DNA of 55,151 nucleotides, taken from Bacteroidota bacterium (GTDB lineage: Bacteria > Bacteroidota > Bacteroidia > AKYH767-A > OLB10). The stretch spans positions 1 to 55,151 of the forward strand of contig JAHEKC010000009.1 in the NCBI GenBank assembly GCA_024638565.1. The letters are read 5' to 3'. The notes below the pieces were generated by a model. It was not told the DNA's origin. It made no database searches and saw nothing but the letters and a program-made list of their open reading frames with translations. Positions 1-55,151 of the stretch are shown here, piece after piece (the stretch's first letter is position 1; every line of letters starts with the position of its first letter). The position numbers were made by a program, and so were the translations under genes.

Positions 1-226
<226 letters not shown>

Positions 227-262
227 AGCTTTCGGTATATAGGATTCTATTTGTCATTGGGG

Positions 263-1375
263 TCAGGCAAGTTCGTATATTTTCCCGGGTAACGCCCTTA
301 CGACCCCTTTGCATTCCAGGCCCAGCAAGAGAGCGGCTATCCGGCTCACCGGCATATCCAGCGAGCGGTTGATCCTGTCAATATCCACGCGGCCGCCGGA
401 CAGCAGTTCAACCAGCGGTTTTTCAGTTTCGGAAATCTCGGTGAACAATTCGCGCTGCCTGCCCGGTGCCGGCGTCTTTTCCTGCCACCCCATGATGTAT
501 TCGATATCGCGGGCGGATTCGATCAGGACGGCCTTGTTGATCTTGACAAGGTGGTTGCATCCGGCCGAATAGGTATCCGTGAGCCTTCCGGGCAGCGCAA
601 ATACGTCCCGGTTGTACGAATTGGCAATCTCGGCGGTGATAAGCGCCCCGCCGCTGCGCGCTGCCTCCACCACAACCACCGCATCGCAGATCCCGGCAAT
701 CACCCGGTTGCGTTCCGGAAAATTCTCCCGGTCGGGGTTGGTGCCGGAAGGGTATTCGGTAAGCAGTCCCCCCTGCCCGGCCATCTCCCCGGCGAGTGAG
801 GTATGCAGGGGAGGGTATACCCTGTCCAGGCCATGGCCCAACACCCCTATGGTATCCAAACCCAGCTTCAGTGCCGCACGGTGTGCCGCCGCGTCAATGC
901 CATATGCCAGGCCGCTGACTACTGTTATGCCCAGGTGACTGAGCCCTTCGAGCAGGCTATCGGTAAACTGTTTTCCATAATCAGTGGCGGAACGTGTGCC
1001 CACGACCGAAAGCATGCGCGGGGCATTCAGGTCTGCGGTTCCTTTGTAGTACAACATCACAGGTGCGTCCGGGCAATGGGCGAGCCTGGCCGGATACGCT
1101 TCATCAGTGAAGAAAAGGGCGCTGATTCCATGATCGGCGATATAACGCGCTTCCTTTTCCGCCTCATCGAAATCCCTGAAACCCGCCACGGCTCCCGCCG
1201 TCCGTGCACCGATGCCTGGTACCTTCTCCAGGCTGCTCCGCGCCTGTCTGAAGACACCCTCGACACTGCCACAGTACCCGACCAGGTTGCGTGCCAGCAC
1301 CGGCCCCACCCCATCCACCTTGGTCAGCGCAATTCGCCTGACCAGCTCTTCCGAATCTTTCACTACCGCTTCCAT
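263..1375 (-). CDS. dprA: DNA-processing protein DprA
   Basis: DprA binds single-stranded DNA taken up during natural transformation and loads RecA on it. At 370 aa the length is normal. An HhH-type region lies near residues 18-62 (VDGVGPVLARNL, VPGIGARTAGAV). The Rossmann-like DprA domain follows with VVGTRSATDYG, VSGLAYGIDAAAH, GHGLDRVYP and ERNRVIAG. A winged-helix-like C-terminus ends the protein (RINRSLDMPVSRIAALL). The frame stays open 37 codons further upstream, but that extension runs into the divergent receptor gene and is not DprA-like, so I take the ATG at 1375. Transcribed toward kbl. Only about 20 bp separate its start from the upstream-most start of the receptor gene on the other strand. 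Confidence 0.93.
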   Translation of the reverse strand: MEAVVKDSEELVRRIALTKVDGVGPVLARNLVGYCGSVEGVFRQARSSLEKVPGIGARTAGAVAGFRDFDEAEKEARYIADHGISALFFTDEAYPARLAHCPDAPVMLYYKGTADLNAPRMLSVVGTRSATDYGKQFTDSLLEGLSHLGITVVSGLAYGIDAAAHRAALKLGLDTIGVLGHGLDRVYPPLHTSLAGEMAGQGGLLTEYPSGTNPDRENFPERNRVIAGICDAVVVVEAARSGGALITAEIANSYNRDVFALPGRLTDTYSAGCNHLVKINKAVLIESARDIEYIMGWQEKTPAPGRQRELFTEISETEKPLVELLSGGRVDIDRINRSLDMPVSRIAALLLGLECKGVVRALPGKIYELA

Positions 1376-1394
1376 ATAAAAACAAAGAATACTT

Positions 1395-3677
1395 TTGTCC
1401 GTACCGGTTTTGCTTTTAACAAATTTAAAAATTACTGCCATCCTGTTCCTCACATGGCTGGCCGTAATGGCTGCTCCCGGGACCACCCGGGGCCAGGATT
1501 GCGTGCTGATAGGCCTGGTAAGGGATCATGCTACCGGGGACCCCCTGCCGGGCGCTGCGGTCATCGCTTCTGATACCGCGGGCACGACCACCGGCGCGGA
1601 AGGAAGGTACAGGCTTGTGCTTCCACCCGGCACATATGAAATCTCGTTCAGGTTCCTCGGGTATAAAATCCATACGGAGATCGTGGCACTGCAGGCAAAC
1701 GACGCGCGAATCCTGAACGCCAGCCTGCTTCCGGATGCCAGTAAACTGCAAACGGTAGTCATCAGCGCCGGCAAGTTCGAGCAGCCCATTGAAGAAGTGA
1801 CCGTGTCGATGTCCGTACTCAGGCCGGACCTGATCGATAACGTGGTAACCACAACCCTTGAATCCACCATTGAACAGGTGCCGGGTGTGACCGTGCTTGA
1901 CGGGCAGGCCAACATCCGGGGCGGCAGCGGGTTCAGCTACGGTGCCGGCAGCAGGGTACTCATGCTGGTCGATGACCTGCCCATGATGGCAGCCGATGCC
2001 AATGATGTCAAATGGACATTCCTCCCCGTGGAGCAAATCAGCCAGGTGGAAGTGCTCAAGGGGGCCTCTTCCGCGCTTTTCGGTTCCGCTGCCATGAACG
2101 GCGTCATCAATGTCAGGACCGCATTCCCGGGCCTGAAGCCCGAAACAAGGCTGACCGTTTACCGGGGCGTGTATGACGATCCTGCCAACAGAAATTACAA
2201 ATGGTGGAATGACGTGCCACAGGGCTTCAGCGGCATGCGTGTATTTCACGGAAGGAAAATAGGGAACATGGACCTGACCCTGGGCGCTGATGCCTATAAT
2301 GACGATGGCTACCGGCAGCATGAAAGCGAATCCAGAAACCGGTTCAATGTCAACTTTCGTTATCGCCCACCGGGGCAGGACGGCCTGTCATTCGGGATCA
2401 ATACGAACCTCATGCAGACGGACGGCAGGCTTTTCCTGCTCTGGGAAGATGATTCGACCGGCGCGCTGATTCCCGATGCAGGCACCCTGTCCACTTACAG
2501 CACAATCCGGAAAAGCTTCGATCCGTACCTCACCTGCGTCACCGCCGGCGGGGTCACGCACAAGGTGCGGACACGTTATTTCCGGACAGAGAACAACAAC
2601 AATACGAACCAGCAATCCTTCGCAACATGGCTGTACGGGGAATACCAGTTTCAGAAACGGGTACATGACAGCCTGGTCCTGACCGGAGGGCTGACCAATG
2701 GCTACGCGGAGGTGTCCAGCGAACTATACGGTAACCACATATCGAACAACCTTGCGGCCTATGTCCAGGGTGACATGCGATGGGAACGATGGACCTTTTC
2801 CGCGGGCGCAAGGGCAGAACATTACCGGATGGACAACACGCATTACGACCTGCGTCCGGTATTCCGGTCCGGGGTTAACTACCGGCTATACCCGCACACC
2901 TATATCCGGGCATCCTTCGGGCAGGGCTACCGGTTTCCGTCCATCGCGGAAAAACACATCCGCACGCAGGTGGGCCCGCTGGTCGTGTACCCGAATGATT
3001 CCATTCTCCCGGAAAGCGGATTCACTGCCGAGGCAGGCGTGAACCAGGGGCTTCAAATGGGTACGTGGAAGGGTGCCGTGGACCTGGCAGCCTTCTGGAG
3101 CGAATACCGGGATATGATGGAATTCACCTTTGGGCTGTACGGCTCCATCAGCGACCCTGCCTTCGGGGTGGGATTCCGATCTGTCAACATCGGGAATACG
3201 AGGATCCGCGGGCTGGAAGCCACCTTCACGGGTGAAGGTTACGCCGGCCTCTTTCCGCTGAAGGTCCTGGCCGGCATTGTGCTGCTCGACCCGGTCAGTA
3301 CCACATTCGACGCGGCACGGGATACCTTAACCCAGACTTCGAAAACCAATGTGCTCAAGTACCGGCACCGGCAAACAATCAAGGCAGATGTCGAATCAGG
3401 GTACGGCAGGCTCACCGCCGGGGCCAGCGTACGATTCAATTCGTTTATGGAAAATATTGACCTGTTCTTCGAAGAGGCCGTGCCAGGGGTGCGCCACTTC
3501 CGGGAAACACATCCTGGCGGCGACTGGATATTCGATTTGCGGTTGTATTACCAGGTCACCAGGCACCTGGAAGCGGGGTTCGTAGTCCGGAACCTCACCA
3601 ACCACGAATACATGGGCCGGCCGGCCGACCTGCAACCGCCCCGGCAGTATATTTTCCGGTTAAGGTTAATTCCGTGA
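1395..3677 (+). CDS. TonB-dependent outer-membrane receptor with carboxypeptidase-regulatory-like domain
   Basis: Outer-membrane beta-barrel transporter driven by TonB; the substrate cannot be told. A hydrophobic signal (ITAILFLTWLAVMAAPG) precedes a CarboxypepD_reg-like domain (about residues 38-110, with GDPLPGAAV and GTYEISFRFLGYK). The plug follows (TTLESTIEQVPGVTV, ANIRGGSGFSYG, EVLKGASSALFGSAAMNGVINV). The barrel ends in a typical terminal strand (PPRQYIFRLRLIP). There is no ATG before the signal, so the start is a TTG, either at 1395 or at 1410. A box TACTTTTG at 1390-1397 resembles a Bacteroidota -7 element and overlaps the first TTG, which favours the later start if it is real. No SusD partner lies next to it, so this is not a classic polysaccharide locus. 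Confidence 0.88.
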   Translation: MSVPVLLLTNLKITAILFLTWLAVMAAPGTTRGQDCVLIGLVRDHATGDPLPGAAVIASDTAGTTTGAEGRYRLVLPPGTYEISFRFLGYKIHTEIVALQANDARILNASLLPDASKLQTVVISAGKFEQPIEEVTVSMSVLRPDLIDNVVTTTLESTIEQVPGVTVLDGQANIRGGSGFSYGAGSRVLMLVDDLPMMAADANDVKWTFLPVEQISQVEVLKGASSALFGSAAMNGVINVRTAFPGLKPETRLTVYRGVYDDPANRNYKWWNDVPQGFSGMRVFHGRKIGNMDLTLGADAYNDDGYRQHESESRNRFNVNFRYRPPGQDGLSFGINTNLMQTDGRLFLLWEDDSTGALIPDAGTLSTYSTIRKSFDPYLTCVTAGGVTHKVRTRYFRTENNNNTNQQSFATWLYGEYQFQKRVHDSLVLTGGLTNGYAEVSSELYGNHISNNLAAYVQGDMRWERWTFSAGARAEHYRMDNTHYDLRPVFRSGVNYRLYPHTYIRASFGQGYRFPSIAEKHIRTQVGPLVVYPNDSILPESGFTAEAGVNQGLQMGTWKGAVDLAAFWSEYRDMMEFTFGLYGSISDPAFGVGFRSVNIGNTRIRGLEATFTGEGYAGLFPLKVLAGIVLLDPVSTTFDAARDTLTQTSKTNVLKYRHRQTIKADVESGYGRLTAGASVRFNSFMENIDLFFEEAVPGVRHFRETHPGGDWIFDLRLYYQVTRHLEAGFVVRNLTNHEYMGRPADLQPPRQYIFRLRLIP

Positions 3678-3692
3678 TTGAAAGGGAAGGGC

Positions 3693-4826
3693 CTAGTACC
3701 GGTAATTAGCTGGCTCGCCCAGCGTCCGCCGGCCATGCAAGATCGCCTCCTTGTACTTGGTGACCCTTGCACGCAACATGTCCACCAGCGCGGCATCTGC
3801 ATCTTCGACAAAGCCCAGGCCGGCTTCCAGCCTGAGCCGGTATTCCGCATATACTTCCTTCATAGACGTGACCAGGCTTTCCCTCCGGAACGCGTCAGCA
3901 GCCGCAATAATGGCCCTGCGCCAGTCTGAAGATTCAGGAACCGCAACCGGACTGTCACTCAGCTGCAGAATATGAAGGGCTTCCTCCAGCCGCTTCCGTT
4001 CGCCGTCCCGGCTGTCATTCTCCATGGCAACGAAATAACGGGAGAGGGTTTTGTCCTCGAAAGTGGATACGAAAAACTCCATGGTCCGGAAGTCCGGTTT
4101 CAATTCGGGCCGCTCAATGGGGGCGGGCAGATTTTCAATTTCAGGAGTCTCTCTCCCGTCGTTTTGCGTGGCATGGCTGAGATACCTTCTCTCCTTATCC
4201 CCTTTGAGGTCCGGGAGTGAAAACAGGTCCGCCCGGCCAATGGCCTCATCATAAAAAACGTACCATTTTGGAAATGCACTTTCTCCAGCACGCCACGCGG
4301 TGCTGAAATAGTCATAATCCTGCCAGCGGTCATGGTGGCTTTCGGGCGTGTACATGTCGGATTGCAGGTAATCGGTGTATATGTGAAGTTCCGCCGGGGT
4401 AACAGGAGCCACATGTGAGCTGCTGCAGATATTGAATTCCTCGACCAGGAAATCACGGGTCACTTCGATCCCGGGTAATTCGGCTTCACCCGCACGCCAC
4501 CGGCACTGCAGGTCGAAAAGCTTTTTCTGCTGGATCTCCCAGAAATATTTCTCTGCCAGGTGACGGAAATACAGCTGAGCAGATTCGGCTTCGCGCAGAT
4601 GTTTTTCTCCGTTCAACAGGTAATCCGCCTTTCTCCCGGCATAATAGGCGATGAAATCATGAACGGACTGCTCCTCGAAATGACTGAAGAACCGGTCATA
4701 CCGGCTGTTGCAATACAACTCCTCACGGATCCGCCGGTAAAGGCGGTCGCGCTCCACGATCCTGTTTATCTCCTCGCGGGAGGGATCTGACAGGTCGGCA
4801 AATGGATGTCCGGTCTCAGGTTTCAT
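3693..4826 (-). CDS. Uncharacterised 377-aa soluble protein
   Basis: I do not recognise this protein. It has no signal peptide or membrane segment and is rich in charged and aromatic residues, so it is probably cytoplasmic and largely alpha-helical. Repeated aromatic/acidic clusters can be seen (RYDRFFSHFEE, DFIAYYAGRKADYL, HHDRWQDYDYFSTAWR, FPKWYVFYDEA), with two similar W-R-A-G-E segments (CRWRAGEAELP and TAWRAGESAFP). The ATG at 4826 begins MKPETGHPFADLSDP. It converges on the TonB receptor gene with 15 bp between the stops and diverges from the membrane protein gene at 5030. Codon use looks like that of its neighbours. The reading frame is intact and long, so a real gene is likely, but I assign no function. 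Confidence 0.72.
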   Translation of the reverse strand: MKPETGHPFADLSDPSREEINRIVERDRLYRRIREELYCNSRYDRFFSHFEEQSVHDFIAYYAGRKADYLLNGEKHLREAESAQLYFRHLAEKYFWEIQQKKLFDLQCRWRAGEAELPGIEVTRDFLVEEFNICSSSHVAPVTPAELHIYTDYLQSDMYTPESHHDRWQDYDYFSTAWRAGESAFPKWYVFYDEAIGRADLFSLPDLKGDKERRYLSHATQNDGRETPEIENLPAPIERPELKPDFRTMEFFVSTFEDKTLSRYFVAMENDSRDGERKRLEEALHILQLSDSPVAVPESSDWRRAIIAAADAFRRESLVTSMKEVYAEYRLRLEAGLGFVEDADAALVDMLRARVTKYKEAILHGRRTLGEPANYRY

Positions 4827-5029
4827 CAGTGGATATGCGGTTGTTACGCATTACACGTGAACGAGTTGCAGTCATACCACTGATCTGTAAGAATCTACCG
4901 GAATTGTCCGGCCGAAGGTGCCACGGGTGGCCCTGCAGCACCGGGCACTTGTAAGGAAGAACCCTTGTTTTTATCAACAGGGCATCATGGCATTATGGTA
5001 AATCAGTTTAATTTGGGCACTGTTTTCGC

Positions 5030-5683
5030 ATGAAAATCAGGGAACAGCTAAAAAATATCACCCCAATCGTCATCATCGCACTGGCAGCAACCACGGCATT
5101 GCTGTCGGCAGTCGTATTGCTGGGAATCGAATCGGGAGTGGACCTGGATAACTTCACCCAGGACCCCACTGCGGTGATGAACGCGCCTTTCTACCTTGGA
5201 TTCTTTTCCAACATCGGGATCATTCTCTGGTGCTCAAGCGCCGCATTTTGCTTCCTGGCAAGCGCCATTGTGACCGGCCAGGGTAACGAACCGCTTCGTC
5301 CGTTCCTGCTCAGTTCTGGACTGATCACCACCATGCTGATGTTCGATGATTTCATGCTGCTGCATGAGGAAGTGTTTCCCGTGTACGCCGGTATTGCTGA
5401 AAACAGCGTGCTATTGGTATATATCAACCTCATCATTATCTACCTCATCTTTTTCTGGCGCCTGATCCTGCGAACTGAATTCCTCTTGCTGGGAATGGCT
5501 TTCGCCTGCGTGGGCATTTCAAAGGCAGTGGCATTCATTCCCATGCCCATACCCGAGGATTCATTCCTCGAGGATGCGGTAAAGCTATACGGTATTGTGG
5601 CCTGGTTCATATATTACACGCGCCTTTCATACCTGGAGATCATTCAGCAAAAAATACTGACCCATGAAAGTGAAAATCGTTAA
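5030..5683 (+). CDS. Uncharacterised multi-pass membrane protein with a DDFMLLHEE motif
   Basis: Inner-membrane protein of 217 aa with about six hydrophobic segments (near residues 12-32, 53-82, 91-110, 126-145, 150-170 and 186-200). Two polar motifs lie within or beside membrane segments: D106-D107 followed by H112-E113-E114, and a later acidic stretch ending in LEDAVKLYGIVAW. A paired acid/His arrangement inside the membrane suggests metal binding or catalysis, but I cannot name a family and assign no reaction. The last 20 bp overlap the start of dut in another frame, so the two are probably translationally coupled. A TTAATTTG box at 5008-5015 is one mismatch from the -7 consensus. Confidence 0.8.
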   Translation: MKIREQLKNITPIVIIALAATTALLSAVVLLGIESGVDLDNFTQDPTAVMNAPFYLGFFSNIGIILWCSSAAFCFLASAIVTGQGNEPLRPFLLSSGLITTMLMFDDFMLLHEEVFPVYAGIAENSVLLVYINLIIIYLIFFWRLILRTEFLLLGMAFACVGISKAVAFIPMPIPEDSFLEDAVKLYGIVAWFIYYTRLSYLEIIQQKILTHESENR

Positions 5684-6095
5684 CACCTCAGACCATCCAT
5701 TGCCTTCCTATGAAACACCACATGCGGCTGGCCTGGACCTTCGTGCGCATGTAACGGCGCCTGTTGCACTGGCACCCATGGAGCGTGCCCTGATTCCCAC
5801 GGGGCTTTTTATCGAAATTCCTGCCGGATACGAAGCGCAGGTCAGGCCGCGCAGCGGCCTGGCCGCCAGGCACGGAATCACCGTAATTAATGCACCGGGC
5901 ACAATCGATGCCGACTACCGGGGTGAAATCAAGGTGGCGCTGGTAAACCTCTCCGGCAGCTCCTATACCGTGGAGAATGGTGACCGGATCGCGCAAATGG
6001 TGGTCGCACCCCATGCGGCTGTGGCTTGGGAACCTGCTGAAGAACTGGCGGAAAGCGACCGCGGGGCGGGCGGATTTGGCAGTACGGGCAAATAG
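5664..6095 (+). CDS. dut: Deoxyuridine 5'-triphosphate nucleotidohydrolase (dUTPase)
   Basis: Trimeric dUTPase that hydrolyses dUTP to dUMP and pyrophosphate, keeping uracil out of DNA and feeding dTMP synthesis. All five family motifs are present in 143 aa: AGLDLRA, RPRSGLAARHG, GTIDADYRGEI with the catalytic Asp, NGDRIAQMVV, and the glycine-rich C-terminal arm GAGGFGSTG. The ATG lies 20 bp inside the end of the preceding membrane-protein gene and the family's N-terminus (MKVKIVNTSD) starts there, so the overlap is real. The following kinase gene starts 125 bp later behind its own probable promoter. Confidence 0.97.
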   Translation: MKVKIVNTSDHPLPSYETPHAAGLDLRAHVTAPVALAPMERALIPTGLFIEIPAGYEAQVRPRSGLAARHGITVINAPGTIDADYRGEIKVALVNLSGSSYTVENGDRIAQMVVAPHAAVAWEPAEELAESDRGAGGFGSTGK

Positions 6096-6220
6096 GTTGT
6101 TTACATTTTCGAAAAAACCTCTTAATTTGCAGCGTTTCCCAAACCGCAGCCATCTGAACTGACTTTTACATTGTCTTAATTCGTTCCACCGGCCGTTCCC
6201 GGTGAACACCCTATTTCGTT

Positions 6221-7384
6221 GTGAATATCTATACGCGCAAACAACGCTGGAAACTGCTGTTGCTGCTGGCTGCCCTGCTCATCGGCATCAGTTCGCTTTG
6301 GTATACCAATTCGCTGGTTGAAAAGCTGTCCGGGCAGGAAAAGATGAAGGTCGAATTGTGGGCCCAGGCTGTCCGGCATCTCTCCGATGTGACGGACAAT
6401 ACCGGTGACCTGACATTCGCCTTCAACGTACTTCAAAGCAATACCACCATCCCGGTGATCCAGACAGACAGCAACGATGTACTGAAGAACTTTACCAACC
6501 TCGACTCGGCCCTCATGGCGTCGCCCGTTTACGTGACGGAACAGATCCGTATCATGAAATCACAGCATGAGCCTATCCGGGTCCAGTACGACAAGAACAG
6601 CTTCGACTATATCTATTACAAGGACTCCTACCTGCTCACAAACCTCCAGTACTACCCCTACTTCCAGTTGACCGTGATCACGCTATTCCTGCTGGTGTCC
6701 TATCTGGCCTTCAGCACCTCGCGCAAGGCGGAACAGAACCAGGTATGGGTGGGCATGGCAAAGGAAACAGCCCACCAGCTGGGTACGCCGCTTTCCTCCC
6801 TGGTGGCATGGGTGGAATACCTCAAGTCGGAAGGTCAGACCAATGACCATCTGCGGGAAATTGAAAAAGATGTCAGCCGGCTTCAGACGATCACGGACCG
6901 TTTTTCGAAGATCGGTTCGGCACCCGCATTGCAAAAGGAGAATATAAAGGAAGTCATCGCACGCTCCATCGACTATATCAAATCACGGTCATCGTCGAGG
7001 ATCAGTTTTTCCCTGACCTCCATGCCTAACCATTCGCATGTAATCTATGCCCAGGTTAATATTGCACTATTCGAATGGGTCCTGGAAAACCTGTTTAAAA
7101 ATGCCATCGATGCCATGGAGGGCGATGGCAGTATCAAGGTCCATGTGACGGACCAGCAGCAGTTTGTGTATATCGACATTGCCGATTCAGGAAAGGGCAT
7201 TCCCAAATCCAAATTCAAGACCGTTTTCAAACCCGGATATACTTCCAAAAGCCGCGGCTGGGGGTTGGGCCTTTCCCTTTCCAAGCGCATCATCGAAGAA
7301 TATCACGCCGGGCAGGTTTTCGTAAAAAGCTCGGAAGCCGGGCGTGGGACCACTTTTCGGATCGTACTTCAGAAGTATTCCTGA
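6221..7384 (+). CDS. Membrane sensor histidine kinase
   Basis: Two-component sensor of 387 aa with a short periplasmic sensing region. TM1 is near residues 11-28 and TM2 near 149-165, leaving about 120 residues outside; no known sensor fold is evident. The cytoplasmic HisKA H-box is AKETAHQLGTPLSSL with the phospho-acceptor H185. The HATPase domain shows an N-box (LFKNAIDAM, N294), DSGKGIP (322-328) and the glycine lid GWGLGLSLSK (346-355). The start is GTG at 6221, directly before the basic N-terminus. No response regulator lies beside it, so it is an orphan kinase at this locus. TTAATTTG at 6122-6129 is a possible -7 box about 90 bp upstream. Confidence 0.93.
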   Translation: MNIYTRKQRWKLLLLLAALLIGISSLWYTNSLVEKLSGQEKMKVELWAQAVRHLSDVTDNTGDLTFAFNVLQSNTTIPVIQTDSNDVLKNFTNLDSALMASPVYVTEQIRIMKSQHEPIRVQYDKNSFDYIYYKDSYLLTNLQYYPYFQLTVITLFLLVSYLAFSTSRKAEQNQVWVGMAKETAHQLGTPLSSLVAWVEYLKSEGQTNDHLREIEKDVSRLQTITDRFSKIGSAPALQKENIKEVIARSIDYIKSRSSSRISFSLTSMPNHSHVIYAQVNIALFEWVLENLFKNAIDAMEGDGSIKVHVTDQQQFVYIDIADSGKGIPKSKFKTVFKPGYTSKSRGWGLGLSLSKRIIEEYHAGQVFVKSSEAGRGTTFRIVLQKYS

Positions 7385-7528
7385 CAGGGCCGGCTGAGCA
7401 GCCTGAAGCCGGGAACAATTGCTTCCGCCGGTCTATCGGGCCTGCAAACGTACGTTCAAACGGTAGAGATGATTTTTTGGGGTTGGGTGAGCAGTTGCCT
7501 TTGACGCAGAACCGCAAACCATACCCCC

Positions 7529-7558
7529 TAAAACAACAATGCCCCGGGGGACGGGGCA
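7529..7558 (-). terminator. Rho-independent terminator of the 39-codon gene
   Basis: On the minus strand a GC-rich hairpin (TGCCCC at 7553-7558 pairing with GGGGCA at 7540-7545, 7-nt loop) is followed by the T-rich run TTGTTGTTTTA (7539-7529). It lies about 50 bp past the stop of the small gene at 7609 and faces the same way. The plus strand has no T-run after the hairpin, so it does not obviously serve the kinase gene. Confidence 0.7.
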
Positions 7559-7608
7559 ATTGCTGTACCTAAACCTAACAAACACATTTATGATGCAGAC
7601 ATGGCTGT

Positions 7609-7728
7609 CTATCGATACAGAGACATGAAAACAAGTGTGATCAGGGATGCCACGAAAAGCCCGGCGTGCAGGCAAATCCAAAAAACCTTGCGGTCCCTGT
7701 TTAACTTACTGATCATCTGGTTAGTCAT
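7609..7728 (-). CDS. Small single-span membrane protein, 39 aa
   Basis: Reading the minus strand from ATG at 7728 gives MTNQMISKLNRDRKVF followed by WICLHAGLFVASLITLVFMS and ends LYR with TAG at 7611-7609. The product is a positively charged N-terminus plus one membrane helix (about residues 15-36), the usual layout of small inner-membrane regulatory or assembly proteins. A GGGAAG stretch 5-10 nt upstream of the ATG can serve as ribosome-binding site. The case for a real gene is the complete transcription unit around it: -33/-7 promoter at 7779-7809, tandem repeats at 7812-7846 and terminator at 7529-7558, all on the same strand. I do not recognise the protein. The overlapping plus-strand frame has no such support. 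Confidence 0.62.
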   Translation of the reverse strand: MTNQMISKLNRDRKVFWICLHAGLFVASLITLVFMSLYR

Positions 7729-7778
7729 TGCACTTCCCGGTGAACCGGGCTTACCCTTCTACCGATCCGCTGCAAGGG

Positions 7779-7809
7779 CGAAAATAGTCAAGAAAAGGGG
7801 CTTTTCCAA
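7779..7809 (-). promoter_or_regulatory. Bacteroidota-type promoter of the 39-codon gene
   Basis: On the minus strand TTGG (7809-7806) and TATTTTCG (7786-7779) are separated by exactly 19 bp, matching the -33 TTTG / -7 TAnnTTTG layout with one mismatch in each box. The transcript would start near 7772, giving a leader of about 44 nt before the ATG at 7728. The imperfect boxes would suit a promoter that needs an activator. Confidence 0.55.
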
Positions 7810-7811
7810 CA

Positions 7812-7846
7812 TTCACCCAAGAAAACAGGCCGTTCACCCAAGAAAA
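7812..7846 (-). promoter_or_regulatory. Tandem 14-bp direct repeat, probable activator-binding site
   Basis: TTCACCCAAGAAAA occurs twice on the plus strand, at 7812-7825 and 7833-7846, perfectly conserved and 21 bp apart start to start, i.e. two helical turns on one face of the DNA. On the minus strand the pair ends 2 bp before the -33 box of the 39-codon gene. Directly repeated sites with this period next to a promoter are the usual arrangement for LytTR-type response regulators; that regulator family is my inference. Confidence 0.55.
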
Positions 7847-7877
7847 TCATCCTTTTGCATGATGGTAGGTCATCGGC

Positions 7878-8681
7878 CTAAAGCCGCACCTTCTCGAGCC
7901 TGACACGGTTTCCGAAAAACAGGCGGGTAGCCTTTTCAAACGAGGTGGTATAGTCCGACACGTAAAAATGGTCCTTCCCGCCACCCGGACCGGCAAGGTG
8001 CTCCCTGGCAAGGATATCCTTCAGCTTGGCGGCTGCCACTTCGGCTGAATCGAGGATAATCACAGGCCTGTCGAAATAGCCGGCGATCTCTTTCTTGATG
8101 AGCGGGTAATGGGTACAGGCCAGGATGAGGCCGTCAATCCCTTCCAGGATGGGGTCTGATAAATAGGCGTCCAGCACTGTATGGCTGATCTTGTTCTCAT
8201 AAAAGCCTTCCTCGATCATGGAGGCCAGCAGGGGGGTGGCCAGCGGCGCCAGCTGCAGCGATGGCTTCCGACGGCCGAACTTTTCCTGGTAAACCCCGGA
8301 GCCGATGGTGGTCTTGGTGCCGATGATGCCTGCTTTCCCAATCCTTTCATCGGCAATCACGGCTTCAATCATGGGATCAATCACGTTAATGACCGGCACT
8401 TTGTCTTTGTATGCATCACGCAGGTGTTCATAGGCGGCTGCCGATGCGCTGTTGCAGGCGATCACCACGGCTTTGCAGCGCCTTTCATGCAGCAGGAAGT
8501 CGGTAATGCGCGTGGCATACCGGACAATCAGGTCTTTTGATTTGTCCCCATAGGGCAGGTGGGCCGTATCCCCGAAATAGACGATGGCTTCATCCGGCAG
8601 CACCTGCCTGATGGCACGTGCCACCGTAAGCCCCCCTATTCCGGAATCGAATATGCCAATGGGCAGCGCGGTGCGGTCCAC
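7878..8681 (-). CDS. murI: Glutamate racemase
   Basis: Makes D-glutamate for peptidoglycan by cofactor-independent racemisation of L-glutamate. The 267-aa protein shows IGIFDSGIGGLTV at 8-20, DTAHLPYG at 38-45, the first catalytic cysteine in IACNSA (C76) and the second in LACTHYP (C189). The start is GTG at 8681; the family N-terminus begins within seven residues, so no earlier start is needed. It is divergent from mfd. Its stop lies 31 bp past the tandem-repeat element of the 39-codon gene downstream on the same strand, with no clear terminator between them. Confidence 0.96.
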   Translation of the reverse strand: MDRTALPIGIFDSGIGGLTVARAIRQVLPDEAIVYFGDTAHLPYGDKSKDLIVRYATRITDFLLHERRCKAVVIACNSASAAAYEHLRDAYKDKVPVINVIDPMIEAVIADERIGKAGIIGTKTTIGSGVYQEKFGRRKPSLQLAPLATPLLASMIEEGFYENKISHTVLDAYLSDPILEGIDGLILACTHYPLIKKEIAGYFDRPVIILDSAEVAAAKLKDILAREHLAGPGGGKDHFYVSDYTTSFEKATRLFFGNRVRLEKVRL

Positions 8682-8724
8682 CCGTCAAAAGTAATCGTTC
8701 GTGGTCTTTTGGCATGCACCGTCT

Positions 8725-8732
8725 TATCTTTG
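8725..8732 (+). promoter_or_regulatory. -7 box of the mfd promoter
   Basis: TATCTTTG is a perfect TAnnTTTG match. It places the transcript start near 8739, downstream of an in-frame ATG at 8714 and upstream of the ATG at 8777, so it decides the mfd start. A TTTG at 8708-8711 is too close (13 bp) to be a standard -33 box. Confidence 0.6.
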
Positions 8733-8776
8733 CACCCCCGGGATGCGAGGCATGCCCGGCTTTGCCATTTGGCAAC

Positions 8777-11700
8777 ATGGATAAAAAAACACTTCTGGAA
8801 CTGTTCGGCAGGCACCCGCATGCTGGTGCGTTGCATGGCATGCTGGGCGACCACCAGGGCGCGGTACGGCTGAAAGGCCTCAGGGGTTCCGCTCCGGCAT
8901 TCCTGCTGACGCTCATGCACCGGGCGGCGGACCAGCCCGCCGTGGTGGTACTGCCTGACCGGGAAGAGGCTGCTTATTTCCATCATGACCTGGTTAGCCT
9001 GGGAGGACCCCATGCCATGCTTTTTCCGCCGTCCTTCAAAAAGCCGTGGTCGTATAATCAGCCGGATAACAACAGCATCCTGCACCGGGCGGAAACACTG
9101 AGCCGGATCAGCCGTGCCCGGGGGCCCTTCACCGTGGTCACGAGCGCGGAAGCCATACATGAGCAGGTGATTACCCGGGGAAGCCTGTCACGCAACACCA
9201 TGGAAGCCCGCACGGGGGAATCCCTTACCATCGATTTCCTGTCCGGATTCCTGGATGAGTCGGGCTTTGAAAGGACAGATTTCGTTTTCGAGCCCGGGCA
9301 GTACGCGGTACGTGGGGGGATTGTCGATATATTCTCATTTGCGAGTGAGCTGCCATACCGGCTCGAGTTCAACGGTGACACGGTAGGGTCCATTCGAAGT
9401 TTTGAGCCACAGACGCAGTTGTCGGAAAAGCAACTGCAGTTCGTGACTATCCTTCCCAACATCAGGGAACGCACAGGCAGCAGCGAATCCACTCCCTTCT
9501 TCGGATTCATTCCGGAAGGTGCTGTTTGCTGGCTCAGGGATTTCAAGTTATGCACCGAACTGATCAGGGCGCACGAGGAACAGGCCGGTAAACCAGCCCG
9601 TGACGATGAGGAAGACCGGGTCCGGGGCGTTTTTGAAACCGCGGATCACCTGGTCGCCTCTGTGGAGAAATTTCAGCGATTCGAATTCGGGGAACGACCG
9701 ATGTACGAACCGCAGCGTGTCTTCGAATTCCGGCAGCAACCACAGCCTTCCTTCAACAAGAATTTCGACCTGCTGGCCGGCGACCTGGCAGCACACAAGT
9801 CCGGCCGATACGATAACGTCATCCTTTGCGATACCGCCAAGCAGGCTGAACGCATCTTCAATATTTTCGATGACCTCGCGAAGAAGGAAACGGGTCCCGT
9901 ACGCCGGTTCGAAGCCGCGGACCTCTTTTCCTCCCTTGTGCTCTCGGTGCACGAAGGCTTCATTGACACGGACCTGAAGCTGGCCTGCTATACCGATCAC
10001 CAGGTGTTTGACCGCTATCACCGCTACCGCCTGCGAAAGCATTTCAGCCGCAACGAGGCGTTAACCCTCAAGGACCTGTATGCGCTGAAGCCCGGAGATT
10101 ACGTGACGCACATCGATCATGGCGTGGGCAAGTTTGCCGGGCTGGAAAAGATTGTCGTACGCGACAGGGAACAGGAGGCGATCCGGCTCGTGTACAAGGA
10201 CAATGACATCCTTTACATCAGCATCCATTCCCTTCACCGGATCGCGCGATTTACCGGCAAGGAAGGAAAGGCGCCTGCACTTAACAAGCTGGGCTCTCCA
10301 GCATGGGCGACCCTGAAACAACGCACCAAGAAAAAGGTCAAGGACATTGCGCGCGATCTCATCATGTTGTATGCCAGGCGCAAGGCACAGAAAGGATTTG
10401 CCTATGCGCCTGACAGCTACCTGCAGACCGAACTGGAAGCTTCCTTTATTTACGAGGACACCCCGGACCAGCTCAAGGCCACCCAGGATGTGAAGTCGGA
10501 CATGGAGATCCCCTCGCCCATGGACAGGCTTATTTGCGGCGATGTTGGCTTCGGCAAGACGGAAATCGCCATCAGGGCGGCATTCAAAGCTGCCACAGAC
10601 GGGAAACAGGTGGCCATGCTGGTTCCCACGACGATCCTGGCCATGCAGCATTACCGCACGTTTTCTGAACGGCTGGCGGAGTTTCCCTGCACCGTTGACT
10701 ATATCAACAGGTTCAAGTCCACCGCGCAGCAGAAAAAATCGCTTGATGCACTGCAGAAAGGAAAAACCGAGATCATCATCGGCACCCACAGGCTCCTGAG
10801 CAAGGATATAAGATTCAGGGACCTTGGTCTGCTGATCGTGGACGAGGAACAGAAGTTCGGTGTATCGGCCAAGGAAAAGATCAAGGCCCTGCGTACCAAC
10901 GTGGATACACTTACGCTTACCGCCACGCCCATACCACGCACATTGCAGTTTTCACTTATGGGCGCCCGCGACCTGTCCATCATCAATACGCCCCCGCCCA
11001 ACCGCTTCCCCGTAACGACCGAACTGCACGTTTTCAGGGAGGAGATTTTCCGGGAAGCCATCGACTACGAGATCTCACGCGGCGGACAGGTATTCTTCAT
11101 CCATAACAGGATTCAGGACATCCAGGACATGGCCGCCATGTTACGCAAACTTTGTCCCCAGGCACGGATCGTGGTGGGCCATGGCCAGATGGAGGGAGCG
11201 GCGCTTGAGCGGGTGATGATGTCATTCATCAACGGGGAGGCGGATGTGCTGGTGAGTACCACCATCGTGGAATCAGGACTGGACATCAGCAACGCGAATA
11301 CAATCCTCATCAACCAGGCGCAGCATTTCGGACTGAGCGACCTGCACCAGATGCGCGGCCGGGTGGGCCGGGCCAACAAGAAGGCATTCTGCTACCTGAT
11401 CACCCCGCCCCTTTCGGTATTATCACCGGACGCCCGGCAGCGGATGCAGGCCATCGAAGAGTTTTCAGACCTGGGCAGCGGCTTCAACATCGCCATGCGT
11501 GACCTCGACATCCGGGGCGCCGGTAACCTGCTGGGCGGTGAACAAAGCGGGTTCATCTCTGAGATCGGCTTCGAGACCTATCACAAGATCCTGGATGAAG
11601 CCATGACTGAATTGAAAGAGCAGGATTTCAAAGACCTTTTCAAACGCGACGACCGTGAGGGCGCAACGGAATTCGTCCGGGACTGCCAGGTCGAAACGGA

Positions 11701-12166
11701 CCTCGAGATCCTGATCCCCACAGAATATGTGGAGAGCTCTGCTGAGCGGCTGAGCCTGTACCGGGAACTGGACGAAATCCAGGATGAGCAGTCCCTGCAG
11801 CGCTTTGCTGCTGCATTGGAGGACCGGTTCGGTCCGGTACCCCGCCCGGTAACGGAACTGCTCGATACGGTCCGGCTGCGACGGGACGCAAGGCAGGCCG
11901 GATTTGAAAAAATGGTGCTGAAGAACGGGAGAATGAAAGGCTGGTTTGTTTCCCCTTCCGGTTCCGCGTTTTACAAGTCGGCCGTATTCGCCGCGGTGAT
12001 CGAATTCGTTAAGATGCCGGAGGCTGGCTGTACCCTGCGGGAGGAACGGGGAAGGCTTGCACTTGCCGTCCCGGGTATCCGTTCCATCCGTGAAGCGGAA
12101 GCATTCATCGGGCGGCTTCGCCGGCATGTGCTGGCCCCGGGAATATCGGCGAAAACGGGAGCATAA
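8777..12166 (+). CDS. mfd: Transcription-repair coupling factor Mfd
   Basis: ATP-dependent translocase that removes RNA polymerase stalled at DNA lesions and recruits UvrA. From the ATG at 8777 it is 1129 aa, near the usual length. The order is: UvrB-like N-terminal module (FEPGQYAVRGGIVDIF); RNA-polymerase-interacting domain (LKPGDYVTHIDHGVGKFAG); helicase motor with Walker A GDVGFGKTE, motif II DEEQKFG, TATPIPRTLQFSLMGARD, STTIVESGLDI and HQMRGRVGR; C-terminal regulatory domain (IPTEYVESSAERLSLYREL). An in-frame ATG at 8714 lies ahead of the promoter's expected start site and adds residues unlike the family, so it is not used. Divergent from murI. Confidence 0.97.
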   Translation: MDKKTLLELFGRHPHAGALHGMLGDHQGAVRLKGLRGSAPAFLLTLMHRAADQPAVVVLPDREEAAYFHHDLVSLGGPHAMLFPPSFKKPWSYNQPDNNSILHRAETLSRISRARGPFTVVTSAEAIHEQVITRGSLSRNTMEARTGESLTIDFLSGFLDESGFERTDFVFEPGQYAVRGGIVDIFSFASELPYRLEFNGDTVGSIRSFEPQTQLSEKQLQFVTILPNIRERTGSSESTPFFGFIPEGAVCWLRDFKLCTELIRAHEEQAGKPARDDEEDRVRGVFETADHLVASVEKFQRFEFGERPMYEPQRVFEFRQQPQPSFNKNFDLLAGDLAAHKSGRYDNVILCDTAKQAERIFNIFDDLAKKETGPVRRFEAADLFSSLVLSVHEGFIDTDLKLACYTDHQVFDRYHRYRLRKHFSRNEALTLKDLYALKPGDYVTHIDHGVGKFAGLEKIVVRDREQEAIRLVYKDNDILYISIHSLHRIARFTGKEGKAPALNKLGSPAWATLKQRTKKKVKDIARDLIMLYARRKAQKGFAYAPDSYLQTELEASFIYEDTPDQLKATQDVKSDMEIPSPMDRLICGDVGFGKTEIAIRAAFKAATDGKQVAMLVPTTILAMQHYRTFSERLAEFPCTVDYINRFKSTAQQKKSLDALQKGKTEIIIGTHRLLSKDIRFRDLGLLIVDEEQKFGVSAKEKIKALRTNVDTLTLTATPIPRTLQFSLMGARDLSIINTPPPNRFPVTTELHVFREEIFREAIDYEISRGGQVFFIHNRIQDIQDMAAMLRKLCPQARIVVGHGQMEGAALERVMMSFINGEADVLVSTTIVESGLDISNANTILINQAQHFGLSDLHQMRGRVGRANKKAFCYLITPPLSVLSPDARQRMQAIEEFSDLGSGFNIAMRDLDIRGAGNLLGGEQSGFISEIGFETYHKILDEAMTELKEQDFKDLFKRDDREGATEFVRDCQVETDLEILIPTEYVESSAERLSLYRELDEIQDEQSLQRFAAALEDRFGPVPRPVTELLDTVRLRRDARQAGFEKMVLKNGRMKGWFVSPSGSAFYKSAVFAAVIEFVKMPEAGCTLREERGRLALAVPGIRSIREAEAFIGRLRRHVLAPGISAKTGA

Positions 12167-12305
12167 AGAGAGCATCACCAGCCGGTTAACCCGCGAAGCG
12201 TCCCGGATCCGCCGGTATTTACCTGAAATTATTTCCTTTGCACGCAATCCAACCAACGCGGAAACGCACATCTTTTCCGGGTGTGCTGCGCCCGGTAAGG
12301 ACGCC

Positions 12306-13586
12306 ATGTACTCGCTGATCGTCATCATTTTTATCCTGGGCTACCTGGCCATAGCCTTCGAGCATACCATCAAGGTGAACAAGGCGGCCTCTGCGCTGGT
12401 GACAGGAGTGGTGACCTGGACGCTGTACGTGATGGCCGGGGAATCGCATCATCACGTCAATGAGGAGCTGCTGCACCACCTGAGTGAGATCTCGGGCATC
12501 CTTTTCTTCCTGCTTGGCGCGATGACCATTGTGGAGCTGGTCGATTCCCACAACGGTTTCGAGATCATTACCCGGCGTATAACCATTGAGCGTAATCCCG
12601 GTCTGCTGTGGATCGTGAGCTCGCTCACCTTCGTCCTGTCCGCCATCCTCGACAACCTCACCACAACCATCGTGATGATTTCGCTGCTTCGCAAACTCAT
12701 CAACGACAAGAATCAACGCCTGTTCTTCGCGGGCATCATCGTTATAGCCGCAAATGCCGGTGGTGCCTGGTCGCCCATCGGCGATGTCACCACCACCATG
12801 CTCTGGATTGGCGGGCAGATCACGACCATACATATCATCAAAAGCATCATCGTCCCCAGCCTGGTGTGCATGGTCATTCCGTTGCTGGTGGTTTCGATCC
12901 GGATGCGGGGCCATGTACCGCGACCCGAGATCCTGCTCGACGAATCAACGAAAGTCGAAAAGCGGGAACAGCAGATTGTTTTTTTCTCGGGTGTAAGCGC
13001 GCTTATCTTCGTGCCCATATTCAAAACGCTGACCCACCTGCCCCCTTTCATGGGTATGATGCTCAGCCTCGGTCTCATGTGGACGCTTACGGAAATCCTG
13101 CACCACAAGAAAGCTGAAAGCCTGCGCGACCGTTATTCCGTGCTATACGCCCTTCGCAAGATTGACACCTCGAGCATCCTGTTCTTCCTCGGAATCCTGC
13201 TTTGCATAGGGACACTGGAAGCGACCGGGCTGCTGCAAAGTGCCGCTGCCTGGTTGTCGGGCCAGATTCAGTCGGAAGCGCTGATCATCATGATCATCGG
13301 CCTGCTGTCCTCCATCGTGGATAACGTGCCGCTGGTAGCGGCCAGCATGGGGATGTACGACCTTACGCAGTACCCCACCGACTCATTTTTCTGGACTTTC
13401 CTCGCCTATTGCGCCGGAACCGGCGGCAGTGCGCTCATCATCGGGTCAGCAGCCGGGGTGGCCGCCATGGGCATCGAAAAGATAAATTTCATGTGGTACC
13501 TGAAAAAAATCGCCTGGCTGGCCGTGGTGGGCTATTTCGCAGGTGCATTTACCTACCTGCTGCAGTACGAACTTTTCGGATTCTGA
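12306..13586 (+). CDS. nhaD: NhaD-type Na+/H+ antiporter
   Basis: Inner-membrane antiporter of the ion-transporter (ArsB/NhaD) superfamily, 426 aa with about 12 membrane segments. Characteristic stretches are ILDNLTTTIVMISLLRKLI, AANAGGAWSPIGDVTTTMLW and SSIVDNVPLVAA, which carry the two half-repeat Asp-Asn/Thr motifs, plus GTGGSALIIGSAAGVAAMG. It should exchange cytoplasmic Na+ (or Li+) for H+. The start at 12306 begins MYSLIVIIFILGYLAIAFEH; the frame is open for 83 codons upstream, but that part overlaps mfd and is not hydrophobic. A weak -7-like TTCCTTTG sits at 12233-12240. The downstream SET gene converges on it. Confidence 0.94.
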   Translation: MYSLIVIIFILGYLAIAFEHTIKVNKAASALVTGVVTWTLYVMAGESHHHVNEELLHHLSEISGILFFLLGAMTIVELVDSHNGFEIITRRITIERNPGLLWIVSSLTFVLSAILDNLTTTIVMISLLRKLINDKNQRLFFAGIIVIAANAGGAWSPIGDVTTTMLWIGGQITTIHIIKSIIVPSLVCMVIPLLVVSIRMRGHVPRPEILLDESTKVEKREQQIVFFSGVSALIFVPIFKTLTHLPPFMGMMLSLGLMWTLTEILHHKKAESLRDRYSVLYALRKIDTSSILFFLGILLCIGTLEATGLLQSAAAWLSGQIQSEALIIMIIGLLSSIVDNVPLVAASMGMYDLTQYPTDSFFWTFLAYCAGTGGSALIIGSAAGVAAMGIEKINFMWYLKKIAWLAVVGYFAGAFTYLLQYELFGF

Positions 13587-13620
13587 TACAGGATCAGCGC
13601 CGCTTCAACGCAACGCAACG

Positions 13621-14184
13621 TTACTTCCTGCCGGCTTTGCGGCCGCGTGATGCGGTCTTTTTCCCGGCAGCATTCTTCCCACCTGCCTTCTTCGCCTTCC
13701 TGGTTACGGCCTTTTTTCCGCTTTTCTTTTTCGTTTTCTTCTTCCTGGCTTCCGCCTTTCGCTTGCGTCGGGCCTTTTCAAGCCGGTCGAGCTTCAGGTT
13801 GTATTTGACGTCATCCCAGTATTCCTTGCCATATCCCACCAGGATCTCGGATCCCGGCTGGATATTCCGGTAGGCGACGATCCAGCCCTTCTTACCGAAA
13901 AAGTCGTAGTAGCAATTATTGAATAATCCATTCTTCTTTCCTAGGCCCTTGGCGTCATTGGCATACCTGGCGAGATACTGTGGCGTCCGGTACGCATCTA
14001 TGCACAGTTCCTTGTTTCCATACAGCATATACCCGGCTTCATCCCGTTCCGCACGCTTGTCATATTCCTTCATGTCGATGATCTCCCCCTTGTATTCGAC
14101 CACCTTGGTTCCCTTCTTGATCAGGGAGTCCGTAAACAGTCCTTTTCCGGCACCGGGAAGGCCGGATTTTTTCACATAAAGCAT
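13621..14184 (-). CDS. SET-domain protein lysine methyltransferase with lysine/alanine-rich tail
   Basis: The first 125 residues form a small SET domain, which uses S-adenosylmethionine to methylate protein lysines: SGLPGAGKGLF (7-17), VVEYKGE (28-34), ARYANDAKG (72-80) in the place of the usual NHS-C motif, and GSEILVGYGKEYW (111-123) with the catalytic-region tyrosine. Residues about 133-187 are almost only K, R, A and G (for example RKRKAEARKKKTKKK), like histone H1 or chlamydial Hc1 tails, and could bind DNA or RNA. The frame is intact, so the tail is not a frameshift product by eye. Target protein unknown. It follows the PAP2-like gene by 12 bp on the same strand. Confidence 0.86.
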   Translation of the reverse strand: MLYVKKSGLPGAGKGLFTDSLIKKGTKVVEYKGEIIDMKEYDKRAERDEAGYMLYGNKELCIDAYRTPQYLARYANDAKGLGKKNGLFNNCYYDFFGKKGWIVAYRNIQPGSEILVGYGKEYWDDVKYNLKLDRLEKARRKRKAEARKKKTKKKSGKKAVTRKAKKAGGKNAAGKKTASRGRKAGRK

Positions 14185-14196
14185 ATAAATTGAAAT

Positions 14197-14808
14197 TTAA
14201 GTTAAGTATCTGATAAAACCCATTTGTACAATAAATCCCAGGAAGAAGCCGGAATACACCTGTGCAGGCGTATGCGCGTCCCGGAGCAACCGGGTGGTGC
14301 CGATCAGACCTGCGGCAATGAGCAGGAATATAAACCAGGGCAGTATGTTTACATAAAGGATCTCAGGAAGGCACCATAACAGGCCAAGCAATGCCCCCAC
14401 ACCCATCATATGCACGCTGATCTTCCACTGAAAGGACACAAAGAATGCCAGGACGATCATAACCGACGCACCGGCAAAAACAGCCGGGAACAACTGCGGT
14501 AAAGGCAACAGTCTCATCATCCAGTAGGCGATCATGTAAAAGACGGCGGTGGTAAGGAATGACAGGCGACGTTCGTCAACAGTTTCCATTTCCAGCGTTT
14601 TTATTTTTCCACGCTGGTATAGTAACAGCACGAACAACGCAGGGAGGGCGAAGGTAGTGATGAGAACCGTAGCGAAAATAAATCCTTTCACCTGTCCTGG
14701 AATGCTGAACGAAAGGTAGGAGTCCAGGCTGAACAGGATGGACATGGCATAAAGGGGCATCAGCAACGGGTGCGTGACATAGGATATAATACCGGGAATT
14801 GTTCTCAC
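14197..14808 (-). CDS. PAP2-like integral membrane protein
   Basis: Hydrophobic 203-aa protein with about six membrane segments. KISVHMMGVGALLG and the C-terminal TRLLRDAHTPAQVYSGFFLG resemble motifs of the PAP2 (type 2 phosphatidic acid phosphatase) superfamily, here in a reduced form; the canonical KxxxxxxRP motif is not evident, so phosphatase activity is uncertain. The start is GTG at 14808 and the N-terminus (IISYVTHPLLMPLYAMSILF) fits the family. The promoter at 14820-14849 would give a leader of only about five nucleotides. First gene of a probable two-gene unit with the SET-domain gene. Confidence 0.78.
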   Translation of the reverse strand: MRTIPGIISYVTHPLLMPLYAMSILFSLDSYLSFSIPGQVKGFIFATVLITTFALPALFVLLLYQRGKIKTLEMETVDERRLSFLTTAVFYMIAYWMMRLLPLPQLFPAVFAGASVMIVLAFFVSFQWKISVHMMGVGALLGLLWCLPEILYVNILPWFIFLLIAAGLIGTTRLLRDAHTPAQVYSGFFLGFIVQMGFIRYLT

Positions 14809-14819
14809 CTTGAAGCGGG

Positions 14820-14849
14820 CAAAAATAATTTGATTTGCCGGAAACCAAA
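14820..14849 (-). promoter_or_regulatory. Promoter of the PAP2-like/SET unit
   Basis: On the minus strand TTTG (14849-14846) and a perfect TATTTTTG (14827-14820) are separated by 18 bp. The expected transcript start, near 14813, lies only about five bases before the GTG at 14808, so the message would be nearly leaderless. Confidence 0.65.
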
Positions 14850-14891
14850 ATGAAAAGGTATTGTTTATAAAAATTATTAGCTTAGACTCAA

Positions 14892-15854
14892 ATGAAAGAA
14901 CGCTGCTTTACACGAACCTCATGGGTCCGACCTGTGGTGATGGCATTGACCCTTTGCATTGGCTGGTTGCCCGGGGGGCAGGTGCATGCCCAGGGTTGCA
15001 GCGATGCAGGTGTATGCACCATGGGGGCGCTCAAACAGGAGGGCCCGCCGGATAGCCTGAACCTGCTGCGGGCCGGCATTTCCGCAGGATACGGCGCCGG
15101 CGAGGAAGGCGTATCGGTCATCCAGGTGGTGCCTGAAATTGAAGTCTCCATTGTGCGCGACCTTCTGCTGCAGGTCAGGATTCCGTTTGTTTCCACTTCC
15201 GGCGACCTGGCATCCACGAGCGGTGTCGGCGACCTGGCGGCCAGCCTGACCTGGGCCGCCATGCGAAAGGAGCATATGGTGGTATACCTTTCACTCGGGG
15301 GTAAACTGGGTACCGGGAAAACGGGCCTGGATGAAGAAGGGCTGCCACTGCCCATGCCCTACCAGCCTGGACTGGGCACACATGACCTGCTGGTGGGTGC
15401 CGCATGGCAGTATGGCACATGGCACGTGGGCCTGGGCTACCAGCATGTGCTTTCACATGAAAACGAAAACGGCTTCTCGCACGGCGCCTGGAGCTTTGAC
15501 GATGCCGCCCTGGCCTATTTCGAATCCGCGGGACTGGAGCGGGCCAACGACGCCATCCTGCGGGCAGAAAAAACATTCACCTTCGATAAGTTCCGGTTCA
15601 CCCCCGGCATCCTGGCCATCTATCGCACGGGGGAAGACAAGGTCGCCATCGGGGACGAAGGCATCCTGCGGCCGGTAACGGGATCCGACGGGCTGACCCT
15701 GAACATCACCGCCTCCCTGCATTACAACCTGAGCGGGCGGGCGGCAATCATCCTGCAGGGCGGAAGCCCTGCCGTGGTCCGCGATAACAGGCCCGACGGG
15801 CTGACACGATCCCTCGCCGCCAACCTCAAATTTACCTACGGCTTCCTCCGTTGA
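14892..15854 (+). CDS. Secreted or outer-membrane protein, transporter/MetA-pathway-like barrel
   Basis: A signal peptide ends near VHAQ (about residue 34). The mature part has alternating beta-strand patterns, many glycines and aromatic residues, and a C-terminus ending in an aromatic strand (NLKFTYGFLR), as expected of an outer-membrane barrel. LLLQVRIPFVSTSG, GVGDLAASLTW and VVYLSLGGKLGTGKTG resemble the broad Phenol_MetA_deg/transporter-like family. A mature N-terminal cysteine cluster (GCSDAGVC) could form a disulfide. No substrate can be inferred. Its stop codon overlaps the TTG start of the SDR gene (TTGA), so the two are coupled. Confidence 0.75.
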   Translation: MKERCFTRTSWVRPVVMALTLCIGWLPGGQVHAQGCSDAGVCTMGALKQEGPPDSLNLLRAGISAGYGAGEEGVSVIQVVPEIEVSIVRDLLLQVRIPFVSTSGDLASTSGVGDLAASLTWAAMRKEHMVVYLSLGGKLGTGKTGLDEEGLPLPMPYQPGLGTHDLLVGAAWQYGTWHVGLGYQHVLSHENENGFSHGAWSFDDAALAYFESAGLERANDAILRAEKTFTFDKFRFTPGILAIYRTGEDKVAIGDEGILRPVTGSDGLTLNITASLHYNLSGRAAIILQGGSPAVVRDNRPDGLTRSLAANLKFTYGFLR

Positions 15855-16540
15855 CCCGCAAAAAACTGGTGATCGTGACCGGCGCCTCCGGCCACCTCGG
15901 CAAAGCCGTCGTGGACAGGTTGCGCAAGGAGGATGTACCTGTCATGGCTGTGGTATCGCCGCGGTCGAAAGGCGAAACGGATCGCGCACGAAACGTCGAA
16001 ACTGTAAAAGCCGATGCGCTCGATGAAGCGGCAGTGGAGTCCATCGTCCGGGATGCAGCCGGAAAGCACGGTGGCATTCATGGTCTCGTCGCCACCATCG
16101 GTGGCTTTGCAGCGGGCCCGCTGGGCCAAACCCGTTTCGCCGACCTGGACCGTATGGTCCGGCTAAACTTTTATACAACCTTCGCGTTTGCCAGGCCGGT
16201 ATGCGATGTCATGCGTGAAAGCGGGGGGCGCCTGGTCTTCGTGGGTTCGAAGCCGGCGCTGAATCTTGCTGAAGGGAAGGATATCATGGCCTATGCCTTG
16301 TCAAAGGCAATGGTACACGACCTGGCAACCTGCATTAATGCAGACAGCGCCACGACCGGCATCCATGCATCCGTGCTCGTACCAGACACCATCGACACGC
16401 CGGTTAACAGGAAGGCCATGCCCGATGCGGATTTTTCAAAATGGATATCACCCGGTGACATTGCAGAAAAAATCTGGAAGCTCCTCTCCGGTCCGGATGG
16501 TGTTCATGATCCCGTGATAAAGATGTACGGGGATTCCTGA
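15851..16540 (+). CDS. Short-chain dehydrogenase/reductase
   Basis: NAD(P)-dependent oxidoreductase of 229 aa. The cofactor motif GASGHLG is near residues 11-17. The catalytic serine is in VFVGSKPA, and the YxxxK pair is in AYALSK. The start is TTG at 15851, overlapping the preceding stop; the Rossmann strand (KKLVIVTGAS) starts four residues in, so no ATG alternative upstream is possible. The substrate is not evident. The gene 175 bp downstream is not obviously linked. Confidence 0.88.
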   Translation: MTRKKLVIVTGASGHLGKAVVDRLRKEDVPVMAVVSPRSKGETDRARNVETVKADALDEAAVESIVRDAAGKHGGIHGLVATIGGFAAGPLGQTRFADLDRMVRLNFYTTFAFARPVCDVMRESGGRLVFVGSKPALNLAEGKDIMAYALSKAMVHDLATCINADSATTGIHASVLVPDTIDTPVNRKAMPDADFSKWISPGDIAEKIWKLLSGPDGVHDPVIKMYGDS

Positions 16541-16715
16541 TTGCCGGGTCAGGGCCTGCCGTCAAAACACGTTTCCATCATCACGCAAACCCGTGCAGGG
16601 AAGGGCAAAGGCATCCCTTTTGTATTCCGCAAACAAAATCGTGTGGAAATGTTTTTCCGCCCCACCTGATCGCGGCAATGCATGTTCCTAAATTTCGCAT
16701 TCGTAACGCTTACAT

Positions 16716-18428
16716 ATGGCGCTCAGCCGGGTCTGGTCCTATCTCATCATCTTTTCCATCGCGGTGGCCTGTTACCATTACATCCGCGGCGATAGAAATA
16801 TTTTCAGCGACCTGGTAACCGAACGCAAGCTGCAGGGCGAGGAATCCTTCCCGCGGGTAGCGTACTACGATCTCACCCATCCCGTCGACACGACACTTGA
16901 AAGCATTGCCGGCAAGCTGCAGGCTGCCAACTGGCAAGCCGGCCAAGATCCGTTTCGCTGCAAGTACATCGTCACCGGTCCGGAAGGCCCGGATGCCCGG
17001 CCACGGCTGGAAAGCGCCATCCGGAACCTTCGGTTCGCACGGGCAGGCCCTGGCGGCAACTTTCAGGCAGGCCTCGAAGGCCCGGTATATTTTCACGGGC
17101 TGGAGGAAGAACAACTTGCACATGCCGACTCCCTTGCCGGGGTGTTTGCCATCGAAAGTTCGGGGGATATCTTCAGTAGCGCCACCGTCGTCACCCGTAT
17201 CTCCAACACGGACTCACTGCGCCTGGCCATGCTGGCGGCCTTCGCGGGCCAGCAGGTAATCGCCGCGGGCGATGTCCACTACTTCCTGCCCAAGAACATA
17301 GACGGCATTTTCGAGACGGGGAAGTTCGCCATCATCATCGTTATCGGGCTCATAGGCACGCTGGCGTTGTTCATGGGGCTGCTCAATGTCGCAGAAAGGG
17401 CGGGCGGCATCAGCCTGCTGAGCCGCTTCATCAGCCCGTTCCTTTCCCGCCTGTTTCCCGATATCCCGAAGGGCCACGCTTCTTTCGGGCATATGGTCAT
17501 GAATTTTTCCGCCAACCTCCTCGGGCTCGACAACGCCGCCACGCCGTTTGGGCTCAAAGCCATGCAAAGCCTGCAGGAACTCAACACGGATAAGGACAGA
17601 GCCACCAATGCACAGATCATGTTCCTGGCATTGCATGCTTCCGGGCTAACGCTCATTCCCGTGTCCATCATCGCCGTGCGTGCCGCCAACGGTTCCCTGA
17701 ACCCGAACGAGATTTTCATTCCCCTCATGCTTTCCACGTTCATCTGCACGATGACCGCCATGCTGGTGACCTCGCTGAAGCAGCGGATCAACCTGCTGCA
17801 CCCGAAGCTCTTCTTCCCGGTGTTCACCATCGCCGCCCTGCTGGGCCTGTTCGTCTGGTTCCTCACATCCCTTCAGCCCTACGCACTCGAACTTTTTTCC
17901 GATACGTTCAGCAATGGCGCCATCCTGCTGGTATTCCTTGGCATTATAGCGGGAGGGCTGTACAAGAAGATCAACATATTCGAGGCATTCGTGGATGGCG
18001 CCAAGGGGGGCTTTGAAACGGCGGTACGCATCATACCCTACCTGGTGGGCATGCTCGTGGCGGTGAGCATGCTTCGTACCAGCGGCGCCTTCGACCTCAT
18101 CATCGACCCCATCAAATCATTTATCGCCTGGGCAGGCCTGGACACAAGGTTTGCCGAGGGTCTTCCCACCGCTTTCCTGAGGCCGTTCAGCGCGGGCGGT
18201 GCACGCGGCTTCATGATCGATGCCATGCGCACCTATGGGCCGGATTCGTTTATCGGGAAACTCGTTTGCGTGCTGCAAGGTTCAAGCGAAACGACCTTCT
18301 ACGTGGTCGCCCTGTATTTCGGCTCGGTGTCGATCAAAAACACCCGTTATTCGATCCCCGTCATGCTGCTGGCCGACCTGGTAGGGGTGATTTTCAGCAT
18401 TTCATTCGCTTACTTCATGTGGGGGTAA
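16716..18428 (+). CDS. Fused SpmA/SpmB-type nucleoside-recognition (Gate) membrane protein
   Basis: Inner-membrane protein of 570 aa that joins two Gate-domain halves. TM1 (about residues 7-23) is followed by some 180 residues outside the membrane, then an SpmA-like half (LLNVAERAGGISLLSRFISPFLSRLFPDIPKGH, split here by type: LLNVAERAGG, LFPDIPKGHASFG, NFSANLLGLDNAATPFGLKA). The second, SpmB-like half has FVDGAKGGFETAVRIIPYL, PFSAGGARGFMIDAM and VLQGSSETTFYV. In spore formers SpmA and SpmB act in spore-core dehydration; in non-sporing bacteria the transport role is unknown. The start is the ATG at 16716. No operon partner is apparent. Confidence 0.87.
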   Translation: MALSRVWSYLIIFSIAVACYHYIRGDRNIFSDLVTERKLQGEESFPRVAYYDLTHPVDTTLESIAGKLQAANWQAGQDPFRCKYIVTGPEGPDARPRLESAIRNLRFARAGPGGNFQAGLEGPVYFHGLEEEQLAHADSLAGVFAIESSGDIFSSATVVTRISNTDSLRLAMLAAFAGQQVIAAGDVHYFLPKNIDGIFETGKFAIIIVIGLIGTLALFMGLLNVAERAGGISLLSRFISPFLSRLFPDIPKGHASFGHMVMNFSANLLGLDNAATPFGLKAMQSLQELNTDKDRATNAQIMFLALHASGLTLIPVSIIAVRAANGSLNPNEIFIPLMLSTFICTMTAMLVTSLKQRINLLHPKLFFPVFTIAALLGLFVWFLTSLQPYALELFSDTFSNGAILLVFLGIIAGGLYKKINIFEAFVDGAKGGFETAVRIIPYLVGMLVAVSMLRTSGAFDLIIDPIKSFIAWAGLDTRFAEGLPTAFLRPFSAGGARGFMIDAMRTYGPDSFIGKLVCVLQGSSETTFYVVALYFGSVSIKNTRYSIPVMLLADLVGVIFSISFAYFMWG

Positions 18429-18929
18429 GGGTGCCTGAACAGTTACCTTCGAATTAACAATTGCTTAATCAGAAGCTGCCTGCTATTGGGAAAAAGCGGC
18501 AGAAGGCAGCGGTAATCGGAAGTCCTATAGTGAGCAATAATCAGTGATCAGCGTTTTCGTGACCGGTGGTCCCTGCATCCAGGCGTGTACCGTGATCAGA
18601 CTGGCATTGCTTATCCGGAAAGCATTGCTTCTTCCGGTAGTATTCTTAAGAAATAGCATTGTAATATGTTGATGGTTGATAGTTGAGGCTTGCAGACCAC
18701 TTCGACTTTCAACTTTTACCCAATCTCTAACCTTAAACGCTTTCCCCTGTTTTCTAATGGTTGTTGCCTTCCGGCTTGAATGATGAGATTGCCGCGCACG
18801 CCGGTCAGGCATTCGGGCGGAATAGCTGAGCAGTTGAAAGGCAGGGTCAGGGATCGTCAATTTCCTGGAACACCTCAACAGCTCAACAGTCCAACCATTT
18901 CCTGAACCTTGAAAAGCCGATAAAACCTC
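18429..18929. repeat. Gene-free 500-bp stretch with degenerate short repeats
   Basis: This spacer lies between the ends of two convergent genes. I find no gene in it. It holds fragments of low-complexity intergenic repeats: GTTGATGGTTGATAGTTGA near 18668, CTCAACAGCTCAACAGTCCAAC near 18873-18894, CAATAATCAGTGATCAG near 18535, and a GAGATTGCCGCG fragment at 18785 that resembles the left end of the element at 45153. A minus-strand frame of 117 codons here has skewed, non-protein-like composition. No terminator is obvious. Confidence 0.6.
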
Positions 18930-21641
18930 TCAGTTCCCCTTGGAATAAGATGCCTTGTAAAACGCCTTGTAAGCGTCCAGGTCCTTGCTCTGCACCAACA
19001 GGATCATGTTATCCGGCGTGATGGTGAAAATGCTGAGCGTACTGACGTCGATGTTGTGGAACAGGCTGCCTTCCTCCAACACACCTTTCATGTAGGCACC
19101 TGCCTTTTTCCCGTTTTCAAAAGCCCTGACCATGACGAATTGCTGGTCAAGCTGCAGCAGGCCGTCGGAAGTCGTTAATTCAGACGTGCTGTAGTACTTC
19201 TTGTTATAATCCGAGAATTTAATCTTGAGGTCATTGGCGTCCATCGAACCCACGGCGAACATGACCATGAAATAGTGGGCCGTGTCCGGGCTGAATTTGA
19301 ACGGTACCTTGGGTTTCGGCGGCTGCACTTCCGCGGGCTCCTCCGTGACTGTGCTTCCGGTGTCCAGCGGTAATGCATACTGCATATTGGCCATGCGGTC
19401 CAGGATATCGCGCGCCCTTACACTGACGGAGTCCCTGGGGTACCGCGCGATAATCTTTTTAAGCGAAGCCTCGAAGTCCGGCTGCGGCCTGGTTTTCCCG
19501 ATGGCCAGCGCCTCCAGGAATGCGAACTTGGGACTGAGCTCGTTGGGCGGGAACAGGGAATCCGCATTCTGCTTCCTGTCTATGACCGCGTAATACTGCC
19601 GGTTCTTGTAAGCCCGGAATGTATTCTCATAGTAAACCTGCAGGATTGCCGTCTTCTTCAGGTTTTCCTGGTAGTAGTTCGGGTTGAGAATAAGCTTGGC
19701 GTACTCGCTGTCAGGATGCTCTATCAGCAGGATATCCTTGTACTTTTCCGCCTTCACGGTATCGCCCATGGCCATATAGGTCCTGTAAAGGTTATAATAG
19801 GCTGGCAGCATGAAGCGGTTCTCCGGGTACTTGCTCATCATGGTCTCGAAGGTGCGTGCGGAAGCGGGGTAATCCAGCAGCTGCTCCTTGTAGATCAGGC
19901 CCACGTTATAGTATGCCTCCAGGATACGGGTATGCGCCTTTTCCTGCTCCTCTTCGGTCAGCGGCACGGATTCCAGGTATGCCTTCTTGCGTTCGGCATC
20001 ATTCAGCTTCATAATACTGTCACGCCGTGCCGTTTCTATGGCTTCGGTACTGTCCACTTCCTCCTCGGGCGTCTCCTCGATGAAAGCGGTGCCGGCCTCT
20101 AGTCCCTTGCTGCTGCGCCGCCAGTTGTCTTCGAGTTCGCGCTTGCCCCACCGCTTCGCGAATTCATTCACGCCGAAGCTTACGGTGCTGGGGTTATAGA
20201 AATACCAGCCGGCCCCGGTCGGCTTGAATTTATTGGCGTTGGCACCGGTATAATACGGCTGGCCGCTCGACGGGATTTCTTCCAGCTGCCTTTCGTTAGC
20301 CTTCAGCGAGTCCCGGATGGCCTTTTCCCGTTCCCGTTCTGCAATCTCTGACGCGATCACCGCATCAATGGCAGCTTTCCGCTGGGCCTCGGTCATCCCG
20401 GCCAGTGCCAGCAGGCTGTCCTGAAGCTGTATGACATTAAGGTTCTTCACCAGCTTAGCCAGGCTGGACTTCTTGCTGAAGATAATGTCGTAATCAGGGT
20501 GATCTTCCGAGAGGAAGGTTACCGTTGAGTCGTAGTAAATCTGTGCAGGCCGGTATTCAGGACGCTTGAAGAATATCTCGGCAAGCTCCAGGTAGGACAG
20601 CGCTTTCTGGTTGGTATTGGTGGTGCTGGCCGAAATCGACTGCCTGTAAAGGCCGATGGCCTCGGGCTCGTTGTCTTCCCGCTGCGCAATCGTGGCGAGT
20701 GCGTAATAGATCTGGTCGAGGTAGTCCCTGTTCTTTTCGTCGCGGATCATCTTCAGGAGTCGTTCCTTGATTTCATGACTTCCCGTGGTGATGTCATAAC
20801 AACGTGCGCTGTTGATCCGGGCATTGAACTCCATCTCGTAAGTTGAGTTGCGCTTCGAAACCTGCTCATACAGCGCATACGCTTTCTGGTATTCCTCCAT
20901 TTCCTGGTACAGCTGCCCCAGGATGAACATATACCGGATACGCCTTCGCTTGTCGCGTGTATGGTCGACGGCCCGCTGCAACTCCATGGCAGCCGTCTCG
21001 TAGTCGTCCTTCTGGATATGATAGCTTGCCGCGATGGCCGCGTATTCACCGGTTTTCTTTTTCCAGGGAAAGCCCTGGTCATTCTTCAGGAAGTCGAGCA
21101 GGTATTCGGCGTCCGGGGTCTTGCCCAGCTCCAGGTAGCATTGTGTAAGCCACATCAGCGCCTCGTACCGGATATCCTCCCCGCTGTAGGAAGAAGCCAC
21201 GAACTGGAAAGTCTCAATGGCGGCCCAGTAATCGTGCTTGTAAAAATGTGCCTTCCCAATCAGCAAATAGCTTTCCCGCACCCAGGGGTTTTTTTCCTCG
21301 CCGTCGAAGATCATGGAGTGCCGCTGGATGACGATGCTGGCCTTCTTGATCGCCTCGTCCATGTCAGGGAACACGGATTTCGCCTTTTCCTCATCCGCAT
21401 ACCGGAAGACTTTCAGCAAACGGTCGTACTGATCCTCATGCAACTCCGCCAGCTGGGCGGCACCAGCCTTCACCTTTTCCCTGCCGTTGAAATAATAATT
21501 ATCCCGCCCGGTCAGTTTGTGGTAATTGCGGCTGATAAATGTGTTTTTCTTCCGTGAGCAGGAATACATGCCCCCCACAAGAACAGCCACCAGTGTGTAA
21601 AGGAGGAAGTTACGAAGGGATGGGGTCATGCGTGTGGCCAT
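18930..21641 (-). CDS. sprE: SprE/PorW-type TPR lipoprotein of the type IX secretion system
   Basis: Large 903-aa lipoprotein required for T9SS secretion and gliding in relatives. A signal ends in GGMYSC (Cys28 from the first ATG; the ATG at codon 5 is an equally good start). The next stretch (NYHKLTGRDNYYFNGREKVK, HEDQYDRLL, SVFPDMDEAIKKASIVIQRHS) matches the conserved N-terminus of SprE/PorW. Many TPR units follow (YLLIGKAHFYKHDYWAAIETF and others to about residue 380). The middle segment has FKPTGAGWYFYNPSTVSFG and a charged coil, then more TPRs and a short C-terminal domain. It fits the three sorting-domain cargo genes nearby. Divergent from the M23 peptidase gene. Confidence 0.87.
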   Translation of the reverse strand: MATRMTPSLRNFLLYTLVAVLVGGMYSCSRKKNTFISRNYHKLTGRDNYYFNGREKVKAGAAQLAELHEDQYDRLLKVFRYADEEKAKSVFPDMDEAIKKASIVIQRHSMIFDGEEKNPWVRESYLLIGKAHFYKHDYWAAIETFQFVASSYSGEDIRYEALMWLTQCYLELGKTPDAEYLLDFLKNDQGFPWKKKTGEYAAIAASYHIQKDDYETAAMELQRAVDHTRDKRRRIRYMFILGQLYQEMEEYQKAYALYEQVSKRNSTYEMEFNARINSARCYDITTGSHEIKERLLKMIRDEKNRDYLDQIYYALATIAQREDNEPEAIGLYRQSISASTTNTNQKALSYLELAEIFFKRPEYRPAQIYYDSTVTFLSEDHPDYDIIFSKKSSLAKLVKNLNVIQLQDSLLALAGMTEAQRKAAIDAVIASEIAEREREKAIRDSLKANERQLEEIPSSGQPYYTGANANKFKPTGAGWYFYNPSTVSFGVNEFAKRWGKRELEDNWRRSSKGLEAGTAFIEETPEEEVDSTEAIETARRDSIMKLNDAERKKAYLESVPLTEEEQEKAHTRILEAYYNVGLIYKEQLLDYPASARTFETMMSKYPENRFMLPAYYNLYRTYMAMGDTVKAEKYKDILLIEHPDSEYAKLILNPNYYQENLKKTAILQVYYENTFRAYKNRQYYAVIDRKQNADSLFPPNELSPKFAFLEALAIGKTRPQPDFEASLKKIIARYPRDSVSVRARDILDRMANMQYALPLDTGSTVTEEPAEVQPPKPKVPFKFSPDTAHYFMVMFAVGSMDANDLKIKFSDYNKKYYSTSELTTSDGLLQLDQQFVMVRAFENGKKAGAYMKGVLEEGSLFHNIDVSTLSIFTITPDNMILLVQSKDLDAYKAFYKASYSKGN

Positions 21642-21785
21642 GGGGATGACAGGTACTATAACACGGATTCGATTGAATTATTATCCGTTCCAGCCGGCAC
21701 GCATCGGCCTGAAGGGGCGATTATTACGATATTTGCGGCCACAACCGGCAAACTTAATTATAGTTTTTCAGGAAAGCCAGATCAG

Positions 21786-22655
21786 ATGACCCCCGGGGAT
21801 AAAAAAAGAAAGAAAATTTACCGGAAACTGCGGAATAAGTACCGCATGGTGATCATGAACGATGAGACCCTCGAGGAAAAGTCGAGTCTCAGGCTTTCAC
21901 CCATGAATGTATTGGGGTTTTTCGGCACGCTCACCCTCATCCTTGTAGGCATTACCATTTGTCTCATCGCGTTCACGCCCATGCGGGAGTACATTCCCGG
22001 GTATACGGATGTGCATATGCGGCGCAAGCTTGTGGTGCTTACGCTTCAGTCCGACAGCATGCAGGCCAAGCTGAATGCACGGGATGTGTACCTTGAAAAC
22101 CTGCGGCGCGTGATCAACGGCGAGGTGGGTGAAGCCGACAGTGCCTTTCCGGAGCCTGTCACCACACGATATGACACCATCCGGAACCTGGTGCGCACCG
22201 CGGAGGACTCCATGCTCCGCGCCGAGGTTGAGTCACAGGACCCCTTTAGCCTGACGTCCCTGCCCTCCGCACCGCCCGGGATCAGTTCCTTTTTCTTTTT
22301 CACACCGCTCAAGGGTACCATTACAGCTGAATTCGATGCCGCCACCAAGCACTACGGTGTCGACGTGGTGTCCGGCCCGAATGAACCGATCAAGTCCACG
22401 CTGGATGGCACGGTGGTGGTATCCGACTGGACAACGGAAACGGGGTATACCATCGGCGTCCAGCACGGGAATAACCTTTTATCCATGTACAAGCATAACT
22501 CGGCATTGCTGAAAAAGCCCGGTGACTTTGTCAAAGCCGGCGAAGCTGTGGCCATCATCGGCAACTCGGGGGAATTCACCACCGGCCCGCATTTGCATTT
22601 TGAACTCTGGTATAACGGCACTGCCGTAGATCCGCTGGAGTTCATTTCATTCTGA
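21786..22655 (+). CDS. M23-family murein endopeptidase (LytM domain), membrane-anchored
   Basis: A basic cytoplasmic tail (KKRKKIYRKLRNKYR) precedes a single membrane anchor near residues 43-63, so the enzyme part is periplasmic. The LytM/M23 domain covers about 175-285: HYGVD supplies zinc ligands H189 and D193, YKH gives H237, and GPHLHFELW carries H269 and H271. All catalytic positions are present, so it should cut peptidoglycan cross-links, unlike degenerate EnvC/NlpD-type activators. It lies 13 bp before dxr and may share its transcript. Confidence 0.92.
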   Translation: MTPGDKKRKKIYRKLRNKYRMVIMNDETLEEKSSLRLSPMNVLGFFGTLTLILVGITICLIAFTPMREYIPGYTDVHMRRKLVVLTLQSDSMQAKLNARDVYLENLRRVINGEVGEADSAFPEPVTTRYDTIRNLVRTAEDSMLRAEVESQDPFSLTSLPSAPPGISSFFFFTPLKGTITAEFDAATKHYGVDVVSGPNEPIKSTLDGTVVVSDWTTETGYTIGVQHGNNLLSMYKHNSALLKKPGDFVKAGEAVAIIGNSGEFTTGPHLHFELWYNGTAVDPLEFISF

Positions 22656-22668
22656 CATTCCAGGACAG

Positions 22669-23862
22669 GTGCAAGAAAAAGAAAATCGCAAGCGCATCGG
22701 GATCCTGGGATCCACGGGCAGCATCGGACGCCAGGCGCTCGAGGTGATGGCCGCACACCCGGATGTATTCGAAGTCGACCTGCTGACCGCGCATCACAAC
22801 GCGGAACTGCTGATTGAACAGGCCCTGCGGTTCAAACCGGATACCGTGGTCATCGGCAACAAGGACCGGTACGGCCAGGTCAGTGATTCGCTTGCACCGA
22901 AAAACATAAAGGTTTACGCGGGGGCAGAATCGGTGACCCAGGTGATGGAGGTCAAGAAACCTGACATGCTGCTGACCGCCATGGTGGGCTTTGCTGGACT
23001 CGCCCCTACCCTTGCCGCATTGTCGGCCGGCATTGACCTGGCACTGGCCAACAAGGAAACCCTGGTGGTGGCCGGCGCGGAGATCATGAAGCTCGCGCGC
23101 AGGCACGGGTCACGCATTATCCCCGTGGATTCAGAGCATTCCGCCATCTGCCAGTGCCTGCAGGGTGAAAGCGGAAACGCCATCGAGAAGATCATTCTCA
23201 CGGCTTCCGGCGGGCCGTTCCGGGGCAGGGACAAGGCCTTTTTGCAGGAGGTCACCCGTGAACAGGCCCTCAATCACCCCAACTGGGATATGGGGGCCAA
23301 GATCACCATCGATTCGGCCACCCTCATGAACAAAGGCCTTGAAATGATAGAAGCGCAATGGCTGTTCGGGGTGGAAGAAAACCGTATCGAGGTGATCGTG
23401 CATCCGCAGTCTGTCATTCACAGTATTGTACAGTTCGAGGATGGCAGCATGAAAGCCCAGATGGGCCTGCCTGACATGAAGCTACCGATCCAGTACGCAC
23501 TGGGATTTCCGGGCAGGCTGCGGTCATCGTTTCCACGATTCGATTTTGCGAAATTCCCCGGGCTCACCTTCGAAGCGCCGGACACTGATACATTCGATGC
23601 ATTGTCGCTCGCCCGGCGGGCCATGAACAAAGGGGGCACGATGCCCTGCGTTATGAATGCGGCCAACGAGGCGGCCGTGGGCGCCTTCCTGAAAGGCCGC
23701 ATCCGGTTTAATGACATCACCGGCATCGTGGCATACTGCATGGACCAGGTGCCTCATAACCAGCAGCCGCAAATGAAGGATTATTTTACCGCCCACGAAG
23801 CTGCCATGGATGCGGCCGATCGCATAATCTCGCTTAAAAAAATTGATAACTTAGCGGGCTGA
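22669..23862 (+). CDS. dxr: 1-Deoxy-D-xylulose 5-phosphate reductoisomerase
   Basis: Second enzyme of the MEP isoprenoid pathway; it rearranges and reduces DXP to MEP with NADPH and a divalent metal. The 397-aa protein has the NADPH motif GILGSTGSIGRQALEV, ALANKETLVVAG, the metal-site segment PVDSEHSAI, LTASGGPFRG, and HPNWDMGAKITIDSATLMNK with the following GLEMIEA. The start is GTG at 22669, preceded by AGGACAG as ribosome-binding site; no better ATG exists. It lies between the M23 peptidase and rseP genes on the same strand, with short gaps on both sides. Confidence 0.97.
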   Translation: MQEKENRKRIGILGSTGSIGRQALEVMAAHPDVFEVDLLTAHHNAELLIEQALRFKPDTVVIGNKDRYGQVSDSLAPKNIKVYAGAESVTQVMEVKKPDMLLTAMVGFAGLAPTLAALSAGIDLALANKETLVVAGAEIMKLARRHGSRIIPVDSEHSAICQCLQGESGNAIEKIILTASGGPFRGRDKAFLQEVTREQALNHPNWDMGAKITIDSATLMNKGLEMIEAQWLFGVEENRIEVIVHPQSVIHSIVQFEDGSMKAQMGLPDMKLPIQYALGFPGRLRSSFPRFDFAKFPGLTFEAPDTDTFDALSLARRAMNKGGTMPCVMNAANEAAVGAFLKGRIRFNDITGIVAYCMDQVPHNQQPQMKDYFTAHEAAMDAADRIISLKKIDNLAG

Positions 23863-23890
23863 TTTTTCCCACGGAAACTTACCTTAACTT

Positions 23891-25222
23891 ATGACAGGCC
23901 TGGTTATGGCTGCCCAGTTGATCCTGGGCTTATCCATTCTTGTTACGCTGCACGAGCTGGGGCACTACCTTGCTGCCCGTGCCTTTGGCATCAAGGTGGA
24001 GAAGTTCTATCTCTTTTTCGACGCCTGGAAAGTAAAGCTGTTCAGCTTCAAGAAGGGTGACACTGAGTATGGGGTAGGCTGGCTGCCCCTGGGCGGCTAT
24101 GTGAAGATCGCGGGCATGATCGACGAATCAATGGATAAGGAGCAAATGGCCAAGCCGCCTGAGCCATGGGAATTCAGGTCCAAGCCCGCCTGGCAGCGAT
24201 TGATCGTGATGGTGGCAGGCGTTGCCATGAACGTGATCCTGGGAATTTCGATTTATTCATTTTACCTGCTCAACTACAAGCAGTATTACCTGCCAAATGA
24301 AGAGGTAACGCAAGGGGTTCGCATTGGGGAGCTGGGCAAGGAAGTAGGGTTGCATGACGGCGACCGGGTGCTGGCCATCAACGGAAAGTCATTCGAACGG
24401 TTCGACGACCTGCTGTCAACACGTATCATGTTCGGTGCCACGCTTACCGTTTTGAGAAACGGCCAGACCATGGCTGTCCAGGTACCTGAAAATTTTTACA
24501 AACGTTTCTACAAATCCGCCACGGGTACCTTCATTGGCGCAGGTGACATGGTGTTCCAGGTAACCGGTGTCGTGGAAGACGGTAACGCCAAGGCGGCCGG
24601 GCTCATGGCCGGGGATACCATTGTGGCGGTCAATGGCGAGGCCGTATCAGACGAGGAGTCGCTGAAACAGACTTTTACCAGTAACAAGGGCGCCATCGTC
24701 AACCTCCGGATCCGGCGCCAGGGCGGATCCATGAACCTCGAAGTCCCGGTGAGCGATGAAGGTCTTGCCGGGTTCTACTACAGGCCCACCTTCTCCATCC
24801 ATCCCGATTACCAGAAGAAAGCCTACAGCCTGGGAGCCGCGATCAGGTACGGTACCAGCGATGCGTTCGAAAGCCTGGTGTCGAATGCCAAGGGCCTGAG
24901 ACGCATCTTTACCGGGGAGGAAAAAGCCAGTGAGTCCATCCAGGGCCCGATTGGCATCGCCACCATATACGGTGGTACCTGGGAATGGGCCAAGTTCTGG
25001 TATATCACCGGCCTGCTGTCCATGATCCTGGCTTTCATGAATATCCTTCCCATCCCGGCGCTGGACGGGGGCCATGTGATATTTCTGCTGGTCGAAACGG
25101 TGACCAGGCGCAAGCTGAGCGATAAGTTTCTCGAACGGTCACAGATCGTAGGGATGGTGATCCTGCTGGCGCTGATGATCTTCGCATTCGGAAACGATAT
25201 CTGGAAGCACATCCTGAATTGA
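23891..25222 (+). CDS. rseP: RseP-type site-2 membrane metalloprotease
   Basis: Intramembrane zinc protease that cleaves membrane-bound regulators such as anti-sigma factors, and remnant signal peptides. HELGH (H21, E22, H25) lies in the first membrane segment, and the third metal ligand is in ILPIPALDGGHV near the C-terminus. Two PDZ-like regions lie between (GLHDGDRVLAINGKSF and GLMAGDTIVAVNGEAV). At 443 aa it is of normal length. It starts 28 bp after dxr; the two genes are often neighbours with cdsA in other bacteria. Its anti-sigma target is not in the window. Confidence 0.95.
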   Translation: MTGLVMAAQLILGLSILVTLHELGHYLAARAFGIKVEKFYLFFDAWKVKLFSFKKGDTEYGVGWLPLGGYVKIAGMIDESMDKEQMAKPPEPWEFRSKPAWQRLIVMVAGVAMNVILGISIYSFYLLNYKQYYLPNEEVTQGVRIGELGKEVGLHDGDRVLAINGKSFERFDDLLSTRIMFGATLTVLRNGQTMAVQVPENFYKRFYKSATGTFIGAGDMVFQVTGVVEDGNAKAAGLMAGDTIVAVNGEAVSDEESLKQTFTSNKGAIVNLRIRRQGGSMNLEVPVSDEGLAGFYYRPTFSIHPDYQKKAYSLGAAIRYGTSDAFESLVSNAKGLRRIFTGEEKASESIQGPIGIATIYGGTWEWAKFWYITGLLSMILAFMNILPIPALDGGHVIFLLVETVTRRKLSDKFLERSQIVGMVILLALMIFAFGNDIWKHILN

Positions 25223-25328
25223 ATTTCGCTTTCCGCAGCCATTAACATCCCGTTTTTCATAATTCGACACCGGGTTCCCCGCCCGGGTGACTCCTGTGGC
25301 TAATTTTCACGATTACGAAAGTCATTCC

Positions 25329-26120
25329 ATGCGTCCTTCACTTCACAGCTTGTGGCTTGTACTCCTGTTGATTGTCCCGGTAACGTCAGCCGCACAGGAT
25401 AGCGGGCATGAAAGCCAGCAGCCGGATTCCGGCCTTACCCGCGTGCTGCTCATCCCCTATGACCCGCTGTACTATCTGTCCGACGCGGACCGGGAGATCA
25501 TCGAACAAACGGATGTGGAACCGTCCAGGATTTACAGGCTTTTCAGGGATAACATCGATTATTACATCCAGCGAAGGGTCAGCTCCTGGTATCCCTGTAT
25601 CTCGGCGCTGAATGACGCGGATTCGATCCCGTCCCTCGAGCATGCACTGGGCTTGGTCTACAGTACCACGGGATACCGTTATGACAACCCTATGCCGCTG
25701 CCTTACAAGGAGGAACGCATGGACACGACCCGCAGGAAAAAGAACCCGCTGCTCAAGAATGCGCACGACTCGCGGATCGCGGCGCAATACCTCCCTTCCG
25801 AGGAAGACGCCAAATACATGAATGCCGTTATCCGCAAACCGGAGGTCCTGCAGGAGCTCTACGAGACTTACGGAACGAATGTTTTCATCTTCGTAAACCA
25901 GTTCGAAATAAAAACCGATTACAGCAGCTGCTTCGATATCGCGAAAAAGATCTACCGCCGGGAAGTGCTGGTACACTTTTCCGTTTTCAACCGGCACGGG
26001 AAACAGACGGCTGGCGCCTGCGTGGCGGCACCTTTTCCGTCGGATTCGAACAACGCGTACGAGATTATCCGGAACTGCTTCCCGGACCTGGCCTCTTATA
26101 TTTCCATGTGTACTCCCTAG
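25329..26120 (+). CDS. Secreted protein of unknown function
   Basis: A clear signal peptide (SLWLVLLLIVPVTSAAQ, cleavage near residue 20) leads a 263-aa protein. I chose the ATG at 25329 because it directly precedes the basic and hydrophobic signal; an earlier in-frame start adds 14 polar residues. The mature part has RVLLIPYDPLYYLSDADR, an internal EHALGLVYSTTGYRYD and VFIFVNQFEIKTDYSSC. The last 100 residues look like a compact alpha/beta fold, but I do not recognise a family. No lipobox is present. The stop overlaps the stop of the convergent gene in a shared CTAG. Confidence 0.75.
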   Translation: MRPSLHSLWLVLLLIVPVTSAAQDSGHESQQPDSGLTRVLLIPYDPLYYLSDADREIIEQTDVEPSRIYRLFRDNIDYYIQRRVSSWYPCISALNDADSIPSLEHALGLVYSTTGYRYDNPMPLPYKEERMDTTRRKKNPLLKNAHDSRIAAQYLPSEEDAKYMNAVIRKPEVLQELYETYGTNVFIFVNQFEIKTDYSSCFDIAKKIYRREVLVHFSVFNRHGKQTAGACVAAPFPSDSNNAYEIIRNCFPDLASYISMCTP

Positions 26121-27715
26121 CGGGCCCCGGCTTTAAAAAGCAGCTTGCCTTGCGGCGATGAAAGGCTGCCAAGCCGGATGATACTGATCGCGGGAAGATC
26201 CCCGGACAAGGATAGCTCGCCGCCCCCGGGTGGCAGCACGTATTCCTGTAGCAGGCTTCCCGCAAGGTCATACAACCTGCATGTAACAGGCCGCGTCATG
26301 CCGGTGGACACGTGCAGCGTTCCATGTGCAGGATTAGGGAATATACTCCACCCCGCGCCGGCCTGGGAGTGGATGCCGGTCGTCGACCCGAATTTCGCAA
26401 GGAAAAGATCGGTCATCCCGAACCCCGAAAGGCCGGTGTTCCCGAAGACCACGTTCTGTTCATAGACACCTGTCACCCATACCACGCCTGCCGCATCGGC
26501 CTCGATGCCGTAGCCGCGGTCAAAACCGGCACCGCCCTCATCCCACGCCCACTGGTATGTTCCGGACGAGTTTAACGCGGTAATAAATACATCCTTGTCG
26601 CCCGCGGACACCAGCGTGGTGTTGCCGAACGAAGCACTGTCCTCGAAAGACCCGGTTGCATAAACCATTCCCTGCCCGTCGACCGAGATGGCATAGGCGC
26701 GATCCGATCCCTTGCCGCCACCGGCCACCGCCCAGCCGAACACGCCCGTTGGTCCCAGGCGGGCAATGAATGCATCATCCTCCCCGGCAGCAACCAGGGT
26801 GGTGGAACCGAACTGTGCCGTACCCCGGAAGGCGCCTGTAATGTAAAAGTTACCGGATGCGTCCGCATCGGCTTCATAGGCCCCGTCATTGGCGGAACCA
26901 CCCGCCTTGACGGCCCACAGGAAATTTCCGCCCGCATCCGCCTTGGCGGCGAAGACCTCCCGTCCCGCGGTAGCTGCATTCAGGGCGATACCGCCAAACG
27001 TGGCCACGTTGTTAAAGAAACCGGTAATGCACACTTCCCCGTTCGGGTCCACGGCCAGCCCGCGGCCACGGTCCTCGCCGGTACCGCCCGCTCGCTTGGT
27101 CCACAGCAGGCCGCCGAAGCTGTTGAACTTTGCGACGAAAATATCAGAAGAGCCAATGCTCGTGAGGGACGGCTGTCCGAAAAAGCAGACGCTCTCGAAA
27201 CTTCCGGTCATGTAAAGGTTTCCATTTCCGTCGGGTTCGATGCTGTGAACCTCTTCAATACCCGTTCCGCCAATACTGAATGTATAAAGGATGGTTCCCG
27301 AAGGATCGTACTTAACCAGGAAAATATCTGACATGCCAACGGATCCAAATTGAGTTGTACTGAAGGTGATGTTACCCTCAAACTCGCCGGCCACGTAAAC
27401 ATTTCCGGCTCCGTCCACGGTGATGACATGGCCACCCTGCTCGAGAGGCCCTCCGGCCTGGTCTATCCAACTCACGTTGCCGGAAGCATCATACTTCACC
27501 ACGTACATGTCCCCTCCGCCCAGAGTGTTTATCACGGTGCCCCCGAAATTCACGGAACCGTAGAACACCCCGGAGATGTAACTGTTTTCGTTATTGTCGT
27601 AATAGACGCAATAGGATTCGTCGACCATGGTGCTCCCGGTTCCGGTGACCCAGTTGTAAACCTGGGCATTCGCCAGGAACGGCATGAATATCAAAAGCGC
27701 GGGTATCCTGATCAT
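26117..27715 (-). CDS. SBBP-repeat beta-propeller protein with T9SS sorting domain
   Basis: Secreted protein of 532 aa. The signal peptide ends in LANA-Q near residue 17. Seven units of about 60 residues follow, each starting with a (V/I/M)-(A/T)-G-x-(F/Y) strand, a FGxxxL segment, an SxDxFxxK segment and GNxYxTG; this is the SBBP/beta-propeller repeat. The last 75 residues form a type A T9SS C-terminal domain (GWSIFPNPAHGTLHV, RLYDLAGSLLQEY, terminal GKLLFK). T9SS would carry it across the outer membrane, where the CTD is cut or anchored. The ligand is unknown. A TTACTTTG box at 27738-27745 on the minus strand is a near -7 match. Confidence 0.88.
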   Translation of the reverse strand: MIRIPALLIFMPFLANAQVYNWVTGTGSTMVDESYCVYYDNNENSYISGVFYGSVNFGGTVINTLGGGDMYVVKYDASGNVSWIDQAGGPLEQGGHVITVDGAGNVYVAGEFEGNITFSTTQFGSVGMSDIFLVKYDPSGTILYTFSIGGTGIEEVHSIEPDGNGNLYMTGSFESVCFFGQPSLTSIGSSDIFVAKFNSFGGLLWTKRAGGTGEDRGRGLAVDPNGEVCITGFFNNVATFGGIALNAATAGREVFAAKADAGGNFLWAVKAGGSANDGAYEADADASGNFYITGAFRGTAQFGSTTLVAAGEDDAFIARLGPTGVFGWAVAGGGKGSDRAYAISVDGQGMVYATGSFEDSASFGNTTLVSAGDKDVFITALNSSGTYQWAWDEGGAGFDRGYGIEADAAGVVWVTGVYEQNVVFGNTGLSGFGMTDLFLAKFGSTTGIHSQAGAGWSIFPNPAHGTLHVSTGMTRPVTCRLYDLAGSLLQEYVLPPGGGELSLSGDLPAISIIRLGSLSSPQGKLLFKAGAR

Positions 27716-27803
27716 AGGCTGGCAGGTTAGCGTTACGCAAAGTAAATGTACGCTTTTTGCCGGTAATTGACCATGGCCCCGGGGTGTGCCCGATGGCCGG
27801 GAA

Positions 27804-29237
27804 TCAGGAGGCCAGCCTTTCCAGGAAGTCGAAGGTCATGCGCACGCCGCTGCCGGAACCACCCTTGCCGCGGTAGCTGTCGGCCGCCTTGAGAAAGGAA
27901 GGACCGGCGATGTCAAAATGCATGTAGGGATAATCCGTGAAGCGGCTGAGAAACCGGCCGGCGGTGATGGCACCCCCGTACGGGCCTCCCAGGTTCTTGA
28001 TATCGGCAATGTCCGACTTGAGCATTTCGTCGTATTCCTTCCAAAACGGAAATTCAACCAGCCTTTCGAAAACATTTTCCCCGCTTTGCTTAAGGCTCCG
28101 CTTGGTCCGTTCGCTGGCGTCTCCCATGCAAACGATTCCGAGGGGTCCGATGGCTGCCGCGGCGGCACCGGTGAGGGTGGAGAATTCGAGCACCAGTTCC
28201 GGTTCGTACCGTTTGGCATAATGCAGCGCATCGGCCAGGATCATCCGGCCCTCGGCATCGGTGTTAAGCACCTCAACGGTCATCCCATTGGCCATGGTCA
28301 CCACATCGCCGGGTACATAGGCGTTGCCGTCAGGCCTGTTATCGGTTGCCGGCACCAGGGCGATTACATGCACCTGTACGTTACCCTTTGCAAGCGCATA
28401 CATCACGCTGCCGGCCACGGCGGCGCCTGCCATATCGCTTTTCATGAAGTCCATGGAATTGGCCGTAGGCTTCAGGCTGAGGCCACCGGTATCGTAAACC
28501 ACCCCTTTGCCTACCAGCACCACGGGCTTCTTGTTCACGGGTCGCCGGGGCTTCCATTCCATCACGGTAAACGTGGGCGGGGTAATACTGCCCTTGTTGA
28601 CGGCCAGCAGTCCGCCCATCTTCAGTGACTCTATCCTGGACTTGCCGAAAACGGTTACCGAAAACCCTGATGCCTTTCCCATCTTTTTGAATTCGGCGGC
28701 AAGCTCCACGGCATCCAGGTGGCTGAGCGGCGCATTGACCAGGTCCCTCGCCAGCCAGGTGGCCTCGCAACGCGCCTGCAACCGGTTAATGCGCTTGTCA
28801 ATTCGCTTGTTGGTGACAAGCTGCACGCTTGACAGCGTGTTTTGTTTCTTGTCCCGGTCCTTGCGATACCGGAGGAACTGGTAGCTGCCCAGGAAGCAGC
28901 CTTCGGCGAAAGCCATTCCCTCTTCTTCACGGCCGCGGGCAAGCACATGCACGGAAGGCTGTTTGCCACCGTTAAGCTGGCCCGCGATGGCATGTCCTGC
29001 CTTCCGCATCGTTTCCAGGACAGCGGCCCTGCCGCCCCGGCTCACCACCTGCACCCAGGCTTTCCGGTCGTACTGGTTCACCATCACAGTCTTACTGTCA
29101 TTTTCCAGTTCCCGACGGATGAAAGCCGTTTCTTCCTCCGAAAAGAATGAAGTGTCGAACTTTCCGCTTTCAGTGGCGAATGCCACCAGGTTGTCTTTTC
29201 CCTTCAGGACACCGGTCCTGCCTATTGTAAATTCCAT
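27804..29237 (-). CDS. Leucyl aminopeptidase, M17 family
   Basis: Cytoplasmic di-zinc (or manganese) aminopeptidase that removes N-terminal residues from peptides. The 477-aa protein shows the signature NTDAEGRMILADAL and metal-site segments VGKGVVYDTGGLSLKP and MKSDMAGAA. The N-terminal domain is less conserved than in E. coli PepA, so I leave the gene symbol empty. The ATG at 29237 begins MEFTIGRTGVLKG. It is divergent from mqnC with 120 bp between them, and 88 bp upstream of the SBBP gene on the same strand. Confidence 0.93.
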   Translation of the reverse strand: MEFTIGRTGVLKGKDNLVAFATESGKFDTSFFSEEETAFIRRELENDSKTVMVNQYDRKAWVQVVSRGGRAAVLETMRKAGHAIAGQLNGGKQPSVHVLARGREEEGMAFAEGCFLGSYQFLRYRKDRDKKQNTLSSVQLVTNKRIDKRINRLQARCEATWLARDLVNAPLSHLDAVELAAEFKKMGKASGFSVTVFGKSRIESLKMGGLLAVNKGSITPPTFTVMEWKPRRPVNKKPVVLVGKGVVYDTGGLSLKPTANSMDFMKSDMAGAAVAGSVMYALAKGNVQVHVIALVPATDNRPDGNAYVPGDVVTMANGMTVEVLNTDAEGRMILADALHYAKRYEPELVLEFSTLTGAAAAAIGPLGIVCMGDASERTKRSLKQSGENVFERLVEFPFWKEYDEMLKSDIADIKNLGGPYGGAITAGRFLSRFTDYPYMHFDIAGPSFLKAADSYRGKGGSGSGVRMTFDFLERLAS

Positions 29238-29357
29238 AATGTCACTTTGGTTATTTTTACGGGCTGAAATTACAAAAAACGGGGGGTACGCTGCTACCCT
29301 CAGGCCATTACCCCCTTTTTAAACTATAGCTTTCATTTCCCTGTTTTACCTACAGCC

Positions 29358-30482
29358 GTGCATACGACCGATTTGCTGAACCGGGCCCTGCAGTCCGAAT
29401 TCCTGACCGCTGACGAAGGAGTATTCCTGTTTGAGCATGCGGCCACGGCAACGCTGGCCCATACTGCCGATACACTCCGCCGTATGCGCAAGCCCGGCGA
29501 AATCGTCACCTGGATCATCGACCGAAATGTCAATACCACCAACGTCTGCGTGGCCAATTGCAAATTTTGCAACTTCTACCGTATTCCCGGCCATAAGGAG
29601 GCCTATATCACCACCATGGAGCAATACCGTGAAAAGATCGACGAGACGATCCGGCTGGGTGGCGAGCAGCTCCTCCTGCAGGGCGGGCATCATCCTGAAC
29701 TGGGCCTCTCATTCTATACCGGCCTGTTCCGGGAGCTGAAACGCCACTATCCGCAGATCAAGCTGCATGCACTGGGCCCGCCGGAGGTAGCGCATATCTG
29801 CAAGCTGGAAAACATGAGCCACCACGATGTGCTGTCCGAACTGGTGGCTGCCGGGCTGGATTCACTTCCCGGAGCCGGCGCCGAAATCCTCCATGACCGG
29901 GTCCGGCGGCTGATCAGCCAGGGCAAGTGCGGCGGCGGCGAATGGCTTGATATCATGCGTGCGGCACACAAGCTTAACCTGACGACGTCTGCCACGATGA
30001 TGTTCGGCCACGTGGAAACGCTGCAGGAACGGTTCGAGCATATGGTCTGGATAAGGGAAGTGCAGCAGGAAAAGCCGGAAGGCGCGAAGGGCTTCATCGC
30101 CTTTATCCCGTGGACCTTCCAGGACGTCGATACCACGCTTACCCGCGTGCGGGGCGTTCATAATGCCGTCACGGCGGATGAATATGTGCGTATGATCGCG
30201 CTGAGCAGGATCATGCTTCCTAACATCGAGAATATCCAGGCCTCATGGCTTACCGTGGGAAAGGCGGCGGCACAGCTGTGCCTCCATGCAGGAGCCAATG
30301 ACTTCGGATCCATTATGATCGAGGAAAACGTGGTGTCCGCCGCCGGGGCTCCCCACCGGTTTACGTCTGCCGGAATCCAGGCGGCCATCCGGGAAGCGGG
30401 CTTCACGCCCCGGCTGCGAAACCAGCAATACAATTACAGGGAGCTACCATCCGGAATGGAGCAGCAGGAGATCGTCTATTAG
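29358..30482 (+). CDS. mqnC: Cyclic dehypoxanthinyl futalosine synthase
   Basis: Radical SAM enzyme of the futalosine route to menaquinone; it cyclises dehypoxanthinyl futalosine. The cluster motif is CVANCKFCNF (C64, C68, C71). TWIIDRNVNTTNVCV, GGEQLLLQGGHHPELGL, LHALGPPEVAHI and TSATMMFGHVET are typical of MqnC. MqnE has a different N-R-Q-I-N-P-T lead-in, so I call MqnC rather than MqnE. The start is GTG at 29358. No other mqn gene is nearby. Its presence implies menaquinone, which suits the complex I operon 10 kb away. Confidence 0.93.
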   Translation: MHTTDLLNRALQSEFLTADEGVFLFEHAATATLAHTADTLRRMRKPGEIVTWIIDRNVNTTNVCVANCKFCNFYRIPGHKEAYITTMEQYREKIDETIRLGGEQLLLQGGHHPELGLSFYTGLFRELKRHYPQIKLHALGPPEVAHICKLENMSHHDVLSELVAAGLDSLPGAGAEILHDRVRRLISQGKCGGGEWLDIMRAAHKLNLTTSATMMFGHVETLQERFEHMVWIREVQQEKPEGAKGFIAFIPWTFQDVDTTLTRVRGVHNAVTADEYVRMIALSRIMLPNIENIQASWLTVGKAAAQLCLHAGANDFGSIMIEENVVSAAGAPHRFTSAGIQAAIREAGFTPRLRNQQYNYRELPSGMEQQEIVY

Positions 30483-30550
30483 ATTGATTTTCAGTAGTAA
30501 TAGCCCCCTTTTGTGTAATAAATATTACAAACCTCCAAACGAATTTTGAG

Positions 30551-30558
30551 TATCTTTG
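30551..30558 (+). promoter_or_regulatory. -7 box of the M43 protease promoter
   Basis: TATCTTTG is a perfect TAnnTTTG match, 32 bp before the ATG at 30591, giving a leader of about 25 nt. I see no TTTG at the standard 19-bp distance; the AT-rich stretch at 30509-30530 lies upstream. Confidence 0.6.
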
Positions 30559-30590
30559 TAGTATCTACATAACCAATAATATCCGCTAAT

Positions 30591-32687
30591 ATGAAGAGAT
30601 TCAACCCCTTTGCGGCGATTGCCGTTGTGATTGCCTTTTCCCTGACCGCCTATGGCCAGGAGCCGAAAATCTGCCTCACGGAAGTGATGTTCCAGGAGCG
30701 CGCCAAGGCCGACCCTTCCCTCCTGCTCAAAAGGGCAGCCATGGAACAGGAAACGGCAGCATTCGTTTCCATGAACCAGGGCATGAAGAAATCCGGCGTG
30801 GCAAAGGTCATCCCGGTAGTCTTCCATGTCATCCATGAAGCAGACGGCAGCAATATCTCCAAGGCACAGATCGAGAATGCACTTGTTCTCCTGAACCAGG
30901 ATTTCAGCCGCACGAACCCTGACGCAAGCCAGACCCCGTCTGTATTCCAGCCGCTGGGTGCCGATACCGAGATTGAATTCCGGCTGGCCCAGAAGGACCC
31001 CAACGGGAATTGCACGGACGGGATCACCCGGACCTATTCGCACCTTGCCAACAACGCACGGAACAACGTAAAAGGCCTGATTTACTGGCCCAGCAACATG
31101 TACCTGAATGTTTGGACCGTCAAGTCCATCGAGAACGTCAACGGCACGCCCGGACAGGTCATTGGTTTCTCCCAGTTCCCGGGAACCGGCCCGGCCACCA
31201 CGGACGGCGTGGTACTGGTCCATAACTATGTAGGCGATATTGGTACCGCCGCCAGCAGCAATTACAAAGGCCGGACCTTTACTCACGAGGTGGGGCACTG
31301 GTTCAACCTGCGTCATATCTGGGGTGATGCCACGTGCGGCAACGATATGGTATCCGATACGCCGGTTCAGAATGTAAACAACTCCACCTGCCCTTCCTTC
31401 CCGAAGATCGATGTGCAGTGCAACAACGGACCCAGCGGGGCCATGTTCTCCAATTACATGGACTACACGCGTGGCAACTGTCAGAACATTTTCACCTGGG
31501 GCCAGAATGCACGCATGCAGGCAGCGCTTAATTCCTCCACCAGCGGAAGGAATAACCTGTGGAGCCAGTCCAACCTCGTCGCAACCGGGACGGACGGCTC
31601 ACCGCCACAACTCTGTGCACCCGTGGCGGCTTTCAACTCCAATGCGCAATTCATCTGTGAAGGGGCCTCCATCACCTGGCAGGATTTCTCCTACAACGGA
31701 ACGGTGGCCAACTGGGACTGGCAGTTTGGCGGTGGAACGCCTTCGAGCTCTACCCAGCAAAACCCCACCATCACCTATAACACGCCCGGCACCTATGGTG
31801 TCACCCTTACTGTTTCCAATGCCTCCGGCAACGACAGCAAGTCCGTGAACGGTGTGGTGATCGTAAGTCCGGCCTCGGCAAGCGTGATCAACTACCCGTG
31901 GAGCGAAGGCTTCGAGTCGGGCGGATTTCCGAAGGCCGACTGGTTCCTGACCAATGAAAGTCCCTTCACCAACACCTGGGAGCTCACCTCCCTTGCGGCA
32001 CATAGCGGAGCCAACAGCGTTTACATCAACAACTACATCGGTAACGGCAACGGGGTGGACGAATTTATCACCAACAGCTTCAACCTGTCGTTTATGACCG
32101 GTACGACCCTGTCTTACTGGCGGGCATTCGCACACCGTGCACAAACCCCGAATGACATTTTACGCGTTTACGCATCATCCAACTGCGGGCAGCTTTGGAC
32201 ATTGCGCCTGACCCGTTCGGGCCTTTCGCTGTCTACCGCCGGACTCATTTCGAGCCCGTTCTACCCCAACGCGTCGCAGTGGACACAGGACAACGTAAGC
32301 CTGGCTGCTTCCCTGTTCTCTGGCAAACCCAACGTACGGATCAAGTTCCAGTACACGCAGGACACCGGGAACAACATATACATTGACGACATCAACCTCA
32401 ACGGCACGGTTTCCGTGAATGAAATCGATAAGGTGGAAGTTCCGCTCGAGGTGTATCCCAATCCCACGCCTTCCAAGGCCAGCATCGAATTCCAGCTCGA
32501 CCGCGAAGCGGCTGTTACGCTGCAGATTGTCGATATGACCGGCAGGCAGGTACGCATCCTGGCGCAGCAGCGCCTGCCGGCCGGGGAATACCTTTACGAT
32601 GTGGACGCCGGCCTTGCCGCCGGGAGCTATTTCGTTCACCTGCGTATCGGCAACCAGCTGGCCGTCCGCAAGCTCATTATCGAGTAA
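30591..32687 (+). CDS. M43 (pappalysin-type) zinc metalloprotease with PKD and T9SS sorting domains
   Basis: Secreted protease of 698 aa. The signal peptide ends in AYGQ near residue 23. The metzincin domain contains HEVGHWFNLRH (ligands H232, H236, H242; catalytic E233) and a Met-turn in SNYMDY (M290); six cysteines nearby suggest disulfides. A PKD domain follows (about 345-425, with DWQFGGGTPSSS and YNTPGTYGVTLTVSN), then a MAM/jelly-roll-like region (WSEGFESGGFP to IYIDDINL) and a type A CTD (VYPNPTPSKASIEF, IVDMTGRQVR, LAVRKLIIE). It is most likely a T9SS cargo that degrades extracellular protein. Confidence 0.93.
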   Translation: MKRFNPFAAIAVVIAFSLTAYGQEPKICLTEVMFQERAKADPSLLLKRAAMEQETAAFVSMNQGMKKSGVAKVIPVVFHVIHEADGSNISKAQIENALVLLNQDFSRTNPDASQTPSVFQPLGADTEIEFRLAQKDPNGNCTDGITRTYSHLANNARNNVKGLIYWPSNMYLNVWTVKSIENVNGTPGQVIGFSQFPGTGPATTDGVVLVHNYVGDIGTAASSNYKGRTFTHEVGHWFNLRHIWGDATCGNDMVSDTPVQNVNNSTCPSFPKIDVQCNNGPSGAMFSNYMDYTRGNCQNIFTWGQNARMQAALNSSTSGRNNLWSQSNLVATGTDGSPPQLCAPVAAFNSNAQFICEGASITWQDFSYNGTVANWDWQFGGGTPSSSTQQNPTITYNTPGTYGVTLTVSNASGNDSKSVNGVVIVSPASASVINYPWSEGFESGGFPKADWFLTNESPFTNTWELTSLAAHSGANSVYINNYIGNGNGVDEFITNSFNLSFMTGTTLSYWRAFAHRAQTPNDILRVYASSNCGQLWTLRLTRSGLSLSTAGLISSPFYPNASQWTQDNVSLAASLFSGKPNVRIKFQYTQDTGNNIYIDDINLNGTVSVNEIDKVEVPLEVYPNPTPSKASIEFQLDREAAVTLQIVDMTGRQVRILAQQRLPAGEYLYDVDAGLAAGSYFVHLRIGNQLAVRKLIIE

Positions 32688-32710
32688 GCAAGGCAGGCAG
32701 GACCCTGATC

Positions 32711-33148
32711 ATGAACGAGGAGAAGGGGCGCAATGCAGCCCCCGGGGAGTTGTCCCTTAAAATTTCCTATGTGCTGTACGCTCCACCGCTGCAGGCATTC
32801 AGCGCGCTCACTGATTCCGCGCAGATTGCACAGTGGAGCGGCAGCCATGGCGAAGTACAAGGGCAGGTCGATGGTGTCTTCGAATATTTCGACGGCTGGG
32901 TAAAAGGAAAAGTGGTTGCATGGGAACAGGGAAAGCAGCTGTCACTGACCTGGAAGCCGAAGGAATGGAATCGCAAGACTCCTGATTCACTGGTCACCTT
33001 GACATTCAGCGCACATGCGGCCGGTACGGAGCTGACCATCGAGCATACCCACTTCCCGGGCAACGAGGAAGCCAAAAAACACCACTCCGGCTGGATCGAC
33101 CATGTGCTGGAGCCGCTGAACGATCATTTCACCCTGGCGCTTCAGTAG
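32711..33148 (+). CDS. SRPBCC / AHSA1-like domain protein
   Basis: Small cytoplasmic protein of 145 aa with the START-like helix-grip fold. Recognisable parts are LKISYVLYAPPLQAFSALTD, the G-x-V-E-Y-F segment (GVFEYFDGWVKGKV), LSLTWKPKEW and the C-terminal helix (SGWIDHVLEPLNDHF). AHSA1-like proteins bind hydrophobic ligands or partners, and the role here is unknown. It starts 23 bp after the protease gene. Its last 7 bp overlap the end of the convergent AsmA-like gene. Confidence 0.85.
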   Translation: MNEEKGRNAAPGELSLKISYVLYAPPLQAFSALTDSAQIAQWSGSHGEVQGQVDGVFEYFDGWVKGKVVAWEQGKQLSLTWKPKEWNRKTPDSLVTLTFSAHAAGTELTIEHTHFPGNEEAKKHHSGWIDHVLEPLNDHFTLALQ

Positions 33149-35643
33149 TCGGGATCGGGTTCCAGTTCGATCTGGAGTTCTTCCTCTCCCTGCGGCGGCG
33201 CTTCTTTTTCCTTTTTTCCGAATTCCTCCTGCAGGATATCCTTCAGCACCTGCTTTTCCTTGCGGATGTCAGAAGCGATCTTCTGCCTGACCCCCCTGGC
33301 ATCATAGGTAAACCTGGGATCCTCGGCTGGTCCTTTCATGGCGATGAAGAGCCTGCTGCGGCCCAGGTTGTCCTCCTCGATGGTACCGAACTCGGTATTC
33401 ATATTCCGCACCTTCTTTCCAAGCAGCTGGCTCAGCAACAGCTGCAGCTGGTAATCGATCATGTTGTCAAATGAATGTGTCCCGCTGAGAACGATGTTCA
33501 TCGCACTCGAGTTGATCTCCATTTGAGGTATGTGTACCGTCCTGCTCTCAATGCGGATGCTGTTTTTCAAAGTTGAAAACCGGATGCGGTTCAGATCGGC
33601 GCCCTTGACGAGCTTCGACAACGCCGCCATGGGAGAGAACTCCAGCAACTCCCCGTTAGCTATCTCCAGGTCAGCGGTAGCCCTGATCCGGTCGGTGTTG
33701 CAGTCCAGCGAACTGCTCCATCGTGAATCGAAATCCACCTCGGCGGTCACCTGCCCGCGCAGGTTCCGGTCTGTAAGTGCCTCCTGCCCGAAATTTCCCA
33801 TCTCGTAGAACAGCTTATGGATGTCCACGCCGGTCACGGATGCACGGTACCGCATGGCCAGGCTGTCGGCTCCGGTCTCCCGGATCGAACCGCTCATGCT
33901 TACGCTTCCATCCATGGCCCTGAACCGGAGGCGCTCGGTATACAGTTCTTCAGCTCGCAGGTGCACGGTCCCCCGCAGCTCCTGTGCCGTAAACCTGTTG
34001 AACCGGAACCGTTCTATCGAGGCTTGCATGGTAAATGCAACGTTGTCCGCAAACCGGATACGGTATACCGTATCACGCAAGGTTACCGTCGTATCCCGTT
34101 CGAGGATATCATTCAGGACCAGGTTGGATGAGGTCAAATCCAGCTTCATATCCAGTTTCTCGCCATCGCCGAAAAGGTATCCGAAGAAATTGCGCAGTTC
34201 GCCGGAAAAGGTGAAGTTGCTGCTTCCAATGCGGCCTGCCAGCGTGGATAGCTTCAGGTTATTGCGCTCCAGTGTCATGGCACCGGTAATTTCCTTCACC
34301 CCGTTGGGCCTGCCTTTCAGTTTCAGGGCACCGTCCTTCCAGCTGACGTTTCCTGACGATACATAAGTCGTGGGGCGGCTCAGCTTGCCGGTGAACGACG
34401 CGCCGCGGACCTCCAGTGTCCCTTTCATATAATCGAGCGTGTCAGGCCGGTAGAACCGGCTCAGCGCCTCGAGATCAGCGACAGCCGATGCTTCGCAATC
34501 CAGCAGGGGATCGTCCAGGTTCCTGACCAGCAGCCGGCCGCTGAACGGCTGTCCACGGAACGAACCGGATACACGGTTGAACGCTAGTGAGTCGCCTTTC
34601 CCGCTGCCACTGTTCGCACCAGCATAAAACCCGCTTACATTCAATGCTTCCACGCTGATGTCACTGCCGGGGGCCCGCGCGGATGCATCAGTGGTCTCGA
34701 ACGCCAGGCGGTACTGCGGTCGTTGTGTGCCGGACGACCGGCCGCTGATGGTCAATTCCAGTTCCGCAATGCCGGTCAGGCGGTAATCCCGCCAACGGGT
34801 TGCCTGCGCCTCCGGTAACAGGGAGATCAGGTCGGCGAAGCCTGATTTGCCGGAGGAGATGGTCAGCCGGTAATCGGTATGGCTTTCGGCATTCCGTATG
34901 TCCCCGTTAACGGCAAAATCCATTTCGCCGATCCGGATCTTGGAACCCCTGAAGCGGATGCTGTCGGCTGCCAGGTCCATTTGCAGCCCCAGGGACGCGA
35001 CCACACCGGACAGGTACCGGTTGCCATCCACACTTATGTTACCGATCCCGAGGTCCGCATGGGCGGCAATATAGGTCCGGTCACCTTCAAACCGTACATC
35101 CAGCCTGCCATCTTCCACGAAACCCGCATGCGACTGGTTGGCTTTTTCATGCACGTAACTGAGCGCCATGTTTTGCAGCTTGATATTTTCCAGGTGCACA
35201 TTCAGCGAGGCCGAGTCACTGGTATTTGTTCTCCAGATTTGGTAGTTGGCCTTCCCTTCCGCATTTACATGAATGTACACGTGGCCGTCCCTGATCTTGG
35301 CCTGCTCAAGCACGTACCGCCCGGTCCAGAGGTTGGTAACCTTGAATAACAGCGACAGCGACCGTGCGGCCAGCAGCGTGTCTCCTCCCGCCGGCACCAC
35401 CGACACCCCTTTACAGTTTACAGAGGCAAAGGGGAAGTGCCTGATCAGCGAGAACCGGATGTCTTCCACGTTCACTTCAGCATCAAGCCGTTCGTTTATT
35501 TCCCCTAACACCAGCTGCTTGATGGAATCGCCGTATTGCCACGTCAGCACGGCTGCCAGGGACATGAAGACCGCGGCCACCACGGCAACCCACAACAGGA
35601 CCTTTCTCAGCCGGATACGGGACGACACGGGGGTGTTTTCCAT
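33142..35643 (-). CDS. AsmA-like envelope protein
   Basis: An 833-aa protein with one N-terminal membrane anchor (VLLWVAVVAAVFMSLAAVL, about residues 14-34) and a long periplasmic part built of beta-strand repeats, ending in the AsmA-like C-terminal region (LRGTVHLRAEELYTERLRF to IRIESRTVHIPQMEIN). This family forms rod-like bridges and is linked to lipid traffic or outer-membrane assembly. The C-terminal 50 residues are charged (KKEKEAPPQGEEE). A perfect -7 box lies at 35652-35659, so the transcript would start about two bases before the ATG at 35643; GTG at codon 6 is an alternative start. Confidence 0.88.
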   Translation of the reverse strand: MENTPVSSRIRLRKVLLWVAVVAAVFMSLAAVLTWQYGDSIKQLVLGEINERLDAEVNVEDIRFSLIRHFPFASVNCKGVSVVPAGGDTLLAARSLSLLFKVTNLWTGRYVLEQAKIRDGHVYIHVNAEGKANYQIWRTNTSDSASLNVHLENIKLQNMALSYVHEKANQSHAGFVEDGRLDVRFEGDRTYIAAHADLGIGNISVDGNRYLSGVVASLGLQMDLAADSIRFRGSKIRIGEMDFAVNGDIRNAESHTDYRLTISSGKSGFADLISLLPEAQATRWRDYRLTGIAELELTISGRSSGTQRPQYRLAFETTDASARAPGSDISVEALNVSGFYAGANSGSGKGDSLAFNRVSGSFRGQPFSGRLLVRNLDDPLLDCEASAVADLEALSRFYRPDTLDYMKGTLEVRGASFTGKLSRPTTYVSSGNVSWKDGALKLKGRPNGVKEITGAMTLERNNLKLSTLAGRIGSSNFTFSGELRNFFGYLFGDGEKLDMKLDLTSSNLVLNDILERDTTVTLRDTVYRIRFADNVAFTMQASIERFRFNRFTAQELRGTVHLRAEELYTERLRFRAMDGSVSMSGSIRETGADSLAMRYRASVTGVDIHKLFYEMGNFGQEALTDRNLRGQVTAEVDFDSRWSSSLDCNTDRIRATADLEIANGELLEFSPMAALSKLVKGADLNRIRFSTLKNSIRIESRTVHIPQMEINSSAMNIVLSGTHSFDNMIDYQLQLLLSQLLGKKVRNMNTEFGTIEEDNLGRSRLFIAMKGPAEDPRFTYDARGVRQKIASDIRKEKQVLKDILQEEFGKKEKEAPPQGEEELQIELEPDPDY

Positions 35644-35651
35644 TGAAGATT

Positions 35652-35659
35652 CAAATTTA
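35652..35659 (-). promoter_or_regulatory. -7 box upstream of the AsmA-like gene
   Basis: On the minus strand this reads TAAATTTG, a perfect TAnnTTTG match. The predicted transcript start near 35645 almost coincides with the ATG at 35643, pointing to a nearly leaderless message or to a slightly later start codon. A TTTG lies 25 bp upstream, further than standard. Confidence 0.5.
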
Positions 35660-35693
35660 AAGCCAGGGAACGTTGCATCAGGGTCAAACCCGG

Positions 35694-35724
35694 TTTGTTT
35701 AGTAATAGGTATATGTTAATTTAG
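35694..35724 (+). promoter_or_regulatory. -33/-7 promoter of the Asp-box propeller gene
   Basis: TTTG at 35694-35697 and TAATTTAG at 35717-35724 are exactly 19 bp apart; the -33 box is perfect and the -7 box has one mismatch. The ATG at 35749 lies about 18 nt past the expected transcript start. Confidence 0.62.
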
Positions 35725-35748
35725 AGGGTTCCAACCGGCTCTTGATCC

Positions 35749-38274
35749 ATGAAAACGAAATCCGCATCAGTTTTGGCCGTGGCTGTCCTGCTATTAATAA
35801 CAGGCCTGGCAGTAAAAAAGTATGATGGCCGTGAAGCTGGCGGCGAGGTACCCGGATTTGACTACTTCTACGCACAGCGGGCCTTCCCGTACGGCAAGAT
35901 TGACTACGAGGCGCACCGGCAGGCGGCAGCCTCCTACGTGCATTCGGCCGCGGTCCGGCGCAACACGCTATCTGCCACGTGGCAGTTCGCCGGGCCTTCC
36001 AACATAGGCGGACGCATCTCGGATATTGAAATGCATCCTGCCGACCAGAACATCGCGTACCTCGCTGCCTCCTCCGGCGGCGTATTCAAAACCACGGATG
36101 CCGGGGTATCCTGGTTTCCTATCTTCGACACCGAGGTTTCTCTGTCCATGGGCGATATCGCCCTGGCCCCGTCCAACCCGGATATCGTATACGTGGGTAC
36201 CGGGGAGGCCAACGGCGGAAGCGGCTCGCTGACGTATGACGCGAACGGTGTATACAAATCAACGGACGGCGGCCTCACCTGGACGCACCTGGGACTGGAG
36301 CTGACCCGGATGACCGGCAAGATGGCCGTGCATCCCACGGATCCAGATATCGTATTCGCCGCCACCATGGGCGATATGTACGGTTCCGGACCCGACCGGG
36401 GATTGTACCGTTCCGCCGACGGCGGTACCACCTGGTCACAGGTGCTGTTCCTGACCGATTCCACAGGCTGCATAGACGTGGTGATCAATCCCCAGAATCC
36501 AAATTATGTTTTCGCTGCCATGTTCGAACGGTCGCGCAAACCCAACAATAAACGCTACTTCGGCGTGTCGAGCGGCCTCTGGCGCTCCACCGACGGCGGA
36601 TTGACGTGGAGCCAGCTCACCAACGGCCTGCCGGCAGTTGGCGGCCTGTACAGCCGCATTGCCGTAGACCTGTGCGAGACGAGCCCCTCGGTGGTATATA
36701 CCCAGTATGTCGACGACAACTACGAGTTCATGGGCATGTACAAGTCTACCGACAACGGGAATTCGTGGACACAGACCAACGATGCAGGGCTCAGCGGCAG
36801 CCAGGGGAGCGCGGGGTTCTGGTACGGGAAAATACGCGTGGACCCCACCGACCCGGATATCGTGTTTGCCATTGGCTTCGACATGTACAAAACGGAAACC
36901 GGCGGCAACAGCTGGGGACCCAGCTTCCCCAATGTGCATGTCGATCAGCATGCGATTGCCGTGCACCCGCTCAACAACGACTTCGTAATGAACGGCAATG
37001 ACGGCGGACTCTATATCTCCCAGGACGGCGGTTCCAACTGGAACCATCACAAGGACCTGCCCATCACGCAGTTTTACACCTGTGAGCTCGATGAAAGCGA
37101 TCCCAAGGTGCTGGTTGGCGGGACGCAGGACAACAATACGGTCCGTACACTGACAGGATCGTTCTTCGACTGGGATTACCTGATAGGCGGCGACGGATTC
37201 TATGCGCTTATCGATCCGGCCAACAACAATTACTGGTACGGTGAGTTCCAGTACGGCAACATTTTCCGTTCCGACGACGGCGGACAGAACTTTTCCTACA
37301 AAACCACCGGGCTCACCGGCACCGGCAACTGGAATACCCCGATCGTATTCATGCCCAATAACACCCAGACCCTGTTCACCGGTTACCAGCAGGTTTTCCG
37401 GACCAATAACCGGGGGGACAACTGGTTTCCCATCAGCCCGAACCTCACCACCATTGACCCGAACGGCAACCTCCTTTACGGCACCATTACGACCATCGAT
37501 GTCTCCACGCTGAACACGGATATCATATATGCCGGCACGGACGACGGCAAGGTGTGGGTGACCACGGACGGCGGCAACAACTGGAATATCGTTTCCGGAT
37601 CACTCCCGGTACGATGGGTCACCCGCATCACCTGCGATCCGTTCGTGCCTTCCCGGGCCTATGTCTCCCTTTCCGGGTACCGGTTCCATGATCAAATGGC
37701 CCATGTATACATGACCAGCAACAACGGCACCAGCTGGCAGGATATCTCCGGGAACCTGCCGGACATCCCCTGCAACGATATCATCGCCGATCCCACGATG
37801 GACAGTGTCCTGTACCTGGCAACGGATGCCGGGGTATATTATACCACGGACATGGGTACCGGCTGGAACGTGGCCGGCACGGGGATGCCGGTGCTGGTAT
37901 GCAATGACCTGCGGCTCCATGTACCTTCCGCCACGCTGCTTGTGGGCACCTATGGCCGCGGCATGTACAAGATGAGCACCAGTGTCCTTCTGGATGTACG
38001 CGGTGAACGCAAACGCCTGTCCGGGCTGAACCTGTTCCCCGTGCCGGCAAAGGACTATTTGGATATCGCCTTTGATTCACCCGGCCCGGCCCGTGGACGG
38101 GTGGAAATCCTTGACCTCGCAGGCCGCCAGCTGGCTGTCGTTTACGAAGGACCGTTCACCGCCGGCCGGAATGCCTTCAGGTGGGAGCCGGACCGTTTGG
38201 CAGGAGGTGCCTGCCTGGTGGTGGTCACCGCCAATGGAAGTGCCGTATCCGGGAAGGCGATCCTGGCGCAGTAA
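35749..38274 (+). CDS. Asp-box (sortilin/GH74-like) propeller protein with T9SS sorting domain
   Basis: Secreted 841-aa protein. A hydrophobic N-terminal signal (SVLAVAVLLLITGLAV) is followed by about 60 residues of spacer and then some 12 Asp-box units of the form (G/x)-(V/L)-(Y/F)-x-(S/T)-x-D-x-G-x-x-W, for example GVYKSTDGGLTW and GLWRSTDGGLTW. Such repeats build seven- to ten-bladed propellers as in sortilin and GH74 xyloglucanases; I see no proof of glycosidase activity. The last 80 residues are a type A T9SS CTD (LNLFPVPAKDYLDIAF, ILDLAGRQLAV). It is probably exported through the SprE-dependent system. Confidence 0.9.
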   Translation: MKTKSASVLAVAVLLLITGLAVKKYDGREAGGEVPGFDYFYAQRAFPYGKIDYEAHRQAAASYVHSAAVRRNTLSATWQFAGPSNIGGRISDIEMHPADQNIAYLAASSGGVFKTTDAGVSWFPIFDTEVSLSMGDIALAPSNPDIVYVGTGEANGGSGSLTYDANGVYKSTDGGLTWTHLGLELTRMTGKMAVHPTDPDIVFAATMGDMYGSGPDRGLYRSADGGTTWSQVLFLTDSTGCIDVVINPQNPNYVFAAMFERSRKPNNKRYFGVSSGLWRSTDGGLTWSQLTNGLPAVGGLYSRIAVDLCETSPSVVYTQYVDDNYEFMGMYKSTDNGNSWTQTNDAGLSGSQGSAGFWYGKIRVDPTDPDIVFAIGFDMYKTETGGNSWGPSFPNVHVDQHAIAVHPLNNDFVMNGNDGGLYISQDGGSNWNHHKDLPITQFYTCELDESDPKVLVGGTQDNNTVRTLTGSFFDWDYLIGGDGFYALIDPANNNYWYGEFQYGNIFRSDDGGQNFSYKTTGLTGTGNWNTPIVFMPNNTQTLFTGYQQVFRTNNRGDNWFPISPNLTTIDPNGNLLYGTITTIDVSTLNTDIIYAGTDDGKVWVTTDGGNNWNIVSGSLPVRWVTRITCDPFVPSRAYVSLSGYRFHDQMAHVYMTSNNGTSWQDISGNLPDIPCNDIIADPTMDSVLYLATDAGVYYTTDMGTGWNVAGTGMPVLVCNDLRLHVPSATLLVGTYGRGMYKMSTSVLLDVRGERKRLSGLNLFPVPAKDYLDIAFDSPGPARGRVEILDLAGRQLAVVYEGPFTAGRNAFRWEPDRLAGGACLVVVTANGSAVSGKAILAQ

Positions 38275-38305
38275 GAATTGATTAACTGAAAAGCGAAACC
38301 ATCCC

Positions 38306-39016
38306 ATGACTACCAGAAGAAAGTTTATTCGAAACAGTACCCTGATTGCCGCGGCGACCACCCTGCCCGGTGCCGGAAAGACCTTGTGGGCGGCGGGGGC
38401 AAAGGATTCCTTCAACCTGCCGCCACTGGCCTATAAGTTCGATGCGCTGGAACCCTACATTGACCGGAAGACCATGGAGATCCACCATGGGAAACACCAT
38501 GCCGGGTATGTCAGGAAGCTGAATGCGGCGCTTGCGGAATCAGATCCGGAAGGTCCGGACATGTCCACGCTGGAAGAGATCCTGTCGCATGCCGCGGAAC
38601 TGCCGGTGGCTGTCCGGAACAATGCCGGCGGCCATTGGAACCACACCCTGTTCTGGAAGGTCATGAAGCCGGGTGGCGGTGGTGCGCCCACAGGTACCGT
38701 GGCCCGGATGATCGATGCTTCGTTCGGGTCGTTCGAAAACATGTACACGGCATTCAACGATGCGGCCCTTTCCCGGTTCGGGTCCGGCTGGGCATGGCTG
38801 GTGGTACGCAAGGGCATGCTCAGCGTGGCCTCCACACCCAACCAGGACAACCCGTTGATGCCCGATGCAGGCGTGAAAGGCACCCCTGTACTGGGTATCG
38901 ACGTATGGGAGCATGCTTATTACCTGAAGTACCAGAACCGGCGGGCGGAATATGTCAAGGCATGGTGGAACCTCGTGAACTGGGAAGAGGTGAACCGGAG
39001 GGTGGCCGGGGAGTGA
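38306..39016 (+). CDS. Fe/Mn superoxide dismutase with twin-arginine signal
   Basis: Converts superoxide to H2O2 and O2. The metal ligands are all present: H60 (in MEIHHGKHH), H113 (NHTLFW), D199 and H203 ([10 protein letters not shown]). Unusually for the family, the first 30 residues are a Tat signal ([21 protein letters not shown]), so the folded, metal-loaded enzyme should be exported to the periplasm. Mn or Fe preference cannot be settled by eye. The gene starts 31 bp after the propeller gene. The mature domain is of normal length at about 203 aa. Confidence 0.94.
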
Positions 39017-39150
39017 GTAGCTGTGGCAGTGGCCAGGATGCAGTTTCAAGTACTGTATAACTGAATTGCTAATTAGTGGAGTCCAGATACCACTCAAACG
39101 GGGCACCTGCCGAAAAGCCATAAGAGTAGGCAACCTATTTAACCATTATC

Positions 39151-39492
39151 ATGAAAAAGTACATTGTATTGTACCATGCCCCGCAAGACGCCATGAAAGG
39201 CATGGAGAACATGTCAAAGGATGAGCAGGCCAAGGGCATGGAAGCCTGGATGCAGTGGGCCAACAAACTTGGGAGTAACCTGGTGGACATGGGCACACCG
39301 CTGATGAACGGACAGCACCTCAGTCCTGACGGCAAGAGTACGGCCAGCAAAAAGCAGGTTTCCGGCTATTCGGTCATCCAGGCCGAGAGCCTCGAGAACG
39401 CCAAGAAATTGCTGGAAGGGCATCCGCACCTGGGCTGGAACGCCGAATGCTCCATCGAGGTGCATGAGGCGATGCCGTTGCCTGGCATGTAG
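39151..39492 (+). CDS. YCII-related domain protein
   Basis: Cytoplasmic protein of 113 aa with the dimeric alpha/beta (ferredoxin-like) YCII fold: KYIVLYHAPQDAM at the start, an E-x-W-M-Q-W helix, VSGYSVIQAESLENAKKLL and EVHEAMPLPGM at the end. YCII proteins may act as small-molecule enzymes or sensors; no substrate is inferred. It has its own 134-bp upstream spacer and is followed by a strong terminator at 39511. Confidence 0.85.
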   Translation: MKKYIVLYHAPQDAMKGMENMSKDEQAKGMEAWMQWANKLGSNLVDMGTPLMNGQHLSPDGKSTASKKQVSGYSVIQAESLENAKKLLEGHPHLGWNAECSIEVHEAMPLPGM

Positions 39493-39510
39493 GCTTGCAT
39501 CGTATTTTAA

Positions 39511-39547
39511 AAACCGCCGGCTTACTCTTTTGGGCCGGCGGTTTTCT
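39511..39547. terminator. Bidirectional rho-independent terminator
   Basis: An 11-bp perfect stem (AAACCGCCGGC at 39511-39521 with GCCGGCGGTTT at 39534-39544) with a 12-nt loop is flanked by A-rich sequence on the left and TTTTC on the right. It sits between the convergent YCII and PfkB genes and can serve both. Confidence 0.85.
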
Positions 39548-39591
39548 AGTAGAAAGATTTATTTCCCAGGGGTTGGAATGTACACTCCGGC

Positions 39592-40515
39592 TTACACCAG
39601 CGTAATGTCGAACTGCACCAGGTCGATGAATTCCTGTACCCGCTCCTCGACCTCTTCCTGTTCGAGGTTCAGCATACGCTCCGTCCCGAATTTCTCCACG
39701 CAGAAGCTGGCCATGGCGGAGCCGTAAATGATGCCCCGCTTCATATTTTCAAATGAGACATCCTTGGTGCGTGCCAGGTATCCGATAAATCCCCCGGCAA
39801 AGGTATCACCTGCCCCGGTGGGGTCGAAGACATCTTCCAGCGGAAGGGCAGGCGCGAAAAAGACCTGTTCATCGTGAAACAGCAGGGCACCGTGCTCCCC
39901 TTTTTTGATCACCAGGTATTTCGGTCCCATCTGCAGGATTTTCTGGGCCGCCTTGACAAGTGAGTATTCGTTTGTGAGCTGACGGGCCTCCGCATCGTTA
40001 ATCGCAAGCACATCGACACGGGCTATGGCTTTCATCAATTCATCCCATGCGGATTCCATCCAGAAGTTCATCGTATCCATGACCACAAGCCGGGGCCGCT
40101 TCTCGATGCGGTCCATCACGGTCTGCTGCACCTGCGGGCTGAGATTTCCGAGCATCAGGAATTCGCATGCCTGGTAGCTTTCCGGAAGCACCGGGTCGAA
40201 GTCGGCCAGCACGTTCAACTGGGTATCCAGCGTATCCCTGCTGTTCATGTCTTCATGGTACCTGCCCTTCCAGAAAAACGACTTTTCCCCGTCCCGGACC
40301 TGAAGACCTTCTGTCCCGATGCCGCGGCGGTTGAGGTCCTTTATCGTATCCCGCGGGAAATCATCCCCGACCACCGAGACCAGTTTGATGTCGGTGGTGA
40401 AATAAGAGGCGGCAAGGGAAGCGTAAGTCGCAGCGCCGCCTATTATCTTATCCGTTTTGCCGAATGGCGTTTCAATGGCGTCAAATGCAACGGTGCCGAC
40501 AACGATCAGGCTCAT
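39592..40515 (-). CDS. PfkB-family sugar kinase
   Basis: Cytoplasmic kinase of 307 aa in the ribokinase/PfkB family. The N-terminus has GGAATYASLAAS, and the ATP/anion-hole motif with the catalytic Asp is DPTGAGDTFAGGFIGYLA near residues 229-246. Substrate residues are not diagnostic; a sugar or nucleoside is likely. The ATG at 40515 begins MSLIVVGTVAFDAIETP. A perfect -7 box lies at 40546-40553. The gene is divergent from nuoA. Confidence 0.88.
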   Translation of the reverse strand: MSLIVVGTVAFDAIETPFGKTDKIIGGAATYASLAASYFTTDIKLVSVVGDDFPRDTIKDLNRRGIGTEGLQVRDGEKSFFWKGRYHEDMNSRDTLDTQLNVLADFDPVLPESYQACEFLMLGNLSPQVQQTVMDRIEKRPRLVVMDTMNFWMESAWDELMKAIARVDVLAINDAEARQLTNEYSLVKAAQKILQMGPKYLVIKKGEHGALLFHDEQVFFAPALPLEDVFDPTGAGDTFAGGFIGYLARTKDVSFENMKRGIIYGSAMASFCVEKFGTERMLNLEQEEVEERVQEFIDLVQFDITLV

Positions 40516-40545
40516 GGTTCTATGGATTCAGGTTAAAATGGCCAG

Positions 40546-40553
40546 CAAAGCTA
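40546..40553 (-). promoter_or_regulatory. -7 box of the PfkB kinase promoter
   Basis: Reads TAGCTTTG on the minus strand, a perfect TAnnTTTG match 30 bp before the ATG at 40515. The nearest TTTG lies 14 bp upstream, shorter than the standard spacing. Confidence 0.55.
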
Positions 40554-40618
40554 GGAAATAAGAAATGCAAACCGGGGCAATTACGACGCCTGGCGCTGCC
40601 GGAAGATGATATGTTTGC

Positions 40619-40626
40619 TACCTTTG
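40619..40626 (+). promoter_or_regulatory. -7 box of the nuo operon promoter
   Basis: TACCTTTG is a perfect TAnnTTTG match 37 bp before the nuoA ATG at 40664. No -33 TTTG is seen at the standard distance. Confidence 0.6.
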
Positions 40627-40663
40627 ACCACACCAGCATCCACCTTAAAACTCAAGCATTGTT

Positions 40664-41014
40664 ATGGGTCCGGCATCGATGATTGTATTGATAATTAGCG
40701 CGGTAGTTTTCTCCGCGGGTGCCATCCTTTTGTCCAGGGTGCTTGTGCAGGCTACGCCAAACCCGGTCAAGGGTGAACCCTATGAATGCGGGGTACCCAC
40801 CATCGGAAAATCCTGGACCCAGTTCAACGTAGGGTACTACCTATTTGCGCTGATATTTTTAATTTTCGATGTCGAACTGATCTTCCTGTTCCCGTGGGCC
40901 GTGGTGGCACGCCAGCTTGAATGGCTGGCCCTGGTAGAAATCCTGATCTTCCTCTTCATCCTTTTCCTGGGCCTGTTGTATGCACACCGCAAGGGTGCGC
41001 TCAGGTGGGTGTAA
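40664..41014 (+). CDS. nuoA: NADH-quinone oxidoreductase subunit A
   Basis: Membrane subunit next to the quinone site; 116 aa with three membrane helices. The conserved loop YECGVP (near 46-51) contains the family's flexible-loop cysteine, and the second helix carries the conserved acidic residues in FLIFDVELIFLFPW. First gene of the operon; a second in-frame ATG at 40679 is possible, but the first is within a better leader. It is followed by nuoB after 18 bp. Confidence 0.95.
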   Translation: MGPASMIVLIISAVVFSAGAILLSRVLVQATPNPVKGEPYECGVPTIGKSWTQFNVGYYLFALIFLIFDVELIFLFPWAVVARQLEWLALVEILIFLFILFLGLLYAHRKGALRWV

Positions 41015-41032
41015 GACATATGCTGAAAGCCC

Positions 41033-41581
41033 ATGACAAATAAGAACCCCGATCCATTTCCAGGCCAGGTCCATGATTCACCGGGCGGCGGCATCCTGGT
41101 CAGCACCCTGGACGATGTCATCGGCTGGGCCCGCTCCAACAGCTTGTGGCCACTGGTGTTCGGAACAAGTTGCTGCGCCATCGAAATGATGAGTACGGCT
41201 TCCGCCAAGTACGACTGGTCACGCTTCGGCTTCGAGGTGGCGCGCGCCACGCCCAGGCAGGCGGACGTCATCATCATAGCAGGGACCATTGTGAACAAGA
41301 TGGCACCCGTGCTGAAACGACTGTACGACCAGATGGCAGATCCCAAGTATGTGATCGCCATGGGTGCCTGCGCCACCAGCGGCGGGCCATTTTTCTACAA
41401 TACCTATTCCGTGGTCAAGGGCGCGGATCATGTCATACCGGTCGACGTTTACGTGGCCGGCTGCCCGCCCAGGCCCGAAGCCCTGCTGCATGCGCTTTTG
41501 ACCCTCCAGAAGAAGGTCCGCCAGGGCGGCAAGCGGGAGAAGATCACGATCGATAAATTCTGGGAACAACCAACATCCTGA
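41033..41581 (+). CDS. nuoB: NADH-quinone oxidoreductase subunit B
   Basis: Carries the terminal iron-sulfur cluster N2, which hands electrons to quinone. The four ligands are visible: C47-C48 in GTSCCAIE, C113 in GACATSGG and C144 in GCPPRPE. At 182 aa it is typical, with a slightly extended N-terminus. The stop is 3 bp before the nuoC start. Confidence 0.97.
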
Positions 41582-41584
41582 CCC

Positions 41585-42040
41585 ATGACCAGCGAAGCAT
41601 TGAAAACCGCCATCACAGCGTTGCTGCCGGAAGCTGCGTTCGAAGATGGTCGCGAGTGGCTCAATGTGCGTATTGAAGCGAAGGACTGGAAAGCGTTTGC
41701 CGAAAGGCTGCGTTATCAACCGGGCCTGGATTTCGATTACCTGTTCTGCCTTACCTGTGTCGACTGGCCGGCACATATGGACATGGTATACCACCTGACC
41801 TCCACCGTGCACCGGCATACGGTCGTGGTGAAAGCGAAACTTGAACGCGAGGACCCGGCGATCGATACGGTATGCGACATATGGCGAACCGCCGAATTTC
41901 ATGAGCGCGAGGTTTACGACCTGTTCGGGGTACGATTCAACGACCATCCGGACCTCAGGCGGCTGCTGCTCACCGACGACTGGAAAGGCTGGCCCCTGAG
42001 AAAAGACTACGAAGACCCGGTAAACATGATCAAGCTTTGA
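41585..42040 (+). CDS. nuoC: NADH-quinone oxidoreductase subunit C
   Basis: Peripheral-arm subunit (30-kDa family), 151 aa, separate from nuoD rather than fused to it as in some Bacteroides. The signature region is EFHEREVYDLFGVRFNDHPD followed by LRRLLLTDDWKGWPLRKDY. It has no cofactor and helps hold NuoD and NuoB together. Confidence 0.96.
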   Translation: MTSEALKTAITALLPEAAFEDGREWLNVRIEAKDWKAFAERLRYQPGLDFDYLFCLTCVDWPAHMDMVYHLTSTVHRHTVVVKAKLEREDPAIDTVCDIWRTAEFHEREVYDLFGVRFNDHPDLRRLLLTDDWKGWPLRKDYEDPVNMIKL

Positions 42041-42097
42041 GCGCTCCTGTAACCTGACCCTGATATTGCCCACCGGCCCACGAACCACCTGACCTGA

Positions 42098-43213
42098 ATG
42101 CTTGAAGAAATAGGGAAAACAGAAGAGGGCGACCTGATCATCAATATAGGCCCGCAGCATCCCTCCACCCATGGCGTGCTGCACCTGGTGATCACCCTTA
42201 ACGGGGAAACGGTTAAAAAGGTGGAACCCCACCTTGGTTATATCCACCGCTCCATCGAAAAGATGAGCGAGTCGCTTTCATACCGGCAGTTCATCTACGC
42301 CACCAGCCGGATGGACTACCTGTCATCGCACATCAACAACCACGGTTGTGCCCTTTGCGTCGAACAGGGCCTGGAGGTGGAGATCCCCGAGCGGGCGCAG
42401 GTGATCCGGGTGCTCATGGGAGAACTCACGCGTATTGCCTCTCATGTGCTATGGTGGGGCGCCCTTGCGATGGACGTGGGTGCTATTACCCCGTTTTTCC
42501 ACGCCTTCCGGGAACGGGAACTGCTTAACGACCTGATGGAAGAAACCTGCGGGGCCCGCCTTACCATGAATTACATGGTGCCCGGCGGTGTAATGTTCGA
42601 CCTTCACCCCAACTTCCAGCGCCGTGTACACGAGTTCATCAGCATGTTCAAATCGAAGATCGGCGAGTATGACGAGCTGGTAACCAACAATGCCATTTTT
42701 ATCAACCGGATGAAAGGTGTCGGGTATATCTCCCGGGAAGACGCCATCTCGTACGGCTGTTCCGGCCCCGTGGCAAGGGCCAGCGGGGTCTCGTGCGATA
42801 TCCGCAAACTTTACCCTTATGATATCTACGGCAAGGTGCAGCTGGAAGAGGTGCTGGATGACGGCGGGGACTGCTATGCACGGTATATCGTCCGCATGAA
42901 GGAGATGCAGCAATCGCTGTCTGTGATCGAGCAGTTGATCGACAACATTCCGTCGGGCGACCATATGGCCAAGACCAAGGCCGTGCTGAAGCTGCCCAAG
43001 GGAGAGTACTATTCGCGGGTGGAGACGGCGCGAGGTGAATTCGGTGTGTACATCGTCAGCGAGGGGAAGATGACCCCCTACCGTATCAAGTACCGGTCAC
43101 CCGGTTTCTCAAACCTGTCTGCCATAGATCACATGGCCCGGGGACAGAAGATCGGCGACCTGGTGGCCATCATGGGATCGCTGGATCTCGTGATACCTGA
43201 TATAGATAGATAA
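42098..43213 (+). CDS. nuoD: NADH-quinone oxidoreductase subunit D
   Basis: The 49-kDa subunit, which forms the quinone pocket with NuoB. Key stretches are IGPQHPSTHGVLHL with the quinone-binding His, LGYIHRSIEKM, GALAMDVGAITPFF and YYSRVETARGEFGVYIVS. At 371 aa it is slightly shorter than the E. coli domain, with an intact C-terminus (IMGSLDLVIPDIDR). The next gene is nuoH; nuoE, nuoF and nuoG, which usually follow, are absent. Confidence 0.97.
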   Translation: MLEEIGKTEEGDLIINIGPQHPSTHGVLHLVITLNGETVKKVEPHLGYIHRSIEKMSESLSYRQFIYATSRMDYLSSHINNHGCALCVEQGLEVEIPERAQVIRVLMGELTRIASHVLWWGALAMDVGAITPFFHAFRERELLNDLMEETCGARLTMNYMVPGGVMFDLHPNFQRRVHEFISMFKSKIGEYDELVTNNAIFINRMKGVGYISREDAISYGCSGPVARASGVSCDIRKLYPYDIYGKVQLEEVLDDGGDCYARYIVRMKEMQQSLSVIEQLIDNIPSGDHMAKTKAVLKLPKGEYYSRVETARGEFGVYIVSEGKMTPYRIKYRSPGFSNLSAIDHMARGQKIGDLVAIMGSLDLVIPDIDR

Positions 43214-43293
43214 TTATTCAATTGCCATGCAGCAATCGAGTATAAAACGGTTTTCGAGGTACGGTTGCGGCCCTCGTTTCGTCGTACGTCGGA

Positions 43294-43353
43294 CGGTTTT
43301 CGGCGGCCTTACCGAAACTGTTAATCACATGGTGAACCGATTGCCGAAAACCG
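43294..43353. repeat. 11-bp inverted repeat in the nuoD-nuoH spacer
   Basis: CGGTTTTCGGC (43294-43304) and its exact complement GCCGAAAACCG (43343-43353) flank 38 bp. An additional CGGTTTTCG copy lies near 43248. The 176-bp spacer otherwise holds no gene. The repeat could fold into an RNA hairpin in the operon message. Confidence 0.6.
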
Positions 43354-43389
43354 AAACGATCAACGTAACCGGATAACGACAAACGAAAA

Positions 43390-44463
43390 TTGAGTCTCGA
43401 ATCCATCACCCACAGCGTTCACACCTGGCTGTATGACACTTTCAGCCCTGGTATGGCTTTGTTCCTGGAGTTCGTCATCGCGGGCCTTCTATGCATTGGC
43501 TTGTTTGCGATCCTGGGCCTGGTCCTGGTGCTGATGGAACGCAAGGTGTCCGCCTACATGCAGATCCGCCTCGGACCCAACCGCGTGGGCCCGAAAGGCG
43601 CATTGCAGACGCTGGCCGATACGCTCAAGCTGCTCAGCAAGGAAGGGCTGACCCCTCGGGGAGCGGACAGGTTCCTGTTTAACCTGGCACCGTTCGTGGC
43701 CATGATCGGCACGATGCTGCTGCTGGCACCCATCCCTTTCGCGAAAGGCTTCCAGCTGTGGGATATCAATATCGGGGTGCTGTACATCTCGGCCGTATCG
43801 TCGCTTGCAGTGATCAGCATCCTGCTGGCCGGGTGGGCCAGCAACAACAAGTACAGCCTGCTGGGCGCCATGCGCAGCGGCGCGCAGATCGTCAGCTATG
43901 AGCTGTCGGCAGGGCTTTCCATCATCGCCATTGTCGTGCTGACAGGCAGCCTTTCCATATCGGACATCATCGCTTCCCAGGCTGACGGGTGGTGGATCTT
44001 CAAGGGGCATCTGCCGGTATGGATCGCATTCGTCACCTTTATCATTGCGGTCACGGCAGAGACCAACCGCGCACCCTTTGACCTCGCGGAAGCGGAATCG
44101 GAGTTGACGGCAGGATTTCATACCGAGTATTCCGGAATGAAATTCGCGCTGTTCTTTCTCGCTGAATATATAAACATCTTCATCGTCTGCGCGATCGGGG
44201 CCATTTTGTTTTTCGGGGGCTGGATGCCATTCCATATCGGGAACTGGGAAGGCTTCAACCGGATCATGGATTACATTCCATCTTCGGTCTGGTTCTTCGG
44301 TAAAACATTCTTTCTCATATTTGTCATTATGTGGTTTCGGTGGACATTTCCCAGGCTCCGCATCGACCAGCTCCTCAACCTGGAATGGAAATACCTCTTA
44401 CCCATCAGCATGGTGAACGTACTGCTTATCACACTTGTGGCTATCCTGGGATGGCATTTCTGA
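43390..44463 (+). CDS. nuoH: NADH-quinone oxidoreductase subunit H
   Basis: Membrane subunit that links the quinone cavity to the proton channels; 357 aa, about eight helices. Diagnostic motifs are MQIRLGPNRVGPKG, the RAPFDLAEAESELTAGFHTEYSG loop (quoted in part: APFDLAEAESEL) and MKFALFFLAEY. The start is TTG at 43390, since there is no ATG before the conserved first helix. It follows the repeat-bearing spacer. Confidence 0.96.
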   Translation: MSLESITHSVHTWLYDTFSPGMALFLEFVIAGLLCIGLFAILGLVLVLMERKVSAYMQIRLGPNRVGPKGALQTLADTLKLLSKEGLTPRGADRFLFNLAPFVAMIGTMLLLAPIPFAKGFQLWDINIGVLYISAVSSLAVISILLAGWASNNKYSLLGAMRSGAQIVSYELSAGLSIIAIVVLTGSLSISDIIASQADGWWIFKGHLPVWIAFVTFIIAVTAETNRAPFDLAEAESELTAGFHTEYSGMKFALFFLAEYINIFIVCAIGAILFFGGWMPFHIGNWEGFNRIMDYIPSSVWFFGKTFFLIFVIMWFRWTFPRLRIDQLLNLEWKYLLPISMVNVLLITLVAILGWHF

Positions 44464-44506
44464 TTCAAAGACCTCATTCTCAAAGACCATACACTGGCCC
44501 CGGACG

Positions 44507-44977
44507 ATGACCCTAAAGACTTACTTCAGCAACATATTCTCCACCATAAGGTCCCTGCTCAAGGGGATGCGCCGGACGGGGTATTATTTCACTCATCACA
44601 AGGAGATCATCACCCAGCAGTATCCGGAATACAAGCCGCCGCTGCCGGAGCGGTTTCGGGGCGAGGTGGTGATGCCCCATAACGCGGACAATGAACATAA
44701 ATGCACCGGGTGTACGGCCTGCGAACTGGCCTGCCCCAACGGCACCATTAAGATCGTAACCAAGCAGGAGATTAACGCTGCCGGAAAAAAGAAGAAAGCA
44801 CTTGATACTTTCGTTTACCACCTGGAACTCTGCACCATGTGCAACCTGTGCATTGTGGCCTGTCCCACGGATGCCATTGAAATGGCGCAGTCATTCGAAC
44901 ACAGTGTCTTCGACAGGAATAGCCTGATCAAAACGCTGAACGAACCCGGGTCGAAACTTGAAGAGGGAATTGAATAA
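44507..44977 (+). CDS. nuoI: NADH-quinone oxidoreductase subunit I
   Basis: Carries two 4Fe-4S clusters (N6a/N6b) linking the input module to N2. The motifs are C66-x2-C69-x2-C72-x3-C76 in CTGCTACELACP and C109-x2-C112-x2-C115-x3-C119 in CTMCNLCIVACP. An open frame runs 24 codons upstream into nuoH, but the ATG at 44507 matches the family start (MTLKTYFSNIF). 156 aa. The spacer behind it is repeat-derived. Confidence 0.96.
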   Translation: MTLKTYFSNIFSTIRSLLKGMRRTGYYFTHHKEIITQQYPEYKPPLPERFRGEVVMPHNADNEHKCTGCTACELACPNGTIKIVTKQEINAAGKKKKALDTFVYHLELCTMCNLCIVACPTDAIEMAQSFEHSVFDRNSLIKTLNEPGSKLEEGIE

Positions 44978-45234
44978 CCGAATAAACGATTAATCGAATA
45001 ACCGAATAACGATTTATCAACTATCGCAGGATTGGAATCCGGAAAGAACCTAAAGGATTTATGATTAATGATTGGCAATTTGAAATTTACGAATAAAAAA
45101 AGGCTGCGCCTAAAACTAATTCCTCGAACCCTGCACAGTTGGCTCGCCGCATGAGATTGCTTCTTCACTCCGTTCCTCGCAATGACGAATTTCCGCACGG
45201 CGAACTGCGAACCTTGTATCCTGAACACTGAACC
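44978..45234. repeat. Repeat-derived spacer inside the nuo operon
   Basis: This 257-bp gap between nuoI and nuoJ has no gene. It begins with degenerate tandem AACCGAATAA units (44986-45020). It continues with AT-rich text (ATTTATGATTAATGATTGGC near 45057), then a GAGATTGC...GCAATGAC element (45153-45186), and ends in GAACCTTG-type units (45209-45237). Base use is plainly more AT-rich than the flanking genes. A minus-strand frame through it is an artefact of the repeats. Confidence 0.75.
45153..45186. repeat. Interspersed GAGATTGC...GCAATGAC repeat element
   Basis: A 34-bp unit with inverted ends (ATTGC ... GCAAT) and a GC-rich core (TTCTTCACTCCGTTCCTC). I recognise it as a member of a repeat often seen in intergenic DNA of many bacteria, reading CGTCATTGCGAGGA... 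on the other strand. Its mode of spread is not clear. Confidence 0.6.
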
Positions 45235-45750
45235 TTGACCGCAAGTACCGTCATATTCTATATCCTTTCCGCGTTCGCCATCGCGAACGGGTTCCTGGCC
45301 GTGACGACACGGAAAATATTCCGGGCAGCTATTTTCCTCCTGTTCTCGCTGATCGGGGTGGCGGGGCTGTATTTGTGGATGTCATATGAATTCATTTTTG
45401 CCGTGCAGGTCATAGTATACGTGGGCGGTATCGTCGTCCTTATCATCTTCTCGATATTCCTGACCCAGCAGGCCGGGGAAGATATGCCCATGGTACTGCG
45501 CGGCCGGCAATTATTTGCAGGGCTGGCCAGCCTTGCCGGCTTCATCCTGGCCTGGCTGCTCGTGCGCGACTACCCGTTTGCCGAACTGCGCGGGACATCT
45601 TCCGGGGAGGCCCCGATCGCTGAAATAGGAACCAAAATGCTGGATACCGGTACCGGCGGCATGGCGTTGCCGTTCGAGGTTGTCAGTATCCTGCTGTTAT
45701 CGGCCATGGTTGGCTGTATAGTCATCGCGTTAAAAACAAGGAAAGCCTGA
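45235..45750 (+). CDS. nuoJ: NADH-quinone oxidoreductase subunit J
   Basis: Membrane subunit of 171 aa with five helices. YVGGIVVLIIFSIFL contains the conserved third-helix region with the pi-bulge. The only plausible start is TTG at 45235; it falls inside the GAACCTTGACC repeat unit, with no recognisable ribosome-binding site. Its TGA overlaps the nuoK ATG by one base. Confidence 0.94.
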   Translation: MTASTVIFYILSAFAIANGFLAVTTRKIFRAAIFLLFSLIGVAGLYLWMSYEFIFAVQVIVYVGGIVVLIIFSIFLTQQAGEDMPMVLRGRQLFAGLASLAGFILAWLLVRDYPFAELRGTSSGEAPIAEIGTKMLDTGTGGMALPFEVVSILLLSAMVGCIVIALKTRKA

Positions 45751-46061
45751 TGGATGTAGGTCTTAAACATATGCTGTTCGTCAGCCTCGCGCTATTCTTC
45801 ACGGGCGTGTACGGCTTTCTCACGCGCCGCAACCTGATCACCATGCTGATGGCCGCCGAGTTGATGCTGAACAGCGTAAACCTGAACTTCATCGCGTTTA
45901 ACAAATATGTCTGGCCGGGGCAGCTGGACGGCGTGTTCTTTACGCTGTTCATCATTGCCATTGCAGCCGCAGAGGCCGCGGTAGCGATCGCCATCATCAT
46001 AAACCTTTACCGCAGCTTCAGCTCCATCGATGTCGAGGATGCGGATACACTGAAATATTAG
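45750..46061 (+). CDS. nuoK: NADH-quinone oxidoreductase subunit K
   Basis: Mrp-related three-helix membrane subunit, 103 aa. The two conserved membrane glutamates are in MAAELMLNSVNLNF and AAAEAAVAIAI. The start overlaps the nuoJ stop (TGATG). It is followed by a 110-bp spacer containing degenerate CCACGGATAA/CCACGGACATAA units. Confidence 0.95.
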   Translation: MDVGLKHMLFVSLALFFTGVYGFLTRRNLITMLMAAELMLNSVNLNFIAFNKYVWPGQLDGVFFTLFIIAIAAAEAAVAIAIIINLYRSFSSIDVEDADTLKY

Positions 46062-46171
46062 TTCGCGGGATGACCCTGATCCGATATACGGATGACGATC
46101 AACGAAACGAAGCACAAAACAGAACCACGGATAACCGGCGCAAGCGATCCACGGACATAAAGCGCACCTGA

Positions 46172-48097
46172 ATGCCCTTGCAAATTCTCCTCATCCCCCT
46201 CCTGCCCCTGGCCGCCTTCGTGTTGCTGGGTCTGTTCGGGAGGCGGCTACCGGGACCCTCTTCCGGCTGGCTGGCAACGGCGCTGCTGGCTGTATCCACC
46301 ATCCTGTCAGCAGGGGTGGCATGGGATTACTTTTTTGTGGCGGGCATGCAGGACGGGGCGTATCCCACCCAGGTTCCCTTCTCTGTGCCATGGCTCACCT
46401 TCACGGATGAGATGCGCATCGACATGGGCATTCTCCTGGATCCTATTTCGGTGATGATGATCGTGGTTGTCAGTTTCATTTCACTGATGGTCCATATCTA
46501 CAGCCTGTCATATATGAAGGGCGAAGCACGGTATGCCACGTATTTTTCCTACCTGGGACTTTTTACCTTTTCGATGCTGGGCCTTGTCCTGTCCTCGAAC
46601 ATTTTTCAGATATACATGTGCTGGGAGCTGGTGGGCGTGTCATCGTTCCTGCTGATCGGTTATCATTATGACCGGCCGTCGGCCGTGGCTGCCAGCAAAA
46701 AAGCATTCATCGTCACGCGGTTCGCCGACCTTGGATTCCTGATCGGGATCCTGGTTCTCTCGTTCCATGCCAATACACTGGATTTTCCCACGCTCATCGA
46801 AAGGCTGACCGACCCGGCCTCACCGTACCTGCCGGCGGCCGCGGCCCCGGCCTTCCTGGGGCTTAGCGCCCTCACCTGGGGGCTCGTACTCGTGTTTGCC
46901 GGCGGGGCAGGCAAAAGTGCCATGTTCCCGTTGCATATCTGGCTGCCTGATGCCATGGAAGGTCCTACGCCGGTATCGGCACTCATCCACGCCGCCACCA
47001 TGGTTGTGGCCGGCGTATACCTGGTGGCACGCCTGTTCCCTGTTTTCGCCCTGTCATGCCCTGCAGCCCTGGAGGTGGTTGCGGTGACCGGTATCCTTTC
47101 GGCGGCACTCGCAGCGGTGATCGCCTGTACGCAAACGGACATCAAGCGCGTGCTCGCCTACTCCACCATGTCGCAGATCGGCTACATGATGTTCGCCCTG
47201 GGTGTGGCCGGATGGGGTGCGGCAAACGAAGGATTTTCCGCTTCCATGTTTCACCTGTTTACGCATGCCATGTTCAAGGCGGGCCTGTTCCTGTGTGCAG
47301 GCGTGATCATACACCATGTGCATTCCAATGACCTGGCTGGCATGGGAGGATTGCGCAAAGCGCTTCCATTCACGCATATCGTATTCCTGGTCTGCTGCCT
47401 CGCCATTGCAGGCATCCCGCCGTTCGCTGGATTCTTCAGCAAGGAAGCCATCCTGCTGGCCGCATGGCATAAGAGCACGGTTATCTATTCCATCGGCCTG
47501 GTGACTTCGGGGCTTACCGCTTTTTACATGTTCCGCTTGTACTTCTCGATATTCCACCACAAACCCGTGGTGCCGGGCACGGGACACGGGGAAGGCGGAC
47601 CAGCCATGATGTTGCCGCTTGCCATCCTGCTGGCAGGAGCGGTGTTCGCCGGTTTTGTTCCGTTTTCCGAATTCGTAACAGCCGACGGCACACCAAGCCC
47701 CACGGAGCTGCACCTTGGCTTCTCTGTGGCCCCGGTCGGGCTGGGCATCGCCGGCATCCTGCTGGCCAGGCGGCTTTATCAAACAGCCAACCCATTGCCG
47801 GGGAGAATAGCCGAGCGCTGGCAGGGCCTGTACCGTACGGCATACCGTAAGTTCTATGTCGATGAACTATACCTGTTCTTCACCCATAAGATCATCTTTA
47901 ACCTTATAGGCCGTCCGGCGGCATGGATCGACCGGGTAATCGTGGATGGCTTCATGAACCTGCTGGGCCAGGCTTCGCTCACCGTCTCCGATGGCATCAG
48001 CGGCATGCAAAGCGGAAAAGTGCAATCCTATGCGGCCTGGTTCCTGGCAGGCTTACTGGGTTTTGCCATCCTCACCCTGTATATCCTGTTTACCTGA
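46172..48097 (+). CDS. nuoL: NADH-quinone oxidoreductase subunit L
   Basis: Distal antiporter-like proton-pumping subunit, 641 aa. Recognised parts are CWELVGVSSFLLIGYHY with the conserved Glu, GKSAMFPLHIWLPDAMEGPTPVSALIHAATMV and IPPFAGFFSKEAIL. The C-terminus includes the long lateral helix and ends with a final membrane helix (WFLAGLLGFAILTLYILF). Confidence 0.96.
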   Translation: MPLQILLIPLLPLAAFVLLGLFGRRLPGPSSGWLATALLAVSTILSAGVAWDYFFVAGMQDGAYPTQVPFSVPWLTFTDEMRIDMGILLDPISVMMIVVVSFISLMVHIYSLSYMKGEARYATYFSYLGLFTFSMLGLVLSSNIFQIYMCWELVGVSSFLLIGYHYDRPSAVAASKKAFIVTRFADLGFLIGILVLSFHANTLDFPTLIERLTDPASPYLPAAAAPAFLGLSALTWGLVLVFAGGAGKSAMFPLHIWLPDAMEGPTPVSALIHAATMVVAGVYLVARLFPVFALSCPAALEVVAVTGILSAALAAVIACTQTDIKRVLAYSTMSQIGYMMFALGVAGWGAANEGFSASMFHLFTHAMFKAGLFLCAGVIIHHVHSNDLAGMGGLRKALPFTHIVFLVCCLAIAGIPPFAGFFSKEAILLAAWHKSTVIYSIGLVTSGLTAFYMFRLYFSIFHHKPVVPGTGHGEGGPAMMLPLAILLAGAVFAGFVPFSEFVTADGTPSPTELHLGFSVAPVGLGIAGILLARRLYQTANPLPGRIAERWQGLYRTAYRKFYVDELYLFFTHKIIFNLIGRPAAWIDRVIVDGFMNLLGQASLTVSDGISGMQSGKVQSYAAWFLAGLLGFAILTLYILFT

Positions 48098-48124
48098 TAC
48101 CATCCATACACCGCACAATCGCTC

Positions 48125-49591
48125 ATGAACCTCTCGCTGCTCCTTATCATACCCGCCATCACGGCAGCGGTCATCCTGTTGGCCCGTGGTGCGGCGCAGG
48201 TCCGGTGGGTGGCGCTTACCGGTGCGGTGGTCCAGCTGATAGCCGGCATTGGGTTGTATAATGTCTTTATGCAGGCCCGGTCCGCAGGGGACGACCGGCA
48301 GTACCTGTTCGAATTCAGGCACCGGTGGTTCGAATCGTTCAACATGCAATACCATGTAGGGGTGGACGGTGTTTCGGTGGCCATGATCCTGCTCACCGCC
48401 CTGGTAGTCCTTGCCGGTGTGCTGGCATCCTGGCGGCAGGAAAAGCTGGCGAAGGATTTCTTCTTCCTCCTGACCCTGCTGGCCATGGGAGCCTACGGGT
48501 TCTTTATCTCCCTTGACCTGTTTACACTGTTTTTCTTTCTCGAGATTGCCGTCATACCCAAGTTCCTGCTTATCGGCATCTGGGGCAGCGGCCGCAAGGA
48601 ATACAGCGCGAACAAGCTTGCATTGATGCTGATGGGCGGCTCGGCACTGGTGCTGGTTGGCATGCTGGCATTGTATTTCCAAACGGACACGTTCGATATG
48701 AAAAGGCTGGCCGGCATGGCCGCTGATCCGTCGCACGGGTGGATTTTCCCGGTACTGTTTATCGGGTTCGGCGTCTTTACAGCCCTCTTCCCGTTCCACA
48801 CCTGGGTGCCCGACGGCCATTCATCGGCTCCCACGGCGGGATCCATGTTCCTGGCAGGCATCTCCATGAAGCTGGGCGGGTACGGATGCCTGCGTGCCAC
48901 AGGATTTATGCCCGATGCTGCCGCACAATACGCGCCCTGGATCGTGGGGCTGGCGGCCATTGCCATCCTGTACGGCGCCTTTGCCACGCTCATGCAGAAG
49001 GACCTCAAGTACATGAACGCTTACTCCTCCATCAGTCACTGCGGATTCGTGTTGCTGGGTATCGGCATGCTGACCCGAACGGCGCTGGCGGGAGCCGTCA
49101 TGCAAATGGTATCACACGGGCTGATGACAGCCCTCTTCTTTGCCGTCATCGGCATGATATACAGCCGCACCGGCACGCGCATGGTGTCACAAATGGGCGG
49201 GCTGATGAAAACAATGCCGTTTATCTGTACCACCCTGTTCATCGCGGGCCTGTGTTCCCTCGGCCTGCCGGGGCTTAGCGGATTCGCCGCTGAGATGACT
49301 GTCTTCGTGGGTGCGTGGGAACGAACCGGTGCCGGCTACCGGCTGGCTACCATCGCCGGCTGCATCTCCATTGTCGTGACGGCTGTCTACATCCTGCGGG
49401 CCACCGGGCAGGTTGCCATGGGACCGGCAAAGGAAACACCGCGGCAGGACGACGCGCAATGGTTCGAAAAAGCTTCCGCCATCATCCTGATCGCCGGGAT
49501 CCTGCTTATCGGCCTGGCGCCCGGCCTGCTCATGGACCTTGTCTCGCCTGATGCCGGCTATATCACAGATACCTTACCCTCCTTACCCTGA
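48125..49591 (+). CDS. nuoM: NADH-quinone oxidoreductase subunit M
   Basis: Second antiporter-like subunit, 488 aa. The conserved Glu is in FFLEIAVIPKFLLIGIWG; the pump core is FPFHTWVPDGHSSAPTAGSM, continued by LKYMNAYSSISHCGFVLLG and GLPGLSGFAAEM. It starts 28 bp after nuoL and ends 9 bp before nuoN. Confidence 0.96.
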   Translation: MNLSLLLIIPAITAAVILLARGAAQVRWVALTGAVVQLIAGIGLYNVFMQARSAGDDRQYLFEFRHRWFESFNMQYHVGVDGVSVAMILLTALVVLAGVLASWRQEKLAKDFFFLLTLLAMGAYGFFISLDLFTLFFFLEIAVIPKFLLIGIWGSGRKEYSANKLALMLMGGSALVLVGMLALYFQTDTFDMKRLAGMAADPSHGWIFPVLFIGFGVFTALFPFHTWVPDGHSSAPTAGSMFLAGISMKLGGYGCLRATGFMPDAAAQYAPWIVGLAAIAILYGAFATLMQKDLKYMNAYSSISHCGFVLLGIGMLTRTALAGAVMQMVSHGLMTALFFAVIGMIYSRTGTRMVSQMGGLMKTMPFICTTLFIAGLCSLGLPGLSGFAAEMTVFVGAWERTGAGYRLATIAGCISIVVTAVYILRATGQVAMGPAKETPRQDDAQWFEKASAIILIAGILLIGLAPGLLMDLVSPDAGYITDTLPSLP

Positions 49592-49600
49592 CGCCACCGC

Positions 49601-50998
49601 ATGAACGAATTCTTTGTCCTGATGAAAACGGAACTGATGATCACAGCGATCATCATATTCCTGCTCTTCGCGAAGATCGGTGGCCGCATGTCCAATGCCT
49701 CGTTGTCCGGCGTGACAAATCTTTTGCTGCTGGCGACACTCCTGGCCGGGTTCCTGTGGCCGGCACGGGGATGGCTGTTCGGCGACATGTATTACACGGA
49801 CCCGCTGATCGTGCTGGAAAAGGCCATCCTGATTTTCGGGGTGCTGCTCATCTTCCTTTTCGCCCACCGCTGGCTCCGGGCGCACCAGCACCTGCACGAG
49901 TTCTACCTGCTCACCCTGTCCGCCCTGCTGGGCATGTGCTTCATGATTTCGAGCGGCAACCTGCTGATGTTCTACCTGGCGCTCGAGCTTTCCACCATAC
50001 CGGTAGCTGCTCTTTGCAACTTCGACCTCGAACGGAAGACCTCTGCCGAAGCCGCCCTGAAGATGATCATGGCCTCCGCCTTTTCATCTGGCCTCCTGCT
50101 GCTGGGGATCTCGTTTGTTTATGGGATTACCGGTACCATTTCATTGCAGGTCATGCCGGCGGCACTTGGCGGCAGCCCGCTGGAAACGGCTGCCTTTGTA
50201 CTGCTGTTCTCCGGCTTCGCCTTCAAGCTTTCGGTGGTACCGTTTCACCTGTGGACCGCCGACGTGTACGAAGGCTCGCCCGTCCCGGTCACCTCTTTCC
50301 TTTCAGTGATCTCGAAAGGATCTGTGGCCTTCGTGTTCATCACGGTCCTTCACAAGGTATTCATACCCCTTTATGACGCCTGGTACCTGGCACTTTTCGT
50401 CGCATCAGTGGCCACCATGGTCATCGGCAACCTTTTCGCGCTGCGCCAGCAAAACATCAAGCGATTCCTGGCATTCAGCTCCATTGCACAGGTAGGGTTT
50501 ATCCTGCTGGGCATGGGCGGGCTCGAATCCGGCATTCCGGTGGTGGTGTACTTCGTGCTGGTATACCTGTTCTCCAACCTGGGCGCCTTTGCTGTGGTGT
50601 CCGTTATCTCATCCGCATCGGGGCGGGAGGATATCTCCGATTACAACGGGCTGTACAAGACCAACCCATGGCTTACATGGGTCATGGCACTCAGTCTTTT
50701 CTCGCTGGCCGGCATCCCACCCACGGCTGGTTTCTTCGGCAAGATCTTCCTGCTCGCCAGTGGCAGTGAGTCTGGAAATTTTACATGGGTGGCCATTGCC
50801 GCCCTGAACATGGTGGTCTCGCTGTATTATTACCTGCGTATCGTACGTGCCATGTTCATGGAAAAGAACGATCGACCCCTGGAGAAGATCCATGCGGGCT
50901 TGCATGCGAACACAGCCCTTGCTGTCTGCCTGGCGGGTATTTTGCTCACCGGCGTGATCGGAAGCGTATATAAGATCATTGATTCACTCGTATATTAA
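49601..50998 (+). CDS. nuoN: NADH-quinone oxidoreductase subunit N
   Basis: Third antiporter-like subunit, 465 aa, contacting NuoK. Motifs are FYLALELSTIPVAAL with the conserved Glu, KLSVVPFHLWTADVYEGSP and IKRFLAFSSIAQVGFILLG, with IPPTAGFFGKIFLL near the end. It is the last recognised complex I gene; one further gene follows after 2 bp. Confidence 0.96.
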   Translation: MNEFFVLMKTELMITAIIIFLLFAKIGGRMSNASLSGVTNLLLLATLLAGFLWPARGWLFGDMYYTDPLIVLEKAILIFGVLLIFLFAHRWLRAHQHLHEFYLLTLSALLGMCFMISSGNLLMFYLALELSTIPVAALCNFDLERKTSAEAALKMIMASAFSSGLLLLGISFVYGITGTISLQVMPAALGGSPLETAAFVLLFSGFAFKLSVVPFHLWTADVYEGSPVPVTSFLSVISKGSVAFVFITVLHKVFIPLYDAWYLALFVASVATMVIGNLFALRQQNIKRFLAFSSIAQVGFILLGMGGLESGIPVVVYFVLVYLFSNLGAFAVVSVISSASGREDISDYNGLYKTNPWLTWVMALSLFSLAGIPPTAGFFGKIFLLASGSESGNFTWVAIAALNMVVSLYYYLRIVRAMFMEKNDRPLEKIHAGLHANTALAVCLAGILLTGVIGSVYKIIDSLVY

Positions 50999-51000
50999 CC

Positions 51001-51375
51001 ATGGCCCTCAACAAGAATCACCTTTTTAACGACCTCGATGGGGTCAAATGCTCCATCGTGGAGCAAAAGGTATCCCAGGCACGCATGCAGTTTCTGAAAG
51101 AGCTGCTCACGTTCAACGGCTACAAGGTGGTGGTACTGGTCGTACCCGCACCGAAACCCAAGCCGGCCCCCGATCAGCCTGAAGGTACCGAACCACCCCC
51201 GCCGTCACCTGATACGTACACCCTTGGTGTGACCGACCTCACGTTCAATCCCACCAATGCGGTCTTCGGAAGGCAACTGCGCAGGCCCGGCGGCCAGGTG
51301 GTAACCCCGGCGTTCTGGGAGCAAGTGGATGATGATTCGAATAAAGAGGCGCCATACTATGAGCGTCAGCGATAG
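51001..51375 (+). CDS. Uncharacterised protein encoded directly after nuoN
   Basis: A soluble 124-aa protein, not recognised as a complex I subunit. The N-terminal half is compact (FNDLDGVKCSIVEQKVSQAR, FLKELLTFNGYKVVVLVVP). A proline-rich linker follows (APKPKPAPDQPEGTEPPPPS), then YTLGVTDLTFNPTNAVFGRQL and a charged tail. The 2-bp gap to nuoN makes co-translation almost certain, so a link to complex I assembly or to an electron-donor module is plausible but unproven. It has no cysteine cluster or nucleotide-binding motif. Confidence 0.82.
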   Translation: MALNKNHLFNDLDGVKCSIVEQKVSQARMQFLKELLTFNGYKVVVLVVPAPKPKPAPDQPEGTEPPPPSPDTYTLGVTDLTFNPTNAVFGRQLRRPGGQVVTPAFWEQVDDDSNKEAPYYERQR

Positions 51376-51379
51376 GCAC

Positions 51380-51410
51380 TTTCAATTTTGTCAGGAATAC
51401 CCTATTTTTG
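51380..51410 (+). promoter_or_regulatory. Promoter of tRNA-Asn
   Basis: TTTC at 51380-51383 and a perfect TATTTTTG at 51403-51410 are 19 bp apart. The tRNA begins 20 bp after the -7 box. Confidence 0.65.
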
Positions 51411-51429
51411 CACCCCTTATTACTTATAA

Positions 51430-51503
51430 TCCTCCTTAGCTCAGTTGGTTAGAGCGGCTGACTGTTAATCAGTAGGTCCCTGGTTCGAGTCCAGGAGGGG
51501 GAG
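51430..51503 (+). tRNA. tRNA-Asn (anticodon GTT)
   Basis: A complete cloverleaf can be drawn: acceptor stem TCCTCCT (51430-51436) with AGGGGGA (51496-51502), including one G-T pair. The D-arm contains AGCTCAGTTGGTTAGAGC, the anticodon loop CTGTTAA has GTT at 51464-51466, and the T-arm is CCTGG-TTCGAGT-CCAGG. The discriminator is G503. CCA is not encoded. Confidence 0.97.
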
Positions 51504-51513
51504 CTTTAATCCT

Positions 51514-51542
51514 AAGCCACTTGCACTTAAAGTGGCTTTTTT
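51514..51542 (+). terminator. Rho-independent terminator of tRNA-Asn
   Basis: AGCCACTT (51515-51522) pairs with AAGTGGCT (51530-51537) across a 7-nt loop, followed by a run of T. It begins about ten bases after the tRNA. Confidence 0.85.
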
Positions 51543-51801
51543 CTTTTCTGCCTACCGAAATTTTTACGACAAACAATGGCTTTGCCAAACCGCCACGTAT
51601 GCCATTTTGATATTCAGGTCAACCCGACCTTCTTTTTCCACGCCTGACCTGCCTGCCGAGGAAATTGGCTTTCCGGCTTCCAGAAAAACGCGGAAGCCCA
51701 TGGACCGGCCCTGTGCAGGAAAAGCGATACTTTTAACCCTGTCGCGCAATGCCGTCAATTGCGAGGGAAGTGACCTGTTCGTGTGACTAATTATAGGGCC
51801 A
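51543..51801. other. Gene-free spacer between tRNA-Asn and the amidotransferase gene
   Basis: I see no convincing gene here. A 7-bp inverted repeat, GGCTTCC (51675-51681) and GGAAGCC (51692-51698), could form a hairpin. The text between 51560 and 51660 looks like a repeat remnant rather than unique DNA. Frames on both strands (84 and 91 codons) have no start context or domain. Confidence 0.5.
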
Positions 51802-52377
51802 ATGCTGCTGATCATTGACAACCAAAGCAGGTTTATCAAGCTGTTTACGCGTCACTACCTGGCGGAACAGGATTTTGATTACCGGATTTTTGACCATAAT
51901 CAACCCATTAGCCTTCCGGATAAACCGAAAGTAAAGGGAATCATTTTATCCGGGGGTAAGGGAAATCCATATGAGCCGCTAAACCTGACCTCCAATTTCG
52001 TGGCCCTGATAAATTTCAATGTTCCAATCATGGGATTTTGCCTGGGGCATGAAGTGATAGCGGCAGCTTACGGCGGCCGCATAAAAAAACTTCCGGAATA
52101 TCATGGAAAGAAGGAAATGATCAAGATTACCGAACCGGCGGACCCCATTTTCGACGGGATTGAGAAAACGGAAGTGCTACTGGTGAAAAGCCATTCGTTC
52201 TATGTCTCGAAACTGCCATCGTGCTTCAACATCCTGGCGACTTCCGGTACCTGTGAAACGGAAATAATCAAGCATAAGACGAAAACGCTATACGGGATTC
52301 AGTCACACCCTGAAGTCTCCGGTGAGGAAGGCATGCTCATGGTGCGCAATTTCCTTAAAATTTGCCGGCTCCTTTGA
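51802..52377 (+). CDS. Stand-alone class I glutamine amidotransferase domain (GuaA/TrpG-like)
   Basis: A 191-aa glutaminase domain that would release ammonia from glutamine. The nucleophile C80 is in GFCLGHE and the other triad members are H169 and E171 in SHPE; the oxyanion loop is ILSGGKGNP. No synthetase or other ammonia-accepting partner is fused or adjacent. It is closest in look to the GATase part of GMP synthetase, but the acceptor cannot be told. Codon use is more AT-rich than in the flanking genes, which may mean later acquisition. Confidence 0.85.
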   Translation: MLLIIDNQSRFIKLFTRHYLAEQDFDYRIFDHNQPISLPDKPKVKGIILSGGKGNPYEPLNLTSNFVALINFNVPIMGFCLGHEVIAAAYGGRIKKLPEYHGKKEMIKITEPADPIFDGIEKTEVLLVKSHSFYVSKLPSCFNILATSGTCETEIIKHKTKTLYGIQSHPEVSGEEGMLMVRNFLKICRLL

Positions 52378-52545
52378 GACTGGCGCCCTGGTCCTGAAGC
52401 CATTTCTAACAATCTGTTTTTCATGATTCTACAGACGCTCAGCGTATATCAATGTGCGGGATTGAATCCAAAATGACCTGCCCCGTGACGGCCTGGCTGG
52501 CAGCGACGGTATCACGGGTGCTTGCATTTCTAGCTAAGTTGTTGT

Positions 52546-52564
52546 TACTTTGTAGTTCAAAGTA
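52546..52564. promoter_or_regulatory. Perfect 7-5-7 inverted repeat, probable operator
   Basis: TACTTTG (52546-52552) and CAAAGTA (52558-52564) flank 5 bp, 40 bp before the ATG of the small membrane protein. The right arm overlaps a -7-like TACTTTTA (52563-52570), and the left arm itself resembles a -7 core. A dimeric regulator bound here would cover the promoter. Confidence 0.6.
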
Positions 52565-52603
52565 CTTTTATTTAAATTGTACAGCCGAAAAAAATCATTG
52601 ACA

Positions 52604-52894
52604 ATGCCTTCCGTAAATAAAAGACTGGTCACCATCCTAACCATTGCCGCGGCACTGCTGCTCATTCCGTTCATCGCCATGCAACTCACGGCCCAGGTGA
52701 ACTGGTCGTCATTCGATTTCCTGGTCATGGGATTCCTGTTACTTGCCACAGGCCTGCTGCTGGAACTCGTTTTCAGGAAAATCCGGAAAAAAACACATCG
52801 CTATTTATTCTTTGCGGTTATCCTGGTCACTTTCCTCCTGATATGGGCGGAACTTGGTGTGGGAATATTCGGAACACCCTTTGCCGGGAACTAG
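52604..52894 (+). CDS. Small three-span membrane protein, 96 aa
   Basis: Three hydrophobic helices are visible: TILTIAAALLLIPFIAMQL, FDFLVMGFLLLATGLLLELV and YLFFAVILVTFLLIWAEL. Between helices two and three lies a basic loop (FRKIRKKTHR), and the C-terminus is GIFGTPFAGN. I chose the ATG at 52604 because the nine extra codons upstream are basic and overlap the promoter region. I recognise the general type as a conserved Bacteroidota membrane protein without a known role. It lies alone behind the inverted repeat at 52546. Confidence 0.82.
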   Translation: MPSVNKRLVTILTIAAALLLIPFIAMQLTAQVNWSSFDFLVMGFLLLATGLLLELVFRKIRKKTHRYLFFAVILVTFLLIWAELGVGIFGTPFAGN

Positions 52895-52986
52895 CTGTCC
52901 TGTGCCGGGGTATGATTCAGTTCATTCCTTTTCATACGGCCTAAGTCAAACGAACCTTCATTCTTCTTTCCGCGCTATTGCAATCC

Positions 52987-53016
52987 AAAAAAATTAGCGG
53001 CCCCGGAGGGCCGCTA
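52987..53016 (-). terminator. Rho-independent terminator of katG
   Basis: On the minus strand a 9-bp perfect stem (TAGCGGCCC at 53016-53008 with GGGCCGCTA at 53003-52995, 4-nt loop) is followed by seven T residues (52993-52987) after one A/T step. It lies about 45 bp past the katG stop. Confidence 0.9.
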
Positions 53017-53060
53017 TATCAGTGGTTAATACGTGGTGAGCACTGCACGGTATGCAAGAC

Positions 53061-55151
<2,091 letters not shown>

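Follow-up and report, generated by a model that had tools for sequence, protein, structure and literature searches.

The question raised by this locus is whether the 493-bp gap between a glutamate racemase gene and a sensor histidine kinase gene contains a small gene of its own and, if so, what would switch it on. The gap (positions 7385-7877) lies in the 55,151-nt stretch of DNA analysed here, referred to as the window. The source organism is an uncultured Bacteroidota bacterium, and the best named matches of its murI are from metagenome-assembled genomes. The candidate unit is on the minus strand. The murI gene (7878-8681, minus strand; TIGR00067 above cut-off) is upstream of the unit and co-directional with it, and the gene of the membrane sensor histidine kinase (6221-7384, plus strand; HATPase_c and HisKA) is convergent with it. 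The unit is present as a single copy in its own genome. The murI-kinase gap was kept in none of the genomes examined, which comprised the family loci and the best 36 of 80 named loci. Orthologs of the kinase, with 63-71% identity, were found in most of the family at positions elsewhere in their genomes. Elsewhere in the window, two long ORFs at 3693-4826 (minus strand, 377 aa) and 5030-5683 (plus strand, 217 aa, apparently polytopic) had no Pfam or NCBIfam match above cut-off.

The switch-like part of the gap consists of two 14-bp copies of TTTTCTTGGGTGAA on the minus strand, an upstream copy at 7833-7846 and a downstream copy at 7812-7825, and is far beyond chance expectation. The initial annotation described them as perfect tandem repeats. 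The copies are indeed exact, but 7 bp separate one from the other and the period (start to start) is 21 bp, which makes them direct repeats and not head-to-tail tandem repeats. Each copy carries the 9-bp core TTGGGTGAA (7833-7841 and 7812-7820), and the two cores are separated by exactly 12 bp of T-rich spacer. A lone half-site, TTTTTTGGGGTTGGGTGAG, was also seen at 7468-7492 (plus strand) near the kinase end, where the second copy at 21 bp is absent. This half-site and the upstream repeat form 16-nt inverted arms (7468-7483/7836-7851) that are 352 nt apart. A mobile element bounded by these arms was discarded as an explanation, since the regulatory repeat itself makes up the right arm and the unit occurs only once in the genome.

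The general form of the element is TTKGGYGAA-N12-TTKGGYGAA with a 21-bp period, and it is present across the whole bacterial family, as represented by 24 genomes. By our tally of the match table, 60 matches were obtained in these 24 genomes versus 10 for the reversed-pattern control. When the spacer was set to 15 bp as a further control, the TTKGGYGAA motif gave 13 matches in two genera only. The direct-repeat element is specific in both sequence and spacing. Its sites hold two to four copies at exact 21-bp steps with T-rich spacers, and 48 of the 51 fetched sites are outside long genes, with the other three inside. The TTKGGYGAA motif was not found described in the literature searched.

The organism's own 3.0-Mb genome was scanned with patterns and with model R1, a sequence-only model built from 32 sites in other genomes, the own genome being excluded. 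The window site ranked first at 29.6 bits (E 1.7e-6) with both repeat copies matched, and C70 ranked second at 24.4 bits (E 7.9e-5); these E-values are rough owing to a shortened calibration, which does not affect the ranking. The remaining matches were near chance. Within the window, the repeats at 7812-7846 were the sole match. A one-mismatch search revealed a second intergenic place in the own genome, C70:53468, where three copies at the same 21-bp step precede the gene of a large exported protein. A weaker site, C61, is located upstream of a SprB-repeat protein in reverse orientation. The window site is counted within the regulon by the TTKGGYGAA-N12 element that it carries and by its standing as the best own-genome match to a model built without it.

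The genes behind the element are mostly those of exported surface proteins (LamG, SprB, PKD and T9SS-sorted adhesins), together with a FeeM N-acyl amino acid synthase. The domains found in the targets were LamG, PKD, CshA, SprB, fn3, reprolysin and T9SS-sorting, and also FeeM and an OmpR-type regulator. A strongly hydrophobic N-terminus was present in 30 of the 40 assigned targets versus 47 of 109 other ORFs. Forward targets begin 22-284 bp after the last repeat, and in most of the sampled genera the same LamG/surface protein has an orthologous site ahead of it. The initial annotation proposed that the unit is under dedicated activation. This is unsupported because the element recurs across the family, ahead of surface-protein genes, and at other places in the own genome; the switch belongs to a family-wide, probably LytTR-controlled surface-protein regulon and is not private to this gap.

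Several further features of the sites were observed. FeeM-type synthase genes are located behind the element in two genera, at L242 (G000:C113, the own genome) and at L196 (G003:C36), which hints that a small-molecule signal is linked to the surface-protein regulon. At L210, L213, L217, L218, L221, L230 and L287, the repeats point away from the nearby exported-protein gene, and the gene starts at reversed sites are at most about 110 bp from the repeats or overlap them. It is possible that the element functions in both orientations or that it marks a further class of target. In several orthologs of the LamG protein (L194, L198, L203, L212, L223, L227, L229, L232 and L241), the last repeat is followed by another dyad, roughly GTTATTAACAC-CTGTTAATAAC, which is possibly a second operator. 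At the corresponding position, the window has GAAAAG-CCC-CTTTTC.

The layout of the window site points to a family of regulators. LytTR regulators (AlgR/AgrA/LytR) have been reported to use sites of the 9-N12-9 layout, in which a 12-bp spacer separates two 9-bp direct repeats upstream of the regulated gene (PMC2766830). The window cores have this same layout, and the family enrichment was found at this spacing, not at 15 bp. The family element differs from LytTR sites in that it often has three copies and that some sites are reversed relative to the likely target, and binding is here a prediction. To our knowledge, TTKGGYGAA is unlike the Gram-positive LytTR consensus. LytTR proteins were found in all 24 family genomes, with at least two in each and four in the own genome. 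By table reading, a receiver-PAS-LytTR protein of about 376-398 residues is present in each family genome, including the own. The element was absent from 30 family LytTR loci and from the four own-genome loci, and an autoregulated LytTR gene as the link to the motif was thus rejected. Because the LytTR loci carry no site, the identity of the regulator is not a result but a point that we infer; the site is termed LytTR-like instead of a proven LytTR site because none of these regulator genes carries or neighbours the element. The window element is most probably bound by a LytTR-type response regulator.

The locus has the layout of a small independent transcription unit, in which an activator-type site is followed by a short region and then by a terminator, and in this respect the stand-alone unit of the initial annotation was supported. 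The parts of the unit differ in strength. A candidate Bacteroidota-type promoter is located at 7779-7809 (minus strand) and consists of TTGG (7806-7809), a 19-bp spacer and TATTTTCG (7779-7786). The -33/-7 sequences noticed earlier are present, with two mismatches to TTTG-N19-TAnnTTTG: three of the four TTTG bases match, and one base of TAnnTTTG, the published -7 consensus (PMC9723704), is off. The pattern relaxed to fit these mismatches was found once, against a chance expectation of 0.41 per window, which makes this promoter a weak candidate. Similarly, the GGGAAG proposed as a ribosome site is present and is uninformative, because SD-like tetramers precede just 1 of 20 window genes. The stop codon followed by a hairpin with a T-run was confirmed. 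The terminator-like hairpin TGCCCCG-TCCCC-CGGGGCA (7540-7558, minus strand) is followed by TTGTTGTTTT (to 7530), and the fold of 7530-7575 has an energy of -20.8 kcal/mol (z = -3.68 versus shuffles). The same hairpin could equally end a read-through transcript of murI.

The 39-codon ATG frame MTNQMISKLNRDRKVFWICLHAGLFVASLITLVFMSLYR is located at 7609-7728 (minus strand), with the single strongly hydrophobic stretch that had been noted for it; a basic N-terminus is followed by one hydrophobic helix. Its start is 83 bp behind the last repeat, a distance that falls in the 22-284 bp seen for the other forward targets. Its 19-residue Kyte-Doolittle maximum is 2.24, and it is the only one among 315 window ATG frames of 25-80 codons that reaches at least 2.0. 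A frame of at least 25 aa with this hydrophobicity was obtained in 0.4% of resampled sequences. Judged by its hydrophobicity, the putative peptide would be inserted in the membrane or exported. The frame is a candidate orphan gene, and its best support comes from its position behind the strongest copy of the switch and from its exceptional hydrophobicity. A near-palindrome, CATGTCTCTGTATCGATAGACAGCCATG (7600-7627), spans its stop codon.

A homolog of the 39-residue product did not emerge. None was found in 61 relatives, 42 genomes of the order or 395 genomes of the class, or among plasmids, phages, PDB and NCBIfam, and the Pfam matches were far below cut-off. The sole match below 0.001 (G028, E 8.5e-4) is antisense to folP and was rejected as chance. 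Small membrane frames were also sought at other copies of the element without a long target, and nothing comparable was found; at two orthologous sites without a long target, the sequences diverge directly after the repeats.

The synonymous codon choice of the frame falls between the expectations for coding and non-coding sequence. The GC contents by codon position are 0.41, 0.33 and 0.64 for the frame and 0.58, 0.42 and 0.71 for the genes, and the three positions rank alike in both, in favour of a gene. Among real gene pieces, the codon score ranks at the 9th percentile, and 8% of chance frames score as high. The synonymous log ratio of -1.2 compares with -8.0 +/- 4.3 for non-coding and +7.0 +/- 3.3 for coding sequence; 1% of coding simulations were this low and 6% of non-coding simulations this high. 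Judged from the sequence, translation of the frame has about an even chance.

We propose that the gap holds a unit of about 240 nt under the family-wide element and a LytTR-type regulator, whose likely product is a 39-residue membrane protein; we see this reading as evenly poised between right and wrong. A LytTR-type response regulator would bind the repeats, and the same regulator would govern the genes of surface adhesins and type IX secretion substrates. Once bound and active, it would bring RNA polymerase to a promoter close behind the repeats (near 7779-7809), and transcription would run from about 7772 to the GC hairpin near 7540-7530. The likeliest product of this transcript would be a species- or genus-specific single-helix membrane protein of 39 residues, produced along with the regulon's surface proteins. 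A short transcript at the gap is probably switched on together with the adhesin genes. As to what this short transcript in an adhesin regulon yields, our judgement is divided roughly evenly between a species-specific small membrane protein and a non-coding or decayed product.

An alternative that we regard as unlikely is that the regulated short unit has a small non-coding RNA as its product, with the 39-codon frame present by coincidence. The lack of a homolog and the intermediate codon usage fit this reading, as does the length of the frame, since 52% of resampled sequences contained, on one strand of 427 nt, an ATG frame of 39 codons or more. The terminator is strong, and putative regulatory RNAs of Flavobacterium psychrophilum have alternative-sigma promoters in common with genes for gliding motility and the cell surface (PMC9723704). 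However, the predicted full transcript of 243 nt is no more structured than shuffles (z = -0.62) and no Rfam match was found in the unit; a structured RNA was rejected on these grounds. A non-coding product would also leave unexplained the single most hydrophobic small frame of the window.

A remnant of a lost surface-protein gene, in which the element, the promoter and a signal-peptide-like start were kept, the body was deleted and the frame stops after the hydrophobic stretch, is quite improbable in our estimate. The product resembles an export signal with a basic start, a hydrophobic core and a stop, and the regulon targets are mostly exported. In addition, the locus is syntenic with no relative, and a rearrangement therefore occurred here. 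Against this origin, no recognisable protein remnant was seen by eye in any frame of the gap, the matches of the product to own-genome proteins were not beyond chance, and the element, far from decaying, is better preserved than any other copy in the genome. A stray element that acts on something else or on nothing, next to an unrelated frame, promoter and murI-terminating hairpin, would suit the weak promoter match, the hairpin placement and the 6 of 51 sites in relatives that have no target above 100 aa, but it is very unlikely given that the window site is the strongest match of the genome with both copies and the T-rich spacer kept, that no other gene is downstream in either direction, and that the murI and kinase loci of relatives have no site.

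The proposed small membrane-protein unit can be compared with known systems. Small single-helix bacterial membrane proteins share with the candidate a length below 50 residues, one helix, an own transcription unit and a tendency to be missed by annotation. The 39-aa product is putative and differs from this class in having no sequence relative. The gliding and surface regulon of F. psychrophilum likewise combines exported surface proteins with short regulatory transcripts, but its control is by sigma factors (PMC9723704), whereas upstream direct repeats of activator type are found here. The TAACTGA repeats (PMC4679880) are likewise short direct repeats in intergenic DNA ahead of start codons, and they too have been reported in a few Bacteroidetes. 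They differ in sequence and in their 7-bp unit, and many are within several nucleotides of start codons, where a post-transcriptional action was proposed (PMC4679880).

An element that is specific in sequence and spacing and common to an entire family, with a short list of targets that includes an N-acyl amino acid synthase as well as surface adhesins, constitutes a testable regulon. Outside Porphyromonas and Flavobacterium, we know of little mapping of how adhesins and type IX secretion substrates are controlled. For the gap in the window, the element gives a regulatory reason to examine an orphan small gene that would otherwise be undetectable. A wider and more tentative proposal, which we hold to be somewhat doubtful, is that an undescribed LytTR-type regulon coordinates T9SS/SprB-type adhesins and FeeM throughout this uncultured Bacteroidota family and, in this organism, also drives a fast-evolving membrane protein of 39 residues. 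If this is true, the protein would be made only with the surface programme and would possibly modulate export or the neighbouring envelope machinery.
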